Made by a program: the position numbers and the translations under genes
Assembly (NCBI RefSeq): GCF_000522985.1
Contig: NZ_CP007128.1
Location: 2,464,220-2,528,219 of the forward strand
Source of the DNA: Gemmatirosa kalamazoonensis
GTDB taxonomy: Bacteria; Gemmatimonadota; Gemmatimonadetes; Gemmatimonadales; Gemmatimonadaceae
Reading direction: 5' to 3'
Length of the DNA stretch: 64,000 nt
The notes under the pieces: generated by a model
What the model was told of the DNA's origin: nothing
Seen by the model: the letters and a program-made list of their open reading frames with translations, nothing else
Databases searched by the model: none
Shown here: positions 1-64,000 of the stretch, piece after piece
How the letters are laid out: each line of letters starts with the position of its first letter
Position numbering within the stretch: the first letter of the stretch is position 1

Positions 1-286
1 GCGCGAGGTGCGCCTCGACGTCGGCGAGCGCCGCGATCTCGTCGGCCTTGCGGGCGAGCGTCCTGCGCCGCCGCAGCGCGTCGACGGCGCGGAATCGCCC
101 CGCGCTCACGAGCCACGCCCGCGGGTTCGTCGGCACGCCCTCGCTCGGCCACCGCTCCAGCGCCGCGGCGAACGCGTCGTGCAGCGCCTCCTCCGCGAGG
201 TCGAAGTCGCCGAGCAGCCGGATCAGCGTCGCGAGGATGCGGCGCGACTCGGTGCGGTAGAGGTGGTCGAGGGTCTTCTGACGCAT
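1..286 (-). CDS. ECF-type RNA polymerase sigma factor (SigJ/DUF6596-like), N-terminal part
   Basis: This reverse-strand gene runs off the left edge, so only about the first 95 residues are visible. The start is ATG at 284-286, giving MRQKTLDHLYRTESRRI. The text contains a recognisable sigma-70 region 2: LLGDFDLAEEALHDAFAAAL, then WPSEGVPTNPRAWLVSAGR and the basic stretch DALRRRRTLARKADE. That run is typical of ECF factors that carry a C-terminal DUF6596 domain. Such factors are commonly encoded beside a YciI/DGPF protein, and that is the next gene upstream (370-771, same strand), so co-transcription is likely. The C-terminal domain is outside the window, so the subgroup cannot be confirmed. 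Confidence 0.85.
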   Translation of the reverse strand, partial: MRQKTLDHLYRTESRRILATLIRLLGDFDLAEEALHDAFAAALERWPSEGVPTNPRAWLVSAGRFRAVDALRRRRTLARKADEIAALADVEAHLA

Positions 287-298
287 CGAGGTGGGGCC

Positions 299-368
299 GC
301 TGCGTGGCTGCGTGGCTGCGCGGCTGCGTGGCTGCGTCACGACCCACGCAGCCACGCAGCCACGCAGC
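299..368. repeat. Tandem-unit hairpin with 8-bp units
   Basis: Five 8-bp units of the form GCTGCGTG (299-338) are followed by a 6-nt spacer and three inverted units CACGCAGC (345-368). The arms can fold into a long GC stem. The element starts one base after the TGA stop of the YciI gene (370-372) and ends shortly before the sigma factor start. It may act as a 3'-end hairpin or attenuator between the two genes. There is no T-run. Confidence 0.85.
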
Positions 369-369
369 A

Positions 370-771
370 TCACGCCGTCGCCGTCGCCCTCGCCTCGCTG
401 GCCGGGAGCTGCGCCTCGGGACGCTCGAACACGACGACCGGTCGCACCTCGATCGATCCGATGCGCGCCGATGGGATGCGGGCGGCGACGGCGATCGCCT
501 CGTCGAGATTCTCCGCGTCGACGAGATAGAACCCGCCGAGCTGCTCGCGCGTCTCGGCGAACGGGCCGTCGGTCGTCTGCAGCTTGCCGCCGCGCACGCG
601 CACCGTCGTCGCGGTGGCGATCGGCTGCAGCGCCTCGCCGGCGCGGTAGCTCCCCTTGTCCTGGATGTCCTTCGTGAACGCGAAGTACTCGCCCATCATC
701 GCGCCGCTCTCGTCGGGGCTCATGGTCTCCCAGACCTTCTCGTCGTCGTAGATCAGCAGGACGTACTTCAT
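370..771 (-). CDS. YciI family protein (DGPF domain), sigma-factor partner
   Basis: The protein has 133 aa and begins MKYVLLIYDDEKVWE. The start ATG is at 769-771. It carries the family hallmark DGPFAETREQLGGFYLV in the middle, and the strand EVRPVVVFE follows. The ferredoxin-like YciI fold is usually about 100-130 aa, so the length fits. No enzymatic activity is established for this subgroup. In many genomes these proteins sit directly upstream of an ECF sigma factor of the type at 1-286 and are thought to belong to the same regulatory unit. A 70-bp tandem-unit hairpin separates the two here. The C-terminal tail, rich in Ala, Glu and Arg, is probably disordered. Confidence 0.9.
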   Translation of the reverse strand: MKYVLLIYDDEKVWETMSPDESGAMMGEYFAFTKDIQDKGSYRAGEALQPIATATTVRVRGGKLQTTDGPFAETREQLGGFYLVDAENLDEAIAVAARIPSARIGSIEVRPVVVFERPEAQLPASEARATATA

Positions 772-855
772 CGTGGGCCTCCGGTGGGTGAATGGGGGCA
801 CTGCTTCGGTGCGGAGTAGTCGAACGGGGGGCGGGGAAATCGACAGCAGTGCGTC

Positions 856-960
856 ACGGCGGGACGACTGACGGCGGGACGACTGACGGCGGGACGACTG
901 ACGGCGGGACGGCGAACGGCGGGACGACGAACGGCGGGACGTTCGACCGCGGGATGGGGA
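856..960. repeat. 15-bp tandem array, left arm of a large inverted pair
   Basis: Seven consecutive 15-bp units follow the consensus ACGGCGGGACGACTG. The first three are identical and the later ones drift. The units are the reverse complement of those at 1069-1188, so the two arrays form arms of a very large inverted repeat around a loop of about 108 nt. This is the main content of the 416-nt gap between the YciI start and the puuD stop. No credible gene is seen there. Confidence 0.9.
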
Positions 961-1030
961 TGCGCTCAGGGGGATCCAGCTCGCGTCGAAATGGTACGGC
1001 GGTCGGACCGGGGTGTAGCACCTTGGGCGA

Positions 1031-1049
1031 AGGGGGGGGAGCCCCCCCT
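1031..1049. repeat. Perfect poly-G/poly-C hairpin in the array loop
   Basis: An A plus seven G (1031-1038) pairs perfectly with seven C plus T (1042-1049) across a three-base loop GAG. It lies in the loop between the two 15-bp arrays. It could be a strong structural block, or could form G-quadruplex-like DNA on one strand. No U-tract follows, so it is not a classical terminator. Confidence 0.7.
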
Positions 1050-1068
1050 GGTAACTACGATCCGGCGC

Positions 1069-1188
1069 CAGGGATCCCGCAGTAGATCGTCCCGCAGTAG
1101 ATCGTCCCGCCGTAGATCGTCCCGCAGTAAGGCATCCCGCCGTTCGTCGTCCCGCCGTTCGTCGTCCCGCCGTCAGTCGTCCCGCCGT
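1069..1188. repeat. 15-bp tandem array, right arm ending in the puuD stop codon
   Basis: Eight 15-bp units follow the consensus CAGTCGTCCCGCCGT, inverted relative to 856-960. Variants read AGATCGTCCCGCAGT. On the reverse strand each full unit junction contains TGACGGCGGGAC. The puuD stop codon TGA (1188-1190) is exactly the first such TGA, so the array begins with the stop codon of the gene it follows. Confidence 0.9.
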
Positions 1189-2414
1189 CACCGCACCCGC
1201 CCCCCGTAATCGATCCACCGCGCCAGCACCGCCCGCTCCTCGTCCGTCATGTGCGTGCGGTTCGCCGGCGGCATGGTGCGCGTGACGACCGCGCGCTCGC
1301 GGATCCGCGCGGCGCGCGCCACGATCTCCTCCGGTGTGTCGAACGCGACGCCCGCCGGCGCGACGCCGAGGCTCGAGTCGACGGGGCTCATCGAGTGGCA
1401 CACCGCGCAGCGGCGGTCGATGACGTGGCGCGCGTCGGCGAACGTCACCGGACCCGCGACGGACATGCGCGAGGGCGCGATGGTCGACTCCACCGGCGGC
1501 GCGGGGATCGACAGCACCGCCCACAGCGCGGCGATCGTCGTCGCGATCGTGCCCGCGAGCGCCGGCCGCCAGCCCGGCCACGTCCATCGCACGTTGAGCA
1601 CGTGCCGCACGGCCGCGCCGCCGGCGACGAGGATGAGCAGCACGAGCCAGCTCCACCGCCCCGCGTAGAGCGCGGGGAAGTGGTTGCTCACCATGAGCGC
1701 GATGACGGGGAACGTGAAGTAGTTGTTGTGGATCGACACCCGCTTCGCGCGCGCCGACAGCGCCGCCAGCTCGGCGCCGGCGCCGCCCGACCGCACCGAC
1801 GCGACGAGCGCGCGCTGCGACGGCACGATGGTGAGGAACACGTTCCCCGCCATGATCGTGGCGAGCATCGCCCCGACGTGCAGGAACGCCGCGCGCCCGC
1901 TGAGATGGTTCGTGAAGGCGATCGCGACGAGGATGAGCCCCGCGGTCCACGCCGCCGCCGCCACGCGGGGCGCGCGCGGCGCGACGAGTCGCTGCACGCC
2001 CTCGTACAGTCCCCAGCCGAGCACGAGGCCGGCGATCGCGAGCGCCGTCGCGTGCAGCTGCGAGATCCCGTGCACCGACGGGTCGGCCATGACGGCGCGC
2101 CCGCCGGCCCAGTAGACCACGACGAGCAGCGCGACGCCGCTCAGCCACGTCGTGTACGCCTGCCACTTGAACCAGTGCAGCGGCGTCGGGAGGGGCTCGC
2201 CGGCGAGCAGCGTCTTCTCCACGTAGTAGAACCCGCCGCTGTGCAGCAGCCAGATCGTGCCTAACGGCTCGCGCGTCATCCCCGACACGGCGCGCTTCTG
2301 CAGGCTGCGGTCGAGCCAGTTGAAGAGCAGCGAGTTGCCGACCCACATGATGCCGGCGACGACGTGCACCCAGCGCGCGACGAGATCGAGCAGCTCCCAG
2401 ATCCGCGGGGTCAC
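1188..2414 (-). CDS. puuD: Urate oxidase/hydroxylase PuuD, membrane protein with C-terminal cytochrome c
   Basis: The protein has 408 aa. It begins VTPRIWELLDLVARWVHVVAG and has about eight hydrophobic segments carrying conserved His and Trp residues, for example HVVAGIMWVGN near the start and HNNYFTFPVIALMVSNHFP past the middle. A cytochrome c domain follows with CAVCH at about 336-340 and a likely Met ligand in TMPP near 381. This matches the PuuD family, which oxidises urate to 5-hydroxyisourate and passes electrons to its own haem. The GTG start at 2412-2414 overlaps the TGA of the preceding DUF6986 gene (GTGA), so translation is probably coupled. No 5-hydroxyisourate hydrolase or OHCU decarboxylase gene is in the window. 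Confidence 0.9.
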   Translation of the reverse strand: MTPRIWELLDLVARWVHVVAGIMWVGNSLLFNWLDRSLQKRAVSGMTREPLGTIWLLHSGGFYYVEKTLLAGEPLPTPLHWFKWQAYTTWLSGVALLVVVYWAGGRAVMADPSVHGISQLHATALAIAGLVLGWGLYEGVQRLVAPRAPRVAAAAWTAGLILVAIAFTNHLSGRAAFLHVGAMLATIMAGNVFLTIVPSQRALVASVRSGGAGAELAALSARAKRVSIHNNYFTFPVIALMVSNHFPALYAGRWSWLVLLILVAGGAAVRHVLNVRWTWPGWRPALAGTIATTIAALWAVLSIPAPPVESTIAPSRMSVAGPVTFADARHVIDRRCAVCHSMSPVDSSLGVAPAGVAFDTPEEIVARAARIRERAVVTRTMPPANRTHMTDEERAVLARWIDYGGRVR

Positions 2415-3718
2415 CGGATCCCTCGGCGCGCGAGCACGCGCGCGAACGAGGGCTCGCGCAGCTCGGCGCCGGTCACGCCCGTGAGGCGCTCCGCGTCCTC
2501 GTCGGCGATCGCGCCGGCGCTCATCGCGCGGTGGAAGAACGCGAGCAGCGCCTGTCCCGTCGCCGGCTCGTCGAGCACGCCGCCGACGAGCGCGGTGCGA
2601 TGCGCGCGCTCCACGAAGTTGCGCAGCCGCGCGCCCGCCGCGTCGACGCCCTCGAGGAAGAAGCTCGTCACCGCCGCGTGCCGCGACACGAGCTGCGCGG
2701 CGTGCAGGTCCCATCCCTGATACCACCCGGCGGCGAGCGAGTGGCGCACGTCGTCGAAGTGCAGGTGCCAGCCCGCGTGCACGCCGGCCGAATCGCCGTC
2801 GTGTCGCGGCACCGGAAGGAGCGCGGTGGAGCCGTCGGCGAGCCACACACCGGTGCCGGCGAGCGACGTCTGGATCACGTGCCGCGCGTGGTCGCACGCC
2901 GGGTGGCGCAGCCGCTGGTGCGCGGCAGTGATGCCCAACGCCGCCGTGTAGTCGTAGACGCCGAGGTTCACGCCGTCGAGCCGCCCGTCGGACGCGTCGA
3001 CGATCGCCGGCAGCAGCGAGCGTCCCGTCGCGTCGACGATCGCCTGCGGCACCTCGAGCTGGATCTCGAACCGCAGCGCGCCGTCGGCGAGCCCCGTGGC
3101 GCGCTCCATCGCGCGCAGCGCGGCGACGAAGTACGCGACCTGCTCGGCGACGGTCACCTTCGGCAGCGTGACGACCCACCGCTCCGGAAGCGCCCCCGAT
3201 TCCACGAGCGCGCCGACGAGCAGGCCGAGCGTGCGCACGCTGCGCGCGCGCAGCTCCTCGGTGAGCGGCTTCACGCGCACGCCGATGGACGACGGCAGCC
3301 TGGCCTCGCGCACGCCGCGCGCGAGCTCCGCGGCGACGTCGAGGGCGGCCTGATCCTCGTCGTCGTCGTCGCGCACGCCAAAGCCGTCCTCGAAGTCGAT
3401 GCGGTAGTCCTCCACCGGCTCGCGCGCGAGCTTGTCGCGCACCCGCGCCACGATCGCCTCGAGCGCGGGATGTCCGTCGATGCCTAACGCGCGGCCGAGC
3501 GACGCCGCGTCGGGCGCGTGCGCGCCGAGCGCCGCGAGCGCCTCGGCCCCGCGGCGCGCGGCCACGTCGGCGGTGAAGTGCTGCGCGCCCTCGATGAGCG
3601 TGTGCACCGGCTGCCGCGCGGCGCGCTCGCCCGGGTAGCGCCGCGCGAACGCGAGGTTCGCCTCGCGCAGCGCCGCCTCGGCGTCGTCGAGGCCATCGGG
3701 GTCGAAGAAAGCGCTCAT
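2411..3718 (-). CDS. DUF6986 family protein, putative carbon-carbon lyase (HpcH/citrate-lyase-like barrel)
   Basis: The protein has 435 aa and begins MSAFFDPDGLDDAEAAL. Features seen are DYRIDFEDGFGVRDDDDEDQ, the stretch GALRFEIQLEVPQAIVD and a YDYTAALGI segment. Together they suggest the acidic metal-binding and substrate-binding strands of a PEP/malate-synthase/HpcH-type TIM barrel. I recognise it as the DUF6986 family but know of no proven reaction. It is translationally coupled to puuD (4-nt overlap) and starts 7 nt after the GMC oxidoreductase stop, so it belongs to the same operon. A role downstream of urate oxidation, for example cleavage of a glyoxylate-releasing intermediate, is inference from position only. 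Confidence 0.75.
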   Translation of the reverse strand: MSAFFDPDGLDDAEAALREANLAFARRYPGERAARQPVHTLIEGAQHFTADVAARRGAEALAALGAHAPDAASLGRALGIDGHPALEAIVARVRDKLAREPVEDYRIDFEDGFGVRDDDDEDQAALDVAAELARGVREARLPSSIGVRVKPLTEELRARSVRTLGLLVGALVESGALPERWVVTLPKVTVAEQVAYFVAALRAMERATGLADGALRFEIQLEVPQAIVDATGRSLLPAIVDASDGRLDGVNLGVYDYTAALGITAAHQRLRHPACDHARHVIQTSLAGTGVWLADGSTALLPVPRHDGDSAGVHAGWHLHFDDVRHSLAAGWYQGWDLHAAQLVSRHAAVTSFFLEGVDAAGARLRNFVERAHRTALVGGVLDEPATGQALLAFFHRAMSAGAIADEDAERLTGVTGAELREPSFARVLARRGIR

Positions 3719-3725
3719 ACGCCAC

Positions 3726-5312
3726 TCACCGCGTCATCTCCTCCGCCGACCGCAGGGCCAGCGCGCAGAAGGTCAGCGTGCCGTTCGCGCAGCTCGCGCT
3801 CACGCACGTCGGCGCGCCGACGACGAACAGGTTCTCGTGGTCGTGCGTGCGTCCCCACGAGTCGACCACCGACGTCGCGGGGTCGTCGCCCATGCGGCAG
3901 CCGCCCGCGGGATGGTCCTGGAAGCCGCCGTCGTCCTCCTCCACGCGCAGCACGGTCCCGTCGCCGGCGCGCGCCATCCGCTCGAACAGCGCCACGATCG
4001 TGTCGTCGGAGTAGCGGCGCAGCGCGGCCGACTCGGGCGCGTCACGCATGGCGAGCTTCGGCAGCGGGTCGCCGTAGCCGTTGTGCAGGTCGGTGTCGAG
4101 CGTGAGCGCGCTCTCCCGGTCGGGAAAGACGTCGTAGTACGCGCGCACGCGCGCGACGCCGGTGCGCGTGCGCTCGCGCCAGTCCCTCAGAAGCTCGTCG
4201 CCGAGCAGCAGGTTGCCCGCGTCGTCGCGCAGGCGCGGCCCGCGATCGAAGCTCGACTCCCACACGCGCAGGTCGTGGCGCAGATAACGCTTCGTGGCGG
4301 GCGCCCGCATGAACTGCTTCGTGACGAGCGAGTGCTGCCCGTTCATCCCCGGAAACAGCTCCAGCGGCAGCGCGACGAACGCCTGCTTGTTGCGGTGCCC
4401 GCACAGGTACTTGCCGACGAGCCCCGAGGAGTTCGCGAGCCCCGACAGCAGCAGCAGGTGCGAGCTCCACACGTATCCCGCGGCGACGACGAACTGCGTC
4501 GCGCGGAACTCCACGGGCACGCTCGGCCGGTTCGGCACGCGCTGCACGGCCTGCGCGCTCGTCACGCGGCTCGAGCCCTGCTCGGTGATGAGCCGCCGCA
4601 CGAGCGTGCGCGGGTAGAGCGTGACGCGCTTCGACGCGCGCAGCCGGTTCCACGTCACGTCGGGCGTGTACTTGGCGCCGGTGGGGCATACCGGCGTGCA
4701 CGTGTCGTTGCGGCAGCACGCGGCGCGGCCGTCGTACGGGCGCGAGTTCTTCGCCGACGGCTGGCTCCACATCGTGATGTCGGCCTTCGACGCCCAGTCC
4801 TGCAGCAGCTCCAGGTTGTACGTCAGCGGGATCGCCGGCATGGGGTACGGCTTGCCGCGCGGATCCATCTCCGCCGGCCCCTGCGCGCCGGCGACGCCGA
4901 TGAGCGTCTCCGCCTCCTGGTAGTACGGGTCGAGATCGTCGTACCCGATCGGCCAGTCGGTGCCGACGCCGAACCGCGACCGCGTCTCGAAGTCCTCCGG
5001 CGACCAGCGCGGCGTCACGCCGCCCCAGTGCAGCGCGAGCCCGCCCACCTGCATGGAGCGCGACTGCAGCGGGCCCTGGATGTCGTAGCCGTCGAGGTGG
5101 TCGTTGGGCCACGGGCTCTCGCCGTACGCCAGGTAGCGATCGCGCAGTGCGTAGCGGCGGGCGAGCGGCGGCGCCTCCTCGCCGGCCTCCACGACGACGA
5201 TGCGCTTCTTCGTCGTGCGCGCGAGCTTCTCCGCCACCATCGCCGCGGTGATCCCCGATCCCACGATGCACACGTCGCTCTCCACCACGACGCGTCGACG
5301 GAAGAGGCTCAT
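3726..5312 (-). CDS. GMC-family FAD-dependent oxidoreductase (dehydrogenase large subunit)
   Basis: The protein has 528 aa. The N-terminal FAD-binding Rossmann motif is VCIVGSGITAAMVAEKLA at about residues 14-31, followed by VVVEAGEE. The GMC signature GGLALHWGG lies around residue 90. The C-terminal part has QDHPAGGCRMG and the FAD loop GAPTCVSASCANGTLTF. It most resembles the large subunits of gluconate/fructose-type membrane dehydrogenases. There is no export signal of its own. The ATGA overlap with the upstream small subunit, which has a Tat signal, suggests the pair folds in the cytoplasm and is exported together. The substrate is not determinable from sequence. A cluster of Cys residues (RAACCRNDTCTPVCPTGAK) may bind a cofactor, as in related sugar dehydrogenases. 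Confidence 0.88.
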   Translation of the reverse strand: MSLFRRRVVVESDVCIVGSGITAAMVAEKLARTTKKRIVVVEAGEEAPPLARRYALRDRYLAYGESPWPNDHLDGYDIQGPLQSRSMQVGGLALHWGGVTPRWSPEDFETRSRFGVGTDWPIGYDDLDPYYQEAETLIGVAGAQGPAEMDPRGKPYPMPAIPLTYNLELLQDWASKADITMWSQPSAKNSRPYDGRAACCRNDTCTPVCPTGAKYTPDVTWNRLRASKRVTLYPRTLVRRLITEQGSSRVTSAQAVQRVPNRPSVPVEFRATQFVVAAGYVWSSHLLLLSGLANSSGLVGKYLCGHRNKQAFVALPLELFPGMNGQHSLVTKQFMRAPATKRYLRHDLRVWESSFDRGPRLRDDAGNLLLGDELLRDWRERTRTGVARVRAYYDVFPDRESALTLDTDLHNGYGDPLPKLAMRDAPESAALRRYSDDTIVALFERMARAGDGTVLRVEEDDGGFQDHPAGGCRMGDDPATSVVDSWGRTHDHENLFVVGAPTCVSASCANGTLTFCALALRSAEEMTR

Positions 5313-5908
5313 GCGCGGCGCCCGGTGCGCTCCGCGATCGGGAGCGGCTTGCGCGCCTGCGCGGCGAGCGGGCGGCACGTCTGCCGAGCGATGTGCGCGC
5401 GGTAGCAGCGGTCGGTCGCCTCGGGGCTCGCCGCCCAGTGGCCGAGCAGCGCGAGCGCGACGTGCGGCGCGCGCCCGACGGCGGGGATCCGGTCGGCTTT
5501 CATCCCGTCGAGCAGCGTGTGCACCATCTCGCGCCGCGCGTCGAGCGGCAGCGCGGCGAACGCGTGGCCGTGCGTCGCGCGCGCCGACTCGTCGAGGCGG
5601 TCGAGCTGCTGCGCCCAGCGCGTGGCCGGCGTGGGACCGGAGTAGCTGAGCGCGGACGTGCCGTAGCCGTGCAGCAGCTCCGCGCGCTCGCGGTAGCCGG
5701 CGATCCACCGCTCGAACGCGGCGACGGCGGCCTCGGTCCCCGCGGGGCCGAGCTCCGCGGGGAGCACCACCGCGCCCAACGCGCGCAGCGTGCGCGGGCC
5801 GGCCGCGAGATGATCGACCGAGAGGGCGTGGGCGCGGCGCACGAGCGCGGCGCTCGGCACGGCGGCGGCGAGCGCGGCGACGAACGCGCGGCGGGAGAGC
5901 GGTGGCAT
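5309..5908 (-). CDS. Gluconate 2-dehydrogenase subunit 3-like protein with Tat signal
   Basis: The protein has 199 aa and begins MPPLSRRAFVAALAAAVPS, a twin-arginine signal ending near RAHA. The mature part has the loose helical pattern of the gluconate 2-dehydrogenase subunit 3 family: LRALGAVVLPAEL at the start and MKADRIPAVGRAPHVALALLGHW later. Its stop overlaps the GMC start (ATGA), so the two are translated together. In characterised gluconate and fructose dehydrogenases the small subunit carries the Tat signal and escorts the flavoprotein out. I infer the same here. A dedicated cytochrome subunit gene is absent from this operon, so electrons may go to another carrier. Confidence 0.82.
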   Translation of the reverse strand: MPPLSRRAFVAALAAAVPSAALVRRAHALSVDHLAAGPRTLRALGAVVLPAELGPAGTEAAVAAFERWIAGYRERAELLHGYGTSALSYSGPTPATRWAQQLDRLDESARATHGHAFAALPLDARREMVHTLLDGMKADRIPAVGRAPHVALALLGHWAASPEATDRCYRAHIARQTCRPLAAQARKPLPIAERTGRRA

Positions 5909-5919
5909 GAGCGGAGTGC

Positions 5920-8505
5920 CTAACGGACGGGGTGGGCCAGCGCCTCGTAGGGCGCGTAGCCGCGCAGCGGCAAGAGACACGACTGCGCGTGCAGCGCGCC
6001 GGTCGCGAAGCCCTCGGCGAGCGCGCGACGGAGCAGCGTCACCGCGTCGGCCTGTCGACCGAGCGTCCCGGCGATGCACGCGCGGAACAGCGACGGCAGT
6101 CCCGTGGGGTACGGCTCCTCGACCCGCGCGAGCTCCGCCGCGACGCGCTCGGCGCGCGCGCGGTCGCCGGTGTGCGCGGCGGCGAGGCCGGTCCAGCCGA
6201 GGAGCCGGACGTCGCCCGGGTGTGCGGCCGACAGCGCGCGGAACATCGAGTCCGCACGCGCCCAGTCGCCGGCGAGCCCGGTGGCCGCCGCGCCGAGGAC
6301 GCGCGCGACGTCGGCGTCGCGGGGCGAGGTGGGTGCGTCGCGCGACGCCTCCGCCGCGCGGCCGAAGAGCGCCGTCGCCTCGGACGCGTGCTCGTGCGCC
6401 TCGAGCTCGACCGCCGTGTCGAACATGACCTGCGCCGCGCTGGTTCGCGGTTGCGCCGGGATTGTCAGTACCGCGCGCATGAGCGAGTCGACCGCGCCGA
6501 GCCTGCCTAACGCGACCAGCGTCCGCGCGTGGTCGTCGATGGCCGACAGCAGCGCGGGCTGCCGGGCCAGCCGCCGCCGGGTCTCGGCGAGCTCCTCGTC
6601 GTAGCGCCGCGCGAGGTGCAGCGCGCGGCCCAGGCGCGTGCCGTACTGGTCCCACGGCACGCTGGAGCGCTCGGCGTCGATGCGGCGCAGCACGGCCACG
6701 GCCTCGTCGTACCGGCCGATGTCGAGGGCCGTGTAGCCGGCGTGATAGAGCGCGAACTCCGACGCCGGCGCGGCGGCGAGCATCTCCCGCGCCGCTGCGT
6801 ACGCGCCGGCACGGTCGCCGCGGAGCGTGGCGCGCTGGCCGTCGAGCATCGTGCGGTCCAGCGGCGCGAGACGCGCGCGGCGCGGCTCCACGGTGCGGTC
6901 GAGCGAGTCCTCGCGGGCCGGATCGCCGAGGTTCGCCCACGCCGCCGCCTCCCACAGGCGCGGCGTCACGAAGTCGGAGTCGAGCGCCGCGGCGCGGTGC
7001 AGGAACGGGATCGCGCGCGCGTAGTCGCGGTGCGCGTACGCGTCGAGCCCCTGCACCCACGCCTGGTAGGCCTCGTACGTCGGCGGCTGGCTCGCCTCGC
7101 GGGCGAGCGCCGCGATGCGCGGGTCGAGCTCCGCGGCGAGCGCGCCGGCGACGCGCTGCCGCAGCGTGTGCACCGCGGCGAGCGGCTCGGCGCGCGGGGC
7201 GAGCACGGGCTCGAGGGCGCGCAGCACGCGGCCGCTCCGCGCGTCCACCACCCGCGCCTCGACGCCCACCGAGTCGCCCTCACGGAAGAACGCGCCGACG
7301 ACGACGGTGCCCGCGTGCGCCGCGCGCCCCGCCGCGGGCGCGTCGCTCGTCGAGTCGCGCGACGGGCGCGCGAGCGGCTCGACCACCTCGATGGTGCGCG
7401 TCTCGGTGAGCCCGCGGCTGATCCAGTCGGCGGCGATGCGGCCTAACGAAGCGAGCGTCGAGTCGCCGGTCCGGTTGTCGAACGCCACGACGACGACGCG
7501 CTTCGGGTCGAGCGCCGGCTCCGGAGCCCGCAGCGCCGCGACCGCGATCGCGCCGCCCACGGTGATCGCGCCTGCCGCGTACGCGACGAGAGCTCGGGTC
7601 GATCGCGTCGGGGAGCTTTTCACCGCAGAGGACGCAGAGGACGCAGAGGACACCTGACCGGTCGGGGCCCTCTGCGTCCTCTGCGTCCTCTGCGGTTCGA
7701 GCTGTTCGAGCAGCCCCGTCTCCGCGAGCCGTGCGGCGACGTCGCGCGCGAGCGTCGTCACCGACGCGTGCGGCGCGGTGCCGAGCTCGCGGTCGAGCCG
7801 CCTAACGAGCGCGTCGTACGCCGCGACCGCGGCCGCGAGCGCTTCGGGCGTACCCGGCGCCTTGATCGCATTCAGCACGAACAGCGCGGCGTCCGCCGAC
7901 GCCGGCTCCGCGTCGAGCCAGCGCTCGGCCAGCGCGCGGCAGTCGTCCCACCGGCGTGCGCGCGCCAGCTCGGTGCACCGTGCCGACGCGCTGCGCGCGA
8001 ACAGCGCCGCGAGCCGCGCGCGCTCCCGCTCGCGCCAGTGGTCGAACTCCGGCGCGTCGTCCACGTACACGCCGTCGAGAAACGGTCCCGCGTAGAGCGC
8101 CGTCACGCGCTCGTCGTCGCCCGCCGCGGCGGCGGCGGTGAGCGCAAGCGCATCGACGTCGAGCGGCGCGCCGTCGGCGAGGAGCACCTCGTCGGCGAGC
8201 GCGCACAGCGCATCGCGGCCGAGCGAGCGGCGCAGGTGGCTCAGCGCGTCGGAGAGCGAGTTGCGCGCGCGGTCCTCGTCGCGCCCGCCCCAGAACACGC
8301 CGATCAGCCGGTCGCGCGTCGCGCGGCGGCCGGCGCGCAGGGCGAGCCACGCGAGCACCGCGAGCTTGCGCGGCCGTGTGGCGAGCGACGGCTCGTCGCG
8401 CCCCGCGGGATCGAGCAGTGCCAGGCGGCCGAGCGTCACGAGTCGGAAGCGACCCACGGGGATCGCATGCCGGGCGCGCGTCGTCCCCCGATGCGTTCGC
8501 TCCAT
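5920..8505 (-). CDS. BTAD/SARP-type transcriptional regulator with membrane anchor and TPR sensor domain
   Basis: The protein has 861 aa. The N-terminus [14 protein letters not shown] starts an OmpR-like DNA-binding domain, followed by a bacterial transcriptional activation domain ([18 protein letters not shown], then [29 protein letters not shown]). A linker encoded by an in-frame hairpin repeat follows (about residues 270-295), then one transmembrane helix (AYAAGAITVGGAIAVAAL, about 305-325). The exported part starts with a CsgG/FlgO-like strand (VVVVAFDNRTGDSTLASLG) and continues as TPR-like helices to the C-terminus. The layout resembles one-component CadC-like regulators. The stop TAG lies in the motif CGTTAGGC. 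The next gene (5309-5908) starts 11 nt downstream, so it may head the GMC-puuD operon. The first 260 residues are nearly identical to the protein at 11274-14654. Confidence 0.85.
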   Translation of the reverse strand: MERTHRGTTRARHAIPVGRFRLVTLGRLALLDPAGRDEPSLATRPRKLAVLAWLALRAGRRATRDRLIGVFWGGRDEDRARNSLSDALSHLRRSLGRDALCALADEVLLADGAPLDVDALALTAAAAAGDDERVTALYAGPFLDGVYVDDAPEFDHWRERERARLAALFARSASARCTELARARRWDDCRALAERWLDAEPASADAALFVLNAIKAPGTPEALAAAVAAYDALVRRLDRELGTAPHASVTTLARDVAARLAETGLLEQLEPQRTQRTQRAPTGQVSSASSASSAVKSSPTRSTRALVAYAAGAITVGGAIAVAALRAPEPALDPKRVVVVAFDNRTGDSTLASLGRIAADWISRGLTETRTIEVVEPLARPSRDSTSDAPAAGRAAHAGTVVVGAFFREGDSVGVEARVVDARSGRVLRALEPVLAPRAEPLAAVHTLRQRVAGALAAELDPRIAALAREASQPPTYEAYQAWVQGLDAYAHRDYARAIPFLHRAAALDSDFVTPRLWEAAAWANLGDPAREDSLDRTVEPRRARLAPLDRTMLDGQRATLRGDRAGAYAAAREMLAAAPASEFALYHAGYTALDIGRYDEAVAVLRRIDAERSSVPWDQYGTRLGRALHLARRYDEELAETRRRLARQPALLSAIDDHARTLVALGRLGAVDSLMRAVLTIPAQPRTSAAQVMFDTAVELEAHEHASEATALFGRAAEASRDAPTSPRDADVARVLGAAATGLAGDWARADSMFRALSAAHPGDVRLLGWTGLAAAHTGDRARAERVAAELARVEEPYPTGLPSLFRACIAGTLGRQADAVTLLRRALAEGFATGALHAQSCLLPLRGYAPYEALAHPVR
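7622..7697. repeat. In-frame tandem-unit hairpin inside the BTAD gene
   Basis: Three 9-bp units GCAGAGGAC (7625-7651) are followed, after a loop of about 17 nt, by the inverted units at 7669-7697. It encodes the low-complexity linker EPQRTQRTQRAPTGQ and SSASSASSAV between the BTAD and transmembrane parts. The same unit reappears between genes at 32973-33152. The similarity between the two BTAD paralogues ends about 28 bp from this hairpin. Confidence 0.9.
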
Positions 8506-8661
8506 CGGTGTCCTCCGGTCCGGCGCGAAATGTACGACCGTGTCCGGGGACCGGCCAGCAGACCGCCTAACATCCTGCGCCGCAACGTGTTGAACGCGTT
8601 GGGAGGGAGATCAGGCACGCCGCCTACCGTTCACGCACACCTAACGCGACGGAGGACGACG

Positions 8662-9075
8662 ATGGAGACCATGCAGCAGATCACCGACTATCAGCGGGTG
8701 TGGTCCGATGGGCTGAACCGCGGCGACGTGTCGACCGCCGACGAGGCGTTCGCCCCCGACTGCACCATCCACTTCATCGGCCTTCCCGAGCCGGTGCGCG
8801 GCGTCGAGGCGTGGAAGCAGCTCGTCGCGGGCTTCCTCACGGCGTTCCCCGACATGCACTTCACGATGGACGAGGGAATCGTCTCCGGCGACCGGGTCGC
8901 CTGGCGCTGGCACGCGCGCGGCACGCACATGGGCCCACTCGGCCCGCTGCCGGCCACCGGCCGAGCGGTGTCGATCTGGGGGCTCATCGTCGACCACGTG
9001 GTGGACGGGCGCGTGGTGGAGCGGTGGGAGCAGTTCGACCAGACGGGGATGCTGCAGCAGCTCGGCGTGCAGTGA
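8662..9075 (+). CDS. SnoaL-like polyketide cyclase/NTF2-fold protein
   Basis: The protein has 137 aa and begins METMQQITDYQRVWSDGLN. It has the SnoaL pattern: FAPDCTIHFIGLPEPVRG, a FPDMHFTMDEGIVSGDRVAWRW core strand and the C-terminal VVERWEQFDQTGMLQQLG. The family uses an alpha+beta barrel to cyclise or isomerise small substrates, and many members are of unknown function. The start is ATG at 8662, preceded by GGAGGACGACG. It is divergent from the BTAD gene across 156 nt. It leads a forward run with an SDR, a second SnoaL protein and an alpha/beta hydrolase. The substrate cannot be told from sequence. Confidence 0.88.
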   Translation: METMQQITDYQRVWSDGLNRGDVSTADEAFAPDCTIHFIGLPEPVRGVEAWKQLVAGFLTAFPDMHFTMDEGIVSGDRVAWRWHARGTHMGPLGPLPATGRAVSIWGLIVDHVVDGRVVERWEQFDQTGMLQQLGVQ

Positions 9076-9116
9076 TCGAACCCGAACCCGAAGCGACTGC
9101 CTAACGGAGAGGAGCG

Positions 9117-9875
9117 ATGGATCTGAAGCTGCGAGGGAAGTGCGCCGTCGTCACGGGTGCCAGCCGCGGCATCGGCCGCGCGATCGCGCTGCGGCTGGCC
9201 GACGAGGGTGCGGGCGTCGCCATCTGCGCCCGCGGCGAGCCGGCGCTGCGCGAGGTCGAGGCGGAGCTGCGCGAGCGCGGCGGCCCGGTATACGCCGCGC
9301 CGTGCGACGTGAGCGATCCGGCGGCGCTCGACGCCCATCTCGACGCCGCGCGGGCCGAGCTCGGACGCGTCGACATCCTCGTCAACAACCCGAGCGGCTT
9401 CGGCTTCGGCGACGACGAGGCGACGTGGGCGTCGAACCTCGCCGTGGACCTCATGGCCGCGGTGCGCGCGAGCTGGAAGGTGACGCCGTGGATGGCCGCC
9501 GCGGGCGGCGGCGCCATCGTCCACATCTCGTCCATCGCGGCGCTGGAGGCGCTTGGCTTCCCGCCCGCGTACAGCGCGTCGAAGGCGGCGCTCGTGAGCC
9601 ACTCCAAGTCGCTCGCCGTCGCGCTCGGGCCGCAGAAGATCCGCGTCAACGCCGTGACACCGGGCTCGATCGAGTTCCCGGGCGGGATCTGGGACCAGAT
9701 GCGGCAGGGGAATCCGGACTTCTACGGCGCCGTGCTCGGGACGATCCCGTTAGGCCGCATGGGCACGCCCGAGGAGGTCGCCGATGTCGTGGCGTTCCTG
9801 GTGTCGGAGCGGGCGAGCTGGGTGACCGGCGCGTGCATCGTCGTCGACGGTGCGCAGCACAAGGGCAACCTCTGA
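9117..9875 (+). CDS. Short-chain dehydrogenase/reductase (SDR), classical type
   Basis: The protein has 252 aa, the normal length for the family. The N-terminal nucleotide-binding motif TGASRGIGRAIALRLAD fits the TGxxxGxG pattern. The structural motif is changed to NNPSG where NNAG is usual. The catalytic triad is Ser in HISSIAAL, then YSASK with Tyr and Lys separated by three residues. The C-terminus has VAFLVSERASWVTGACIVVDG, typical of 3-oxoacyl-ACP reductase-like enzymes. An Arg in the first loop (ICARGEP) hints at NADP preference. A strong ribosome site GGAGAGGAG precedes the ATG. It sits between two SnoaL genes and probably acts on the same small molecule. Confidence 0.92.
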   Translation: MDLKLRGKCAVVTGASRGIGRAIALRLADEGAGVAICARGEPALREVEAELRERGGPVYAAPCDVSDPAALDAHLDAARAELGRVDILVNNPSGFGFGDDEATWASNLAVDLMAAVRASWKVTPWMAAAGGGAIVHISSIAALEALGFPPAYSASKAALVSHSKSLAVALGPQKIRVNAVTPGSIEFPGGIWDQMRQGNPDFYGAVLGTIPLGRMGTPEEVADVVAFLVSERASWVTGACIVVDGAQHKGNL

Positions 9876-9879
9876 GCAC

Positions 9880-10320
9880 ATGACCATGTCGACCACACTC
9901 ACCGAAGATCGCGTCGCCGCCCGCCTCGCGCACGTCGAGGAGCACGCACGCGCGGAGAACGCGCACGAGCTGGACGCGCTCGTCGCCACGTTCGGCGACC
10001 GACCGTTCTGGGAGGACCGCGCGAGCAGCGAGACGCACCAGGGCCGCGACGGCGTGCACGCGTACTACGCCGACCTGTTCGCCGGCTTCCCGGACTTCCA
10101 CTTCTACGTCGATCGCCGACACGTTGCGGCGGACGCGGTGATCCTCGAGGTGACGGTGCACGGCACGCACACCGGCACCTGGAAGGGGATCCCGCCGACC
10201 GGGCGCCACGTGACGTTCCCGGTGTGCGTCGTCTTCACGTTCGACGACACGGACCGCATCCAGGCGGAGACGGCCTACTTCGACCGCCTAACGGTCCTCA
10301 CCCAGCTCGGCGTCGCCTGA
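9880..10320 (+). CDS. Second SnoaL-like cyclase/NTF2-fold protein
   Basis: The protein has 146 aa from ATG at 9880, or 144 aa from ATG at 9886. The ribosome site is weak and does not decide between them. SnoaL features are AYYADLFAGFPDFHFYVDRR, GTHTGTWKGIPPTGRHV and the end FDRLTVLTQLGV. It resembles the protein at 8662-9075 in domain plan but is clearly diverged, so it is a paralogue with a distinct substrate or a heteromeric partner. It begins 5 nt after the SDR stop, which supports one operon. The motif GCCTAACG at 10286 falls here in the CTA-ACG phase, encoding Leu-Thr. Confidence 0.85.
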   Translation: MTMSTTLTEDRVAARLAHVEEHARAENAHELDALVATFGDRPFWEDRASSETHQGRDGVHAYYADLFAGFPDFHFYVDRRHVAADAVILEVTVHGTHTGTWKGIPPTGRHVTFPVCVVFTFDDTDRIQAETAYFDRLTVLTQLGVA

Positions 10321-10336
10321 CGGCGGAGTGTCCGAC

Positions 10337-11338
10337 ATGCCCGACACACCCGGCTGCCGCACGACCACGGTACCGACGCGCGACGATCCCGCCCGGGACG
10401 CGCTGTTCCGGAATCTGCTCGACAACCCGCCGTTCCCGGCTGGCAGTTCGCTCGAGGCGCAGCGCGACATCCTGGACGCGCTGCAATCGATCAATCCCGA
10501 CCTGCCAGCTGACGCGGCCGTTCGTCAGGTCACCCTGGCGACGGGAGCGCGCGCGGAGCTCGTCACCCCTCCGGAAGCACACGATGCTCGCGCCATCCTG
10601 TATACGCATGGGGGTGCGTTCGTCAATGGGCGCTCGGCAGGGGTGTGGCAGTACCCGGTGTACCGCATCGCCGCCACCGCCGGCGCCAAGCTCCTTCATG
10701 TCCTCCATCGCCTGGCGCCCGAGCATCCCTTTCCGGCAGCACGAGACGACGTCCTCGCCGCCTACGACCATCTGCTGCGCACCGGCTACGACCCCGAGCA
10801 GATCGTGTTCGTCGCCGATTCTGCCGGCGTGAACATCGCCCTGACGGCACTGCTCGCCCTCCGCGCTCGAGGAGCGCCGATGCCGGCCGGTCTCGTGAGC
10901 ATCGGCGGATGGATCGACCTAACGGACCGCGACGAATCGTCACAAGAGGGTCCGCTGGATCCGCTCGCCATTCCAGCGCAGCTCAACGCCGCGGCCCGCG
11001 CATACCTCGGGCACACGGACGCGCGCTCGGCCGCCGCGAATCCGCTGCATGCCGACTTGCACGGGCTGCCACCCACGCTCTTGCTGGTGGGCGGGAGTGA
11101 ATTGCTGAAGGCGGATGCGCTACGGTTCAGCGACCGGGCGTGTCGAGCGCGTGTCGAGGTTCATGTCGAGGTGTGGGAGGGGCTGCTCCACGGGTGGTAC
11201 CTCTTCGCCAACGGCGTCGCCGACGCCGAGGCCACGTATCGGCGAGTCGGCGACGAGGTGCGCCAGCGATGTCTCAGCCGAGCCGAGCCAGGAGCTCGCG
11301 CGCGGCAACGAGATCGGGCGTCTCGAGCCCCTCGGTGA
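10337..11338 (+). CDS. Alpha/beta hydrolase of the hormone-sensitive lipase (HSL) family
   Basis: The protein has 333 aa from ATG at 10337, preferred because GGCGGAG lies 8 nt upstream. GTG at 10328 would add three residues. The oxyanion motif HGGAF is at about 91-95 and the nucleophile is Ser152 in VADSAGVN, slightly off the usual GDSAGG. The acid region is GGSELLKADALRF and the His lies in EGLLHGWYLF. This is a complete HSL-type esterase triad. The last 20 or so residues are Arg-rich and are read from sequence antisense to the C-terminus of the convergent BTAD-ATPase gene (65-bp overlap). The native stop may therefore have been lost. Confidence 0.87.
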   Translation: MPDTPGCRTTTVPTRDDPARDALFRNLLDNPPFPAGSSLEAQRDILDALQSINPDLPADAAVRQVTLATGARAELVTPPEAHDARAILYTHGGAFVNGRSAGVWQYPVYRIAATAGAKLLHVLHRLAPEHPFPAARDDVLAAYDHLLRTGYDPEQIVFVADSAGVNIALTALLALRARGAPMPAGLVSIGGWIDLTDRDESSQEGPLDPLAIPAQLNAAARAYLGHTDARSAAANPLHADLHGLPPTLLLVGGSELLKADALRFSDRACRARVEVHVEVWEGLLHGWYLFANGVADAEATYRRVGDEVRQRCLSRAEPGARARQRDRASRAPR

Positions 11339-14300
11339 ACCAGTCGTGGACGCGAGCGAGCGTGTCGCGGGCGCGCGCACGCTCGTCGCGGGCCTGCCAT
11401 ACGCGCGCGGCGGTCGTCGCCGCGCGCAGCTCGAGCGACCGCGCGTCGCGCGCGCGGGCATCCGAGAGCGCGCGCTCGAGGCACGCGTCGATCTCCCCCG
11501 CGTCCCCGCCGGCAGGCACCAGCGCCTCGGCGCGCAGGCGTTCCAGCTCGGAGTCCCAGTAGTGGTCCGCCGTGGTCGCGGAGCACTCGAGCCCCTCCAC
11601 CGTCGCGGCGAGCGCGTCGTCGACGCGCCCGGCGTGCAGGCACGCGTCGGCGAGGATGGCGAGGAACTGCGGCCGCGCGATCAGCGAGCCCGCCGCCAGC
11701 TGCCCCGCGAGGCTGTCGCGGATCTCCGTGATGCCTTCGTCCACGCGTCCCTGCATCGCGACCGCCCAGCCGTGCAGCACCATCCCCCACGCGAGCGTGG
11801 TGACGATGTCGCGCTCGCGCGAGAGGGCGACCACGGTCTCCGCGTACCGCAGCGTGCCGGGCACGTCGCGCAGGAAGTGATGCACGAACGCGCCGAACAG
11901 CGGCGCGAAGCCGCGCGCCTCCGGGTGCGGCACGGCGTCGGCGAGCGCCAGCGCGGCGTGGAGCTGGCGCAGCGCCTGGTCCGGGTAGCCGAGCACCCAC
12001 AGCGTGCGCGCGTACTCCGACGCCAGGTTGACTCCCGGCTCGACGGGGAACGACACGAACAGCGGGCTGAGATCGAGCCCGTACGCGGCGAGCCCGCGCT
12101 CGAAGTGCGTCAGCGCGCGGCGGTGCTCGCCCATGTGATGCAGCGTGACGGAGAGCGCGTTGTGCGCCGTCACGAGCATCGCCCGGTCGCCGACGCGCTC
12201 GGCCATCTCGAGCAGCTCCTCGCCGATCTCGATCGCGACGTCGAGCTTCGCCGCCACGACGTAGTACCCCCACATGCCGCCGCCGACGGCGAACAGCTCC
12301 GGGCGCGCGCCGAGCTGCTTCCACAGCTCGAACGCGCGGGCCGCGGCCACGCCGACCTCGGGGTATGCGAGCCCCTGCAGGGCGCCTAACGCCGCCGCGA
12401 GGGTGCTCTGCAGGTGCAGCTCCTGATCGGTGCGCTCGGGTGTGTCGGGGAGCTGCGCGACGAGCCGCAGCGCGCGCCGCGACAGCGCCACCGCCTCCTG
12501 GTTCGCGAACACCCGCGCCGCGCCCTGCGCCGCGACGAGCATGTGCTCCACGGCGCGCCGCGTGTCGCGCGCCGCCTCGAACAGCGCGGCGAGCTCCGTC
12601 GCGATCTCGGCACGTCGCTCGCCGTACGCGTCGAGCAGCGCCTGCGCCCCGCGCGCGCTGAACGACACGCGTCGCGACGGCGCGAGCGCGGCGTACAGCG
12701 CGTTCTGGTAGAGCACGTGCACGAAGCGGTAGCGCACGTCGAGCGTGCCGTCGGGCAGCTCGTGCTCTCGCCCGCGCCGCACGAACCGGTACACGCGATC
12801 CAGCACGTCGAGCCGCTCCTCCACGTCGGCCGGGTCGGCGCCGATGATGGCGGCGACGATGGCGGAGTCGAACTCGTAGCCCTGCACGCTCGCCGCGGCG
12901 AGCAGTCGTCGGTCGTCCTCGCCGAGCTGCTCGATCTTGCGCTGGATCATGCCGCGGATCGATTCGGGGAGGTCGTGCTCGATCGCGGGCACCGACTGCG
13001 CCAGCGCCCACCGCCCGCCCGCGTCGGAGACCACGCCGCGCGTGCGCAGGTCGCGCAGCAGGTCGGCCATGAACAGCGGGCTTCCCTCCGTCTTCGCGTG
13101 GATCAGCGCGGCGAGGCTCGGCGGGAAGTCGTGCCCCGGGAACTCGAGCCACAGGTACTGCTCCACGTCGCCCGGCGTGAGGAACTCGAGCGCGAGCTCG
13201 CGGCACACGCCGCGCGCCTGCAGGTCGAGCTTGAGCTGCGCGAACGGGTGCCGGCCCAACGCCAGCTCCGCCGGCCGCACGGTGACGACGACGAGGAGCC
13301 GCATGCCGCCGAGTCGCGTGCCGAGGTACGCCAGCACGTCCACCGTGGACAGGTCCGCCCAGTGCAGGTCGTCGAGGAAGAGCACCACCGGCGCGGCGCG
13401 CGACAGCTCGTCGAGGAACGCGCCGAGCTCGCGCTTCAGCCGCTCCTGCGAGCTCGCCTGCACGCGCGCGAGCTCGCGACCCTCCGCGGAGTTCCCCGCC
13501 GCGGCGGGCGCGAGCTGGAGGTACCACGTGGGCGCGAGCCGCTTCATGAGCGTGGCCGCCGCGCCGTCCTGCCGCAGCACGTCGAGCGCCTCGAGGATCG
13601 GTAGATACGCCTCGGTGCCCGCGAGACGCTCGGAGCAGCGGCCGCGCGCGACGCGACACGCTCGCGTGGCGCTCGACACCTCCGCGAGGAACTCCTCGAC
13701 GAGCGTCGTCTTGCCGATCCCCGGCTCGCCGGCGACGCTGAGCAGCGCGCCGCGGCCGCCCTCCGCGGCGGCGAGCGCCTGACGCAGCGACTGCCGCTCC
13801 TGCGCGCGGCCCACCGTGTGCCGCGGCGCGGCGGCCGACGGTCGCGCCGTCGTGTCGACGCGACCCTGCGCCGCGAGCCGTGCGGCGACGTCGCGCGCGA
13901 GCGTCGTCACGGACGCGTGCGGCGGCGCGCCGAGCTCGCGGTCGAGCCGCCTAACGAGCGCCTCGTACGCCGCGACCGTGGCGGCGAGCGCTTCGGGCGT
14001 GTCCGGCGCCTTGATCGCGTTCAGCACGAACAGCGCGGCGTCCGCCGACGCCGGCTCCGCGTCGAGCCAGCGCTCGGCCAGCGCGCGGCAGTCGTCCCAC
14101 CGGCGTGCGCGCGCCAGCGCGGTGCACCGCGTCGAGGCGCTGCGCGCGAACAGCGCCGCGAGCCGCGCCCGCTCCCGGTCGCGCCAGTGGTCGAACTCCG
14201 GCGCGTCGTCCACGTACACGCCGTCGAGGAACGGTCCGGCGTAGAGCGTCGTCACGCGCTCGTCGTCGCCCGCGGCGGCGGCGACAGTGAGCTCCAGCGC

Positions 14301-14654
14301 GTCGACGTCGAGCGGCGCGCCGTCGGCGAGGAGCACCTCGTCGGCGAGCGCGCACAGCGCATCGCGGCCGAGCGAGCGGCGCAGGTGGCTCAGCGCGTCG
14401 GAGAGCGAGTTGCGCGCGCGGTCCTCGTCGCGCCCGCCCCAGAACACGCCGATCAGCCGGTCGCGCGTCGCGCGGCGGCCGGCGCGCAGCGCGAGCCACG
14501 CGAGCACCGCGAGCTTGCGCGGCCGCGTGGCGAGCGACGGCTCGTCGCGTCCGTCCTCGTCGAGCAGTGCGAGGCGGCCGAGCGTGACGAGTCGGAAGCG
14601 ACCCGTCCGGCGCTCGTGCCGTGCGTGCGTCTTCTGCCGCTCCGTTCGCTCCAT
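11274..14654 (-). CDS. BTAD/SARP regulator fused to AAA-type ATPase and TPR domain (LuxR-family MalT-like architecture)
   Basis: The protein has 1126 aa. The first 260 residues repeat the DNA-binding and BTAD domains of the 5920-8505 protein almost exactly. It then diverges into an ATPase with Walker [14 protein letters not shown] at about 308-320 and Walker [13 protein letters not shown] near 420-432. About 600 residues of helical TPR-like repeats follow. The layout matches large STAND/SARP regulators such as AfsR-type proteins, which bind DNA when a ligand or partner releases the ATPase. There is no membrane segment, unlike its paralogue. The gene stands alone, convergent with the hydrolase and 65 nt upstream of the MocA gene. 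The target is unknown. Confidence 0.9.
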
Positions 14655-14719
14655 CGGCGCCCTCCTCGGGCCGCCAATGTACGGCTGGCGCCGCAGCCCG
14701 CTACCTCTCGCCTAACAGC

Positions 14720-15310
14720 TCACCCGTCGAGGCGCGCGAGGTCGCCCTCGGTGTCCACGTCGAGCGCCGCCTCGTCCATCGCCACGCGCGTGACGGCCGC
14801 GCCGCGCGCCCGCAGCCACCCGCCCGCGCCCGCGTCGCCGGTGAGGTGCAGCAGCGCCTCCGCGTGCTCGCGCGCGAACAGCGCCGGCACGCCTAACGCG
14901 TCCCCGTACGTCGAGGCCACGACGCCGTACGGGCCGGGAAACGCCGCGACGAGCCGCCGGAGCGCCGCGGCGTCGACGAGCGGCTGGTCGACGAGCGTGA
15001 CGAGCACCGCATCGGCGCCCGCGTCGAGCGCCGCGCGCGCGCCGACGCGGAGGGACGACGCCATGCCGGTCTCCCACGCGTCGTTCATCACCGCGCTCAC
15101 CGGCAGCCCGTCGAGCGCCCGCCTAACGAGATCGGCGTGCGCGCCCAGAACCACGACCGCCGGCTCCGCCCCGGCGTCGAGCGCGGCGCGCGCGGCGCGG
15201 CGCACGAGCGGCTCGCCGTCGTGCAGAACGAGCTGCTTCGGGCGGCCGAGTCGTGTGGACGCGCCGGCGGCGAGCACCACGGCGGCGACGCGCTTGACGG
15301 GCATATCCAT
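14720..15310 (-). CDS. mocA: MocA-type molybdenum cofactor cytidylyltransferase
   Basis: The protein has 196 aa. The N-terminus [21 protein letters not shown] is the NTP-transferase signature LAAGxSxRxGxxK. A conserved [17 protein letters not shown] follows, with the metal-binding DQP, and [12 protein letters not shown] comes later. MocA proteins add CMP to molybdopterin to make the MCD cofactor used by CoxL/XDH-family enzymes. Placement directly divergent from coxS (76 nt between starts) fits this better than a MobA (GMP) role. ATG at 15310 was chosen; ATG at 15304 is a near alternative. Confidence 0.85.
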
Positions 15311-15386
15311 GGGCTGCAAGCTAGCGGGCCAATCGGTGTACTGGCCGTCGACGTCCCACCGCAGGATCCGGGAAAGGGGGGATAGC

Positions 15387-15950
15387 ATGGCACAGGTCAG
15401 CATCACGGTGAACGGAACGACCCGCACGCACGACGTGGAGCCGCGCCTCCTCCTCGTGCACTACCTGCGCGAGGTGCTCGGCCTGACCGGCACCCACGTG
15501 GGGTGCGACACCAGCCAGTGCGGCGCCTGCACGGTGCACGTCAACGGCGACGCCGTGAAGGCCTGCACCGTGCTCGCGGTCCAGGCCGACGGCGCGGAGG
15601 TCACGACGATCGAGGGGCTGGGGACCGACGGGCACCTCCATCCGCTGCAGGAGGCGTTCTGGCAGGAGCACGGGCTGCAGTGCGGCTTCTGCACGCCGGG
15701 GATGATCATGGCGGCGGCCGACCTGCTCCGGCACAACCCCGACCCCTCGGAGGCGGAGATCCGCGTTGGGCTCGAGGGCAACCTGTGCCGCTGCACCGGC
15801 TACCACAACATCGTGCGCGCCGTGCGCGCGGCCGCCGACCGCGCGTTCGCCGCGCAGTCGGCGACGCTGCCCGCCGCCGTCAGGCTGCCGCCCGACGCGG
15901 TGCCCGCCGGCGCGCTCGCGACGCAGGCCGGCACCTCCATCTCCGCCTAG
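15387..15950 (+). CDS. coxS: Molybdenum hydroxylase small subunit, [2Fe-2S] protein (CoxS/XdhC-type)
   Basis: The protein has 187 aa. A plant-type ferredoxin cluster is formed by Cys40, Cys45, Cys48 and Cys60. The second [2Fe-2S] domain uses Cys99, Cys102, Cys134 and Cys136 in QCGFCTPG and CRCTGYHN. This is the standard electron-transfer subunit of CO dehydrogenase and xanthine-oxidase-type enzymes. It starts at ATG 15387 behind GGAAAGGGGG. The large subunit follows after 12 nt and the FAD subunit after that, giving gene order S-L-M. The 30-residue C-terminal extension rich in Ala and Pro is probably flexible. Confidence 0.93.
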
Positions 15951-15962
15951 GAGGACCACCCC

Positions 15963-18347
15963 ATGGCCACCATGCAGCCGCCCACCGAGCGGCTCGTCGG
16001 CGCGTCCGTCCGCCGCAAGGAGGACCCGCGGTTCCTCACCGGCCGCGGCGTGTACACCGACGACGTGAAGATCCCCGGTACGCTGCACGCCGCGTTCGTC
16101 CGCAGCCCGCACGCGCATGCGCGGATCGTCCGCATCGACGCCGCGCGCGCGCGGGAGACGAAGGGCGTCGTCGGCGTGTTCACCGGACAGCACCTCGCCG
16201 ACGCCGGCGTGAACGGCATCCCCACCGCGTGGCTGCTGCCCGACCTCAAGCTGAGCAACCAGCGCGCGATCGCCGTGGACGTTGCGCGGTACGTCGGCGA
16301 GCCGGTCGCCGTCGTGGTCGCCGAATCGGCGTTCACGGCGCGCGACGCGGCGGAGCTCGTGGAGGTGGAGTTCGAGCCGCTCCCCGCGGTGGCCGACGCC
16401 GAGCAGGCGCTCGCCGACGGCGCGCCGCTCGTGCGCGACGACGCGCCCGGCAACGTCGCGTTCCGCTGGGCGTTGGGCGACGCGGCGGCCACCGACGCGG
16501 CGTTCGCGGGCGCGGCGACGGTCGTGAAGCAGCGGCTCGTGAATCAGCGGCTGATCGCGAACGCCATCGAGCCGCGTGCGTCGCTCGCGACCTACAACCG
16601 CGCCACGGACGAGCTCACGCTCTACGTCACCTCACAGGCGCCGCACGTGCACCGGCTGATGATGGGCGCGTTCGTCCTCGGCGTCCCGGAGCACAAGTTC
16701 CGCGTCATCTCGCCGGACGTCGGCGGGGCCTTCGGCTCGAAGATGTTCGTCTACTCGGAGGAAGTCGCCGTCGCCTGGCTCGCGCGCACGCTCGGCCAGC
16801 CGGTGAAGTGGACCGCGGAGCGGCGGGAGAGCTTCCTCACCGACGCCCAGGGTCGCGATCACGTGTCCGACGCGGAGATCGCGCTCGACGCCGACGGCAA
16901 GGTGATCGGGCTGCGCGTGCACACGGTGGCGAACCTCGGCGCGCACCTGCTGCTGCTCGCCGCGGCGGTGCCGACGTACCTGTACGGGACGCTGCTCTCC
17001 GGGCAGTACCCGATCCCCGCGATCCACGTCGACGTCGTGGGCGTGTACACCCACACCACGCCGGTGGACGCGTACCGCGGCGCGGGACGTCCGGAGGCGT
17101 GCTACGTCATCGAGCGGATGATGGACCTCGCGGCGCGCGCCGTGAACCAGGACCCGGCCGAGTTCCGGCGCCGCAACTTCGTGCCCGCGGACGCGTTCCC
17201 GTTCCAGACGGCCGTCGCGCTGGTGTACGACAGCGGCAACTACGAGCCGACGTTGGACCGCGCCCTCGAGATGGTGGGCTACGCCGCGTTCCGCGAGGAG
17301 CAGGCGCGGGCCCGCGAGCGCGGGCGCTACCTCGGTCTCGGCCTCTCGTGCTACATCGAGGCGTGCGGCGCCGCACCGTCGAAGATCGCCGGCGCGTTGG
17401 GCGCGCAGGCGGGGCTCTACGAGAGCGGCGTGGTGCGCGTGCACCCGACGGGCAAGGTGAGCGTGTACACCGGGTCGCACCAGCACGGGCAGGGGCACGA
17501 GACGACGTTCGCGCAGATCGTGGCCGACCGGCTGGGCATCGGCGTCGACGACGTGGAGGTCGTGCACGGCGATACGGGGCGCGTGCAGTTCGGCATGGGC
17601 TCGTACGGCAGCCGCAGCGGCCCGGTGGGCGGCACCGCGGTCGCGCTGAGCGTCGACAAGATCATCGACAAGGGCCGGAAGCTCGCCGCGCACCTGCTGG
17701 AGGCGGCGCCCGAGGACGTGGAGTTCACCGACGGCAAGTTCGGCGTGCGCGGCGCGCCGGGACGCGCGAAGAGCCTGGCCGAGATCAGCCTCGCCGCGCA
17801 CCTCGCGCACTCCATGCCCGACGGCATGGAGCCCGGGCTCGAGGCCACCACGTACTGGGATCCGTCCAACTTCACGTTCCCGTTCGGCACGCACGTCGCC
17901 GTCGTCGAGGTGGAGGCCGAGACGGGGCAGACGACACTCCTGCGCTACGTCGCGGTGGACGACGTCGGCAACGTGATCAACCCGATGATCGTCGACGGAC
18001 AGCTCCACGGCGGCATCGCGCAGGGCGTCGCCCAGGCGCTGTGGGAGCACGCGCCGTACGACGACGGCGGGCAGCCGCTCGCCGCGTCGCTCATGGAGTA
18101 CAACGTGCCGAAGGCCGATCAGCTCCCGTCGTTCGAGCTCGATCGCACGGTGACGCCGAGCCCCGTCAATCCGTTAGGCATCAAGGGCGTCGGCGAGGCG
18201 GGCGCGATCGCCGCGACGGTGGCGGTGGCGAACGCGGTGCACGACGCGCTCGCGCCGTTCGGTGTGACGCACGTCGACATGCCGCTCACGCCGCCGCGCG
18301 TGTGGCGGGCGATCCAGTCCGCGCAGGGCGTCCAGGGGAGGGCCTGA
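15963..18347 (+). CDS. coxL: Molybdenum hydroxylase large subunit, form II CoxL type
   Basis: The protein has 794 aa. It opens with [23 protein letters not shown], a typical CoxL N-terminus. The active-site loop is AYRGAGR at 370-376. That is the form II signature, not the AYxCSFR loop of genuine CO dehydrogenase. The Mo-site motifs [16 protein letters not shown] and [10 protein letters not shown], with the catalytic Glu at about 745, are intact. It should bind MCD-Mo and hydroxylate a carbon next to a heteroatom or an aldehyde. CO is unlikely to be the real substrate. A purine is possible given puuD some 13 kb away, but that is inference. Confidence 0.92.
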
Positions 18348-18348
18348 C

Positions 18349-19218
18349 ATGTACCCGGCATCCTTCGACTACCACGCGCCCACGTCGGTCGACGACGCGC
18401 TCCGGCTGCTCGGCACCCTGGGCGACGACGCGAAGCTGCTCGCCGGCGGGCACAGTCTGATCCCGCTGCTCAAGCTGCGCTTCGCCAGGCCTGCGCACCT
18501 GATCGACCTCCGCCGGATCCCGGGGCTCGCCGGGATCCGCGCGGACGATGACCAGATCGTGATCGGCGCGCTCACGACGCACCGCACGCTGGAGCGCTCG
18601 ACGCTGCTGCGGGGCGTGCTCCCGATCCTCCCCGAGGCGGCGGAGCGCATCGGCGACCCGCTCGTGCGCAACGCCGGCACCATCGGCGGGAGTCTGGCGC
18701 ACGCCGACCCCGGGGCGGACCTCCCGGCGGTGATGCTCGCGTTAGGCGCCGAGCTCCGCACCGCCAGCCCGCGCGGCGGCCGCACGATCGCGGCGGACGA
18801 CTTCTTCATCGGGCTGCTCACCTCCGCGCTCGAGCCGGACGAGCTGCTCACCGAGATTCGCGTGCGGCGCCCCGGTCCGGCCACCGGCGGCGCGTACGCG
18901 AAGCGGCCCCACCCGGCGTCGCGCTTCGCGCTCGTCGGCGCGGCGGTCGTGGTCACGTTGGGCGCCGGCGAGACGGTGTCGTCGGCGCGCGTCGCGCTCA
19001 CCGGCGTCGGCGAGCGGGCGATCCGCGTGCCGGCGGCGGAGGGGGCCCTGGTCGGACGCGCGCCGGACGCGGCGACGATCGAGCGCGCCGCGACCGAGGC
19101 GGCGGCCGGGGTCGAGCCGCGCGCGGACCTGCAGGGGGACGCCGAGTACAAGCGCCACCTCACGCGGGTGATCACGCAGCGGGCGATCGCGCGCGCGGTC
19201 GAGCGGGCGCGCGGCTAG
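18349..19218 (+). CDS. coxM: Molybdenum hydroxylase medium subunit, FAD-binding (CoxM type)
   Basis: The protein has 289 aa, the usual length. The PCMH-type FAD-binding motif [15 protein letters not shown] lies at about residues 29-43. The second FAD contact, [20 protein letters not shown], is also complete. The CO-dehydrogenase flavoprotein C-terminal domain follows ([20 protein letters not shown]). The start ATG lies one base after the coxL stop, so the three subunits form one transcription unit. The stop overlaps by 4 bp the stop of the convergent coxG. Confidence 0.93.
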
Positions 19219-19862
19219 GGTCGTCCGCGCCGCCCCTCGAACGTGATGACGCGCCACACGCGTCGGAGCACTCCGGCGAGTGTGGCGCGTACCGCGCGCG
19301 CCAGCATCGGTAGGATGCGCGCCGGCGGAGCCGGGGCCATCGCTTCCATGACGGCGGTCGGCACGCGCAGCTCCGCCGTGCCGGGACCGAGCGCGGGGAT
19401 CGCCTCCGGCGCCTCGCTCTCCAGACGCGCGCGCACGCACTCGGCGAACTGGCGGAAGAGCTGCCGGCCGACGCTGTCGATCATGCCGCGGCCGAACTGC
19501 GCGAGCTTGCCGACGACGTCGACGTCCGCCTCCACGCGCACCTCGGTGCCGCCGTCGTCGAGCGCGACGACGCGGCTCGCCATCGTCATGCGCGCCGAGC
19601 CCGCGCCCGCCGTCTCCCGTCCCTCAGCGACGAGGCGCAGCAGCCGCGCGGCGTCGTCCTGCTCGACGATCGTCGCCTTGCCGGTGTACGCCGCCGTCAC
19701 CGGGCCGACGCGCACCTTCACGCGACCGCCGTACGACCGCTCGCCCAGCTCGTCGGTGAGCTCCGCGCCGGGGAGGCACAGCGCCACCTGCCGCGGGTCG
19801 ATCAGATGGCCCCACACTCGCGCCGCCGGCGCGCCGACGCGGAACGTCTCCTCGAACTTCAT
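19215..19862 (-). CDS. coxG: CoxG-like SRPBCC carbon monoxide dehydrogenase subunit G family protein
   Basis: The protein has 215 aa. It begins MKFEETFRVGAPAARVWGHL and continues DPRQVALCLPGAELTD, the standard CoxG opening. The SRPBCC (START-like) domain spans about 1-150. The hydrophobic C-terminal helix ARAVRATLAGVLRRVWRVITF resembles the CoxG membrane-anchoring tail that tethers or recruits the enzyme to the respiratory chain. It is on the reverse strand, convergent with coxM and divergent from coxD, an unusual orientation for this cluster. Confidence 0.87.
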   Translation of the reverse strand: MKFEETFRVGAPAARVWGHLIDPRQVALCLPGAELTDELGERSYGGRVKVRVGPVTAAYTGKATIVEQDDAARLLRLVAEGRETAGAGSARMTMASRVVALDDGGTEVRVEADVDVVGKLAQFGRGMIDSVGRQLFRQFAECVRARLESEAPEAIPALGPGTAELRVPTAVMEAMAPAPPARILPMLARAVRATLAGVLRRVWRVITFEGRRGRP

Positions 19863-19943
19863 GCGCTGGTTCGTTCGGTGGGGGACACGTTGACAGCCGC
19901 GCGCCCCACTCTAGCCTGACACGCGACCGCGTCAAGGAGAGCC

Positions 19944-20834
19944 GTGCGAGACGAGATCCGCGAAGTGCGGGCGCTCATGGAGCGCGAGGGGTACGTCACC
20001 GACCGCGCGGCGGCGACCGCGGTGTACCTCGCGACGACGCTGCGCAAGCCGCTGCTCGTCGAGGGGCGGCCCGGCGTCGGCAAGACGGAGATCGCGAAGG
20101 TGCTCGCGAGCGCCCTCGGCGCGCCGCTCATCCGGCTGCAGTGCTACGAGGGGCTCGACGCGTCGACCGCGCTGTACGAGTGGAACTACCCGAAGCAGCT
20201 CCTGCACGTCCGGCTCGACGAGGGGTCGACGCGGTCGCTGGCCGAGCGCGAGGCGTCGATCTTCGGCCGCGAGTTCCTGCTCGAGCGCCCGCTGCTGCGG
20301 GCGATCACGCAACCCGACCGGGCGCCCGTGCTGCTCGTCGACGAGATCGACCGGAGCGACGAGGAGTTCGAGGCGTTCCTGCTCGAGATACTCTCGGAGT
20401 ACCAGGTGACGATCCCCGAGATCGGCACCGTGCGCGCGACGCACGAGCCCTACGTCGTGCTGACGTCGAACCGCGCGCGCGAGCTGAGCGAGGCGCTGCG
20501 CCGGCGGTGCCTGTACCTGTGGGTCGATTACCCGACGCTGGAGAAGGAGCTGCGCGTCGTGCGGTCGAAGGTGCCGGCGATCGGTGACGCCCTCGCGCTC
20601 GAGGTCACGCGCTTCGTGCAGGCGCTGCGCGGGCGCGCGTTGCTGAAGACGCCCGGTGTGGCCGAGTCGCTCGACTGGGCGCGGGCGCTCGTCGCGTTAG
20701 GCGCCGCGCGGCTCGACGCCGAGCTGGTGGACGAGACGATGGGCTGCTTCCTGAAGGACGAGGCGGACCTGCGCGCGGTGCGCCCCGAGCTGGAGACGCG
20801 CGTCGCCGCGGCGCGGGGCGGGGCGGATGAATGA
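19944..20834 (+). CDS. coxD: MoxR-type AAA+ ATPase (CoxD-like maturation factor)
   Basis: The protein has 296 aa. Walker A is EGRPGVGKTEIAKVLA at about 38-53. Walker B is VLLVDEIDRSDEEFEAFLLE near 129-148, with sensor 1 in VVLTSNRAREL. This is the CoxD branch of the MoxR family, which works with a VWA protein to insert sulfur and copper or otherwise mature CoxL-type active sites. The start is GTG at 19944 with AAGGAGA upstream. Its stop overlaps the next start by 8 bp, so CoxD and CoxE are coupled. Confidence 0.9.
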   Translation: MRDEIREVRALMEREGYVTDRAAATAVYLATTLRKPLLVEGRPGVGKTEIAKVLASALGAPLIRLQCYEGLDASTALYEWNYPKQLLHVRLDEGSTRSLAEREASIFGREFLLERPLLRAITQPDRAPVLLVDEIDRSDEEFEAFLLEILSEYQVTIPEIGTVRATHEPYVVLTSNRARELSEALRRRCLYLWVDYPTLEKELRVVRSKVPAIGDALALEVTRFVQALRGRALLKTPGVAESLDWARALVALGAARLDAELVDETMGCFLKDEADLRAVRPELETRVAAARGGADE

Positions 20835-21915
20835 CGAGGCGGTGACGACGTTCTGTCGGTCGCTGCGCGCGCGGGGGCTGCTCGTGACGCCGGGCGAGTC
20901 GATCGACGCGGTGCGCGCGCTGCGACTCGTCGACGCGGCCGACCGCGACGAGGTGTACTTCGCGCTGCGCGCGCTGCTCACGTCGCGCGCCGGCGACGGT
21001 GTCGTGTTCGACGAGCTGTTCGCGGCGTGGTGGGACGCGCCGCCGGCGGCGCCGTCCGGCGCCAAGCTACGCGGCGGCGCGCCGCGTGCCGTGTCGCTGG
21101 AGCGGTGGGCCACCGGGGCGGGGGAGCGCACCGACGACGCCCCGTCGCCCGCCGGGATCGCGGCGGCGAGCGCGGGCGAGTCGCAGCGGGCGAAGGACTT
21201 CGGCACGTATCGCGACGACGAGCTGGACGCGATCGTGCACCTCGCGACGCGGATCGCGCGGCGGCTCACGTCGCGCCCGAGCCGGCGGTGGATGCCGGCG
21301 CGGCGCGGCGAGCGACTGCACCTCGCGCGGACGATGCGCCGTGCGCTCGCCGGCGACGTCGTGGAGCTCGCGCGCCGCACGCGCAAGCGACGGCGCACGA
21401 AGCTGATCGCGCTGTGCGACGTGTCGGGATCGATGGACCTGTACAGCCGCTTCCTGCTGCAGCTCCTGTACGCGTTGCAGCACGCGTTCGCGCGCGTCGA
21501 GAGCTTCGTCTTCAGCACGTCGCTGCGCCACGTCAGCGCGCAGCTCGCGCTCGGCACGTATCGCGAGGCGCTCGACCGGCTGGCGCACGACGTGTCCGGG
21601 TGGTCCGGCGGCACGCGCATCGGCGAGAGTCTCGCCGCGTTCGTCGACGGCTGGCCGCGGCTCGTCGACCGGCGCACGGTGGTCGTCGTGCTGAGCGACG
21701 GCTGGGACACCGGGGAGCCGGCGGTGCTGGCCGGCGCGCTGGCCGCGATCCGCCGCCGCGCGGGGCGCGTGGTGTGGCTCAACCCGCTGTTAGGCAGTCC
21801 GGGCTACGAGCCGCTCACCCGCGGCATGCAGGCCGCGCTCCCGCACGTGGACGTGTTCGCGCCGGTGCACAACCTGGAGAGCCTGGAACGGCTCGTCGCG
21901 CACCTGAGCCTCTGA
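20827..21915 (+). CDS. coxE: VWA-domain protein CoxE, partner of the MoxR ATPase
   Basis: The protein has 362 aa. The C-terminal half is a von Willebrand A domain with an intact MIDAS: CDVSGSMDLYSRF (DxSxS), SGGTRIGESL and LSDGWDTGE. The N-terminal half is a helical CoxE-specific region. MoxR/VWA pairs act as chaperones for metalloenzymes, here presumably the form II Mo hydroxylase. The last strand NPLLGSPGYEPLTRGMQAALP is typical of the family. The stop lies one base from the stop of the convergent xdhC. Confidence 0.9.
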   Translation: MNDEAVTTFCRSLRARGLLVTPGESIDAVRALRLVDAADRDEVYFALRALLTSRAGDGVVFDELFAAWWDAPPAAPSGAKLRGGAPRAVSLERWATGAGERTDDAPSPAGIAAASAGESQRAKDFGTYRDDELDAIVHLATRIARRLTSRPSRRWMPARRGERLHLARTMRRALAGDVVELARRTRKRRRTKLIALCDVSGSMDLYSRFLLQLLYALQHAFARVESFVFSTSLRHVSAQLALGTYREALDRLAHDVSGWSGGTRIGESLAAFVDGWPRLVDRRTVVVVLSDGWDTGEPAVLAGALAAIRRRAGRVVWLNPLLGSPGYEPLTRGMQAALPHVDVFAPVHNLESLERLVAHLSL

Positions 21916-21916
21916 T

Positions 21917-23044
21917 TCACGCCCGCGTCGGCACCCCGCCGTGCAGCGTCGCGACGCGGTCGCGCAGGTGGCCGCCGGCGCGGCCGTGCATCGAGGCGGC
22001 GGCTTCGGCGACGATGGCGAGCGCGATCGCCTCGGGGCCGTCGCCGCCGAGGTCGAGCCCCACGGGGCCGAACAGGCGGTCGCCGGCGACCGTCGCGCCG
22101 CGCGCCGCCAGCTCGGCGAGCATGCGCTCGGTCCGCGCGCTCGGCCCGAGCACGCCGACGTAGCCCGCGGCGGTGACCGACAGCGCGCGCACGTACTCGG
22201 TGTCGCGCGCGAAGTGGTGCGACATGACCACCGCCGCCGTGCGCGCGCCGAGCGGCACGACGTCGGCCAGCAGCGCCGGATCGGCGCACTGGACGACGCG
22301 CGCGCCGGGGAAGCGCTCCGACCGCGCGTGCTCCACCGGCCGGTGGTCGACGACCGTCACGTCCCAGCCGAGCTCCGTGGCGAGGCGGACGACGGGCACG
22401 ACGTCCGGCCCGCTGCCGCAGACGACGAGCTTCACCGTCGGCTGCACGATCTCGAACGCGACCTCCACGCCGCCCGACGTGACGACCATCCCGCGTCGGC
22501 CCGCAGCGAGCGCCGCGTCCTCGTGCGAGGGCAGCGCGGCGCGCACGGCGCCGTCGCCCCACTCGCCGGTCGAGTGCGTGACGCCGCCGGCGAGCAGCGC
22601 GTGCGCGCCGACCGCCGGGGCCCCAGCGCCCTCGCCCTTCACGACGGTGGCCAGCGCCGAGGGGCGCTCGGCGGCGAGCGCCAGCGCGAGCAGCGCCGAC
22701 ACCTCCGCCGCGCGGGCCGGCGCCAGCGGCTCGAGCAGCACGTCGATCAACCCGTTGCAGCCGAGCCCCAGCCCCCACACCGCGTCGTCGTCGGCGCGCG
22801 TGTCGTAGCTCACGACCTCCGCGCGGCCGCTCTCGTGCACGCGGCGCGCGTGAAGCGCGAGGTCCGACTCCAGGCACCCCCCGCTCACGAGCCCCACCGT
22901 CGACCCGTCGACGCGCGCGACCATGCGCGACCCGACGCCGCCGTAGCTCGACCCCACGACGCGCACGACCGTGGCCAGCACCACCGTCTCTCCGGCGGTG
23001 GCGGCGGTGCCTAACGTGTCGACGATGGTCCGAAAAGCAGTCAT
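21917..23044 (-). CDS. xdhC: XdhC/CoxF family Mo-cofactor sulfuration/insertion factor
   Basis: The protein has 375 aa. The N-terminal XdhC_CoxI domain has VVRVVGSSYGGVGSRM and LVSGGCLESD with the conserved GGCxE. The C-terminal Rossmann domain starts KLVVCGSGPDVVPVVRLA and has VMSHHFARDTEYVRAL. XdhC binds MCD and delivers the sulfurated cofactor to xanthine-dehydrogenase-type apoenzymes. It lies 40 nt after iorB on the reverse strand, so it is probably co-transcribed with iorAB while also being adjacent to coxE. Confidence 0.9.
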   Translation of the reverse strand: MTAFRTIVDTLGTAATAGETVVLATVVRVVGSSYGGVGSRMVARVDGSTVGLVSGGCLESDLALHARRVHESGRAEVVSYDTRADDDAVWGLGLGCNGLIDVLLEPLAPARAAEVSALLALALAAERPSALATVVKGEGAGAPAVGAHALLAGGVTHSTGEWGDGAVRAALPSHEDAALAAGRRGMVVTSGGVEVAFEIVQPTVKLVVCGSGPDVVPVVRLATELGWDVTVVDHRPVEHARSERFPGARVVQCADPALLADVVPLGARTAAVVMSHHFARDTEYVRALSVTAAGYVGVLGPSARTERMLAELAARGATVAGDRLFGPVGLDLGGDGPEAIALAIVAEAAASMHGRAGGHLRDRVATLHGGVPTRA

Positions 23045-23084
23045 TGGGCTCGTCGTGGTGGTCGTCCGCAGATGACGCGGATGA

Positions 23085-25304
23085 TCAGCTCCAGCGGAGA
23101 TCGTGCTTCGACAGCGGCAGCGAGCGCACGCGCTTGCCCGTCGCCGCGTAGATGGCGTTCGTCAGCGCCGGCACCACGGGCGGCAGCGCGGGCTCGCCGA
23201 GTCCGGTGACGGGGAAGTCCGTCTTCTTGAAGTGGACCTCGACCGGCACCGACTGCGCCATGCGGAGGAGCGGGAAGTCGTTGAAGTTCGACTGGACGAC
23301 GCGTCCCTTCTCGATCGTGATCTCCTGGCCTAACGCCTGCGCGATGCCGTCGAGCACCGAGCCCTGCGCCTGGTTCTCGGCCCCCGATGGGTTGATGATC
23401 TCGGCGCCGATGTCGCCGGCCACCCACACCTTGAGCGGCGTCACCTTCCCGGCCTTGGTCACGCGCACGTGCACCACCTCGGCGAAGTAGCCGCGGTGGC
23501 TGAAGTACGTGGCGACGCCCATCCCCTCGCCGCGCGGCAGCGTCGTCTTCCCCCAGCCCGACTTCTCGGCCACGAGCTCGAGCACGCCCTTCATGCGCTG
23601 GCCGTCGAAGCCGGCGGGGCGCGGACCGTTAGGCGGCGTCGTCGGCGCGGGCTCGGGGAGCGGGTGGTCGAACAGCTCGAGCCGCAGCGCCACCGGGTCG
23701 CGGCCGGCGGCGTGCGCCAGCTCGTCGAGGAACGACTCCATCGCGAACGCGAGCCCGTTGCTCCCCGGCGCGCGGAGGTATCCCGTCGGCACGCCGAGCG
23801 GCATGGTGGACATGCCGAGCTGGTAGTTCGGCACGAAGCGCCCGGGGAACTCGCCGCCCGACATCCCCGCGCCGGCGACGACGCGCTCGCCCTCGCCGAA
23901 CGTCACGAAGTGGTCGCGCCACGCGGTGAGCTTGCCCGCCGCGTCGACGCCGCCGGTGAAGAAGTGGAACCCGGCGACGCGGTAGAAGTCGTGCTTGATG
24001 TCGTCCTCGCGCGTCCACAGCAGCTTCACCGGCACGCCCGCCTGCTTCGCGATCGCCGCCGCCTCCACCATGTACTCCGTCATCAGCCGGCGCCCGAACC
24101 CGCCGCCCGAGCGGGTGATGTGCACGGTGACGTCGGTCTCCGGGATGCCTAACGTGCGCGCGACGAGCGCGCGTCCCGCGGCCGGCGACTGCGTCGGCGC
24201 CCAGATCTCGACCTTGCCGTCGACCCACTGCGCGGTGCAGTTCTGCGGCTCGAGCGAGGCGTGGGCGATGAACGGGTAGAAGTACGCCGCCTCCACCGTC
24301 TTCGCCGCGCCCGCGAGCGCCGCGTCGACGTCGCCGTCGCGGCGTACCACGCGCTGCGGCGCCGCCTTCGACAGCTCGACGGCGCGCGCCGCGTAGCCGG
24401 CGCTGCTCTGCTGGGCCGTGGGATGCTCCTCCCACTGCACGGCGAGCTTCGCGCGCGCGGTGCGCGCCTGCCACCACGAGTCGGCGACGATCGCCACGCC
24501 GGGCAGGAGGCCCGCGAGGTCGGTGCCACCGTCGACGACGAACGCGTGGCGCACGCCGGGCTGCGCTTTCACGACGTCGAGGTTCGCGCCGGCGACCTTC
24601 GCGCCGAACACGGGGCTCTTCTCGAACACCGCGTACTTCATCCCCGGCACCGTGACGTCGATGCCGTACATCGGCTTGCCCGTCACGATCGCCTTCGTGT
24701 CGACGCCGCGCGTGCGCGTGCCGATGATCTTGAAGTCCTTCGGGTCCTTCAGCGTCACCGTCGCGAGGTCGGGCGCCGCGACGGACGCGACGCGCTCGCC
24801 CAACGCCTGGTACGCGAGCGAGCGGCCGCTCGCGCGGTGGTGCACGACGCCGGACGCGGTGTCGCACTCGCTCTCCGGCACGCCCCACGTCTGCGCGGCC
24901 GCCGACACGAGCATCGCGCGCGCGGCGGCGCCGACGCGGCGCATCGGGATCCAGTTGCTCGGCGTCGCCGTGCTGCCGCCGGCGCTCTGTCCCTGGAACT
25001 TCGTCGTGTCGAGCGGGGCCTGCTCCACGCGCACGTTCTTCCAGTCGACGTCGAGCTCCTCGGCGATCAGCATCGGGAGCATCGTCTTCACGCCCTGACC
25101 GATCTCGGGGTTCTTCGCGACGATGGTGACGATGCCGTCGGGCGCGATGCGGATGAACGCGTTGGGCGCGAAGCCCTCCGGCGCCGCCGCGCCTAACGCC
25201 TCGGCCGGCGACAGCGCGTCGAGGTAGCCGGCGAGCACGAGGCCGCCGCCGGCGAGCGCGCTCGCCTTCAGGAAGTCGCGGCGCGAAAACGTGGTGTTGG
25301 GCAT
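23085..25304 (-). CDS. iorB: Tat-exported molybdenum hydroxylase large subunit (isoquinoline 1-oxidoreductase beta type)
   Basis: The protein has 739 aa. It begins [20 protein letters not shown], a canonical twin-arginine signal, so the enzyme should act in the periplasm. Family motifs are [37 protein letters not shown] and [20 protein letters not shown], with [18 protein letters not shown] holding the conserved Glu. IorB-type enzymes oxidise N-heterocycles or aldehydes and pass electrons to cytochromes. The small subunit gene lies 8 nt upstream. Unlike the CoxSLM set there is no FAD subunit, as expected for this family. Confidence 0.92.
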
Positions 25305-25312
25305 CGGCGGCC

Positions 25313-25798
25313 TCACTTGCCGGCCTCGGTGACCCGCACCTGCGCCTTCAGCTCGGCGGCGCGGTGGATCGCCTGGCGGATGCGGAGGTAGGTGGCGCAG
25401 CGGCACACGTTCCCGTTCATCGCCGCGTCGATGTCGGCGTCGGTCGGCTTCGCGTTGCGCGCGAGCAGCCCGGCGGCGGCCATGATCTGGCCGGCCTGGC
25501 AGTAGCCGCACTGCGGCACGTCCAGCTCGTCCCACGCCCGCTGCAGCGCGTGCGTCCCGTCCGGCGAGAGCCCCTCGATCGTCGTGATCGACGCGCCCTG
25601 CACGGCGGAGACGGGGAGGCTGCACGAGCGCGTCGGCGCACCGTTGAAGTGCACGGTGCAGGCGCCGCACAGGCCGGCGCCGCAGCCGTACTTGGTCCCC
25701 TTCATGTCGAGCGCGTCGCGCAGCACCCAGAGCAGCGGGGTGTCGGCCGCGACGTCGACCGTGGTGGACCTGCCGTTGACCTTGAACGCGACCTTCAT
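25313..25798 (-). CDS. iorA: [2Fe-2S] small subunit of Tat-exported Mo hydroxylase (IorA type)
   Basis: The protein has 161 aa. The plant-type cluster uses Cys39, Cys44, Cys47 and Cys59. The second cluster uses Cys97, Cys100, Cys132 and Cys134 in QCGYCQAGQ and CRCATYLRI. The CRCATY form is the IorA subtype, distinct from CRCTGY in coxS. It has no signal of its own and would be exported folded with IorB. The gene is divergent from the GNAT gene across 133 nt. Confidence 0.93.
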
Positions 25799-25931
25799 GG
25801 GGGGCTTTCCTCGCGCGGCGACGCGGGTGGCGGGGGGACGGGCCGGGACTCTCTCGAATTACGCACGGCCGACCGAAAATGTGGGGCGCCGTGGACCCGG
25901 CCGCCACGGCCGTTCGCGTATCATTCCGCCT

Positions 25932-26774
25932 ATGCCCGACGCTCCCGTCGTCGCCGACCTCGCGCTGGCGCGCCGCCTCGAGTCCGCCGAGGGGCGCGCG
26001 AACGCCGCGTTCGTCGAGTCGCGGGCGCGGTGCGACCCGTCGGTGGGCGCCACGTGGCGCGAGGTGGCGGGCGCGCTCGCGATGTTCGACGGCGCGGGCT
26101 CCCCGTGCACACAGACGTTCGGGCTCGGCCTCTCCGCCCCCGCGGACGATGCCGTGCTGGCCGAGCTGGAGGCGTTCTTCGCGTCGCGCGGCGCGGACGT
26201 GTTCCACGAGGTCTGCCCGCTCGCCGGCCCGGAGCTGCTCGCCCGGCTCGCTGACCGTGGCTACCGCCCGGTGGAGCTGACGAGCGTCACGTTCCAGCCG
26301 CTCGACGCGCGTGCCGCCGCGGTCGAGCCGGCCGACGCGTCGATCACGGTGCGCCGCACGGGGCCGCACGAGACGCGGCTGTGGGCCGCGACCGCCGCAC
26401 GCGGCTGGGCGACCGAGGGCGCGCACCTCGAGGCGTTCATGCAGTCGTTCGGCGAGGTGAGCGCGTCGGCCGCGGGGACGGTCTGCTTCGTGGCCGAGCG
26501 CGGCGGGGACGCGATCGCCGCCGCGGCGCTCGCGATGCACGGCGGCGTCGCGCTGCTCGCCGGGGCGAGCACGCGCCCCGAGTGGCGCGGGCTCGGCGCG
26601 CAGGGCGCGCTGCTCCGCGCGCGGCTCCGCCACGCCGCCGCCGCGGGGTGCGACCTCGCGATGCTGTGCGCCGCGCCCGGCGGCCCGTCGCAGCGCAACG
26701 CCGAGCGCGCGGGGTTCCGCATCGCGTACACGCGCATCAAGTGGCGGCGCGGTGGGACCGATTCCACCGGATGA
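25932..26774 (+). CDS. GNAT family N-acetyltransferase, two-domain
   Basis: The protein has 280 aa. The C-terminal half has the acetyl-CoA-binding pattern [21 protein letters not shown] (RxxGxG/A), preceded by GVALLAG and followed by the closing [19 protein letters not shown]. The N-terminal half (about 1-140) is a degenerate GNAT-like domain ([20 protein letters not shown]). The acceptor cannot be predicted. It starts at ATG 25932 without a strong ribosome site. Neighbours give no functional clue. Confidence 0.82.
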
Positions 26775-26822
26775 TGGCCGGTGACGACGCGCTGATCGCC
26801 GGCTGACGGACTCTCGGTACCG

Positions 26823-26849
26823 TCTCCCCACACGATGCCCTGGGGGAGA
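26823..26849 (+). promoter_or_regulatory. Hairpin that may hide the ribosome binding site of the next gene
   Basis: TCTCCCCA (26823-26830) can pair with TGGGGGAGA (26841-26849), with one bulged G and a 10-nt loop. The right arm contains the strong Shine-Dalgarno GGGGGAG of the gene starting at 26852. Pairing would block translation initiation. The structure is short and no regulator is evident. Confidence 0.4.
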
Positions 26850-26851
26850 TT

Positions 26852-27703
26852 ATGTCGAGGCTCGCGATCGCCCGGTTGCTGTCCGCCGCCGTCCTGCTCG
26901 CCCTCCTGCCACTCCACGCCGACGCGCAGCTCGGCGGGCTGAAGCGGCTCAAGAACAAGGTCAGGCCCGATTCCGCGACGAAGGCCGCGGCCGCCGCCCG
27001 CGACAGCGCGGCCCACGAGGGCTCGGCGCACGACAGCGCCGCCATCGCCGCCGCGCTCGCCGCGCACACGAAGAGCGACTCCGCACCGCAGCGCTCGCGG
27101 CTCAAGAAGCTCGCGTCCGCGGCCGCCTCCGCGTCGGCGAAGTTCGAGGACCTCACCGGCGTGTCGGCGACCGACGCGGCGCTCGCCGTCACGGGCGTCG
27201 GCGCGGGCAACCTCGTCGCGAAGAAGCTCGGCGTCGACCCGTCGACCGTCGCGTCGCGGGCGCTCGCGAGGGCCACGGGGCAGGGCGGGGCGATGCCGTC
27301 GCGGCCGAGCATGGCGGCGACGTCGGGGATGCCGCCGACCGGCGCGGCCTCGGGCACGTCCCGGATGTCGACCATGGCCGCGATGCCCGGCATGCCGGGC
27401 ATGCCCACGATGCGCGGCGCCCCATCGGGCTCGACGGACGGGATCAGCGACGCCGACATGCGCACGCTGGAGGCGTTCCAGCAGGAGATGATGCGCGTCT
27501 CGACCGCGGCGAGCCGGGGCGACCGGGACGCGGAGGCGAAGCTCGAGCGGCTGCAGACCATCTCGCTGAAGTACCAGCCGGAGATGCAGAAGCTCTCCAC
27601 GCAGATGGCCGCCGGCGACATGGCGACGGCGCGGCGCCTCCAGGCGATCCAGTTCGAGATGATGCGCGAGTGGCTCGGGAAGCCGAAGCGAGCCACGCCG
27701 TAG
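26852..27703 (+). CDS. Secreted Ala/Ser-rich protein of unknown function
   Basis: The protein has 283 aa. It has a clear signal peptide (MSRLAIARLLSAAVLLALLPLHADA, cleavage before Gln). The mature part is rich in Ala, Ser, Lys and Asp with low-complexity stretches, and includes a Met/Pro/Gly-rich segment in the middle (TMAAMPGMPGMPTMRGAPS). The C-terminal 80 residues look helical and amphipathic (DISDADMRTLEAF-like heptads, then MQKLSTQMAAGDMATARRLQ). I do not recognise a domain. The ATG has a strong GGGGGAG ribosome site that may be masked by a hairpin. The kinase gene begins 37 nt downstream. Confidence 0.7.
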   Translation: MSRLAIARLLSAAVLLALLPLHADAQLGGLKRLKNKVRPDSATKAAAAARDSAAHEGSAHDSAAIAAALAAHTKSDSAPQRSRLKKLASAAASASAKFEDLTGVSATDAALAVTGVGAGNLVAKKLGVDPSTVASRALARATGQGGAMPSRPSMAATSGMPPTGAASGTSRMSTMAAMPGMPGMPTMRGAPSGSTDGISDADMRTLEAFQQEMMRVSTAASRGDRDAEAKLERLQTISLKYQPEMQKLSTQMAAGDMATARRLQAIQFEMMREWLGKPKRATP

Positions 27704-27740
27704 CCTGGCCGGCTCGGCGCGCGCAGCCGATCTTGGAGCC

Positions 27741-29531
27741 GTGAGCGCGCCGAGCCCGGAGTTCTTCGCCCTGCAACCCGCCGTCGCCGGCCGGTACTCG
27801 CTCGAGCGCGAGATCGGCCGCGGCGGCATGGGCGTCGTCTTCCTCGCCCGCGACGTCGCGCTCGACCGGCCGGTGGCGATCAAGCTGCTGCCGCCGACGC
27901 TCGCCGCGCAGCCGGCGGCGCGCGAGCGGTTCGTGCGCGAGGCGCGCGTCGCGGCGCGGCTGTCGCACCCGAACATCGTGCCCATCCACGCCGTCGAGGA
28001 GACGGACGACCTCGCGTGGTACGTCATGACGTTCGTCGACGGCGAGACGCTCGGCGAGCGGGTGCGCCGCGCGGGGCCGCTTCCCGCGCGCGACGCGATG
28101 CGCGTGACGCAGGAGGTGGCGTGGGCGCTCGCGCACGCGCACGCGCACGGCGTGGTGCACCGCGACGTGAAGCCCGACAACGTGCTGCTGGAGCGCGGCA
28201 GCGGGCGCGCGCTCGTCACGGACTTCGGCATCGCGCGCGCCGTCGAAGGCACGACGCCCATCGACGGCACGGCGATCGGCACGCCGGCGTACATGAGCCC
28301 CGAGCAGGCGGCGGGGGAGCGCGCCGACACGCGCAGCGACCTGTACTCGCTCGGCGCGACGGCGTTCTACGCGGCGAGCGGCCGGCTCCCGTTCGAGGCG
28401 CCTAACGCGCTGGCGATGCTCGCACGCCACGCGGCGGCGCCGGCGCCGCCGCTACTCGCCGCGCGTCCGTCGCTGCCGCCGGCGTTCACGCGCGCGGTGG
28501 ACCGGTGCCTCGCGAAGTCGCCCGCCGAGCGGTGGGAGAGCGCCGAGGCGCTCGCCGCGGCGCTCGGCGCCTCGCGCGGCGACGTGCCCGAGGTGCCGGC
28601 ACCGGTGCGCGCGTTCCTGCGCGACGTCGGCGGCGCGGGCAGCGAGATCGGCAACGCGCTGCTCGCGTCGCTCGTCGCGGCCACCGCGGCGGTGCTCGAG
28701 GATCCCGGGCTGTTCGGCATCTCGCTCATCGTGCTCATGGTGTGCACGATGCTCACGGCGTGCATCGCGCTCGCCCGGCTGGCTCAGGTCGGGCTGCGCG
28801 CGCGGACGCTGCTCGCCGCCGGATACGGTCACGGAGCCGTGCGCCCGGCGCTCGCGCTCGAGACGCGCGCCGCGCAGGAGGAGGGCGACGGCGCCGACGC
28901 GTCGCGCGCCCGCGTCCCGTTCGGCTGGATCGCGTTAGGCGTCGCGGCGACGGCGTTCTGCTACTGGCTCACGACGCTCGACCTCCTCGCGCTCGGCACG
29001 CTCGGCGGGGGCGGCGGCATCGTCGCGGCGACGGCGACGCTGCGACTCGTGTGGAACGCGTGGATGCGGCGGCCCGGTGGGCTCTGGCGCCGGCTGCTCG
29101 CGGGACGCTTCGGCAGCGCGCTGTTCCGCGTCGCGGGGATCGGCCTGCGCGGCGCGGCGCCCGCCGTGCCGGTGGGCGGCGAGCCGACGGTGCTCGCGTT
29201 GGGCCGCGCGGCGGAGGAGCTGTTCGTCGCGCTCCCCGCCGACGCACGCGCCCGACTCGGCGACGTGCCGGCGCTGCTCGCCCGGCTGCAGGCCGACGCG
29301 CTCGCGCTGAAAGCGCGCGGCGAGCCCGCGGCCGACGAGCGGCACGCGACCGCGGTGGCCGCGCTGGAGGCGGTGCGGCTCGATCTCCTGCGGCTGCACG
29401 GCGGCGGCGGCTCGCTCGACGAGCTGACGCGCGACGTCGAGGCGGCGCGCGCGATCGGCGCGCGCATCGACGCCGAGCTCGCGTCGCGCGAGGCGATGCG
29501 GCGACTGGCGGACGCGGCGACTCCGGCCTGA
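27741..29531 (+). CDS. Serine/threonine protein kinase (PknB-like) with C-terminal membrane region
   Basis: The protein has 596 aa. The kinase domain spans about 18-275 with glycine loop IGRGGMGVVFLARD, lysine in PVAIKLL, catalytic HRDVKPDNVLL, DFGIAR and the APE-equivalent GTPAYMSPEQ. All key residues are present, so it should be active. Two or more hydrophobic segments follow (ISLIVLMVCTMLTACIALAR and WIALGVAATAFCYWLTTLDLL). The last 150 residues form a helical, probably cytoplasmic tail. There is no PASTA or TPR sensor. The start is GTG at 27741 with GGAG upstream. The substrate is unknown; the flanking exported proteins are possible but unproven targets. Confidence 0.92.
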   Translation: MSAPSPEFFALQPAVAGRYSLEREIGRGGMGVVFLARDVALDRPVAIKLLPPTLAAQPAARERFVREARVAARLSHPNIVPIHAVEETDDLAWYVMTFVDGETLGERVRRAGPLPARDAMRVTQEVAWALAHAHAHGVVHRDVKPDNVLLERGSGRALVTDFGIARAVEGTTPIDGTAIGTPAYMSPEQAAGERADTRSDLYSLGATAFYAASGRLPFEAPNALAMLARHAAAPAPPLLAARPSLPPAFTRAVDRCLAKSPAERWESAEALAAALGASRGDVPEVPAPVRAFLRDVGGAGSEIGNALLASLVAATAAVLEDPGLFGISLIVLMVCTMLTACIALARLAQVGLRARTLLAAGYGHGAVRPALALETRAAQEEGDGADASRARVPFGWIALGVAATAFCYWLTTLDLLALGTLGGGGGIVAATATLRLVWNAWMRRPGGLWRRLLAGRFGSALFRVAGIGLRGAAPAVPVGGEPTVLALGRAAEELFVALPADARARLGDVPALLARLQADALALKARGEPAADERHATAVAALEAVRLDLLRLHGGGGSLDELTRDVEAARAIGARIDAELASREAMRRLADAATPA

Positions 29532-29609
29532 TCGACGCCTGGCAGCCCCCGGCGCACGCGTCTATCGTTGCGCCACGCCGCTGCCCACCGAACCAGTATC
29601 GTCGACGCC

Positions 29610-32600
29610 ATGCGCTCGCTTCGCGCGCTCGTCCTGCTCGCCGTCCTGCCGCTCTCGTCGCTCGCCGCGCAGGGCACGCGCCTTCTTCGCCAGCCCACGC
29701 TGAGCGCGACGCAGATCGCGTTCACCTACGGCGGCGACCTGTGGGTCGTGAGTCGCGACGGCGGCGACGCGCGTCGGCTCACGAGCACTCCCGCGGTCGA
29801 GAGCGAGCCGCAGTTCTCGCCCGACGGCAAGTGGATCGCGTTCACGTCCACGCGCTCGGGCGGGCCCGCGGTGTGGGTCGTGCCGGCGGAGGGCGGCGAC
29901 GCGCGGCGGCTCACGTGGAGCCCCGCCGGCGAGCGCGCCCGCGGCTGGACGCCCGACGGCCGCGCGGTGCTGTTCGCGTCGGGCCGCGTCTCCGCGCCGA
30001 CGTCGTACGCGAAGCTGTTCACCATCCCGCTCGACGGCGGCCCGGCGCGGCAGATCCCGGCGTACATGGGCTTCCGCGGCAGCTTCGCGCCCGACGGCAA
30101 GCGGCTCGTCGTCGACCGCGTCGACCGGTGGGACGTGGAGTTCCGGTCGTACCGCGGCGGCCAGAACACGCCGCTCACCATCACCGACGCGACGAGCGGC
30201 GCCGAGACCCGGCTGCCTAACGAGCGCACGATGGACATCGATCCGGTGTGGCTCGGCGAGACGATCTACTTCCTCTCCGACCGCGACTGGGCGACGAACG
30301 TGTGGTCGTACGACACGCGCACGCAGGCGCTGAAGCAGCTCACGCGCTTCTCGAACGCCGACGTGAAGTCGCTCGGCGGGCAGGGGAGCACGCTCGTCTT
30401 CGAGCAGGACGGCTGGCTGTGGACGATGGACGCCGCCGGCGGCCAGCCGAAGAAGCTGACGATCGAGGCGCGCGGCGACTTCCCGTGGGCGATGCCGCAC
30501 TGGACCGACGTCACGCGACAGATCGCGAGCGCGTCGCTCGGCCCCACGGGCAAGCGTGCGCTGTTCGAGGCACGCGGCGAGATCTTCACGGTACCGGTGG
30601 AGAAGGGCGACGCGCGCAATCTCACGCGCTCGCCGGGCGCCGCCGACCGCGCGCCGGTGTGGGCGCCCGATGGGCAGCGTGTGGCGTGGTTCTCGGACGA
30701 GGGGAGCGGCTACCGGCTGCTCGTCGCGAGCGCCGATGCGTTAGGCACCCCGCGCGTCCTGCCGATCGCGGACGCGAAGTTCGCGTGGAGCCCCGCGTGG
30801 TCGCCCGACGGCGCGCGCATCGCGTTCGTCGACGACAAGGTGCGGCTGCGCGTCATGGACCTCGCCACGGGCCGCCTCACGACCGTCGACACCGGCGGCG
30901 CGGCGAACGACCAGGGCTCCATGCGGCCACAGTGGTCGCCCGACTCGCGGTGGATCGCGTACGCGAAGTCGTTCCCGAACCAGTTCCGCCGCATCGTGGT
31001 GTGGGGCGGCGCCGACGGCGCGCGCCACGTGCTCACCGACGCGCTCGCGAGCGCGGGGGAGCCGGTGTGGGACCGCAACGGCCGCTGGCTCTACTTCCTC
31101 GCGAGCACGGACCTCGGCGTGCAGAGCGGGTGGGCGGACCTCGGGAGCCTCACGCGCACGTCGACGAACTCGGTGTACGTCGCCGTGCTGCGCGCCGACG
31201 AGGCGACGCCGTTCCTGCCGGAGAGCGACGAGGAGGCGGCGGCGCGCATCATCGGCGCGCCCACCACGCCGCGTCCGGGTACGCCGACGCCGGGCGCGCC
31301 GCGGGACTCGGCACTCGGGGCTCGGGACTCGGGGCGCGTGGCGGTGCGCGCGCCGACCGACAGCACGCGAGTCCCGAGTGCCGAGTCCCGAGTCCCGACC
31401 GTGCGCATCGACTTCGACCGCATCGACCGGCGCATCCTCGCGCTGCCGATGCCGGCGCGCGACTACGCGCTGCTCGTGCCCGGCCCGGCCGGCGTGCTGT
31501 TCGTCGGCGAGCGCGTGCCGAACCAGCCCGGCACCGCGCTGCACCGGTTCGACATGACGAAGCGCCGCAGCGAGCCGTTCGTGAGCGGCGTGTCGCGCGT
31601 CTCGGCGTCGGGCGACGGGCAGAAGCTCATGTGGCAGGCGGGGCAGAGCTGGGTCGTCGCCGGCACGGCCACGGCGCCGCGCGCCGGCGAGGGGGCGCTG
31701 CGCGTTTCGTTAGGCATGCCGCTCGACCCGACGAAGGAGTGGAAGCAGATCTTCGACGAGGCGTGGCGCATCGAGCGCGACTTCTTCTACGACCCGAACC
31801 ACCACGGCGCCGACTGGACCGCGGTGCGCGCGCGCTACGAGCCGCTGCTGCCGTGGGTGCGCCACCGCGACGACCTCACGTACGTCGAGGACATGATGGG
31901 CGGCGAGCTGTCCGTCGGGCACTCGTTCACGCGCGGCGGCGACTACCCGGCCACGGACTCGTCGCAGATCGGCGCGCTCGGCGCGGACCTCGTCGCCGAC
32001 GGCGACCGGTGGCGCATCGCGCGCATCTACACGAGCGAGAGCTGGAACCCGGGGCTGCGCGCGCCGCTCGACGCGCCGGGGGTGAAGGCGCGCGTCGGCG
32101 ACTACCTCCTCGCCGTGAACGGCGTCCCCATCACGACGCGCGACGAGCCGTGGAAGGCGCTCGACGGCACCGCCGACCGGCAGACCGTGCTGCGCCTGAA
32201 CGATCGGCCTAACGACGACGGCGGATGGAACGTCACCGTGGTGCCGGTGCGCAGCGAATCGCAGCTGCGGCAGCGCGCGTGGATCGAGGACAACCGCCGG
32301 CGGGTCGACTCGCTGTCGCACGGCACACTGGCCTACGTGTGGGTGCCCAACACCAGCCCGCCGGCGATCACCGCGTTCGACCGCTACTACTTCGCGCAGC
32401 AGGACCGCCACGGCGCCGTGATCGACGAGCGGTTCAACGGTGGCGGCCTGCTCGACGACTACATGGTGGGGATCATGCTGCGGCGACCGGTCGGCGGCGT
32501 GTCGACGTTCGTTCCCGGCGCGCCGAACACGCGCCTCCCGGCGTCCGGCATCCTCGGCCCCAAGGTGCTCGTGACGAACGAGCTCGCGGGCTCCGGCGGC

Positions 32601-32954
32601 GACTACTTCCCATGGGTGTTCCGGCAGATGGGGGTCGGGCCGCTCATCGGCACGCGCACGTGGGGCGGTCTCGTGAACGCGTCCGTGCCCTACCCGCTCG
32701 TCGACGGCGGCACGATCACCGCGCCGGCGCTCGCCGTGTTCGGGCCGAGCGGCCAGTACATCGTCGAGGGCGAAGGGGTGCCGCCCGACATCGAGGTCGT
32801 GCAGGAGTCGCAGGCCATCGCGCGCGGCCGCGACCCGCAGCTCGAGCGCGCCGTGCAGGAGGCGATGAAGCTCGTCGAGACGAAGGCGGTGCTGGCGCCG
32901 CCGCGTCCGGCGAAGATCCCGGAGCATGCGCGGCGACCAGGTGGAAGTCGTTAG
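29610..32954 (+). CDS. Secreted tricorn-like protease (beta-propeller, PDZ and S41 peptidase)
   Basis: The protein has 1114 aa. The signal peptide is MRSLRALVLLAVLPLSSLAA, with cleavage before Gln. The N-terminal 550 residues form WD/TolB-like propeller blades (FSPDGKWIAFTSTRSGG, WSPDGARIAFVDD and similar). A hairpin-derived linker lies at about 565-596. Then come the tricorn core DEAWRIERDFFYDPNHHG, a PDZ domain around 810-900 and an S41 catalytic region with the nucleophile Ser995 in ELAGSGGDYFPW. Tricorn-family enzymes trim peptides; exported versions are common in this phylum. The start ATG at 29610 was chosen because it begins the signal peptide. The stop TAG is part of CGTTAGGC. Confidence 0.92.
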   Translation: MRSLRALVLLAVLPLSSLAAQGTRLLRQPTLSATQIAFTYGGDLWVVSRDGGDARRLTSTPAVESEPQFSPDGKWIAFTSTRSGGPAVWVVPAEGGDARRLTWSPAGERARGWTPDGRAVLFASGRVSAPTSYAKLFTIPLDGGPARQIPAYMGFRGSFAPDGKRLVVDRVDRWDVEFRSYRGGQNTPLTITDATSGAETRLPNERTMDIDPVWLGETIYFLSDRDWATNVWSYDTRTQALKQLTRFSNADVKSLGGQGSTLVFEQDGWLWTMDAAGGQPKKLTIEARGDFPWAMPHWTDVTRQIASASLGPTGKRALFEARGEIFTVPVEKGDARNLTRSPGAADRAPVWAPDGQRVAWFSDEGSGYRLLVASADALGTPRVLPIADAKFAWSPAWSPDGARIAFVDDKVRLRVMDLATGRLTTVDTGGAANDQGSMRPQWSPDSRWIAYAKSFPNQFRRIVVWGGADGARHVLTDALASAGEPVWDRNGRWLYFLASTDLGVQSGWADLGSLTRTSTNSVYVAVLRADEATPFLPESDEEAAARIIGAPTTPRPGTPTPGAPRDSALGARDSGRVAVRAPTDSTRVPSAESRVPTVRIDFDRIDRRILALPMPARDYALLVPGPAGVLFVGERVPNQPGTALHRFDMTKRRSEPFVSGVSRVSASGDGQKLMWQAGQSWVVAGTATAPRAGEGALRVSLGMPLDPTKEWKQIFDEAWRIERDFFYDPNHHGADWTAVRARYEPLLPWVRHRDDLTYVEDMMGGELSVGHSFTRGGDYPATDSSQIGALGADLVADGDRWRIARIYTSESWNPGLRAPLDAPGVKARVGDYLLAVNGVPITTRDEPWKALDGTADRQTVLRLNDRPNDDGGWNVTVVPVRSESQLRQRAWIEDNRRRVDSLSHGTLAYVWVPNTSPPAITAFDRYYFAQQDRHGAVIDERFNGGGLLDDYMVGIMLRRPVGGVSTFVPGAPNTRLPASGILGPKVLVTNELAGSGGDYFPWVFRQMGVGPLIGTRTWGGLVNASVPYPLVDGGTITAPALAVFGPSGQYIVEGEGVPPDIEVVQESQAIARGRDPQLERAVQEAMKLVETKAVLAPPRPAKIPEHARRPGGSR
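31302..31397. repeat. In-frame tandem-unit hairpin inside the tricorn-like gene
   Basis: The left arm at 31302-31334 is built of units like GGGACTCG. After a 33-nt loop, the right arm at 31368-31397 repeats CGAGTCCC units. It encodes GAPRDSALGARDSG and RVPSAESRVPTV, a linker between the propeller and the catalytic part. The length keeps the reading frame open on this strand. Confidence 0.88.
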
Positions 32955-32972
32955 GCGGCTACGCTTGGTTTA

Positions 32973-33152
32973 TTGACCGCAGAGGACGCAGAGGGCCGCA
33001 GAGGACTGCCCTTTCTTTTGAACCACAGAGGACACGGAGGACACAGAGGAGAACCTTTCAAAAGAGGTGGTTTCCTCCGTGTCCTCCGTGTCCTCTGTGG
33101 TAAAAAAGCAGTTGCCGTTCTCTGCGGCCCTCTGCGGCCCTCTGCGGTTCAA
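32973..33152. repeat. Nested two-tier hairpin element between convergent genes
   Basis: The outer arms are built of CCGCAGAGGACGCAGAGG-type units at 32973-33010 and their inverse near 33118-33152. An inner hairpin (33022-33101) has a related but different unit, ACAGAGGACACGGAGG. A short A-run follows the inner hairpin on this strand. The element fills the gap between the tricorn stop (18 nt to the left) and the convergent hydrolase stop, which begins 2 nt beyond the right end. The outer unit is the same as that within the BTAD gene at 7622-7697. Confidence 0.88.
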
Positions 33153-33153
33153 T

Positions 33154-33810
33154 TCAATCGCCCAGGCCCTGGACGATCCCGCGCACCGCCTCGATCTCGT
33201 CCTCGTTCACCCCGTGCCCCATGCCGGGGTACAGCCGCATGTCGACGTCCCCGCCGAGCCGGGCGAGCACCTCGGCCGTCTCGCGCACGCGCTCGGCCGG
33301 GATGTGGAAGTCGACGTCGCTGCAGCCAAGGAACACGGGCGTGCCGTCGAGCGACCCGGCGTAGTCGCGCGGCGTGCCGTCGGGGCCGATCAAGCCGCCG
33401 CTCAGCCCCGCGACGCCGCCGTAGCGCCGCGCGTGGCGCGCGACGTACTCGGTCGCGAGACACGCGCCCTGCGAGAAGCCGAGCAGCATCGTGCGCTCGG
33501 GCGGCACGCCGGCGTCCGCGATGCGCGCGAACAGGCGGTCGATCGCCCACATCGACGACGTGATCCCCGGCTCGTTGCGTGGGATGGGCGACATGAAGCC
33601 TAACGGATACCACGTGCCGCCCGCCGCCTGCGGCGCGAGGTACGCCACGCCGTCGACGGGGAGCGCCTCGGCGAGCGACAGGATGCTCTCCGCCGACGCC
33701 CCGCGCCCGTGCACGAGGATCACCGCGGCCCGCGCACCGTCGAGCGCTGCGCCAGCCGTCCGCACCGGCTGCCCCGCGTGCGGGTCGTCGCGCGTTGGGC
33801 TCGCCGTCAT
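33154..33810 (-). CDS. Alpha/beta hydrolase, carboxylesterase/phospholipase type
   Basis: The protein has 218 aa. The oxyanion-side motif is VILVHGRGASAE, the nucleophile Ser113 lies in LLGFSQGACLA, the acid is in LGCSDVDFHIP (Asp165 or Asp167) and the His is His199 in GMGHGVNEDE. This is a complete triad of the YpfH/phospholipase-carboxylesterase family, typically small cytoplasmic enzymes hydrolysing short acyl esters. Its ATG overlaps the stop of DUF2911 (ATGA), making it the third gene of a coupled reverse operon. Confidence 0.9.
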   Translation of the reverse strand: MTASPTRDDPHAGQPVRTAGAALDGARAAVILVHGRGASAESILSLAEALPVDGVAYLAPQAAGGTWYPLGFMSPIPRNEPGITSSMWAIDRLFARIADAGVPPERTMLLGFSQGACLATEYVARHARRYGGVAGLSGGLIGPDGTPRDYAGSLDGTPVFLGCSDVDFHIPAERVRETAEVLARLGGDVDMRLYPGMGHGVNEDEIEAVRGIVQGLGD

Positions 33811-34706
33811 GGCTTGCGCGACGCGCGGAACTGGAGCGAGTCGTTCTCGTCGCGCAGATCCAGCGTGGCCGCCTTCGCGCCCGCGCGCGTGAACTGGAAC
33901 ACCATCTCCGGCCGGTAGACCTCGTAGATCTTGCCGTCCGTGTCGTAGAGGCCCGGCACGAACCAGTCGGGCGCGACGCGGATCATCGCGAAGCGGCCCA
34001 TGTACGCGTCGTAGGGATCGAACTGCGCCTTCATCGTGCGCGCGGTGTCGTCGTAGGTGACGACGAGCGCCGCGGTGATCGGCTTCCCCTGCCGGTCCTT
34101 GTCCGCGTACTCGAAGCGGCCGAGGTACGGCAGCGCGTCGGCGGCGGCCATGGTCACCGTGAGCGACGGTTCGACCTCGACGCGCAGCGCGACGCGCTTG
34201 CGCTCCCACTGGAACGCGAGCGTGCCGCCGTCCGCGCGCAGCTCGGGGAACGACCACGTCAGCACGTCGGTGAACGCCGCGCTGTCCACGTGCACCGGGA
34301 AGCGCACCTGCGTCGCGCTCGAGTCGGGCGGGTTCATGTGGTAGCGGCGGTCCTGCGGGTCGAGCACGAGCGTCCAGTCGCCCGTCTGCCGCACGACGAA
34401 CCACACCGAGTAGCGTCCCTTCGGCACCGCGTGGCCGTCGAGCTTCACCCCCTTCGACGTCTCGAGCGTGGTGGCGTAGTTCGCGCCCGGCGTCCACACC
34501 TCGCCCCAGTGCACGGCCTTCGTGCCGAAGATCGGATCCCGACCGCGCGCGCGCGGCCGCGAGTACTGCACCGTGATCTTCGTGCCGTCCATGATCTGCG
34601 ACACGGAGCCGATCTCGCTCGCGCGGATCTGCGCGTGGGCGAGCGTCGGCGGCACGACGAGGAGCGCGGCGAGCGCGCGGATCGAGCGAAGCATGGCGCG
34701 CCTCAT
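33807..34706 (-). CDS. DUF2911 family secreted protein
   Basis: The protein has 299 aa. It has a signal peptide ([21 protein letters not shown], cleavage before Gln) and the DUF2911 core: [54 protein letters not shown]. The function of this family is unknown. ATG at 34706 is chosen because it overlaps the upstream TGA (ATGA). ATG at 34694 would give a tidier signal peptide. The C-terminal half ([26 protein letters not shown]) is an added beta domain. It is coupled at both ends to its neighbours. Confidence 0.87.
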
Positions 34707-35113
34707 CCGAACTGGGCGTCGACGGCGACGCGGATCTCGTCCAGGGTCTTGCCTTCCTTGTGCAGGCGGGTGACCAGCCGCGCCTGTCCCTGGCAGATGG
34801 GACACGCGCGCGCCATCGCGTCGCCCTCGAAGCACGAGAGCAGCGAGTAGTAGCCGGTCATCGACGCGCAGCCGCAGTTGCAGCGGATCCCGTCGACGAT
34901 CTGCGGGATCGCCCGGACTCCATCGAACAGCGGGACGAGCTTCGGCGAGTCGGCGAGCTGCTCGTGCGTGAGCACCTTCGCGCCGGTGATCCCCGGACGC
35001 GGCGTGGGATGCGGGGACGGTGCCGCCCGGCCGGCGCGCGGGAGGAGGCCCGCGCCGAGCGTCGCCGCGCACGTCGCGACGAAGCGGCGGCGCGAGAGAG
35101 AAGGTATCGGCAT
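34703..35113 (-). CDS. Tat-exported cysteine-rich protein (CYCXC-like)
   Basis: The protein has 136 aa. It begins [20 protein letters not shown], a twin-arginine signal. The mature domain holds [20 protein letters not shown] and [13 protein letters not shown], a run of six Cys residues. The CNCGC and CPIC pair resembles the CYCXC (PCYCGC) family, whose members are exported proteins of uncertain, possibly metal or redox, function. It is first in the three-gene reverse operon, divergent from the LLM oxidoreductase by 45 nt. Confidence 0.75.
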
Positions 35114-35158
35114 GGGGCTACGGTACCATCCGATGGGACGACGCGGCAAGTTACGCGG

Positions 35159-36211
35159 ATGGAGATCGGCATCTACACGTTCGCCGAGACGGGGCGCGAC
35201 CCGGTCGGCGGCAATACGATCGGGCCGGCCGAGCGGATGCGCGACCTGCTCGAGGAGATCGAGCTGGCCGACCAGGTCGGGCTCGACGTCTTCGGCGTCG
35301 GCGAGCACCACCGCGCCGACTACGTCGTGTCGGCCCCCGCCGTGGTGCTCGCGGCGGCGGCGGCGCGCACGTCGCGCATCCGGCTCACGAGCGCGGTCTC
35401 GGTGCTCAGCTCCGACGACCCGGTGCGCGTGTTCCAGCAGTTCGCGACGCTCGACCTCGTCTCCGGCGGGCGGGCCGAGATCATGGCGGGGCGCGGCTCG
35501 TTCATCGAGTCGTTCCCGCTGTTCGGCTTCGACCTGCACGACTACGACGCGTTGTTCACGGAGAAGCTCGAGCTGCTGCTGAAGCTGCGCGAGCAGGAGC
35601 GCGTGACGTGGAACGGCCACTTCCGCGCGCCGCTGTCCGGACAGGGCGTGTATCCGCGGCCGATCCAGGATCCGCTACCGGTGTGGATCGCCGTCGGCGG
35701 CACGCCGCAGTCGGTGGTGCGCGCGGGCACGTTGGGCCTCCCGCTCGCGCTGGCGATCATCGGCGGCACGCCCGACCGCTTCGTGCCGTACGTGGATCTG
35801 TACCGCGAGACGGGCGCGCGCGCCGGGCACGACGCGTCGCGGCTCAAGGTGAGCATCAACTCGCACGGCTTCGTCGCCGAGACCGCGCGTGAGGCCGCGG
35901 ACGTGTTCTATCCGCCGCACGCCGACGTGATGACGCGCATCGGCCGCGAGCGCGGGTGGCCGCCGCAGACGCGCGCGCAGTTCGACGCGCAGACGGGCCC
36001 GCGCGGCGCGCTGCTCGTCGGGAGCCCGCAGGAGGTCATCGACAAGATCCTCTACGAGCACGAGATCTTCGGCGGGCTCGATCGGTTCCTGCTGCAGCTC
36101 ACGGTGGGGCCGACGCCGCACGCGGCGGTGATGCGGGCGATCGAGCTCGTGGGCACGCGCGTCGCACCGGCGGTGCGGCAGGCGACGGCGCGCGCGGCGG
36201 AGCCGGCGTGA
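35159..36211 (+). CDS. LLM-class flavin-dependent oxidoreductase (luciferase-like)
   Basis: The protein has 350 aa. It begins [15 protein letters not shown] and has the bacterial luciferase barrel pattern: [65 protein letters not shown] and [16 protein letters not shown]. The family uses reduced FMN or F420. The GEHH motif and the insertion DPVGG suggest the FMN-using branch, but this is not certain. The start ATG at 35159 overlaps no neighbour. The substrate is unknown. Confidence 0.9.
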
Positions 36212-36287
36212 GAAGCGTGCGCGTGTGACGTCGTGTCACGGGAGCGCGACCATCGCGCATTCACCGTGACCTCGACCGGATCCCGTC

Positions 36288-36590
36288 ATGACCGTTTCCA
36301 CGCTCGCCCGTTCGTGCGGCACGCTCGCCGCACTCGCCCTGCTCGGCGCCGCGCAGGCACGCGTCGCGCACGCGCAGCCCGCCGTCCCGCACCCCGACTC
36401 CGCCACCGCTCGGCCGCAGCCCCGCGGCGGCGTCTCCGGCGGAGTGAACGGCGACAAGAAGCCGGCCGCTCCCACGCCGATGGGCGGCGCGTACGGCGGC
36501 GTCCTCGGCGACAGGTCCGCGAAGAACGGGACCATGACGAGCGGCGGGGCCGCACTGGACACGAGCGCCGCGCGCGCCCGCAAGCCGTGA
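36288..36590 (+). CDS. Small secreted Gly/Pro/Ala-rich protein
   Basis: The protein has 100 aa. The signal peptide is MTVSTLARSCGTLAALALLG followed by AAQARVAHA, cleaved before Gln. The mature 70 residues are disordered-looking, with two GGV repeats (GGVSGGVNG and GGAYGGVLGD). No domain is recognised. The ribosome site is weak. It is supported by the signal peptide, by codon pattern and by its isolated place between two genes on other transcripts. Confidence 0.6.
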   Translation: MTVSTLARSCGTLAALALLGAAQARVAHAQPAVPHPDSATARPQPRGGVSGGVNGDKKPAAPTPMGGAYGGVLGDRSAKNGTMTSGGAALDTSAARARKP

Positions 36591-36603
36591 CGCGTTAGGC
36601 GCG

Positions 36604-37152
36604 TCAGTCGACGCCGGCGAAGATCTCCGCGAGATTGACGGGCACCACGAGATCGAGCTCGGGCACCCGCCAGCGGATGTTGTCGCGCACGATCTCGCCG
36701 GCGCCGGGGGCGCGGCAGACCTCGACCGACTGCTCGCGCCGGTCGACGAGCCACACCTCACGCACGCCCAAGGCGAGGTAGGCATCGCGCTTGAAGTCGC
36801 GGTCGTAGTAGCGAGACGAGGGGCTGTACACCTCTACCGCGAGCCAGCGCTCGGTGACGTCTGCCCACGTCGCGTCCGACGCGAATCGTGGCGGGACGGC
36901 GAGGATGTCCGGCTCGAGCTGCGTGCCGGGCGGCCTCGTGACCGCTCCGTGGCCGAACACGTAGGCGTGGCCGGGGAGCTGCACAGCCACGATGAGCCGC
37001 GCGAGGATCCGGCTCACCACGATCTCGTGCACCGGCGCCGGCCCGGGCGTCACGAGCAGCACCCCGTCCAGCAGCTCGTAGCGGTTCCCGTCGCTCGGGA
37101 ACCGCTCGAGATCGTCGACGGTGTAGCGCGGGATGGTGACGGCCATGGCCAT
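36604..37152 (-). CDS. Uma2 family (DUF820) PD-(D/E)XK endonuclease-like protein
   Basis: The protein has 182 aa. It begins [20 protein letters not shown], the standard Uma2 opening with YELLDG. The nuclease-like core is [11 protein letters not shown], then [20 protein letters not shown] with the expected Asp, Glu and Lys, and [18 protein letters not shown]. Uma2 genes are abundant in cyanobacteria and other phyla. They are thought to be restriction-type or mobile-element-related nucleases, but the role is unproven. The start could be 37152 or 37146. Confidence 0.88.
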
Positions 37153-37265
37153 ACGCTATATCCTCGGCGGCGCGGTTGTCCACTCGGCATGCGGGCACCA
37201 TGCGCGTGCTTCGCCGAGGCGCCGCACCGATCCGACGCGCCGCGTACCAGAACGATTGCCGCGCA

Positions 37266-38540
37266 GTGCCCGACGCCACACCGACGCCGAAGCGACAGAC
37301 CGACATCTACCTCGCCGGCGCCGCGGGAGCGAAGCCACGCGTGCCCGTGGACCCCGCGCGCCTCGAGGCCGACGCGTCACGCGCGATGAGCGCCGCGGCG
37401 TACGCGTACGTCGCGGGCGGCGCGGGGAGCGAGGAGACGGTGCGCGCGAACCGCCGCGCGTTCGAGCGCCGCCGCCTCGTGCCGCGCGTGCTGCGCGACG
37501 TGTCGGTGCGCGACACGAGCGTGGAGCTGTTCGGGCGCCGGCTCCCCTCGCCGCTCGTCGTGTCGCCGGTGGGCGTGCTGGAGCTCGCCCACCCCGACGC
37601 CGACCTCGCCGTCGCGCGCGCCGCCGCGTCGTTAGGCATCCCCATGGTGTTCTCGAGCCAGGCGTCGGTGCCCATGGAGGCGTGCGCGGGCGCCATGCAC
37701 ACGTCGCCGCGATGGTTCCAGCTCTACTGGAGCCGCGACGACGAGCTGGTGGAGAGCTTCGCGCGCCGCGCCGAGGCGTGCGGCTGCGACGCGATCGTCG
37801 TCACGCTCGACACGACGCTGCTCGGCTGGCGCCCGCGCGACCTGGAGCTCGGGCACCTGCCGTTCCTGCGCGGGCAGGGGATCGCGCAGTACACGAGCGA
37901 CCCGGTGTTCATGCGCAAGCTCGCCGAGCCGCTGCCGGGCGCAGCGCCGGCGCGCGTGCGTCCCACCGCGGCCGCCGTGCGCACCCTGCTCGCGATGGCC
38001 CGCGCCGTCCCCGGCGGCGCGCTCCGCAACCTGCGCACGGGCACCGCGCGCGCCGCCGTGCGCCGCTTCGTCGCCACGTACTCGCGTCCGTCGCTCACGT
38101 GGGCCGACCTGCCGTTCCTCCGCGCGCGCACGCGCCTGCCGATCGTGCTGAAGGGGATCCTCCACCCCGACGACGCGCGCCGCGCGCTCGACGCGGGCGT
38201 CGACGGCGTGTGGGTCTCCAACCACGGCGGCCGCCAGGTCGACGGGAGCATCGCCGCCGTCGACGCGCTGCCGGCGATCGTGGAAGCGGTCGGCGGACGC
38301 GCACCGGTCCTCATGGACGGCGGCGTGCGCGGCGGGGCGGACGTCGTGCGCGCGCTCGCGTTAGGCGCGCGGGCGGTGGGGGTCGGCCGCCCGTACGTCT
38401 ACGGGCTCGCGCTCGCCGGCGAGGCGGGCGTGCGCGAGGTGCTCGCGAACCTCGTCGCCGAGTTCGAGCTGACGATGGCGCTCGCGGGCTGTCGGTCCGT
38501 GTCGGAAATCGATCGAGGGTGCCTCGTTGAACTGCATTGA
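37266..38540 (+). CDS. FMN-dependent alpha-hydroxy-acid oxidase/monooxygenase (lactate 2-monooxygenase-like)
   Basis: The protein has 424 aa from the likely GTG at 37266. ATG at 37200 would add 22 Arg-rich residues of no family likeness. The opening [20 protein letters not shown] matches lactate 2-monooxygenases. FMN-barrel motifs are [30 protein letters not shown] and the catalytic His320 in [12 protein letters not shown]. The C-terminus has [20 protein letters not shown] and [16 protein letters not shown]. It oxidises an L-2-hydroxy acid. The exact substrate is open. The TGA stop is followed at once by a hairpin. Confidence 0.88.
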
Positions 38541-38627
38541 ACACAGATTACACAGACAAGCAACAGCGATGAGGCGATCGCTATTAGCTTCAGCCTCATC
38601 GCTGTGGCTCGTCTGTGCAATCTGTGG
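38541..38627. repeat. Inverted repeat directly after a stop codon
   Basis: The left arm at 38542-38575 and right arm at 38593-38627 pair over 34 positions with about three mismatches. Units resemble ACACAGATTACACAGA, with an inner CAGCGATGAGGC. The left arm begins at the base after the hydroxy-acid oxidase TGA (38538-38540). The loop is about 17 nt and AT-richer than its surroundings. Confidence 0.88.
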
Positions 38628-38645
38628 ACGAAAACGCCGAGCCCA

Positions 38646-40571
38646 ATGAGCCGCGTCATGTCCAATTTTCATCGTTTCGCCGTCATGCTCGCGACCGTCG
38701 CCGCACCGCTCTCGGCGCAGCCGCGCGAGCTCTCGGTCGCCGACAGCTCGCCGTTCCGGCAACTGCCGCTGCCGTCGCCGAACGAGTACCGCGGCGGCGA
38801 CGGACGGCCGGGGCCGCGGTACTGGCAGCAGCGCGCCGACTACCGCATCGTCGCGTCGCTCGACACGGCGACGCACATGCTGCGCGGTCGCGAGACGATC
38901 CACTACGTCAACAACGCGCCGCGCGCGCTGCCGTACCTCTGGCTGCAGGTGGAGCAGAACATCTGCGCGCCGACGTCGATCATGAGCACGCTCGATCAGC
39001 CGCCGCTCGTCTTCGGCGAGGTGTCGTTCGACTTCTCGTGCGGCGGGTTCACCGGGCAGCCGTCGCTCGACACCGCGACGATCGCCGGTGCACCGATGAA
39101 GCGGACGCGCTACGGCACCACGCTGCGCATCGACCTTCCGCGGCCGCTCGCGCCGGGCGCGTCGGTCGATCTCGACTTCGCGTGGCACTTCACCGTGCCC
39201 GAGCAGGGCGTCGGACGCATGGGGCGCGACGGGCCGCTGTACGAGATCGCGCAGTGGTACCCGCGCATGGCGGTGTACGACGACGTGCGCGGGTGGAACC
39301 AGGAGCCGTACATCGGCGCCGGCGAGTTCTATCTCGAGTACGGCGACTTCGACGTCACGCTCACGCTGCCCGCGAGCTATCTCGTCGCCGCGACCGGCGA
39401 GCTGCGGAACCCCGAGGCGGTGCTCACCGCCGCGCAGCGCGCGCGCCTCGCCGCCGCGCGCCGCTCCGACACCGCGGTCGCCATCGTGACGCGCGCCGAG
39501 GCCGGCGACCCGCGACGGACGCGTCCCGGCAACCACCCGTACACGTGGCACTTCACGGCGACGAACGTGCGCGACTTCGCGTGGGCCGGGGCGCCGAACT
39601 GGATCTGGGACGCGAGCGGCTACGACGGGATCCTCATCCAGACGCTGTATCGCCCGACGGCCGACAAATGGCCCGAGGCACAGAAGATGGCGCGCACGAC
39701 CATCAAGCACTTCAGCGAGCAGTGGTACCGCTACCCGTGGCCGCACGCGACGACGGTCGAGGGGCCGGTGCAGGGGATGGAGTACCCGATGCTCACGTTC
39801 GTGCCGAACCTGAGCAATCGCCAGGAACAGTTCTGGGATCTCGCGCACGAGTTCGGGCACGAGTGGTTCCCGATGATCGTCGGGTCGAACGAGCGGCTCT
39901 ATCCGTGGATGGACGAGGGATTCAACTCGTTCATCGACCTGCGCAACGCGGCGCTCTACTTCGCCGGCACCGCATACGGCGACACGATCGAGGTGAACCC
40001 GCTGCACCTCGCGGCGACGCACACGACGGCGGGGCAGGAGCAACCGCTCATCACGAATCCCACCGAGGTGCGCGACCTGATGTGGACCGGCTACCAGAAG
40101 CCGGCGCTCATGCTGCACCTGCTGCGCACCGAGGTGCTCGGTCCCGAGCGGTTCGACGCCGCGTTCCGCGACTACATCGCGACGTGGGCGTTCAAGCACC
40201 CGACGCCGGCAGACTTCTTCCGCGTCATGCGCGACGCGTCGGGGATGGATCTCGACTGGTTCTGGCGCGACTGGGTGTACACGACCGCGCGCCTCGACCA
40301 GGCCGTGGACTCGGTGACCGCGGGCGGCGCCGACCGCCGCGCGCGCGTGTGGCTGTCGAGCCGCGGCACGATGATCATGCCGGCCGAGCTGCGTCTCACG
40401 TTCGACGACGGCACGACGGAGACGGTGCGGCTCCCGGTGCAGATGTGGAACCTCGGCCCGCGCTTCACGTACCGCGCGCCGGCCGGCAGGACCGTTAGGC
40501 GCGCGGAGGTGGATCCGCGGAAGGTGTACCCCGACATGGACCGCGCGAACGACGCCTGGGAGCGGCGTTAG
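38646..40571 (+). CDS. Secreted M1-family zinc metallopeptidase
   Basis: The protein has 641 aa. The signal peptide ends VAAPLSA, before Gln. The zinc site is HEFGHEWF (His401, Glu402, His405) with the distal ligand Glu424 in WMDEGFNSF. The His405-to-Glu spacing of 19 fits the gluzincin pattern. The N-terminal beta domain (residues 50-330) is the usual aminopeptidase-N-like saddle, and the C-terminal part resembles exported M1 proteins of Bacteroidota and Gemmatimonadota. It probably degrades peptides outside the cytoplasm. The stop TAG forms part of CGTTAGGC. Confidence 0.92.
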   Translation: MSRVMSNFHRFAVMLATVAAPLSAQPRELSVADSSPFRQLPLPSPNEYRGGDGRPGPRYWQQRADYRIVASLDTATHMLRGRETIHYVNNAPRALPYLWLQVEQNICAPTSIMSTLDQPPLVFGEVSFDFSCGGFTGQPSLDTATIAGAPMKRTRYGTTLRIDLPRPLAPGASVDLDFAWHFTVPEQGVGRMGRDGPLYEIAQWYPRMAVYDDVRGWNQEPYIGAGEFYLEYGDFDVTLTLPASYLVAATGELRNPEAVLTAAQRARLAAARRSDTAVAIVTRAEAGDPRRTRPGNHPYTWHFTATNVRDFAWAGAPNWIWDASGYDGILIQTLYRPTADKWPEAQKMARTTIKHFSEQWYRYPWPHATTVEGPVQGMEYPMLTFVPNLSNRQEQFWDLAHEFGHEWFPMIVGSNERLYPWMDEGFNSFIDLRNAALYFAGTAYGDTIEVNPLHLAATHTTAGQEQPLITNPTEVRDLMWTGYQKPALMLHLLRTEVLGPERFDAAFRDYIATWAFKHPTPADFFRVMRDASGMDLDWFWRDWVYTTARLDQAVDSVTAGGADRRARVWLSSRGTMIMPAELRLTFDDGTTETVRLPVQMWNLGPRFTYRAPAGRTVRRAEVDPRKVYPDMDRANDAWERR

Positions 40572-40751
40572 GCGGAAAGAGTGTAGGATGCGCGCCACGC
40601 CGGCGTGGCGCGCGCACCACAGGGTCGTGCGGACCGCCCGCCGTAAAGCCGCCTGCCTAACCGTCGGCGCGGCGGCGACTTGCGTCCGATTGCGCCGCCG
40701 GGCCACGAGTCTTGCCCCATGCCGGCCCCGGACCAGCCACCGGGAGGCGTC

Positions 40752-41387
40752 ATGCTCACCAGTCCGCTCCGGGACCGCTCGCTCCACCTCGCGCTCGTCG
40801 TCGCGCTGCTCGCCGGGGGCCCGTGTGCCGCCGCCGCGCAGGCCGATTCCGCCGCCGCGGCGGCCGCCGACAGTGCGATCCTCGCTGATTCCGTGCGCAC
40901 GGTGACACGCTGGCTCGTGGCGAACGGCGCTCCCGAGCGCCGCGCCCGCACCGTCGCGGCGCACGTCATGGAGTTCGCCCGTCTGCGCGCGCTCGATCCG
41001 TTGCTCGTCGTCGGCGTCATCGGCGTCGAGAACGCGTCGCTCGCGCCGACCGCGCGCTCGCGCGCGGGAGCCCGCGGCGTCATGCAGGTCATGCCGAGCT
41101 GGAAGAAGGACATCCGCGGCTGCGGCAACGACATGCACGACCTGCGCGTCAACATCTGCCTCGGCACCGCCGTGCTCCGCATCGCGCTCGACGCGTCGGA
41201 GTCGGTGCGGGAGGCGCTGCTCCGGTACAACGGCTGCGTGCGCGCGAAGGGGTGCGGCGTGTACGCGACCGCGGTGTTCGGACGCGCGGGCTACGCCCTG
41301 CTCGCCAGTCGGCAGAGCGACTCGACGGCCGTGCCGCGCCGGGCGCCGACGGCGGTCGCCGCCGCTGCCGCGGGAGGAAGCATGTAG
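40752..41387 (+). CDS. Lytic transglycosylase (SLT-type, goose-lysozyme-like fold)
   Basis: The protein has 211 aa. The start ATG 40752 has GGGAGG 5 nt upstream, and the residues after it form a signal peptide (LALVVALLAGGPCAAAAQA). The SLT domain holds GVIGVENASLAPTARSRAGA with the catalytic Glu, then GVMQVMPSWKKDIRGCG and a closing ALLRYNGCVRAKGCGVYATAVF. It cleaves peptidoglycan glycan strands to anhydro-muropeptides. Four Cys residues, in CGND, CLG, NGCV and KGCG, could form two disulfides. The 180-nt upstream gap has only one variant octamer (GCCTAACC). Confidence 0.87.
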   Translation: MLTSPLRDRSLHLALVVALLAGGPCAAAAQADSAAAAAADSAILADSVRTVTRWLVANGAPERRARTVAAHVMEFARLRALDPLLVVGVIGVENASLAPTARSRAGARGVMQVMPSWKKDIRGCGNDMHDLRVNICLGTAVLRIALDASESVREALLRYNGCVRAKGCGVYATAVFGRAGYALLASRQSDSTAVPRRAPTAVAAAAAGGSM

Positions 41388-41452
41388 GGGCCCGCGCTTG
41401 CCAGTGCATCCAGCCGCCTCTATCGTGACGCACTCTCCGATACGAGGCGGCG

Positions 41453-44425
41453 ATGCTCGCTCTGCTCGTCTGCCTGCTGCTCGCACCATCCGCGGCACCC
41501 GCCGGCGAGCCGCCGCGCGCCGTGGTGCGCGCCGCGACCCGTGCCGTGGAAGGCGACAGCGCGACGCGACTCGGCGCGCAGTGGAGCGCACGCGTGGCGC
41601 GCGACTCCGGCGACCGCGCGGCGGTCCTCGGCGTCGCGACGCTCGCGCGGCTGCGCTACGACTATCCGACGTCCGAGCGGCTGTATCGCCGACTCGATGC
41701 GGGGCCCGCGGACGGCTACGCGCTGTATGCGCGGCTCGGCCTCGGCGAGGGCCTCGAGGAGCGGCGCTTCACGCCCGCCGCGGTGGCCGAGTTCACGCGC
41801 GCCCGCGCGCTCGCGCGCACCCTGCGTGACGACGGCGCGGCGGCGCACGCGCTCGTGTGGCTCGCGTCCTCGCGCGGCAAGACGGAGGGGCTCGACGTCC
41901 TCGGGGCGCTGCTCGACACGACCGCGCGGCTCGTGCCCGACTCCGCGTTCGACGTGCGCGCGCTGCTCGACATCCGCCGCGGACTGCTGTACGCGCTGCG
42001 CGGTCGTCCGCGCGAGGCGCAGGCCACGGTCGATTCGGGCATCGCGCTCGCGCGGCGGGCACACGCGCTCCGCATCGAGGGCGACGGCTATCTGTCGCTC
42101 GCCAAGGTGCTGCTGCTGCACAACGCGCCGTTCGACTCGGGGCTCGTGGCCGCGCATCGGTCCGCGGCGCTGTACGAGCAGGCGCACGCGAACGGCGCGC
42201 TCGCCAACTCGCTGATCTGGCACTCGTACGCGCTCGAGTCGCTGGGACGATACGCCGAGATGCGCGAGGTCGCGCGGCGCGCGCTCGCCGAGGGCGAGGC
42301 GACGCATGCCCCGTCCGCCGTCGCCGACGCGCACCGCCTCATGGGCCTCCTCGCGATCAACTTCGGCGACTGGGCCGCCGCGGCCCAACACCTCGATCGC
42401 GCGGCGGCGCTGTCGCTCGCCACGGGCGACACCGTGAATCTCCTGCTCACGCGGAAGTTCCAGGGGTTCGCCGCGCTCGCCGGCGGCGACACGGCGCGCG
42501 CCCGACGGCTGGCGACGGAGCGACTCGTCTGGTCGCGCCGCGCGCAGGACTTCAACGGCATCTTCGAGTCGCAGCGCGTCCTCGCCGCGGTCGCGCAGCG
42601 GGAGCGTGACTGGACGGCGGCGGCGAGCGCGCTCGCCGCCGCGCGCGCGCAGCTCCCGCGGCTCCCGGGCGCGGACTACCGCGACGAGATCACCGACGAC
42701 GAGGCGCGGCTCGCCGTCGCGCGCGGCGACCTCGCCACGGCCGAGCGTGCACTGCAGCAGTACATCCGGAACCTCGCCGTCGCGCCCGGCGATCCGACCG
42801 AGACCGACTTCGTCGGGTTCGACGTGCGCATCCGCCTCGCCGACGTGCACGCGCGGCGGAACGACGTCGCGCGCGCGGAAGCGGAGATGGCCGCCGCGCT
42901 CGACGACGTGGAGCATCTGCGCGCGCGACTGAGCGACACCGAGCTGCGGACGCTCGCCTTCCAGCGGGCGCACGTGTTCTCGGCGGCCGCGGAGCCGCAC
43001 GGGTTGGAGGACGCGTGGGCGCGCGCGCTCGGCGCGATCGTCGGCGGCGGGCGCGCGATCGCCGCCTTCGACCTCGCGGAGCGCTGGCGCGCGCGCGAGC
43101 TCATGGACCGTCTCGACCGCGCCGACGCGCTCCGCGCCGCCGCGCCGGCCGTCGCGCGCGCGGACACCGCGCGCCACGTCGCCGCGCGCTCGCTGCGCGC
43201 CGTCGACGTCGCGGCGGCGCTCCCCGACGACCGCACGGCGCTGCTCGCGTACGTCGGCGGCGCGGGCGCGCCGCTCACCGTGTTCGTGGTGCGGCGCGAC
43301 GGCGTGCGCGCGCGGGTGCTGCCGCCGGTCGACTCGCTCGCCGACCGCGTGACGCGCTTCGGCCGGCTGCTGGAGAGCGGCGTCGACGCGGCGCGGCTCG
43401 GCCGGACGTTAGGCGCGGCGCTGCTCGACCCGGCGATGCCGCTGCTCGACGCGCGCGTCACGCGGCTCGTCGTGGTGCCCGACGGGCCGCTGCACCGGCT
43501 GCCGTTCGACGCGCTGCGGCTGGCCGACGGGCACCTCGCCGTGGAGCGGTGGGCGTTCGGCGTCGCCCCCTCCGCGTCGGTGGTGGCCACGCTCTGGCAG
43601 CGGAGCGGCAGAGAGGCGCGCGCGACGCGCGTCGTGCGCGCGGCGGCACCGGCGGCACCCGCGGCGGCGCCGCTGCTCGCGTTAGGCAACCCGACGGTCC
43701 GCCTGTCGCGGGCGTCGGCCGGCGGGGCGGCGGAGGAGACGTATCGCGACGCGTTCGACGCGTCGGGCGGGCTGCCGCCGCTCCGCGGTGCCGAGCGCGA
43801 GGTGGCGCTCGTGGCGCGCTACTCGCCGTCGGCCGACGTGCGCGTCGGCGACGCGGCGAGCGCGCTGTTCCTGAAGCGCGCCGACCTCCGGCGCTATCGG
43901 GTGCTGCACTTCGCCACGCACGCCGTCGTCGACGAGCGCTCGGCGGCGCGCACGGCGCTCGCGCTCGCACCCGGCGGCGGCGAGAGCGGCTTCGTCGGAC
44001 CGGGCGACCTCGCCGCGCTGCGCCTCGACGCCGACCTCGTGGTGCTCTCCGCGTGCCGCTCGGCCGGCGGCGTCGTCGTCGGCGGGGAAGGGATCCAGGG
44101 ACTCACCGCGCCGTTCCTCGAGGCGGGGGCGCGCTCGCTCGTGGCCACCGAGTGGCGCATCCGCGACCAGGGCGCCGTGCCGTTCGTCGACGCGTTCTAC
44201 GCGGCGCTCGCGCGCGGCCTCCCGGTGGCCGACGCCCTGCGCGTGGCGAAGCTCGACGCGGTGCGGCGCGGCGAGCCGCCGCGCACGTGGGCGGCGTTCG
44301 TCGCCGTGGGGGACCCGCTCGTCACGGTGCCGCTGAAGACGCCGGCGGGCGGGGTCTGGGCCGGGCTCGTGCAGCGCGTGATGAACGCGTTCGCCACGCC
44401 GGGCCGCGGCGGCGCGCCGCGTTAG
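41453..44425 (+). CDS. Secreted TPR-CHAT protease-like protein
   Basis: The protein has 990 aa. The signal peptide MLALLVCLLLAPSAAPAGEP is followed by about 550 residues of TPR-like helices (ALVWLASSRGKTEGLDVL and so on). The C-terminal CHAT domain (about 600-960) contains the caspase-like dyad His823 in LHFATHAVVDER and Cys868 in LSACRSAGG, followed by GEGIQGLTAPFLEAGARSLV. The dyad is intact, so a peptidase activity is plausible. CHAT proteins often sit in effector systems, but no partner is seen here. The stop TAG is within CGTTAGGC and shares bases with the stop of the convergent chrA. Confidence 0.9.
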   Translation: MLALLVCLLLAPSAAPAGEPPRAVVRAATRAVEGDSATRLGAQWSARVARDSGDRAAVLGVATLARLRYDYPTSERLYRRLDAGPADGYALYARLGLGEGLEERRFTPAAVAEFTRARALARTLRDDGAAAHALVWLASSRGKTEGLDVLGALLDTTARLVPDSAFDVRALLDIRRGLLYALRGRPREAQATVDSGIALARRAHALRIEGDGYLSLAKVLLLHNAPFDSGLVAAHRSAALYEQAHANGALANSLIWHSYALESLGRYAEMREVARRALAEGEATHAPSAVADAHRLMGLLAINFGDWAAAAQHLDRAAALSLATGDTVNLLLTRKFQGFAALAGGDTARARRLATERLVWSRRAQDFNGIFESQRVLAAVAQRERDWTAAASALAAARAQLPRLPGADYRDEITDDEARLAVARGDLATAERALQQYIRNLAVAPGDPTETDFVGFDVRIRLADVHARRNDVARAEAEMAAALDDVEHLRARLSDTELRTLAFQRAHVFSAAAEPHGLEDAWARALGAIVGGGRAIAAFDLAERWRARELMDRLDRADALRAAAPAVARADTARHVAARSLRAVDVAAALPDDRTALLAYVGGAGAPLTVFVVRRDGVRARVLPPVDSLADRVTRFGRLLESGVDAARLGRTLGAALLDPAMPLLDARVTRLVVVPDGPLHRLPFDALRLADGHLAVERWAFGVAPSASVVATLWQRSGREARATRVVRAAAPAAPAAAPLLALGNPTVRLSRASAGGAAEETYRDAFDASGGLPPLRGAEREVALVARYSPSADVRVGDAASALFLKRADLRRYRVLHFATHAVVDERSAARTALALAPGGGESGFVGPGDLAALRLDADLVVLSACRSAGGVVVGGEGIQGLTAPFLEAGARSLVATEWRIRDQGAVPFVDAFYAALARGLPVADALRVAKLDAVRRGEPPRTWAAFVAVGDPLVTVPLKTPAGGVWAGLVQRVMNAFATPGRGGAPR

Positions 44426-44427
44426 GC
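44420..44427. other. Octamer CGTTAGGC supplying stop codons to two convergent genes
   Basis: One copy of the window-wide octamer ends both genes. On the plus strand it gives TAG (44423-44425) for the CHAT gene. On the minus strand its reverse complement GCCTAACG gives TAA (44424-44422) for chrA. The two stop codons overlap by two bases. Confidence 0.9.
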
Positions 44428-45561
44428 ACCGCGCAGCGCGTACGTCGCGAGCCCCACCGCGGCGCCGGCGAGCACGAGCCATGCCGAGTTCACGCGAAAG
44501 CGCAGCAGCGCGATCGCGCTGACGATGGCGACGATCACCGTCGGCACGTCGACGAGCGCGGAGCGCGCGAGCTGCCACGTCACCACCGCCATGAGCGCGA
44601 GCGATCCGACGTTCACGCCGTCGAGCGCCGCGCCGGCGACCACGGAGCGGCGGATCCGCGGCACGAGCGGCCCGCTCAGGGCGACGAACACGAACGCCGG
44701 CAGGAAGATGCCGAGTGTCGCGACCGCGGCACCCGGCGCACCGGCGAGCACGTAGCCGACGAACGTCGCCGTGGTGAACACCGGCCCCGGGGTCACCTGC
44801 CCCACCGCGATCGCGTCGAGCAGCTGCCGCTCGGTGAGCCAGTGCAGCCGCTCGACGAGATCCGCGCGCAGGAACGCGAGCAGCACGTAGCCGCTGCCGA
44901 ACAGCACCGCGCCGACCTTCAGGAACACGGCGAACAGCGGGGCGAGCCCGAGCGGCGCGGCGGCGGCGGGGCCGACCGACCACACGAGGGGCGATTTCCA
45001 GAACGCCACCGCGCTTCCGACGCCGTGACGCGCGTGCGCCAGCACCGCGCACGCGCCGGCCGCCGCGAGCACGAGCAGCTCGTGCACGCCGAGCGCCGAC
45101 GCGACCACGGCGCCGACGCCGATCGCGGCGAGCACGCGCGACTTCACCGCCGTGTGGCCGAGCGTGAACAGCGCCTGCAGCACGACGGCGATCACCACCG
45201 GCTTCACGCCGCGCAGCACGCCCACCGCCGCGGGGAGCGCGCCGAAGCGCACGTACGCCCACGCGATCGCGCCGACGAGGAGCGCCGCGGGGAGGATGAA
45301 GCAGGCGCCGGCGACGAGGAGCCCGGGCCAGCCGGCGCGCGCGTGACCGACGTGGATCGCGAGCTCGGTGGAGTTCGGCCCCGGGATCAGGTTCGTCGCG
45401 CCGAGGTAGTCGAGGAACGCCTCGCGCGTGAGCCAGCCGCGGCGTCGCACGACCTCGTCCTCCATCATCGCGACGTGCGCCGCGGGCCCGCCGAACGCGG
45501 TCGTGCCGAGTCGGAGGAAGAGGAGCGCGAGCTCGCGCAAGGAGGACGTCCGGGCGTGCAT
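44422..45561 (-). CDS. chrA: Chromate transporter (CHR family, ChrA)
   Basis: The protein has 379 aa. Both CHR halves are present. The first has FLRLGTTAFGGPAAHVAMME and DYLGATNLIPGPNSTELAI. The second has FLKVGAVLFGSGYVLLAFLR, RQLLDAIAVGQVTPGPVFTTA and TFVGYVLAGAPGA. About 10-11 transmembrane helices are predicted by eye. The CHR family exports chromate, though many homologues have other anions as substrate. ATG at 45561 was chosen. The stop TAA comes from the shared octamer. Confidence 0.92.
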   Translation of the reverse strand: MHARTSSLRELALLFLRLGTTAFGGPAAHVAMMEDEVVRRRGWLTREAFLDYLGATNLIPGPNSTELAIHVGHARAGWPGLLVAGACFILPAALLVGAIAWAYVRFGALPAAVGVLRGVKPVVIAVVLQALFTLGHTAVKSRVLAAIGVGAVVASALGVHELLVLAAAGACAVLAHARHGVGSAVAFWKSPLVWSVGPAAAAPLGLAPLFAVFLKVGAVLFGSGYVLLAFLRADLVERLHWLTERQLLDAIAVGQVTPGPVFTTATFVGYVLAGAPGAAVATLGIFLPAFVFVALSGPLVPRIRRSVVAGAALDGVNVGSLALMAVVTWQLARSALVDVPTVIVAIVSAIALLRFRVNSAWLVLAGAAVGLATYALRGA

Positions 45562-45617
45562 GCGGCAGTATCTTAGTCGCGCCGCCCGTTCTTCTCGCCC
45601 CCGCCGCGCCCGCCCGC

Positions 45618-47955
45618 ATGTCGCTGTCGCTCGTTCTCGCCGCACTCGTCGCCGTCACCGACTCCGCCACGCACAACGGCCGCGCCGGACAGACCACCGT
45701 GCCGGCCGTGCGCGCGGACACGACGATCGACGTGGACGGACGGCTCGACGAGCCGGTGTGGCGTCGCGCGGCGCTGCTCACGGGGTTCTCGCTGTACCAG
45801 CCTGCCGACGGCCGGCCCGCGCCCGACTCCACCGAGGTGCTCGTGTGGTACTCGCCGACGGCGATGCACTTCGGCGTGCGCGCGTACGAGCCGCACGGCC
45901 CGGTGCAGGCCACGCTCGCCGACCGCGACCGCGTGAGCGCCGACGACAACGTCGAGATCCAGCTCGACACGTTCGACGAGGGGCGGCGCGCGTTCGTCTT
46001 CATCGTGAATCCGTTAGGCGTGCAGGCCGACGGCACGAAGAGCGAGGCGGGCGGGTTCATCCCGGGGTCCAACGTCATGCCGGGGCAGAACGACCTCAGC
46101 GCCGACTTCCGCTGGCAGTCGAAGGGACGCGTCACCGAGTGGGGCTACGAGGTCGAGATCCGCATCCCGTTCGCGAGCCTGCGCTATCCGGTGGGCGCGC
46201 CGCAGCGGTGGGGGCTGCAGATCGTGCGGCACGTGCAGCACTCCGGCTACGAGGAGACGTGGACGCCGGCGCGGCGCGCGTCGGCGTCGTTCATCGCGCA
46301 GGCGGGGAAGCTCGTCGGGCTCGCGGGGATGCGGCACGGGCAGGTCGTGGAGCTGAACCCCGAGCTCACGAACACCGCCGCCGGCGCCGCGGCCGCACCG
46401 TCCGGCGACTGGCGCTACCGGAACGACGCGCAGCTCGGCGGCAACGTGCGCTGGGCGGTGGGCAGCGACGTCGTGCTGAACGGCACGGTGAAGCCCGACT
46501 TCTCGCAGGTCGAGGCGGACGCGACGCAGATCGCCACCGACCAGCGGTTCGCGCTGTTCTATCCGGAGCGGCGGCCGTTCTTCGTCGAGGGAAGCGACCA
46601 GTTCAACGTGCCCAACACGCTCGTCTACACGCGCCGCATCGTGCGGCCGGAAGCGGCGGCGAAGCTGACGGGGAAGATCGGACGCAGCGACGTCGCCGTG
46701 CTGTCCGCGGTCGACGACCGCGCGACGACGAGCGACGCGTCGCGCCCGCTCGTGAACATCGTGCGGCTGCGGCGCGACTTCGGGCGCCAGAACACGGCGG
46801 GGATCCTGTACAGCGGGCGCACGAGCGGCGCGCGCGCGACAACCACGTCGCCGGCGCCGACGCGCGCGTGGTGTTCCGCCGCATCTACTTCGCGCAGGTG
46901 CAGGCGGTGCAGAGCGTGACGTCGGAGGGCGGCGAGACGCGCTCGTCGCCGATGTGGGAGGGCGTCGTCGATCGCACGGGACGGAACTGGGGCTTTCACT
47001 ACAACGTCATCGGCATCGGCCCGCGCTTCCAGACGGACAACGGCTTCGTGCCGCGCACCGGCTACGTGCAGCCGAGCTTCTCGAACCGCTTCACCGTGTA
47101 CGGCCGTCCCGGCGGGCTGTTCGAGCGCTACAACGTGTTCGCCACGACCGCGGGGCTGTGGCGCTACGCCGACTTCTTCGCCGGCCGCAGCGTGCTCGAG
47201 GACCGCGTGTCCGCGTCGAACCAGATCACGCTGCGCGGCGGGTGGAGCGTGAACGTCAACCCCACGCTCGCGAGCTTCGCGTTCGACCCGGCGAGCTACG
47301 GGGGACTGTTCGTGAACAGGAACGCGAACGACGCCGGCATCGTGCCGTTCGTGCCGTCGGCGCGCATCGCGACGCTCACGAGCGCGTACAGCATCTCCAC
47401 GCCGCAGTTCCGCCGCTTCTTCGCGTCGGTCGGCGGATCGATCGGGAACGACGTCGACTTCGCGGAGACGTCGCGCGCGCGCGGCGGCGCGACTACAACG
47501 CCACGCTCGACCTGCGCCCGAGCGACCGGCTGCGCGTGAGCGCGACGTACGTGAGCTCGCGCTTCACGCGCCGGAGCGACGGCGAGGCGACGCTCGTGAC
47601 GCGCATCCCGCGCCTCAAGATGGAGTACCAGCTCGCGCGGCCGGTGTTCGTGCGCGTGGTGTCGCAGTACGAGTCGAGCCGCCGCGCACCGCTCCGCGAC
47701 CCGGCGACCGGCGGCGTGCTGCTTGTCCCCGGCTCGAGTCCGGGCACGTTCGTGGCCTCCGCCGAGCGGGCGAGCAACGCGCTGCGCACCGACTGGCTGT
47801 TCTCGTACCGGCCGGCGCCGGGCACCGTGTTCTTCGTCGGCTACGGCAACACGCTCACCGAGCCGCAGGCGCTCGCGTTCTCGGGGCTGCGCCGCACGGG
47901 CGACGCGCTGTTCGTGAAGGCGAGCTACGTGTTCCGGGCGACGCGACAGGAGTGA
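45618..47955 (+). pseudogene. DUF5916 / carbohydrate-binding family-9-like outer-membrane protein, disrupted by two frameshifts
   Basis: The gene begins MSLSLVLAALVAVTDSA and runs in one frame to about 46838, where a CBM9-like domain (DTTIDVDGRLDEPVWRRAAL, then YEVEIRIPFASLRYPVGAPQ) is intact. It continues in the second frame from about 46839 (DNHVAGADARVVFRRIYFAQ) to about 47483. It then uses a third frame (RDYNATLDLRPSDRLRVSA) to the TGA at 47953-47955. Both shifts are +2 and both fall in CG dinucleotide runs at 46829-46838 and 47472-47483. Read together the product would be about 780 aa, ending in a DUF5916 beta-barrel. It may be a sequencing error, slipped-strand phase variation or a recent pseudogene. 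The function of DUF5916 proteins is unknown. Confidence 0.82.
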
Positions 47956-48105
47956 CAGGACCCGGGCTCGGTCTGGACAGGATGACAGGATGGACAGGAT
48001 GAGAACCAACGACAAAGGCACTGCACTAGTCGTTTGGTTCACGTCCTGTCCGTCCTGTCATCGTGTCCGCTTTTCGTTCCTTCGGTTCGTCATCCTGTCC
48101 GAGCC
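47953..48105. repeat. Tandem-unit hairpin beginning at the DUF5916 stop codon
   Basis: Units of GGACAGGAT-type (47975-47996) plus GAGAACCAACGAC form a left arm at 47975-48013. It pairs with 48029-48068 (GTCGTTTGGTTC and CCTGTCCGTCCTGTCA). An outer pair GGCTCGG/ACAGGATGA and TCATCCTGTCCGAGCC (to 48105) extends it. The TGA at 47953-47955 is followed directly by CAGGACC. It occupies the first half of the 329-nt gap before the bactofilin gene. In the second half I see no gene. Confidence 0.83.
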
Positions 48106-48284
48106 GTTCCCCCGTCGATCCTGTCGCGCCGCCGCCACTGTGGCGCGCGTCACACCGGGCGCTCGTGTCGAGCGTCACGCGGGAGGGACCGCGCGATGTT
48201 GACCGGTGTGCGGCCCGGTCGTCCTGTGAGGGACAGGCGCCGGCGATTCGGCGCGCCGTGCCCCCACGCAGTGAGGACGCAACG

Positions 48285-48641
48285 ATGTTCAGGCGCCGCA
48301 AGCCGCAGGTCGCGGGAGACGGGCTGGTGGTCGGCAGCGAGGACGCGGTGCGCGGCACGCTCGCCGCGCGCACGGTGACCGTCGCCGGCCACGTGGACGG
48401 CACGCTCGACGTCGCGGGCGCGCTGTTCGTGCTGGAGTCGGGACGCGTGAGCGGCATGGTGCGGGCGACCCGGTTCGTCGCGGAGGCGGGCGCCGTCGTG
48501 CGCGCCACGTGTCGCATCGGCGTGCCGGCCGCGTCGGAGGGCGACGCGCTCACCGCCGACGCGCCGGCGCGCAAGGCGGTGCTGAAGCTCACGCCGCGCG
48601 CCATGCAGCGCGTCGCGCCCCAGGGCCCGGGCGGTGCCTAA
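48285..48641 (+). CDS. Bactofilin family cytoskeletal protein
   Basis: The protein has 118 aa. It begins MFRRRKPQVAGDGLVVGSED and has the repeated beta-helix pattern of bactofilins: GTLAARTVTVAGHVDGTLDV, then LVLESGR-like and GMVRATRFVAEAGAVVRATC turns. Bactofilins form filaments without nucleotides and shape the cell envelope. It is the first gene of a coupled operon with an M23 peptidase and a second bactofilin. This pairing is known for bactofilin-peptidoglycan-hydrolase modules. The start ATG 48285 has GAGGAC upstream. Confidence 0.9.
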   Translation: MFRRRKPQVAGDGLVVGSEDAVRGTLAARTVTVAGHVDGTLDVAGALFVLESGRVSGMVRATRFVAEAGAVVRATCRIGVPAASEGDALTADAPARKAVLKLTPRAMQRVAPQGPGGA

Positions 48642-49515
48642 CGCTCGCGCGGCGCGCGCCCGGTCGACGGCGCGTGAGGAGGGTCGGTCGGCGGGGGATG
48701 CGCAGGACGTGCGGCTGCTCGTGGTGCGGCACGCGCGCCCGGTGCGCGAGATCCGCGTCCGGCCCCGCACGATCTGGCGCGTCGCCACGGTCGCTGCGCT
48801 CGCGCTGTGGCTCGTGCCGCTCGCGTTCCTCGCCGGCGTGGCCCGGCAGGCGCGCGACGACCGTGCGCGGCTCGCCGTCGACGTGCAGTCGCTCACCGCG
48901 CGCACGGCGCGGCTCTCGGCCGACGTCGCGGCGCTCGAGCACTCGGTCGGCGTCGCCGCCGCCCGCGCCGCCCGCGACTCGGCCACGCCCACCGCGGTGC
49001 TCGTGGATCGCGCGTCGGCGGCGAACGGGTGGGTGGACGACATCGAGCGGCGCGTCGGCACGGTGCGCGACCACGTGGTGTCGCGTCTGCGCTCGATTCC
49101 CACCGGCGTGCCGATCGTCGCGCGACTGTCGTCGGGCTTCGGATGGCGCACGAACCCGTTCGGCGGCGGACGCGCCGAGTTCCACCCCGGGCTCGACATC
49201 CCGGCCGCGTACGGCTCGCCGGTGAAGGCCACCGCCGACGGCGTCGTGGAGTACGCGGAGTGGCGCAACGGCTACGGCCTCGCCGTCGCGATCCGCCACG
49301 CCGACGGTTTCAGCACCCTGTTCGGGCACCTGTCGTCGGCCACGGTGCACGCGGGCGACCACGTGACGCGCGGCACGGTCGTCGGCCGCGTCGGCAACGA
49401 GGGGCGCTCGACCGGCCCGCACGTCCACTACGAGGTTCGCCGCTTCGGCAAGGCGGTCGATCCGCGACGCGTTCGCGCCGCGCCGCCCTCGCCGGCCCCA
49501 GACTCAACCCGTTAG
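48634..49515 (+). CDS. M23-family peptidoglycan endopeptidase (LytM/LmdC-like), membrane-anchored
   Basis: The protein has 293 aa. An N-terminal transmembrane helix is at about 47-70 (VATVAALALWLVPLAFLAGV), followed by a coiled-coil-like stretch with many Arg and Ala. The LytM domain is intact: FGWRTNPFGG, then the zinc ligands in AEFHPGLDIPA and GPHVHYEVRRF (HxxxD and HxH). It should cut peptide cross-links of peptidoglycan. The GTG start at 48634 overlaps the bactofilin stop by 8 bp. The stop TAG is in CGTTAGGC. The position between two bactofilins suggests that the filament localises this hydrolase. Confidence 0.92.
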   Translation: MPNARAARARSTAREEGRSAGDAQDVRLLVVRHARPVREIRVRPRTIWRVATVAALALWLVPLAFLAGVARQARDDRARLAVDVQSLTARTARLSADVAALEHSVGVAAARAARDSATPTAVLVDRASAANGWVDDIERRVGTVRDHVVSRLRSIPTGVPIVARLSSGFGWRTNPFGGGRAEFHPGLDIPAAYGSPVKATADGVVEYAEWRNGYGLAVAIRHADGFSTLFGHLSSATVHAGDHVTRGTVVGRVGNEGRSTGPHVHYEVRRFGKAVDPRRVRAAPPSPAPDSTR

Positions 49516-49520
49516 GCACC

Positions 49521-49916
49521 ATGCCACAGCCACTCGAGCACGAGATCGCCGAGCCGCGCGAGCTCCCGCCGCCCGCGCCGAAGAAGGGACCGCCGCTCAC
49601 CGTGGTGGCCGAGGGGACGAACGTCGACGGCCGGGTGCAGGTCACCGGCGACCTGCGTGTCGACGGCGAGGTGCGCGGTCCGCTGCTCTCGGCCGGCGCG
49701 ACGTGCGAGGTGAGCCCCGACGGCACCGTCGTCGTGCAGTCCGCGCGTGCGGCGACGCTCGTCGTGCACGGCACGCTCCGCGCCGACGACGTGGCCGCGC
49801 GCCGCGTCATGGTCGCCGCCGGCGGTGCGCTGCACGCGCGCGTCGTCGCCGCCGAGTCGGTGGAAGTGGAGACGGGCGGCGTGCTCGAGGCGGAGCTGGA
49901 GATCGGGCACGGCTGA
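49521..49916 (+). CDS. Second bactofilin family protein
   Basis: The protein has 131 aa. The N-terminus MPQPLEHEIAEPRELPPPAP is Pro/Glu-rich and disordered. The beta-helix follows: VVAEGTNVDGRVQVTGDLRV, DGEVRGPLLSAGATCEVS, ATLVVHGTLRADDVAARRVM and AESVEVETGGVLEAELEIG. It starts 5 nt after the M23 stop. It differs from the first bactofilin in its longer N-terminal tail, so the two may co-polymerise or cap one another. Confidence 0.88.
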   Translation: MPQPLEHEIAEPRELPPPAPKKGPPLTVVAEGTNVDGRVQVTGDLRVDGEVRGPLLSAGATCEVSPDGTVVVQSARAATLVVHGTLRADDVAARRVMVAAGGALHARVVAAESVEVETGGVLEAELEIGHG

Positions 49917-49925
49917 CGCGCGCGC

Positions 49926-50205
49926 TCAGTTGCGACAGCGCACGCGGTAGAACCTCGGCTCGGGCCCGAAGTGGAGCGTCAGGCCGCGCTCCAGCATCGA
50001 GGCGCGCAGGTAGTTGTACGTCTGCCTTGTAGCGTACGCCGCCAGCACGACGGTGGATTTCAGCTCCACGACGAGCGAGTCGTCGACGAGCGTGTCGATG
50101 CGCTGCCGCCGCACGACCTCGCCGCGGTAGTACACGTCGACCCAGACCTCGTGCTCGACGCGGTGTCCGCGCAGCTGGAGCTCGCGGCCGAGCGCCGCCT
50201 TGTGG
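49926..50205 (-). pseudogene. GxxExxY family protein, 5' truncated remnant
   Basis: In one reverse frame from about 50205 to the TGA at 49926 the text reads KAALGRELQLRGHRVEHEVW, VDVYYRGEVVRRQRID and VVELKSTVVLAAYATRQTYN, ending FGPEPRFYRVRCRN. This is the C-terminal two thirds of a GxxExxY protein. The N-terminal part with the name-giving GxxExxY motif and a start codon is missing. From the first internal ATG only 69 aa would be made. A decayed gene is the simplest reading. A short 69-aa product starting MYYRGEVV remains possible. Confidence 0.7.
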
Positions 50206-50277
50206 GGACATGCTCGAAGGTGCGAGCGCGGGGGCTGAGCACGTAGGCGAGGGAACGCGGACGCATCATTTCCATCG

Positions 50278-50329
50278 CGTTACCATCGGACACATACGGC
50301 CGTTGAGCCTCATGGGTCCGATCGTAACG
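50278..50329. repeat. 14-bp inverted repeat upstream of the GxxExxY remnant
   Basis: CGTTACCATCGGAC (50278-50291) and GTCCGATCGTAACG (50316-50329) are inverted with one mismatch across a 24-nt loop. It sits in the 282-nt gap between the remnant and the DUF4331 gene, where I see no gene. It may be an operator, a terminator or a scar of the lost 5' part. Confidence 0.55.
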
Positions 50330-50487
50330 CAATGGAGGTGATGCGTCCTCCAGCCGAGCGCGCTGCTGCTCAGGCCCGCCACCATGGCCGTCGATGCGCA
50401 GGTCAGAGATCCAGCAACGCGGTGCCGACGTATTCCCGTCGCTCGCCGCCGTTCGCCGCTCTCTCACCATGTCGCAGGAGACCTCCG

Positions 50488-51249
50488 ATGCGCTTGCCCG
50501 CACTCCGAGGTCGGCCCCTCGCTCGCTATGCTGGGCCGATCGCCGCTGCTCTCGTCGTCGTCGCCGCCGCCGCTGGCGTCGTCGTGGCGTCCGACCACCA
50601 GGACACGCCGCTCGTCGAGATGAATCAGCGCTTCGACGTGAACGACGTGTACGCGTTCCCGGGCTCGACGCCCGACCGGATCGCGCTGGTGCTCGGCACG
50701 TCGTCGCCGCTCACCCCCGCCCGCACGCCGACCGCGCGCTTCGGCACCGTGAACGAGGCGCTGTACCAGATCAAGGTCGACAACAACGGCGACGGCGTCG
50801 AGGACCTGGTGTTCCAGGTGACGTTCGCCGGCAACGATCGGCAGACCGTGCGCCTCGTCGGCCCCGTGCGGCCGAACCAGACCGGCACGGCGAACACGCT
50901 GGTGACGAACCCCGCGCGCACGCTCACGGGCCGCACCGGGGAGATCCTCGGCTCGCCGACCGGCGTGCAGCTGTTCGCCGGCCCGCGCGACGATCCGTTC
51001 TTCATCGACCTCGAGGCGTTCTTCCGCATCCTGCCCGACCGCGAGCCGGTGAACGGGCCGCTGTCCCAGATCCCGCAGGGACCGCTCACGTTCCGCCCGC
51101 AGGGACAGGCCGTCGACTTCGTGCGGGGGATCAACGACCTCGCGATCGTCATCGAGCTGCCGGTCTCCATGCTGAGCGACGGCGGCCGCCGATCGCGGTT
51201 CGGCATCTGGGGCACGACGAGCATGATGCGCAGCGCCGGCGCGATCTGA
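50488..51249 (+). CDS. DUF4331 family protein, N-terminal-half type
   Basis: The protein has 253 aa. A hydrophobic N-terminal stretch (AGPIAAALVVVAAAAGVVVAS) acts as signal or anchor. The DUF4331 opening follows: DHQDTPLVEMNQRFDVNDVY, AFPGSTPDRIALVLGTSS, then VDNNGDGVEDLVFQVTFAG and GPRDDPFFIDLEAFFRILPD. Family members are usually about 450-500 aa in one chain. Here the chain stops at the strand ELPVSMLSDGGRRSRFGIWG, and the missing half is encoded by the next gene. The function is unknown. The start ATG 50488 has CAGGAG upstream. Confidence 0.88.
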   Translation: MRLPALRGRPLARYAGPIAAALVVVAAAAGVVVASDHQDTPLVEMNQRFDVNDVYAFPGSTPDRIALVLGTSSPLTPARTPTARFGTVNEALYQIKVDNNGDGVEDLVFQVTFAGNDRQTVRLVGPVRPNQTGTANTLVTNPARTLTGRTGEILGSPTGVQLFAGPRDDPFFIDLEAFFRILPDREPVNGPLSQIPQGPLTFRPQGQAVDFVRGINDLAIVIELPVSMLSDGGRRSRFGIWGTTSMMRSAGAI

Positions 51250-51295
51250 CCGCGACCACACCACATCGACACCGACACCGAGGAGCACGATTCCC

Positions 51296-51871
51296 ATGCG
51301 CAACCTTCGACCGTGGGCCGCGGCCGCTCTCGCCGCGCTGGCCCTCGCGGCCTGCCGCGACACGGACCGCTCGCCCCTGGCGCCTAACGAGCCGAGCTTC
51401 GCCACGTCCTCGTCCGCGATCTACGACCAGGTGGAGTTCCTGGGCAACCCGCTCGTGAGCGAGGTCACGATCCAGAAGGCGAACCACGACCTGTACAATC
51501 GCACGCAGCCGTACAACACGGCGACGTTCGCGCCGCAGACCGGCGCGTTCGTCACGGGCGTCGCCGGACGCCCCCAGGCGTACGCGAACACGATCGCGAG
51601 CGTGCTCTATCCCGACATGCTCGTCGTCGACACATCGAAGCCCGGCTCGACGGCGGGCTGGCTCTCGTGGGCGCTCGCGAACGGCTACGGCGGCCGCAAG
51701 CTCACCGACGACGTCGTCGACATCGCGCTCATCGCGGTGTTCTCCGACCTGCTGAGCCCCGTCGGCGCCAGCTGCTCGCCCGGCCAGCTCCCACTGTGCA
51801 CGGACAACGTGGGCGCGAACGACCGCGCGTTCTCGCCGACGTTCCCCTACCTGGCGACGCCTAACAGCTGA
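51296..51871 (+). CDS. DUF4331 C-terminal-half lipoprotein
   Basis: The protein has 191 aa. A lipoprotein signal is seen (LAALALAACRDTDRS, lipobox LAAC near residue 20). The mature part EFLGNPLVSEVTIQKANHDL, YANTIASVLYPDMLVVDTSK, GRKLTDDVVDIALIAVFSD and VGANDRAFSPTFPYLATP matches the second half of DUF4331 proteins. It starts 46 nt after the N-terminal-half gene. The TGA stop is followed directly by a tandem-unit hairpin and forms part of its arm. Confidence 0.85.
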   Translation: MRNLRPWAAAALAALALAACRDTDRSPLAPNEPSFATSSSAIYDQVEFLGNPLVSEVTIQKANHDLYNRTQPYNTATFAPQTGAFVTGVAGRPQAYANTIASVLYPDMLVVDTSKPGSTAGWLSWALANGYGGRKLTDDVVDIALIAVFSDLLSPVGASCSPGQLPLCTDNVGANDRAFSPTFPYLATPNS

Positions 51872-51951
51872 GGGCAGGAGGGCAGGAGGGCAGGAGGGCA
51901 GGAGAGTCCGAAGCTCCACTGCCCTCCTGCCCTCCTGCCCTCCTGCCCTCA
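51869..51951. repeat. Symmetrical tandem-unit hairpin that includes both convergent stop codons
   Basis: Four GGGCAGGA units (51872-51903) are inverted as TGCCCTCC units (51920-51948) across a 16-nt loop. The left end reads TGAGGGCAGG, where TGA is the stop of the lipoprotein gene. The right end, read on the minus strand, also starts TGAGGGCAGG, where TGA (51951-51949) is the stop of the reverse gene. The element thus works as a shared 3' end for both. Confidence 0.92.
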
Positions 51952-53001
51952 GGGTTCAGCCATCAGCTCCGCCCGCAGGTGCCAGCAGCGAAACAGCTCC
52001 GCGATGAACCCCATCCGCTGGTCGAGCGATGACCAGTCGACGGCGCCGCTGCCGGCGGGGCCCTGGGGCGCGTGGTCGACGCGCGACAGCAGCGTGCGGA
52101 GGGCAGGGAGCGAGGGCGCGCGCAGCTCGGGTGGGTACGCGCCGCGCACGTCGCGGCCGAGTCGCACGACGGCGCCCGGCAGGTGGATCGTCATCAGCGT
52201 CTCGGTGAGCACGACGCGCAGCTCGCGGCGCACCGCGTCGCACAGCGCGTCCGCCGCGACGTCGAGCGGGAGTGGGCGGCCGAGCCGACGCGCGAGCCAC
52301 GCGCGCGCGCGGCGCCACGGCGACGGCAGCAGCGCCGCGAGCAGCGCCGCCCGCGCCGCCTCGGCGTCGAACGCGGCGTCCATCGCGGCCGAGATCTCCG
52401 GCTGCAGGCGCGTCTGCTCGTGCAGCCCCACCAGCAGGTTGCCGAGCAGCAGCTGCTCGGCGCGGGCGACGTCGTCGGTCGCCGCGCACGCCGACGCGTA
52501 GGAACGGAACGCGTCGGCGAGCAGGCGCTGGCCCTCCGGCGGCTCGCCGGCGCGCAGGGCGTCGCAGAACGCATCGGTTGCCTCGCGGGGCTGCGCGAGC
52601 CAGCGCGCGAACTCGCGGCCGATCTCGGCGAACACCTTCAGGTTCCCCGCCGCGACGGCCGCGGATGCGCGTCGCGTCGCGGCGTCGATGCCTAACGCCT
52701 CGCGCAGCGTCGCGAGCAGCGGGCCGGCGTCGGCGGCGAGCTGTCGTGCCAACCCCTCGACGGCCGCGCGCACCTCGGCGCGACCGAGCACGTCGTCCGC
52801 CGCGCGCTCCAGGTCCTCGCCGCGGATCGTGATGCCGGCCTGCGCCGACGCCCACGTCGCGAACGTGCACCAGTTCGCCCCCGGCGCCGCACGCACCGCC
52901 ACCGCAGCCGAGAGCTCGTGGTAGCAGCGCGTGATGCGCCGGTTGCGCGCGACGGGGTCCGGCATCGCCGCGATCTCGTCCACCTCCGACACGCTCGGCA
53001 C
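51949..53001 (-). CDS. Conserved-looking protein of unknown function, helical
   Basis: The protein has 350 aa from the GTG at 53001. It is soluble and almost wholly helical, with no signal peptide. Notable segments are DPVARNRRITRCYHELSAAV, APGANWCTFATWASAQAGIT near the N-terminus, REFARWLAQPREATDAFCDA in the middle, and WSSLDQRMGFIAELFRCWHL at the C-terminus. I do not recognise a domain. Conserved-looking Trp, Cys and His residues (NWCTF, CYH, CWH) suggest a defined fold. The gene is 34 nt downstream of the small membrane protein gene and ends in the shared hairpin. Confidence 0.72.
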   Translation of the reverse strand: MPSVSEVDEIAAMPDPVARNRRITRCYHELSAAVAVRAAPGANWCTFATWASAQAGITIRGEDLERAADDVLGRAEVRAAVEGLARQLAADAGPLLATLREALGIDAATRRASAAVAAGNLKVFAEIGREFARWLAQPREATDAFCDALRAGEPPEGQRLLADAFRSYASACAATDDVARAEQLLLGNLLVGLHEQTRLQPEISAAMDAAFDAEAARAALLAALLPSPWRRARAWLARRLGRPLPLDVAADALCDAVRRELRVVLTETLMTIHLPGAVVRLGRDVRGAYPPELRAPSLPALRTLLSRVDHAPQGPAGSGAVDWSSLDQRMGFIAELFRCWHLRAELMAEP

Positions 53002-53035
53002 GCCGGCAAGATACGGCCGGTGCGCGGCCGCCGCG

Positions 53036-53359
53036 TCAGCCGGCGGTCGACTGGAGGTATTCCGCGTAGCCCTCCTCGACGGCCGCCGCGTTCCGCGCCT
53101 GGAAGCGCCACAGCCACCAGGCGAAGATGAGGACCGGGATGCCGAACCACGCCATGAAGATGGTCACCGTCATCAGCGCGCCGACGCCGGCGCTGATCTT
53201 CGCGAGCAGCTTGAGATGATTGTACGGTGCGAGCAGCGTCTGCTTCTGCGCGTGCAGCACGTCGGGATCTCGCGAGCCGGTGGCCTTGAGCGTGCCGACG
53301 ACCGATTTTCTGTCGACGGGGACGAAAGGATTCGCTGCCCCTGCTGGCATCAGGCCCAT
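53036..53359 (-). CDS. Small membrane protein of unknown function
   Basis: The protein has 107 aa. A single or double hydrophobic stretch spans about 57-85 (GVGALMTVTIFMAWFGIPVL and IFAWWLWRF). The N-terminal part is soluble (MGLMPAGAANPFVPVDRKSV) and the C-terminal tail is EEGYAEYLQSTAG. The start ATG 53359 has GGGAGGAGAGC upstream on this strand. No family is recognised. It is upstream of, and on the same strand as, the unknown helical protein, which may be its partner. Confidence 0.7.
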   Translation of the reverse strand: MGLMPAGAANPFVPVDRKSVVGTLKATGSRDPDVLHAQKQTLLAPYNHLKLLAKISAGVGALMTVTIFMAWFGIPVLIFAWWLWRFQARNAAAVEEGYAEYLQSTAG

Positions 53360-53451
53360 GTGCTCTCCTCCCGCGAGTTGATGAAGTCGAACCGCCTCGA
53401 CCCGCATTGCGCGGGGCTCGCGGAAAAACCGTCATCCCACGCCGCCGCGCC

Positions 53452-54909
53452 ATGAACCACACGCACTACGTCGACGGCCGGTTCGTCCCGTCTCACGCCG
53501 CGGCATCGCTCGACGTCATCGACCCGTCGACCGAGGAGGTCATCGCCCGCGTCCCGGAGGGCAGCGCCGAGGACGTGAATGCCGCCGTGGCCGCCGCGCG
53601 TCGCGCGTTCGACGGGGGGCCGTGGCGCGACGTCACCGCGCAGGAGCGCGGGCGGATCCTGTTCCGGCTCGCCGAGGTCGTGCGCGCGAACGCCGCCGCG
53701 CTGGCCAAGCTCGAGACGCGCAACAACGGGAAGCCGATCGCCGAGGCGGAGGCCGACATCGCCGACGTGGCGACGTGCTTCGAGTACTATGGTGGCCTGG
53801 CGACGAAGATCCACGGCGACGTCATCCCCGTCCCCGACGACGCGCTGAGCCTCGCGCTGCGCGAGCCGATCGGCGTCGCCGGGCAGATCATCCCGTGGAA
53901 CTACCCGCTGCTCATGGCGGCGTGGAAGCTCGCGCCCGCGATCTGCGCCGGCTGCACGATGGTCATCAAGCCCGCCGAGCAGACGCCGCTCACGCTGCTC
54001 GCGCTCGCCGCGCACTTCGCCGACGTCGGACTGCCGCCGGGCGTCGTGAACGTCGTCACCGGCGCCGGCGACACCGGTGCCGCGCTCGTCGCGCATCCCG
54101 ACGTCGACAAGATCGCGTTCACCGGCAGCGCGGAGGTGGGCCGCCGTGTGATGCGCAGCGCGGCCGACACGCTGAAGAAGGTCTCGCTGGAGCTCGGCGG
54201 GAAGTCGCCGAACATCCTGTTCGCCGACGCCGACTTCGAGGCGAGCGTCGACGGCGCGCTGTTCGGGCTGTTCGTCAACCAGGGCGAGGTGTGCTCCGCG
54301 GGCAGCCGCATCCTCGTCGAGCGCTCGATCTACGGGAAGGTGCTCGACGCGATGGTGGAGAAGGCGCGCCGCATCCCGTTAGGCCCGGGGCTCGACCGCG
54401 CGAGCAAGATGGGACCGCTCGTCAGCCGCGAGCAGTTCGACCGCGTGCGCGGCTACCAGGAGCTCGGCAAGCGCGAGGCGAAGCTCGCGCTGGGCGGCGG
54501 GCGCGCGACGGGCGGGCGGCTCGACCGCGGGCTGTTCGTCGAGCCGACGATCTTCTACGACGTCGACAACTCCGCCCGCATCGCGCGCGAGGAGATCTTC
54601 GGGCCGGTCGCCGCGGTCATCCCGTTCGACGACGAGGCGCACGCGCTCGCGATCGCGAACGACAGCCCGTACGGGCTCGCCGCGGCGGTGTGGACGCGCG
54701 ACATCTTCCGCGCCATGCGCACGGTGAAGCGGCTGCGCGCGGGGATCGTGTGGGTGAACCACATGCAGCCGACGTTCGTCGAGGCGCCGTGGGGCGGCTG
54801 GAAGCAGAGCGGGATCGGGCGCGAGCTGGGGAAGTGGGGCGTGGAGGAGTACCTGCACGTGAAGCAGGTGCACGTGAACCTCGACGAGCGGCCGATCGGC
54901 TGGTACTGA
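53452..54909 (+). CDS. NAD(P)-dependent aldehyde dehydrogenase (betaine-aldehyde/ALDH family)
   Basis: The protein has 485 aa, the usual length. Catalytic Cys281 lies in VNQGEVCSAGSR and the general base Glu247 in SLELGGKSPN. NAD-binding features are IIPWNYPLLMAAWKLAPAIC, IKPAEQTPL and IAFTGSAEVGRRV. The C-terminal EAPWGGWKQSGIGRELGKWG and EEYLHVKQVHVNL fit betaine-aldehyde-type enzymes. It oxidises an aldehyde to an acid. The substrate is not certain and no choline or betaine genes are next to it. It is monocistronic, followed by a short hairpin. Confidence 0.93.
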   Translation: MNHTHYVDGRFVPSHAAASLDVIDPSTEEVIARVPEGSAEDVNAAVAAARRAFDGGPWRDVTAQERGRILFRLAEVVRANAAALAKLETRNNGKPIAEAEADIADVATCFEYYGGLATKIHGDVIPVPDDALSLALREPIGVAGQIIPWNYPLLMAAWKLAPAICAGCTMVIKPAEQTPLTLLALAAHFADVGLPPGVVNVVTGAGDTGAALVAHPDVDKIAFTGSAEVGRRVMRSAADTLKKVSLELGGKSPNILFADADFEASVDGALFGLFVNQGEVCSAGSRILVERSIYGKVLDAMVEKARRIPLGPGLDRASKMGPLVSREQFDRVRGYQELGKREAKLALGGGRATGGRLDRGLFVEPTIFYDVDNSARIAREEIFGPVAAVIPFDDEAHALAIANDSPYGLAAAVWTRDIFRAMRTVKRLRAGIVWVNHMQPTFVEAPWGGWKQSGIGRELGKWGVEEYLHVKQVHVNLDERPIGWY

Positions 54910-54926
54910 CGCGGGTCATTCCCGCG
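54910..54926. terminator. Short bidirectional hairpin between convergent stops
   Basis: CGCGGG (54910-54915) and CCCGCG (54921-54926) form a 6-bp stem with loop TCATT. It starts at the base after the aldehyde dehydrogenase TGA (54907-54909). The TCA in the loop is the reverse-strand stop of the next gene (54916-54918). No U-tract is present. Confidence 0.4.
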
Positions 54927-55344
54927 CCTTGCGCGTCCGCACCAGCAGCGCGCCGTTCGCGCAGCGGCACGAGTTGCCGTAGTCGTACCAGGCGTCGCGC
55001 GGCTGCGCGAACCGGATCTCACGGACCTCGGAGAGGGGGACCGTGTTCAGCAGCGACACGTCGCCCGCGTACACGCCGTCGACGTAGACGGCGATCTCCG
55101 GGCGACTCGAGAAGCCAAGCGCGCGAGTGGAGCCGTGCAGGAAATGCGGGCGCAGGTGACGCACCGCGTCGAGCGTGAGCATGTCGCTCGACGTCGCGAT
55201 CTCCGATGCGGTCAGCACCTCGAAGTCGAGCGGCGCCCGCCGCGCGCGGGTGCCGGCGCTCGACGTTCGCTCGTAGCCGCTCGTCGTCGCGCACGCGGTG
55301 GCGACGAGAGCGAGGCACAGTCCACGGATCACGGGCGCACGCAT
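54916..55344 (-). CDS. Small lipoprotein with TonB-receptor plug-like domain
   Basis: The protein has 142 aa. The lipobox is LVATAC near residue 17. The mature part has DFEVLTASEIATSSDMLTLD, VRHLRPHFLHGSTRALG, IAVYVDGVYAGDVSLLNTVP and LSEVREIRFAQPRDAWYDYG. This is the compact plug-like unit often seen in Gemmatimonadota lipoproteins (VYVDGV followed by EVREIRF). The function is unknown; a role at the outer membrane is inferred from the plug similarity. It is divergent from the first ADOP gene across 226 nt. Confidence 0.8.
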   Translation of the reverse strand: MRAPVIRGLCLALVATACATTSGYERTSSAGTRARRAPLDFEVLTASEIATSSDMLTLDAVRHLRPHFLHGSTRALGFSSRPEIAVYVDGVYAGDVSLLNTVPLSEVREIRFAQPRDAWYDYGNSCRCANGALLVRTRKARE

Positions 55345-55518
55345 CGGAACCTCCGCGAGGAAGTCATTCGGACGGTCGATCGGATCACACCGAGCGAGCA
55401 ACCGAACCGCGGCGCCTGCGGTCCTTCTGCTTCGTAGACACTTCTCCCTACGGCGACGTTGGGTATGCGCGCGCGTGGATGTGACGAACGGATCCAACGA
55501 TCGTCGTCCGGCGGCCTC

Positions 55519-55548
55519 TCCCCTTGTGCTTCTACAAGAGCGGTCGTA
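55519..55548 (+). promoter_or_regulatory. Putative PadR operator upstream of ADOP gene 1
   Basis: A 30-nt block is shared at 27 of 30 positions with 59010-59039. The core is CTTGTGCTTCTACAAG (55523-55538), with inverted CTTGT/ACAAG half-sites. It lies 22 nt before the ADOP start. The other copy precedes a padR gene, so PadR binding is the best guess. Confidence 0.7.
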
Positions 55549-55570
55549 TGCTTGGCGCGAGGACACCATC

Positions 55571-58273
55571 ATGCTGAGCGAGATCTGGAGCGACGTGCGC
55601 TACCGCCTGCGCGCGCTGTTCGACCGCGACGCGCTCGAGCGCGAGCTGGACGCGGAGCTGCGCTTTCATCTGGAGCGCGAGGCCGAGCGCCTCGAGCGCG
55701 CCGGGCTGTCCCGCGACGACGCAATGCGGCGCGCGCGCGCCGAGTTCGGGCGGGTCGACCGCGTGAAGGAGGCGAGCCGCCGCGCGCGCGGCACCGTGGC
55801 GCTGGAGTCCGTGCTGCACGACCTCCGCATCTCGGTGCGCGCGCTGTCCGCGAGCCGCGGGTTCACGCTCGGCGTCGTGCTCACGTTCGCGCTGGGCATC
55901 GGCGTGAACACGACGATGTTCGGCGTCGTCGACCGGCTGCTGCTGCGGCCACCGCCGTTCCTGCGCGACGTGCCGCGCGTGCACCGCGTGTACATGAAGA
56001 GCGTACGCGACGGCGTGGAGCGCACCCACGACGCGACGTCGATCGCGCGATACCTCGACCTGCAGCGCGGCAACCACACGCTGTCCTCGCTCGTCGCGTT
56101 CGACACCTGGCACGTGGCGGTCGGCGAGGGCGAGGCGACGCGCGAGCTGCCGGTCGCCGCGGTGAGCGGGGGCTTCTTCGCGCTGTTCGACGCGCGGCCC
56201 GCGCTCGGCCGCTTCATCACCCCGCAGGACGACCGCATGCCCACGGGCACGCCGGTCGTCGTGCTCGGCGACGCGTACTGGCGCGCCGCGCTCGGCGCGC
56301 GGCGCGACGTGCTGGGCCGGCAGCTGCGCGTCGGCCGCATGCTGTTCACGGTCGTCGGCGTCGCACCGCCGGGGTTCGTCGGGCTCGGCGACGGCGAGGT
56401 GCCGGCGATGTACACGCCGCTCGCCGCGTTCGCCTGGAACGCGCGCCCCGAGGACCACACGCGCGACTACCACTGGCAGTGGCCGCAGCTGCTCGCCACG
56501 CGCGCGCCCGGTGTCGACGTCGCGACCGCGCAGGCCGACCTCACGGCGGCCCTCGCGCGGAGCTGGCTCGCGCGCAACGCCGTCGAGCCGAGCGGCGCGT
56601 CGCCGGTGCAGGCCGCGCGGCCGCGCGTCATCCTCGGCCCGGTGCAGGCGAGCCGCGGCCCCGCGGCCGGCCCCGAGTCGAAGGTCGCGCTGTGGGTGAG
56701 CGGCGTCGCGGTCGTCGTGCTGCTCGTCGCGTGCGCGAACGTCGCGAACCTCCTGCTCGCGCGCGGCATGGCGCGCCGCCGCGAGATCGCGCTGCGCCTC
56801 GCGATCGGCGTGAGCCGCGGCCGGCTCGTGCGGCACCTCGTCACGGAGAGCGCGCTGCTCGCCGCGGCGGGCGGCGTCGTGGCGCTCGTCGTCGCGCGCT
56901 GGGGCGGCACCGCCGTGCGCGCGCTGTTCCTGCCTAACGATCTCTCCGGTCCCGGGCTCGGCGACGGACGGACCCTGCTCGCCACGCTCGCCGCCACCGC
57001 GGCGGCCGCGCTCGCGGCGGGGCTCGCGCCGGCGCTGCAGGCGCTGCGCTCCGACGTGTCGGACGCGCTGCGCGCGGGCGGGCGCGACGCGGACGCGCGG
57101 CCGTCGCGCGCGCGCGCGGTGCTGCTGGTCTTCCAGGCCACGCTGTCGGTCGTGCTGCTCGTCGGCGCGGGGCTGTTCGTGCGCAGCCTGCACAACGTGC
57201 AGCGCGTCCGGCTCGGCTTCGACGTGGAGCCGGTGCTCGTCGTGAGCGAGTTCATGCGCGGCGTCCAGCTTTCCGTCCCGGAGCGCGTGCGGCTGGAGCA
57301 GCGCCTCGTCGACGCGGCGCGCGCGATACCGGGCGTCGTGAGCGCGAGCCCCGCGCCGACGGTGCCGTTCTGGGGCTTCGAGGGGCGGCCGCTGTTCGTC
57401 GCGGGCATCGACAGCGTGTCGCGGCTCGGCGACTTCACGCTACAGGCGGGGAACGCCGACTACTTCCGCACGCTCGGCACGCGCATCGTGCGCGGCCGCG
57501 CGTTCGCGGCGACCGACGACCGTGCCGACGGTCCGCCCGTGACGATCGTGAGCGCGGGGATGGCGCGCGCGCTGTGGCCGGGGCGTGATCCGATCGGACG
57601 CTGCGTGCGCATCGGGGCGGACACCGCGCCGTGCGCCACCGTCATCGGCGTGGCGGAGGACATCCGACTCGACTCGTTCAACGACCCGCGCGAGTACAGC
57701 TACTACGTGCCCATCGCGCAGTACGACTTCGGCGCGGCGGGCATGGCACTGGTGCGTCTCTCCGGCGAGGCGGCCGGTCGCGCCGAGTCGGTACGACGCG
57801 CGCTGCAGCGCGTGATGCCGGGCGACGCGTACGTGACGGTGGTGCCGATGCGCGAGATGGTCGCGCCGCGCATGCGGAGCTGGCGCGTCGGCGCGACGAT
57901 GTTCGTCGCGCTGGGCGGCCTGGCCCTCGCCATCGCCGGGATCGGCCTGTACGGGCTGATCGCGTACGGCGTCGCGCAGCGGCGGCGCGAGATCGGTGTG
58001 CGCGTCGCGCTCGGTGCGTCGCGTGCGCACGTGCTCGCGCTGGTGGCGCGCGGGCCGGTGCGGCTCGTCGCCGCGGGCGTGGTGCTCGGCGGGGCGATCG
58101 CGCTCGGCGTCGCGCGCGGCGTGACGGGGCTGCTGTTCCGCGAGTCGCCGGCCGATCCGCTCGTGTACGCGGCGGTGGCGCTCGTGCTGCTCGCGGTGTC
58201 GCTCGTCGCGGCCGCGGTGCCGGCGCGCGCGGCATCGCGCGTGGAGCCGACGATCGCGCTGCGGTCGGACTGA
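55571..58273 (+). CDS. ADOP-family ABC transporter permease (MacB-like FtsX domains)
   Basis: The protein has 900 aa. The permease-prefix domain at the N-terminus (MLSEIWSDVRYRLRALFDRD to about residue 80) is almost identical to that of the protein at 59390-62083. Then come a first transmembrane helix (TLGVVLTFALGIGVNTTMFG), a large MacB periplasmic core domain, three helices (ALWVSGVAVVVLLVACANVA), a second core and the C-terminal FtsX domain (LALAIAGIGLYGLIAYGVAQRRREIGVRVALG). ADOP proteins are duplicated FtsX permeases common in Acidobacteriota and Gemmatimonadota, with unknown substrates. No ATPase gene is next to it. Confidence 0.92.
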   Translation: MLSEIWSDVRYRLRALFDRDALERELDAELRFHLEREAERLERAGLSRDDAMRRARAEFGRVDRVKEASRRARGTVALESVLHDLRISVRALSASRGFTLGVVLTFALGIGVNTTMFGVVDRLLLRPPPFLRDVPRVHRVYMKSVRDGVERTHDATSIARYLDLQRGNHTLSSLVAFDTWHVAVGEGEATRELPVAAVSGGFFALFDARPALGRFITPQDDRMPTGTPVVVLGDAYWRAALGARRDVLGRQLRVGRMLFTVVGVAPPGFVGLGDGEVPAMYTPLAAFAWNARPEDHTRDYHWQWPQLLATRAPGVDVATAQADLTAALARSWLARNAVEPSGASPVQAARPRVILGPVQASRGPAAGPESKVALWVSGVAVVVLLVACANVANLLLARGMARRREIALRLAIGVSRGRLVRHLVTESALLAAAGGVVALVVARWGGTAVRALFLPNDLSGPGLGDGRTLLATLAATAAAALAAGLAPALQALRSDVSDALRAGGRDADARPSRARAVLLVFQATLSVVLLVGAGLFVRSLHNVQRVRLGFDVEPVLVVSEFMRGVQLSVPERVRLEQRLVDAARAIPGVVSASPAPTVPFWGFEGRPLFVAGIDSVSRLGDFTLQAGNADYFRTLGTRIVRGRAFAATDDRADGPPVTIVSAGMARALWPGRDPIGRCVRIGADTAPCATVIGVAEDIRLDSFNDPREYSYYVPIAQYDFGAAGMALVRLSGEAAGRAESVRRALQRVMPGDAYVTVVPMREMVAPRMRSWRVGATMFVALGGLALAIAGIGLYGLIAYGVAQRRREIGVRVALGASRAHVLALVARGPVRLVAAGVVLGGAIALGVARGVTGLLFRESPADPLVYAAVALVLLAVSLVAAAVPARAASRVEPTIALRSD

Positions 58274-58305
58274 CGACGCGACGAGAGGTACTGCGACGCG
58301 GGCGC

Positions 58306-58335
58306 TTGACACTAGGTGTTGCAACATCTAGTGTC
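58306..58335 (+). promoter_or_regulatory. Promoter with a 28-bp palindromic operator before the WrbA-like gene
   Basis: A near-perfect palindrome spans 58308-58335. The arms GACACTAG and CTAGTGTC flank a centre of GTGTTGCAACAT, with only one unpaired position per half. TTGACA (58306-58311) and a TAGTGT at 17-nt spacing give a plausible sigma-70-like promoter overlapping it. Repressor binding (MarR-like) would block transcription of the gene at 58376. Confidence 0.75.
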
Positions 58336-58375
58336 CGTGGCCTGAAGTCGTCAACCTCGTCGCCGGAGCGCGCGC

Positions 58376-58990
58376 ATGGCCAACGTCCGCCTGACCATCG
58401 TCTACTACAGCACCTATGGCACCAACCTCGAGATGGCGAGCATCGCCGCCGACGCCGCGAAGGACGCCGGCGCCGAGGTCCGCCTGCGCAGGGTCCGCGA
58501 GACCGCGCCCGAGGAGGTCGTGCAGGGCGTCGAGCCGTGGCGCGCGACCGCGGAGCGCATGGCGCACGTGCCGGAGGTGACGAACGACGACATGGAGTGG
58601 GGGAACGCGTATCTGTTCAGCGCTCCCACGCGCTACGGCGTGTCGGCCAGCCAGCTCCGCGCGTGGATCGACACGTTAGGCCCGCTCTGGCAGCGCGGCG
58701 TGCTGGCGAACAAGGCGGTGAGCGCGATGTCGAGCGCGATGAACCCGCACGGTGGGCAGGAGACGACGCTGCTGTCGCTCTACGTCACGATGATGCACTG
58801 GGGCGCGATCATCGTCCCGCCGGGCTACACCGATCCCGTGCAGTTCAAGGCCGGCGGCAACCCGTACGGCGTGACGGTCACCGCGGGCGGGCAGGGGATT
58901 CCCGACGAGGTGAAGGACGCGATCCGCTTCCAGGCGCGTCGGCTCGTGGAGTTCGCGGGGAAGCTCGCCGGCGAGCCGGTCGCCGTGTGA
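58376..58990 (+). CDS. wrbA: NAD(P)H:quinone oxidoreductase type IV (WrbA-like flavodoxin)
   Basis: The protein has 204 aa. The FMN-binding loop [20 protein letters not shown] at the N-terminus (S/T-rich P-loop) is followed by [40 protein letters not shown] and [20 protein letters not shown], the WrbA family motifs. WrbA reduces quinones by two electrons to protect against redox stress. The length fits. Transcription is probably controlled by the palindrome at 58306-58335. The gene stands alone between the ADOP 1 and padR genes. Confidence 0.92.
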
Positions 58991-59009
58991 CCGCACACGG
59001 GTCGGCGCT

Positions 59010-59039
59010 TCCCCTTGCGCTTCTACAAGAGAGGCCGTA
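59010..59039 (+). promoter_or_regulatory. Putative PadR operator upstream of the padR-ADOP 2 pair
   Basis: This is the second copy of the 30-nt block, with core CTTGCGCTTCTACAAG (59014-59029). It ends 10 nt before the padR ATG at 59050, as expected for autoregulation. Only three positions differ from 55519-55548. Confidence 0.7.
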
Positions 59040-59049
59040 GCGTCTCGGC

Positions 59050-59382
59050 ATGACCGACGACCGGCTCGATCTGCCGCAGGGGACGCTCGACCTGTTGATC
59101 CTGAAAGCCGTCTCGCTCGAGCCGACGCACGGCTGGGCGATCTCCGAGCGCATCCGGCAGGTCTCGCGCGAGGCGCTGCAGGTGCCGCAGGGATCGCTCT
59201 ACCCAGCGCTGCATCGCCTCGAGCGCCGCGGCTGGATCCGCGCCGAGTGGGGCACGTCGGAGGCGAACCGCAAGGCGAAGTACTACGAGCTCACGCGCGC
59301 CGGCCGCAAACGGCTCGACGCGGAGACCGACGCGTGGGCGCGGCTCACCAGCGCCGTGGCGCTCGTGCTCGACATGGGCTGA
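59050..59382 (+). CDS. PadR family transcriptional regulator
   Basis: The protein has 110 aa, typical of small PadR proteins. It opens LPQGTLDLLILKAVSLEPTH and has the winged-helix signature GWAISERIRQVSREALQVPQ, GSLYPALHRLERRGWIRAEW and YYELTRAGRKRLDAE. PadR proteins repress transport or stress genes. The ADOP 2 permease starts 7 nt after the stop, so the two are one operon. The operator-like block upstream is shared with ADOP 1, so it may control both permeases. Confidence 0.93.
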   Translation: MTDDRLDLPQGTLDLLILKAVSLEPTHGWAISERIRQVSREALQVPQGSLYPALHRLERRGWIRAEWGTSEANRKAKYYELTRAGRKRLDAETDAWARLTSAVALVLDMG

Positions 59383-59389
59383 CGGCGCG

Positions 59390-62083
59390 ATGCTGAGCGA
59401 GCTGTGGAGCGACGTGCGCTACCGGCTGCGCGCGCTGTTCGACCGCGACGCGCTCGAGCGCGAGCTGGACGCCGAGCTGCGCTTCCATCTCGACCGCGAG
59501 GCGGAACGACACGAGCGCGCCGGCCTCTCGCGCGACGACGCGCTGCGGCGCGCGCGCGCCGAGTTCGGGCGGCTCGACCGCGTGAAGGAGGCGAGCCGCC
59601 GCGCACGCGGCACCGTGGCGCTCGAGTCGGCGCTGCAGGACCTCCGCGTCGCGACGCGCCGGCTCCGGCGCGCGCCCGGCTTCGTCGCGGCGGCGGTGCT
59701 CGTGCTCGCGTTAGGCATCGGCGCCACCACGGCGACGTTCAGCCTCGTGAACGCGGTGCTGCTCGAGCCACTGCCGTACCCGCGCGCCGATCGCCTCGTG
59801 CGGCTCACGCAGACGGCGAGCCTCCCCGGCCTGTCGACGGTGGACCAGTCCGACGCGAGCGTGATGCTGTATCAGCGCGACGCCGCGTCGTTCGAGGGGA
59901 TCGCCGCGTGGTGGAGCGACAACGTGGACGCCGACATCGAGCCGTCCGCGCCGAGCCAGGCGCCGGCGCGGGTGCAGATCGCGCGCGTCACGGCGAACCT
60001 GCTCGACGTGCTCCGCGTGCGTCCCGCGATCGGCCGCGGCTTCGCGCCCGGCGAGGACCGGGCCGGTGCGCCGCGCGTGATCCTGCTGTCGGACCGCCTG
60101 TGGCGCGAGCGCTATCACGGCGACCCGCACGCGATCGGTCGGCGCATCCTCGTGAACGAGGTGCCGCGCACGATCGTCGGTGTCATGCCGCGGGGCTTCG
60201 GCTATCCGGCGAGCACCGTCGATCTGTGGATCCCGCTGACGTGGGACCCGGCGAACGTGCGCGCGGGACGCTTCGCGTACGTCGCCATCGGCCGACTCCG
60301 TGACGGCGTATCGACGGACCGCGCGCGCGCGGACCTGGCCCGCGTGCTCACGCGGCTCCCGGACGAGTACCCGGGCGACGCGTCGGCGGCGATGCTCGCG
60401 CGTGCGCACGTGGTGCCGAGCGTCGAGCCGCTCCGCGACTCCATCGTCGGCCCCGTCGCGCGGCTCATCTGGGTGCTGATGGCGAGCGCGCTGCTCGTGC
60501 TCGTCGTCGCGGGCGCGAACGTCGCGGGGCTGTTCCTCGTGCGCGCCGAGCACGCGCAGGCGGAGCTGGCGGTGCGTGCCGCGCTCGGCTCCGGCGCCCG
60601 CCGCCTCGTCGCGCAGTCGTTAGGCGAGGCGGCGCTGCTCGGCGCCGCTGGCGGCGCGCTCGGCGTGGTGCTCGCCGTCCTCGGCGTGAAGGCGGCGGTG
60701 CGCGCCGGCGACACCTGGGCGCTGCCGCGCCTCGACGAGGTCGGCGTCGATCCGCGCACGCTGTCGTTCGCGCTCGCCGCCACGGTGCTGTGTGCGCTCT
60801 GCGTCAGTCTGCTGCCGCTGCTGCGTGCGCGGCGCGTGCCGATCGCGCTCGTGCTGCGCAGCGCGGGCCGCGGTACGGCCGCGGACCCGTCGCGCCAGCG
60901 GGCGCGCGACGCGCTCGTCGTCGCGCAGACGGCGCTCGCCCTCGTGCTCGTCGCCTCGTCGGGGCTCATGGCGCGCAGCGTCGTGCGGCTGGAGCGCGTG
61001 CAGCCGGGCTTCGTGCCGGACGACGTCGCCGTCGCGCACGTGCTGCTCCCGGCCGCGAAGTACACCACGGGCCCGATGCGCGCACGCTTCCTCCGCGACG
61101 CGCTGGACCGACTGCGCGCCGCGCCGGGTGTGCGCGACGCGGGCATCACCGACCGCGTGCCGCTCGGCACCGACGGCTGGCGCGCGACGATCGAGGTGGA
61201 GGACCGCCCACTGCCGCCGGACGCGGCGGGCGCCACGCATCCCGCGGCGACGGTCGACGGCGACTACTTCGGCACGATGCGCATCCCGCTGCTGCGCGGG
61301 CGATCGTTCGGGCCGATGGACGAGCCGCACACCGCGGAGGACGTGGTCGTGAGCCACGCGTTCGCGCTCCGCTACTGGAACGGCGCGAGCCCCGTCGGCA
61401 AGCGGATCCGGCCGGTGGGCGGCACCTGGCTCACGATCGTCGGCGAGGTGGGCGACGTGCACTACGACGCGCTCGACCGGCCGGCAGGCGACGTGGTGTA
61501 CTTCCCGTTCGTCGAGCGGGAGGGCGACGGCTCGGTGCCGTACGGCGTCGCGGTGCTCGCCCGCACGGAGCCGGGCCGCGCGCCCGCGACGGTCGCCGCC
61601 ATCCGCGACATCGTGCGCGCGCTCGACCCGGCGCTGCCGACGTTCGGCGAGGAGACGCTCGACGACGCGGTGCGTCGCGCGTCGGCGCGGGCGCGCGCGC
61701 TGGTCGTGCTGCTCGCGGTGGCGAGCGTCGTCGCGCTCACGCTCGGCGCCGTGGGTCTCTACGGCGTGGTGGCGTACGCGGTGAGCGTGCGTCGTCGAGA
61801 GATCGGTGTGCGCATCGCGCTCGGCGCGCGCCCCGCGGACGTGAGCCGGGCAGTGTCGCTGCACGGCCTGCGGCTCGCCGCCGTCGGCGTGGCGATCGGG
61901 CTGGCGGGCGCGCTCGTCTTCACGCGGCTGCTGCGCGGCCTGCTCTACGAGGTGAGCGCGACCGATCCGTGGGTGCTGGGGCTCACGATCGTCGCGCTGC
62001 TCGCCGTGGCGCTCGTCGCGAGCTGGCTGCCCGCGCGTCGCGCCGCCGCCGTGAATCCGGCCGAGGTGCTGGGCGCGGGGTGA
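59390..62083 (+). CDS. ADOP-family ABC transporter permease, second copy
   Basis: The protein has 897 aa. The domain plan is the same as for 55571-58273: permease-prefix (MLSELWSDVRYRLRALFDRD), first helix (FVAAAVLVLALGIGATTATF), MacB core, central helices (LIWVLMASALLVLVVAGANV), second core, C-terminal FtsX (LGAVGLYGVVAYAVSVRRREIGVRIALG). Outside the first 80 residues the two copies are quite diverged, so they are old paralogues with a homogenised N-terminus, and they are likely to have different roles. It is co-transcribed with padR. Confidence 0.92.
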   Translation: MLSELWSDVRYRLRALFDRDALERELDAELRFHLDREAERHERAGLSRDDALRRARAEFGRLDRVKEASRRARGTVALESALQDLRVATRRLRRAPGFVAAAVLVLALGIGATTATFSLVNAVLLEPLPYPRADRLVRLTQTASLPGLSTVDQSDASVMLYQRDAASFEGIAAWWSDNVDADIEPSAPSQAPARVQIARVTANLLDVLRVRPAIGRGFAPGEDRAGAPRVILLSDRLWRERYHGDPHAIGRRILVNEVPRTIVGVMPRGFGYPASTVDLWIPLTWDPANVRAGRFAYVAIGRLRDGVSTDRARADLARVLTRLPDEYPGDASAAMLARAHVVPSVEPLRDSIVGPVARLIWVLMASALLVLVVAGANVAGLFLVRAEHAQAELAVRAALGSGARRLVAQSLGEAALLGAAGGALGVVLAVLGVKAAVRAGDTWALPRLDEVGVDPRTLSFALAATVLCALCVSLLPLLRARRVPIALVLRSAGRGTAADPSRQRARDALVVAQTALALVLVASSGLMARSVVRLERVQPGFVPDDVAVAHVLLPAAKYTTGPMRARFLRDALDRLRAAPGVRDAGITDRVPLGTDGWRATIEVEDRPLPPDAAGATHPAATVDGDYFGTMRIPLLRGRSFGPMDEPHTAEDVVVSHAFALRYWNGASPVGKRIRPVGGTWLTIVGEVGDVHYDALDRPAGDVVYFPFVEREGDGSVPYGVAVLARTEPGRAPATVAAIRDIVRALDPALPTFGEETLDDAVRRASARARALVVLLAVASVVALTLGAVGLYGVVAYAVSVRRREIGVRIALGARPADVSRAVSLHGLRLAAVGVAIGLAGALVFTRLLRGLLYEVSATDPWVLGLTIVALLAVALVASWLPARRAAAVNPAEVLGAG

Positions 62084-62159
62084 CGCGCGGCCCGGCCGGC
62101 CGTGCACCTTCACGTGCCAGCGCGTAGCTTGTGCGCGACTCGCCCTCCAGGAGCCGCGC

Positions 62160-63545
62160 ATGTCCGACCGCCTCGACCGCCGAGACTTCCTCAGAGCAGC
62201 GACCGCCGCCGGCGTCGGCATCGCTTTCCCGCCCACGCCCGCCGGCGCATCGCCCCCGACGCCGGCGCCTAACGATTTCGGGGGTCTCCTCGCCGTCGCG
62301 CCGATGGACGTCGTGCGCATCGGCTTCGTCGGAGTCGGCCATCAGGGGTCGTCGCACGTCGAGAACCTCGTGAAGATCGAGGGCGCGCGGGTCGTCGCGA
62401 TCTGCGATCTCGAGGCCGACCGCGTCGCGAAGATGCAGGACCTCGTCGTGAAGGCCGGCCAGCCGAAGCCTGCCGGCTACTCGGGCAGCCCCACCGAGTT
62501 CCGCAAGCTGTGCGAGCGCGACGACGTGGACCTCGTCTACACGGCGACGCCGTGGGAGTGGCACGCGCCGGTGATGCTCGCGGCGATGCGCGCCGGCAAG
62601 CACGCGGCCACCGAGGTGCCGATGGCGCCGACGCTCGACGAGCTGTGGGAGCTCGTGGAGACGGCGGAGAAGACGCGCCGCCACTGCGTGATGATGGAGA
62701 ACTGCACGTACGACCGGACCGAGATGATGATCCTCAACATGGTCCGGCAGGGCGTGTTCGGTGACCTGCTGCACGCCGAGTGCGGCTACCTCCACGACCT
62801 CAGGCAGCTCAAGCTCACCGACTACTACCATCCGCGGTGGCGCATCGAGTACTCGATCAAGTACAACCGCGACAACTACCCGACGCACGGCCTCGGCCCC
62901 GTCGCGCAGTGGATGGACATCAACCGCGGCAACCAGTTCGACCACCTCGTGTCGATGTCGTCCAAGGAAGCGGGGCTCCACCTGTGGGCCGAGGAGCACG
63001 CGGGCCGCGACAACACCGAGGCGCGGCGCGCCTACAAGCTCGGCGACGTGACGAAGACGCTCATCCGCACGAAGAACGGGCAGACGATCCAGATCACGCA
63101 CAACACCAGCAACCCGCGCCCGTACAGCCGCGACATCCTGCTGCAGGGAACGAAGGGGATCGTGCGGAAGTATCCGGCCGAGCAGATCTACGTCGAGGGA
63201 AAGAGCCCGAAGGCCGATCAGTGGGAGGAGCTGCGTCCCTGGCGGGAGCAGTACGAGCACCCGATCTGGAAGGAGCTCGAGGAGAAGTCGCGCGGCGCGG
63301 GGCACGGCGGCATGGACTTCATCGAGGACTTCCGCCTCATCGACTGCCTGCGCGCCGGCGTGCCGACGGACCTCGACGTGTACGACGGCGCCGCGTGGTC
63401 GGCCGTGGCGCCGATCAGCGAGCGCTCGATCGCGCAGCGCAGCCGCTCGGTCGACTTCCCCGACTTCACGCGCGGCGCATGGAAGACGCGTCGTCCGCTC
63501 GCCGTGGTGGGAAGCGGCCCCGCGGTCGCCAGCGATCAGCGGTGA
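62160..63545 (+). CDS. Tat-exported Gfo/Idh/MocA oxidoreductase, GH109-like glycosidase
   Basis: The protein has 461 aa. It begins MSDRLDRRDFLRAATAAGVG, a twin-arginine signal. The NAD-binding domain has VRIGFVGVGHQGSSHVENLV and ARVVAICDLEADRV. The stretches EVPMAPTLDELWELVE, CVMMENCTYDRTEMMILNMV, LHAECGYLHDLRQL and NYPTHGLGPVAQWMDINRG strongly resemble GH109 alpha-N-acetylgalactosaminidases, which use NAD in an oxidation-elimination mechanism. The exact sugar is not assured. A Na+/solute symporter starts 7 nt downstream, suggesting uptake of the released sugar. Confidence 0.87.
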   Translation: MSDRLDRRDFLRAATAAGVGIAFPPTPAGASPPTPAPNDFGGLLAVAPMDVVRIGFVGVGHQGSSHVENLVKIEGARVVAICDLEADRVAKMQDLVVKAGQPKPAGYSGSPTEFRKLCERDDVDLVYTATPWEWHAPVMLAAMRAGKHAATEVPMAPTLDELWELVETAEKTRRHCVMMENCTYDRTEMMILNMVRQGVFGDLLHAECGYLHDLRQLKLTDYYHPRWRIEYSIKYNRDNYPTHGLGPVAQWMDINRGNQFDHLVSMSSKEAGLHLWAEEHAGRDNTEARRAYKLGDVTKTLIRTKNGQTIQITHNTSNPRPYSRDILLQGTKGIVRKYPAEQIYVEGKSPKADQWEELRPWREQYEHPIWKELEEKSRGAGHGGMDFIEDFRLIDCLRAGVPTDLDVYDGAAWSAVAPISERSIAQRSRSVDFPDFTRGAWKTRRPLAVVGSGPAVASDQR

Positions 63546-63552
63546 GCGCGAC

Positions 63553-64000
63553 GTGAGCCTCACGACACTCGACTGGGTCATCGTCGGCATCTCGATCGTC
63601 ATCTCGTTCATCCCCGCGCTCGTGCTCATGCGGCGCGCAGGGCGCAGCACGTCGGAGTTCTTCACGTCGGGGCGCGCCGCGCCGTGGTGGCTCATCGGCG
63701 TGTCGATGGTCGCGACGACGTTCAGCACGGACACGCCGAACCTCGTGACGAACTTCGTCCGCGAGGGCGGCGTGGCGGGGAACTGGGCGTGGTGGTCGTT
63801 CCTGCTCACGGGCATGGCCACGGTGTTCTTCTACGCGCGGCTGTGGCGCCGCTCCGGCGTGCTCACGGACCTCGAGCTGTACGAGCTGCGCTACTCCGGT
63901 CGCGCGGCCACGCTGGTGCGCGGGTTCCGCGCCGTGTATCTGGGACTGTTCTTCAACTGCATCATCATGGCGACGGTGAACCTCGCCGCCGCGAAGATCT
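63553..64000 (+). CDS. Sodium:solute symporter (SSS family), N-terminal part
   Basis: The gene runs off the right edge with about 149 residues visible. The GTG at 63553 gives (V)SLTTLDWVIVGISIVIS. The first transmembrane helix is followed by ALVLMRRAGRSTSEFFTSGR, APWWLIGVSMVATTFSTDTP and NLVTNFVREGGVAGNWAWWS, the standard SSS pattern, including the Na+-site-like STDTP. It is probably co-transcribed with the GH109-like gene and imports its product, which is inference from context. Confidence 0.88.
   Translation, partial: MSLTTLDWVIVGISIVISFIPALVLMRRAGRSTSEFFTSGRAAPWWLIGVSMVATTFSTDTPNLVTNFVREGGVAGNWAWWSFLLTGMATVFFYARLWRRSGVLTDLELYELRYSGRAATLVRGFRAVYLGLFFNCIIMATVNLAAAKI

Follow-up and report, generated by a model that had tools for sequence, protein, structure and literature searches.

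The wrbA locus and its promoter dyad

The genome of Gemmatirosa kalamazoonensis comprises 7.48 Mb in four contigs, and the window, by which we mean the whole stretch of 64,000 nucleotides that was analysed (C2:2464220-2528219), lies on the 5.31-Mb contig. Within it, wrbA is flanked by two large MacB/FtsX-type permease genes (55298-58273 and the 59050-62083 region), and a gene for a PadR regulator (TIGR03433 type) comes before the second of these. The features of the wrbA promoter region are given below.

58306..58311, + strand: -35 hexamer TTGACA, overlapping the left arm of the dyad, at the same offset as in 25 of 29 marR promoters
58308..58335, no strand: 28-bp dyad, proposed MarR operator, 26.4 bits with the matrix described below (next value in the window, 4.2 bits)
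58329..58334, + strand: proposed -10 element TAGTGT, 17 nt after the -35 hexamer, overlapping the right arm of the dyad
58376..58990, + strand: wrbA, NAD(P)H:quinone oxidoreductase type IV, 204 aa, above the cut-offs of TIGR01755 and NF002999

A previous sequence-only reading of this DNA had described a large, nearly perfect palindrome in the promoter of a gene for a WrbA-like protein. The identity of the protein was confirmed: it matched TIGR01755 at full length (residues 4-197) with 152 bits against an equivalog cut-off of 132.5, and it exceeded the cut-offs of NF002999 and Pfam FMN_red. The dyad, GACACTAGGTGTTGCAACATCTAGTGTC, has the arms (GACACTAG and CTAGTGTC) and the centre (TTGCAA) that had been reported, with 13 of its 14 pairs matched. 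Its reported span, 58306-58335, was right at the far end and needs correction at the near one, because the dyad starts at 58308, and it is TTGACA that begins at 58306. The low GC content (46%, vs. 74.7% in the 600 bp flanks), the TTGACA-type promoter beneath the dyad and the 40 nt between the end of the dyad and the ATG of wrbA likewise agreed with that description. A conserved 18-bp core element, TAGGTGTTGCAACATCTA, occupies positions 58313-58330 inside the dyad. A strict sigma-70 promoter scan did not call the wrbA promoter, because the proposed -10 element matches TATAAT at only 3 of 6 positions.

Palindromy alone is no proof of function, because the 64-kb window contains two palindromes of 28 bp in which 13 or more of the 14 pairs match, compared with 0.44 expected under a first-order Markov model. 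The other one, at 42616-42643, is GC-rich. The significance of the dyad rests on its letters and its position in the promoter and not on the length of the palindrome.

A MarR regulator and candidate operator sites in the same genome

To search the genome for MarR proteins, we used as the query a MarR protein from a family locus carrying the element. There were 15 matches, three of which are clear members of the same group. The closest is the following gene.

C2:880391-880852, - strand: MarR1, MarR-family regulator gene (PF01047)

MarR1 is located on the same chromosome as wrbA, approximately 1.64 Mb away, and none of the 15 whole-genome matches falls inside the window, as the sequence-only reading had stated for its supposed repressor gene. 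MarR1 matched Pfam MarR (PF01047) with 35.9 bits, the gathering score being 24.6, while its best NCBIfam match, HpaR (TIGR02337), reached 47.7 bits, far under the cut-off of 121.2. The other two members of the group are MarR2 (C3:798355) and MarR3 (C3:633086). MarR2 appears to be served by a variant element of its own, of the CGTTATCACG type, with several copies near the gene (L073, 1736-1753, 2279, 5699 and 5779; C3).

The dyad had also been proposed as a key for finding the regulon. As a strict AT-rich key (ACTAGNTGTNNNNACANCTAGT), it failed: with 2 mismatches or fewer it matched nothing else in the genome, and 3 mismatches added a single match (L002). When it was relaxed (TAGNTGTTRYAACANCTA, up to 3 mismatches), it became useful, and further copies appeared, including one before MarR1 itself. 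The six sites found with the relaxed pattern were the following.

wrbA promoter: 0 mismatches
FMN reductase gene beside MarR1: 2 mismatches
11 bp before the start of MarR1: 2 mismatches
DoxX gene, followed by a VOC gene: 2 mismatches
C3:802278: 2 mismatches; 24.4 bits, near a second dyad of the MarR2 type
MarR2 promoter: 3 mismatches

The number of these sites was below that for the reversed-pattern control (6 vs. 30); therefore, we gave weight instead to where the sites lie and to the composite pattern described below. The site at the FMN reductase is a stretch, TATGTGTTGCAACAGATA, between the stop codon of MarR1 and the NADPH-FMN reductase gene, and its core, TGTTGCAACA, is also the core of the wrbA site. 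At the primary sites of the FMN reductase and DoxX genes in this genome, TTGACA is not found at the offset seen in marR promoters. In the DoxX promoter (C2:937013-937044; L072, 2514-2545), two operator-like sites, offset by 14 bp, overlap and score 28.0 and 26.5 bits, with TTGCTA at the -35 offset of the second site; this pairing suggests that binding there may be in tandem. No recognised related gene was found beside C2:3041929, a composite match with one mismatch.

Conservation of the proposed operator in marR promoters of the family

A search of the family with a loose key found elements in the same frame, usually with the core TGTTATAACA and often beside MarR, DoxX and VOC genes. Three of the matches were not counted as support: L005 and L006 lie inside open reading frames and L009 lies before an open reading frame outside the named target set. 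Homologs of MarR1 (E <=1e-12) were present in 121 of the 178 family genomes, and the best 30 MarR loci of the family were selected for the analysis of orthologue promoters. Cys66, which lies where the helix-turn-helix region begins, was invariant in all 30 orthologues (alignment A1). The core was found upstream of marR with at least 7 of 8 positions matched at 28 of the 30 loci, compared with 121 of 6000 shuffles. A palindrome scan that used no motif, applied to 27 of the 30 loci (L042, L054 and L068 were left out), also recovered dyads with the TGTTATAACA core near -28 in many of them.

The promoters were then compared in register, leaving out L052, for which the best match did not fit the register. 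Allowing no more than one mismatch, TTGACA occurred at one and the same offset in 25 of the 29 promoters and at 13 other offsets in none. Because there is a single offset for TTGACA, the 18-bp operator takes up the whole 17-bp spacer and reaches into the -10 element. The layout at wrbA is identical, with TTGACA from 58306, the operator at 58313-58330 and TAGTGT from 58329, so that here, too, the operator covers the 17-bp spacer together with the start of the -10 element, in register with the promoters of the MarR1 orthologues.

We also built a matrix from 28 sites of other genomes, from which the site of this genome was left out. The training sites themselves had a lowest score of 20.8 bits and a median of 29.0, and the wrbA site, at 26.4 bits, falls within their range; the next-best value in the window was only 4.2 bits, and no match of at least 22 bits was found in 20 Mb of random sequence. 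In a looser scan of the family, 11 of 14 distinct sites were located at MarR, DoxX, VOC, WrbA or pirin genes, and the other three (L074, L076 and L084) were located in or at other open reading frames with no such start adjoining. The pirin gene, in one family genome, has an element with the TGTTGCAACA core just before its start (L077, 1501-1518).

Exact promoter-operator composites across the phylum

The exact composite of promoter and operator, TTGACANNNNNTGTTRYAACANNTA, was searched for in 395 genomes of the phylum. It was found at 30 sites in 27 genomes, compared with 0 for the reversed control among the matches listed. The genes following these sites encode MarR proteins in 25 cases, DoxX-like proteins in 2, YceI in 2 and WrbA in 1, the last being the gene of the window itself. 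The pattern was derived from the marR promoters of one family, and for this reason the 15 sites outside the source family are the fairer test; these lie before MarR (12), YceI (2) and DoxX (1) genes. At many of the MarR sites a DoxX gene comes next, with a VOC gene too in several; at L197, MarR is followed by DoxX and FMN reductase. The YceI genes with an exact composite promoter-operator are found in other families of the phylum (L172 and L192). YceI proteins bind isoprenoids.

The element at wrbA itself is not conserved. The related WrbA genes in named records belong to Gemmatimonadetes/Gemmatimonadaceae. The element TGTTNNAACA was found within 150 bp at none of 80 other WrbA loci, at least one of which (L135) has less than 150 bp of upstream sequence, and it was not seen before wrbA in the six relatives examined, including relatives of approximately 72% identity. 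Thus, the membership of wrbA in the MarR regulon looks lineage-specific and may be the result of a recent recruitment. Coincidence is a less likely explanation, because the promoter geometry at wrbA is exact.

Proposed regulation of wrbA by MarR1

Taken together, these results make it highly probable (roughly 0.85) that the dyad is the operator of MarR1, which would control wrbA together with other detoxification genes. A MarR-type repressor sensing quinones or oxidants had been called likely in the sequence-only reading, and the MarR-type reading is now supported at the sequence level: in the genome's own MarR1 the element lies before the start, as it does in the adjacent FMN reductase gene, and it also precedes the MarR1 orthologues of the family and of the phylum, with the promoter arranged identically. 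The putative operator of MarR1, an 18-bp element that lies in its own promoter as well, has the size expected of MarR-family operators, which are palindromes of 16-20 bp. A MarR dimer on the wrbA site would block RNA polymerase, and a quinone-like or other electrophilic compound would release MarR1, either because it occupies the ligand pocket or because it modifies the invariant Cys66. The wrbA gene would then be expressed together with the FMN reductase and the DoxX/VOC operon, and this set would reduce or cleave the inducing compound. The set of predicted targets, including WrbA, FMN reductase, DoxX, a VOC protein of the glyoxalase or ring-cleavage kind, YceI and one pirin, fits a role in the detoxification of quinones and electrophiles, from which we infer a quinone-type inducer. 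Counting against the MarR1 reading are the lack of conservation at wrbA, the relaxed-site count below that of its control, the missing TTGACA offset at the primary FMN reductase and DoxX sites of this genome and the presence of two MarR paralogues.

The dyad could also have arisen by chance, or serve as a terminator for the permease gene ending at 58273, and the rate of 0.44 such palindromes per 64 kb makes the former conceivable; however, there is no terminator-like site in 58200-59100, and the matrix score and promoter geometry agree with an independent set of sites, which leaves this explanation with almost no weight. It is scarcely more plausible that the dyad is bound by the neighbouring PadR regulator (59050-59382), which is encoded by the nearest regulator gene and is a member of TIGR03433, given that the operator was not found in the promoter of padR itself, the matrix giving no second value above 4.2 bits in the window, and that in other genomes the element tracks marR genes and not padR. 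Whether the site is read by MarR2 or MarR3 instead of MarR1, or by several of them, deserves more attention, as both paralogues belong to the group of MarR1 and a related element is arranged in the same way in the MarR2 promoter (TTGACA, N17, TATCCT). However, the core differs in the MarR2 element (CGTTATCACA, 16.5 bits), which has more CGTTATCACG copies nearby, while the core of the wrbA site is identical to that of the FMN reductase site adjoining MarR1, and no element of the operator type was seen before MarR3; accordingly, we consider this unlikely.

There is a substantial chance, though well short of even, that the operator is correctly assigned but that, in place of a quinone, MarR1 responds to a peroxide, a catabolic aromatic acid or some other xenobiotic. 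The best NCBIfam match of MarR1, HpaR, points in this direction, although its 47.7 bits are to be read against a cut-off of 121.2, and many ligands are sensed by MarR proteins (PMC10458429). On the other hand, the predicted targets are reductases and DoxX, VOC and YceI genes and include no catabolic pathway.

With MarR1 as the preferred regulator of wrbA, a broader proposal can be put forward tentatively, and we would regard it as a speculation worth stating more than as an expectation: Gemmatimonadota may possess an undescribed electrophile-stress regulon, governed by a Cys66-containing MarR group through the operator TAGGTGTTRYAACACCTA in the -35/-10 spacer, with marR-doxX-VOC, FMN reductase, YceI and pirin genes as targets and wrbA as a new recruit in this lineage, in which Cys66, near the DNA-binding helices, would act as a one-cysteine switch. 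No paper on such a regulon was found among the matches listed in a search of the open-access literature, a scope that most subscription journals fall outside. The analysis supplies a testable operator, regulator and set of targets for a stress regulon in a phylum of which few members have been cultured. The operator embedded in the promoter is specific enough for targets to be predicted from sequence, because all 30 exact composites in 395 genomes front the same small set of genes, and wrbA is a clear example of apparent capture, in which a gene that gained an operator came under a regulon already in place.

Comparison with known systems

WrbA itself is a full-length member of its family, above the equivalog cut-off; its distinguishing feature here is the candidate MarR operator, which none of the 80 other WrbA loci has. 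The closest solved relative by sequence is PDB 3u2r (Regulatory protein MarR), which is not an established orthologue. HpaR, the homoprotocatechuate regulator, is the best NCBIfam relative of MarR1, but MarR1 lies far below the curated cut-off, and no hpa genes were seen at the sites.

The closest known systems include quinone regulators of Bacillus and Staphylococcus. MhqR of Bacillus subtilis and Staphylococcus aureus (PMC6798810, PMC12893000) is likewise a MarR-type repressor whose promoter site is a 9-9 bp inverted repeat, and it targets quinone and azo reductases and ring-cleavage dioxygenases or glyoxalases, to which WrbA, FMN_red, DoxX and Glyoxalase correspond here by family only. However, the MhqR operator given in PMC6798810, TATCTCGAA-aTCGAaATA, is unlike TAGGTGTTRYAACACCTA, and the letters of the wrbA site differ from it; in S. 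aureus it overlaps the transcription start, whereas the MarR1-type operator fills the -35/-10 spacer. According to the same papers (PMC6798810, PMC12893000), S. aureus MhqR binds the quinone in a pocket and uses no thiol, whereas the MarR1 group has the invariant Cys66; because sensing in a pocket can proceed without a thiol, both routes are kept for MarR1. YodB/CatR and QsrR (MarR/DUF24; PMC6798810, PMC10458429) have similar target classes, and cysteine sensing as in these proteins is possible for MarR1 too; they nevertheless belong to the DUF24/HxlR subgroup and have their sensing cysteine near the N-terminus (Cys5-7), whereas MarR1 has Cys66 and matches Pfam MarR. MarR1 is not classed as MhqR because its operator differs, but by analogy the system would work like MhqR and YodB/CatR, within the MarR family.
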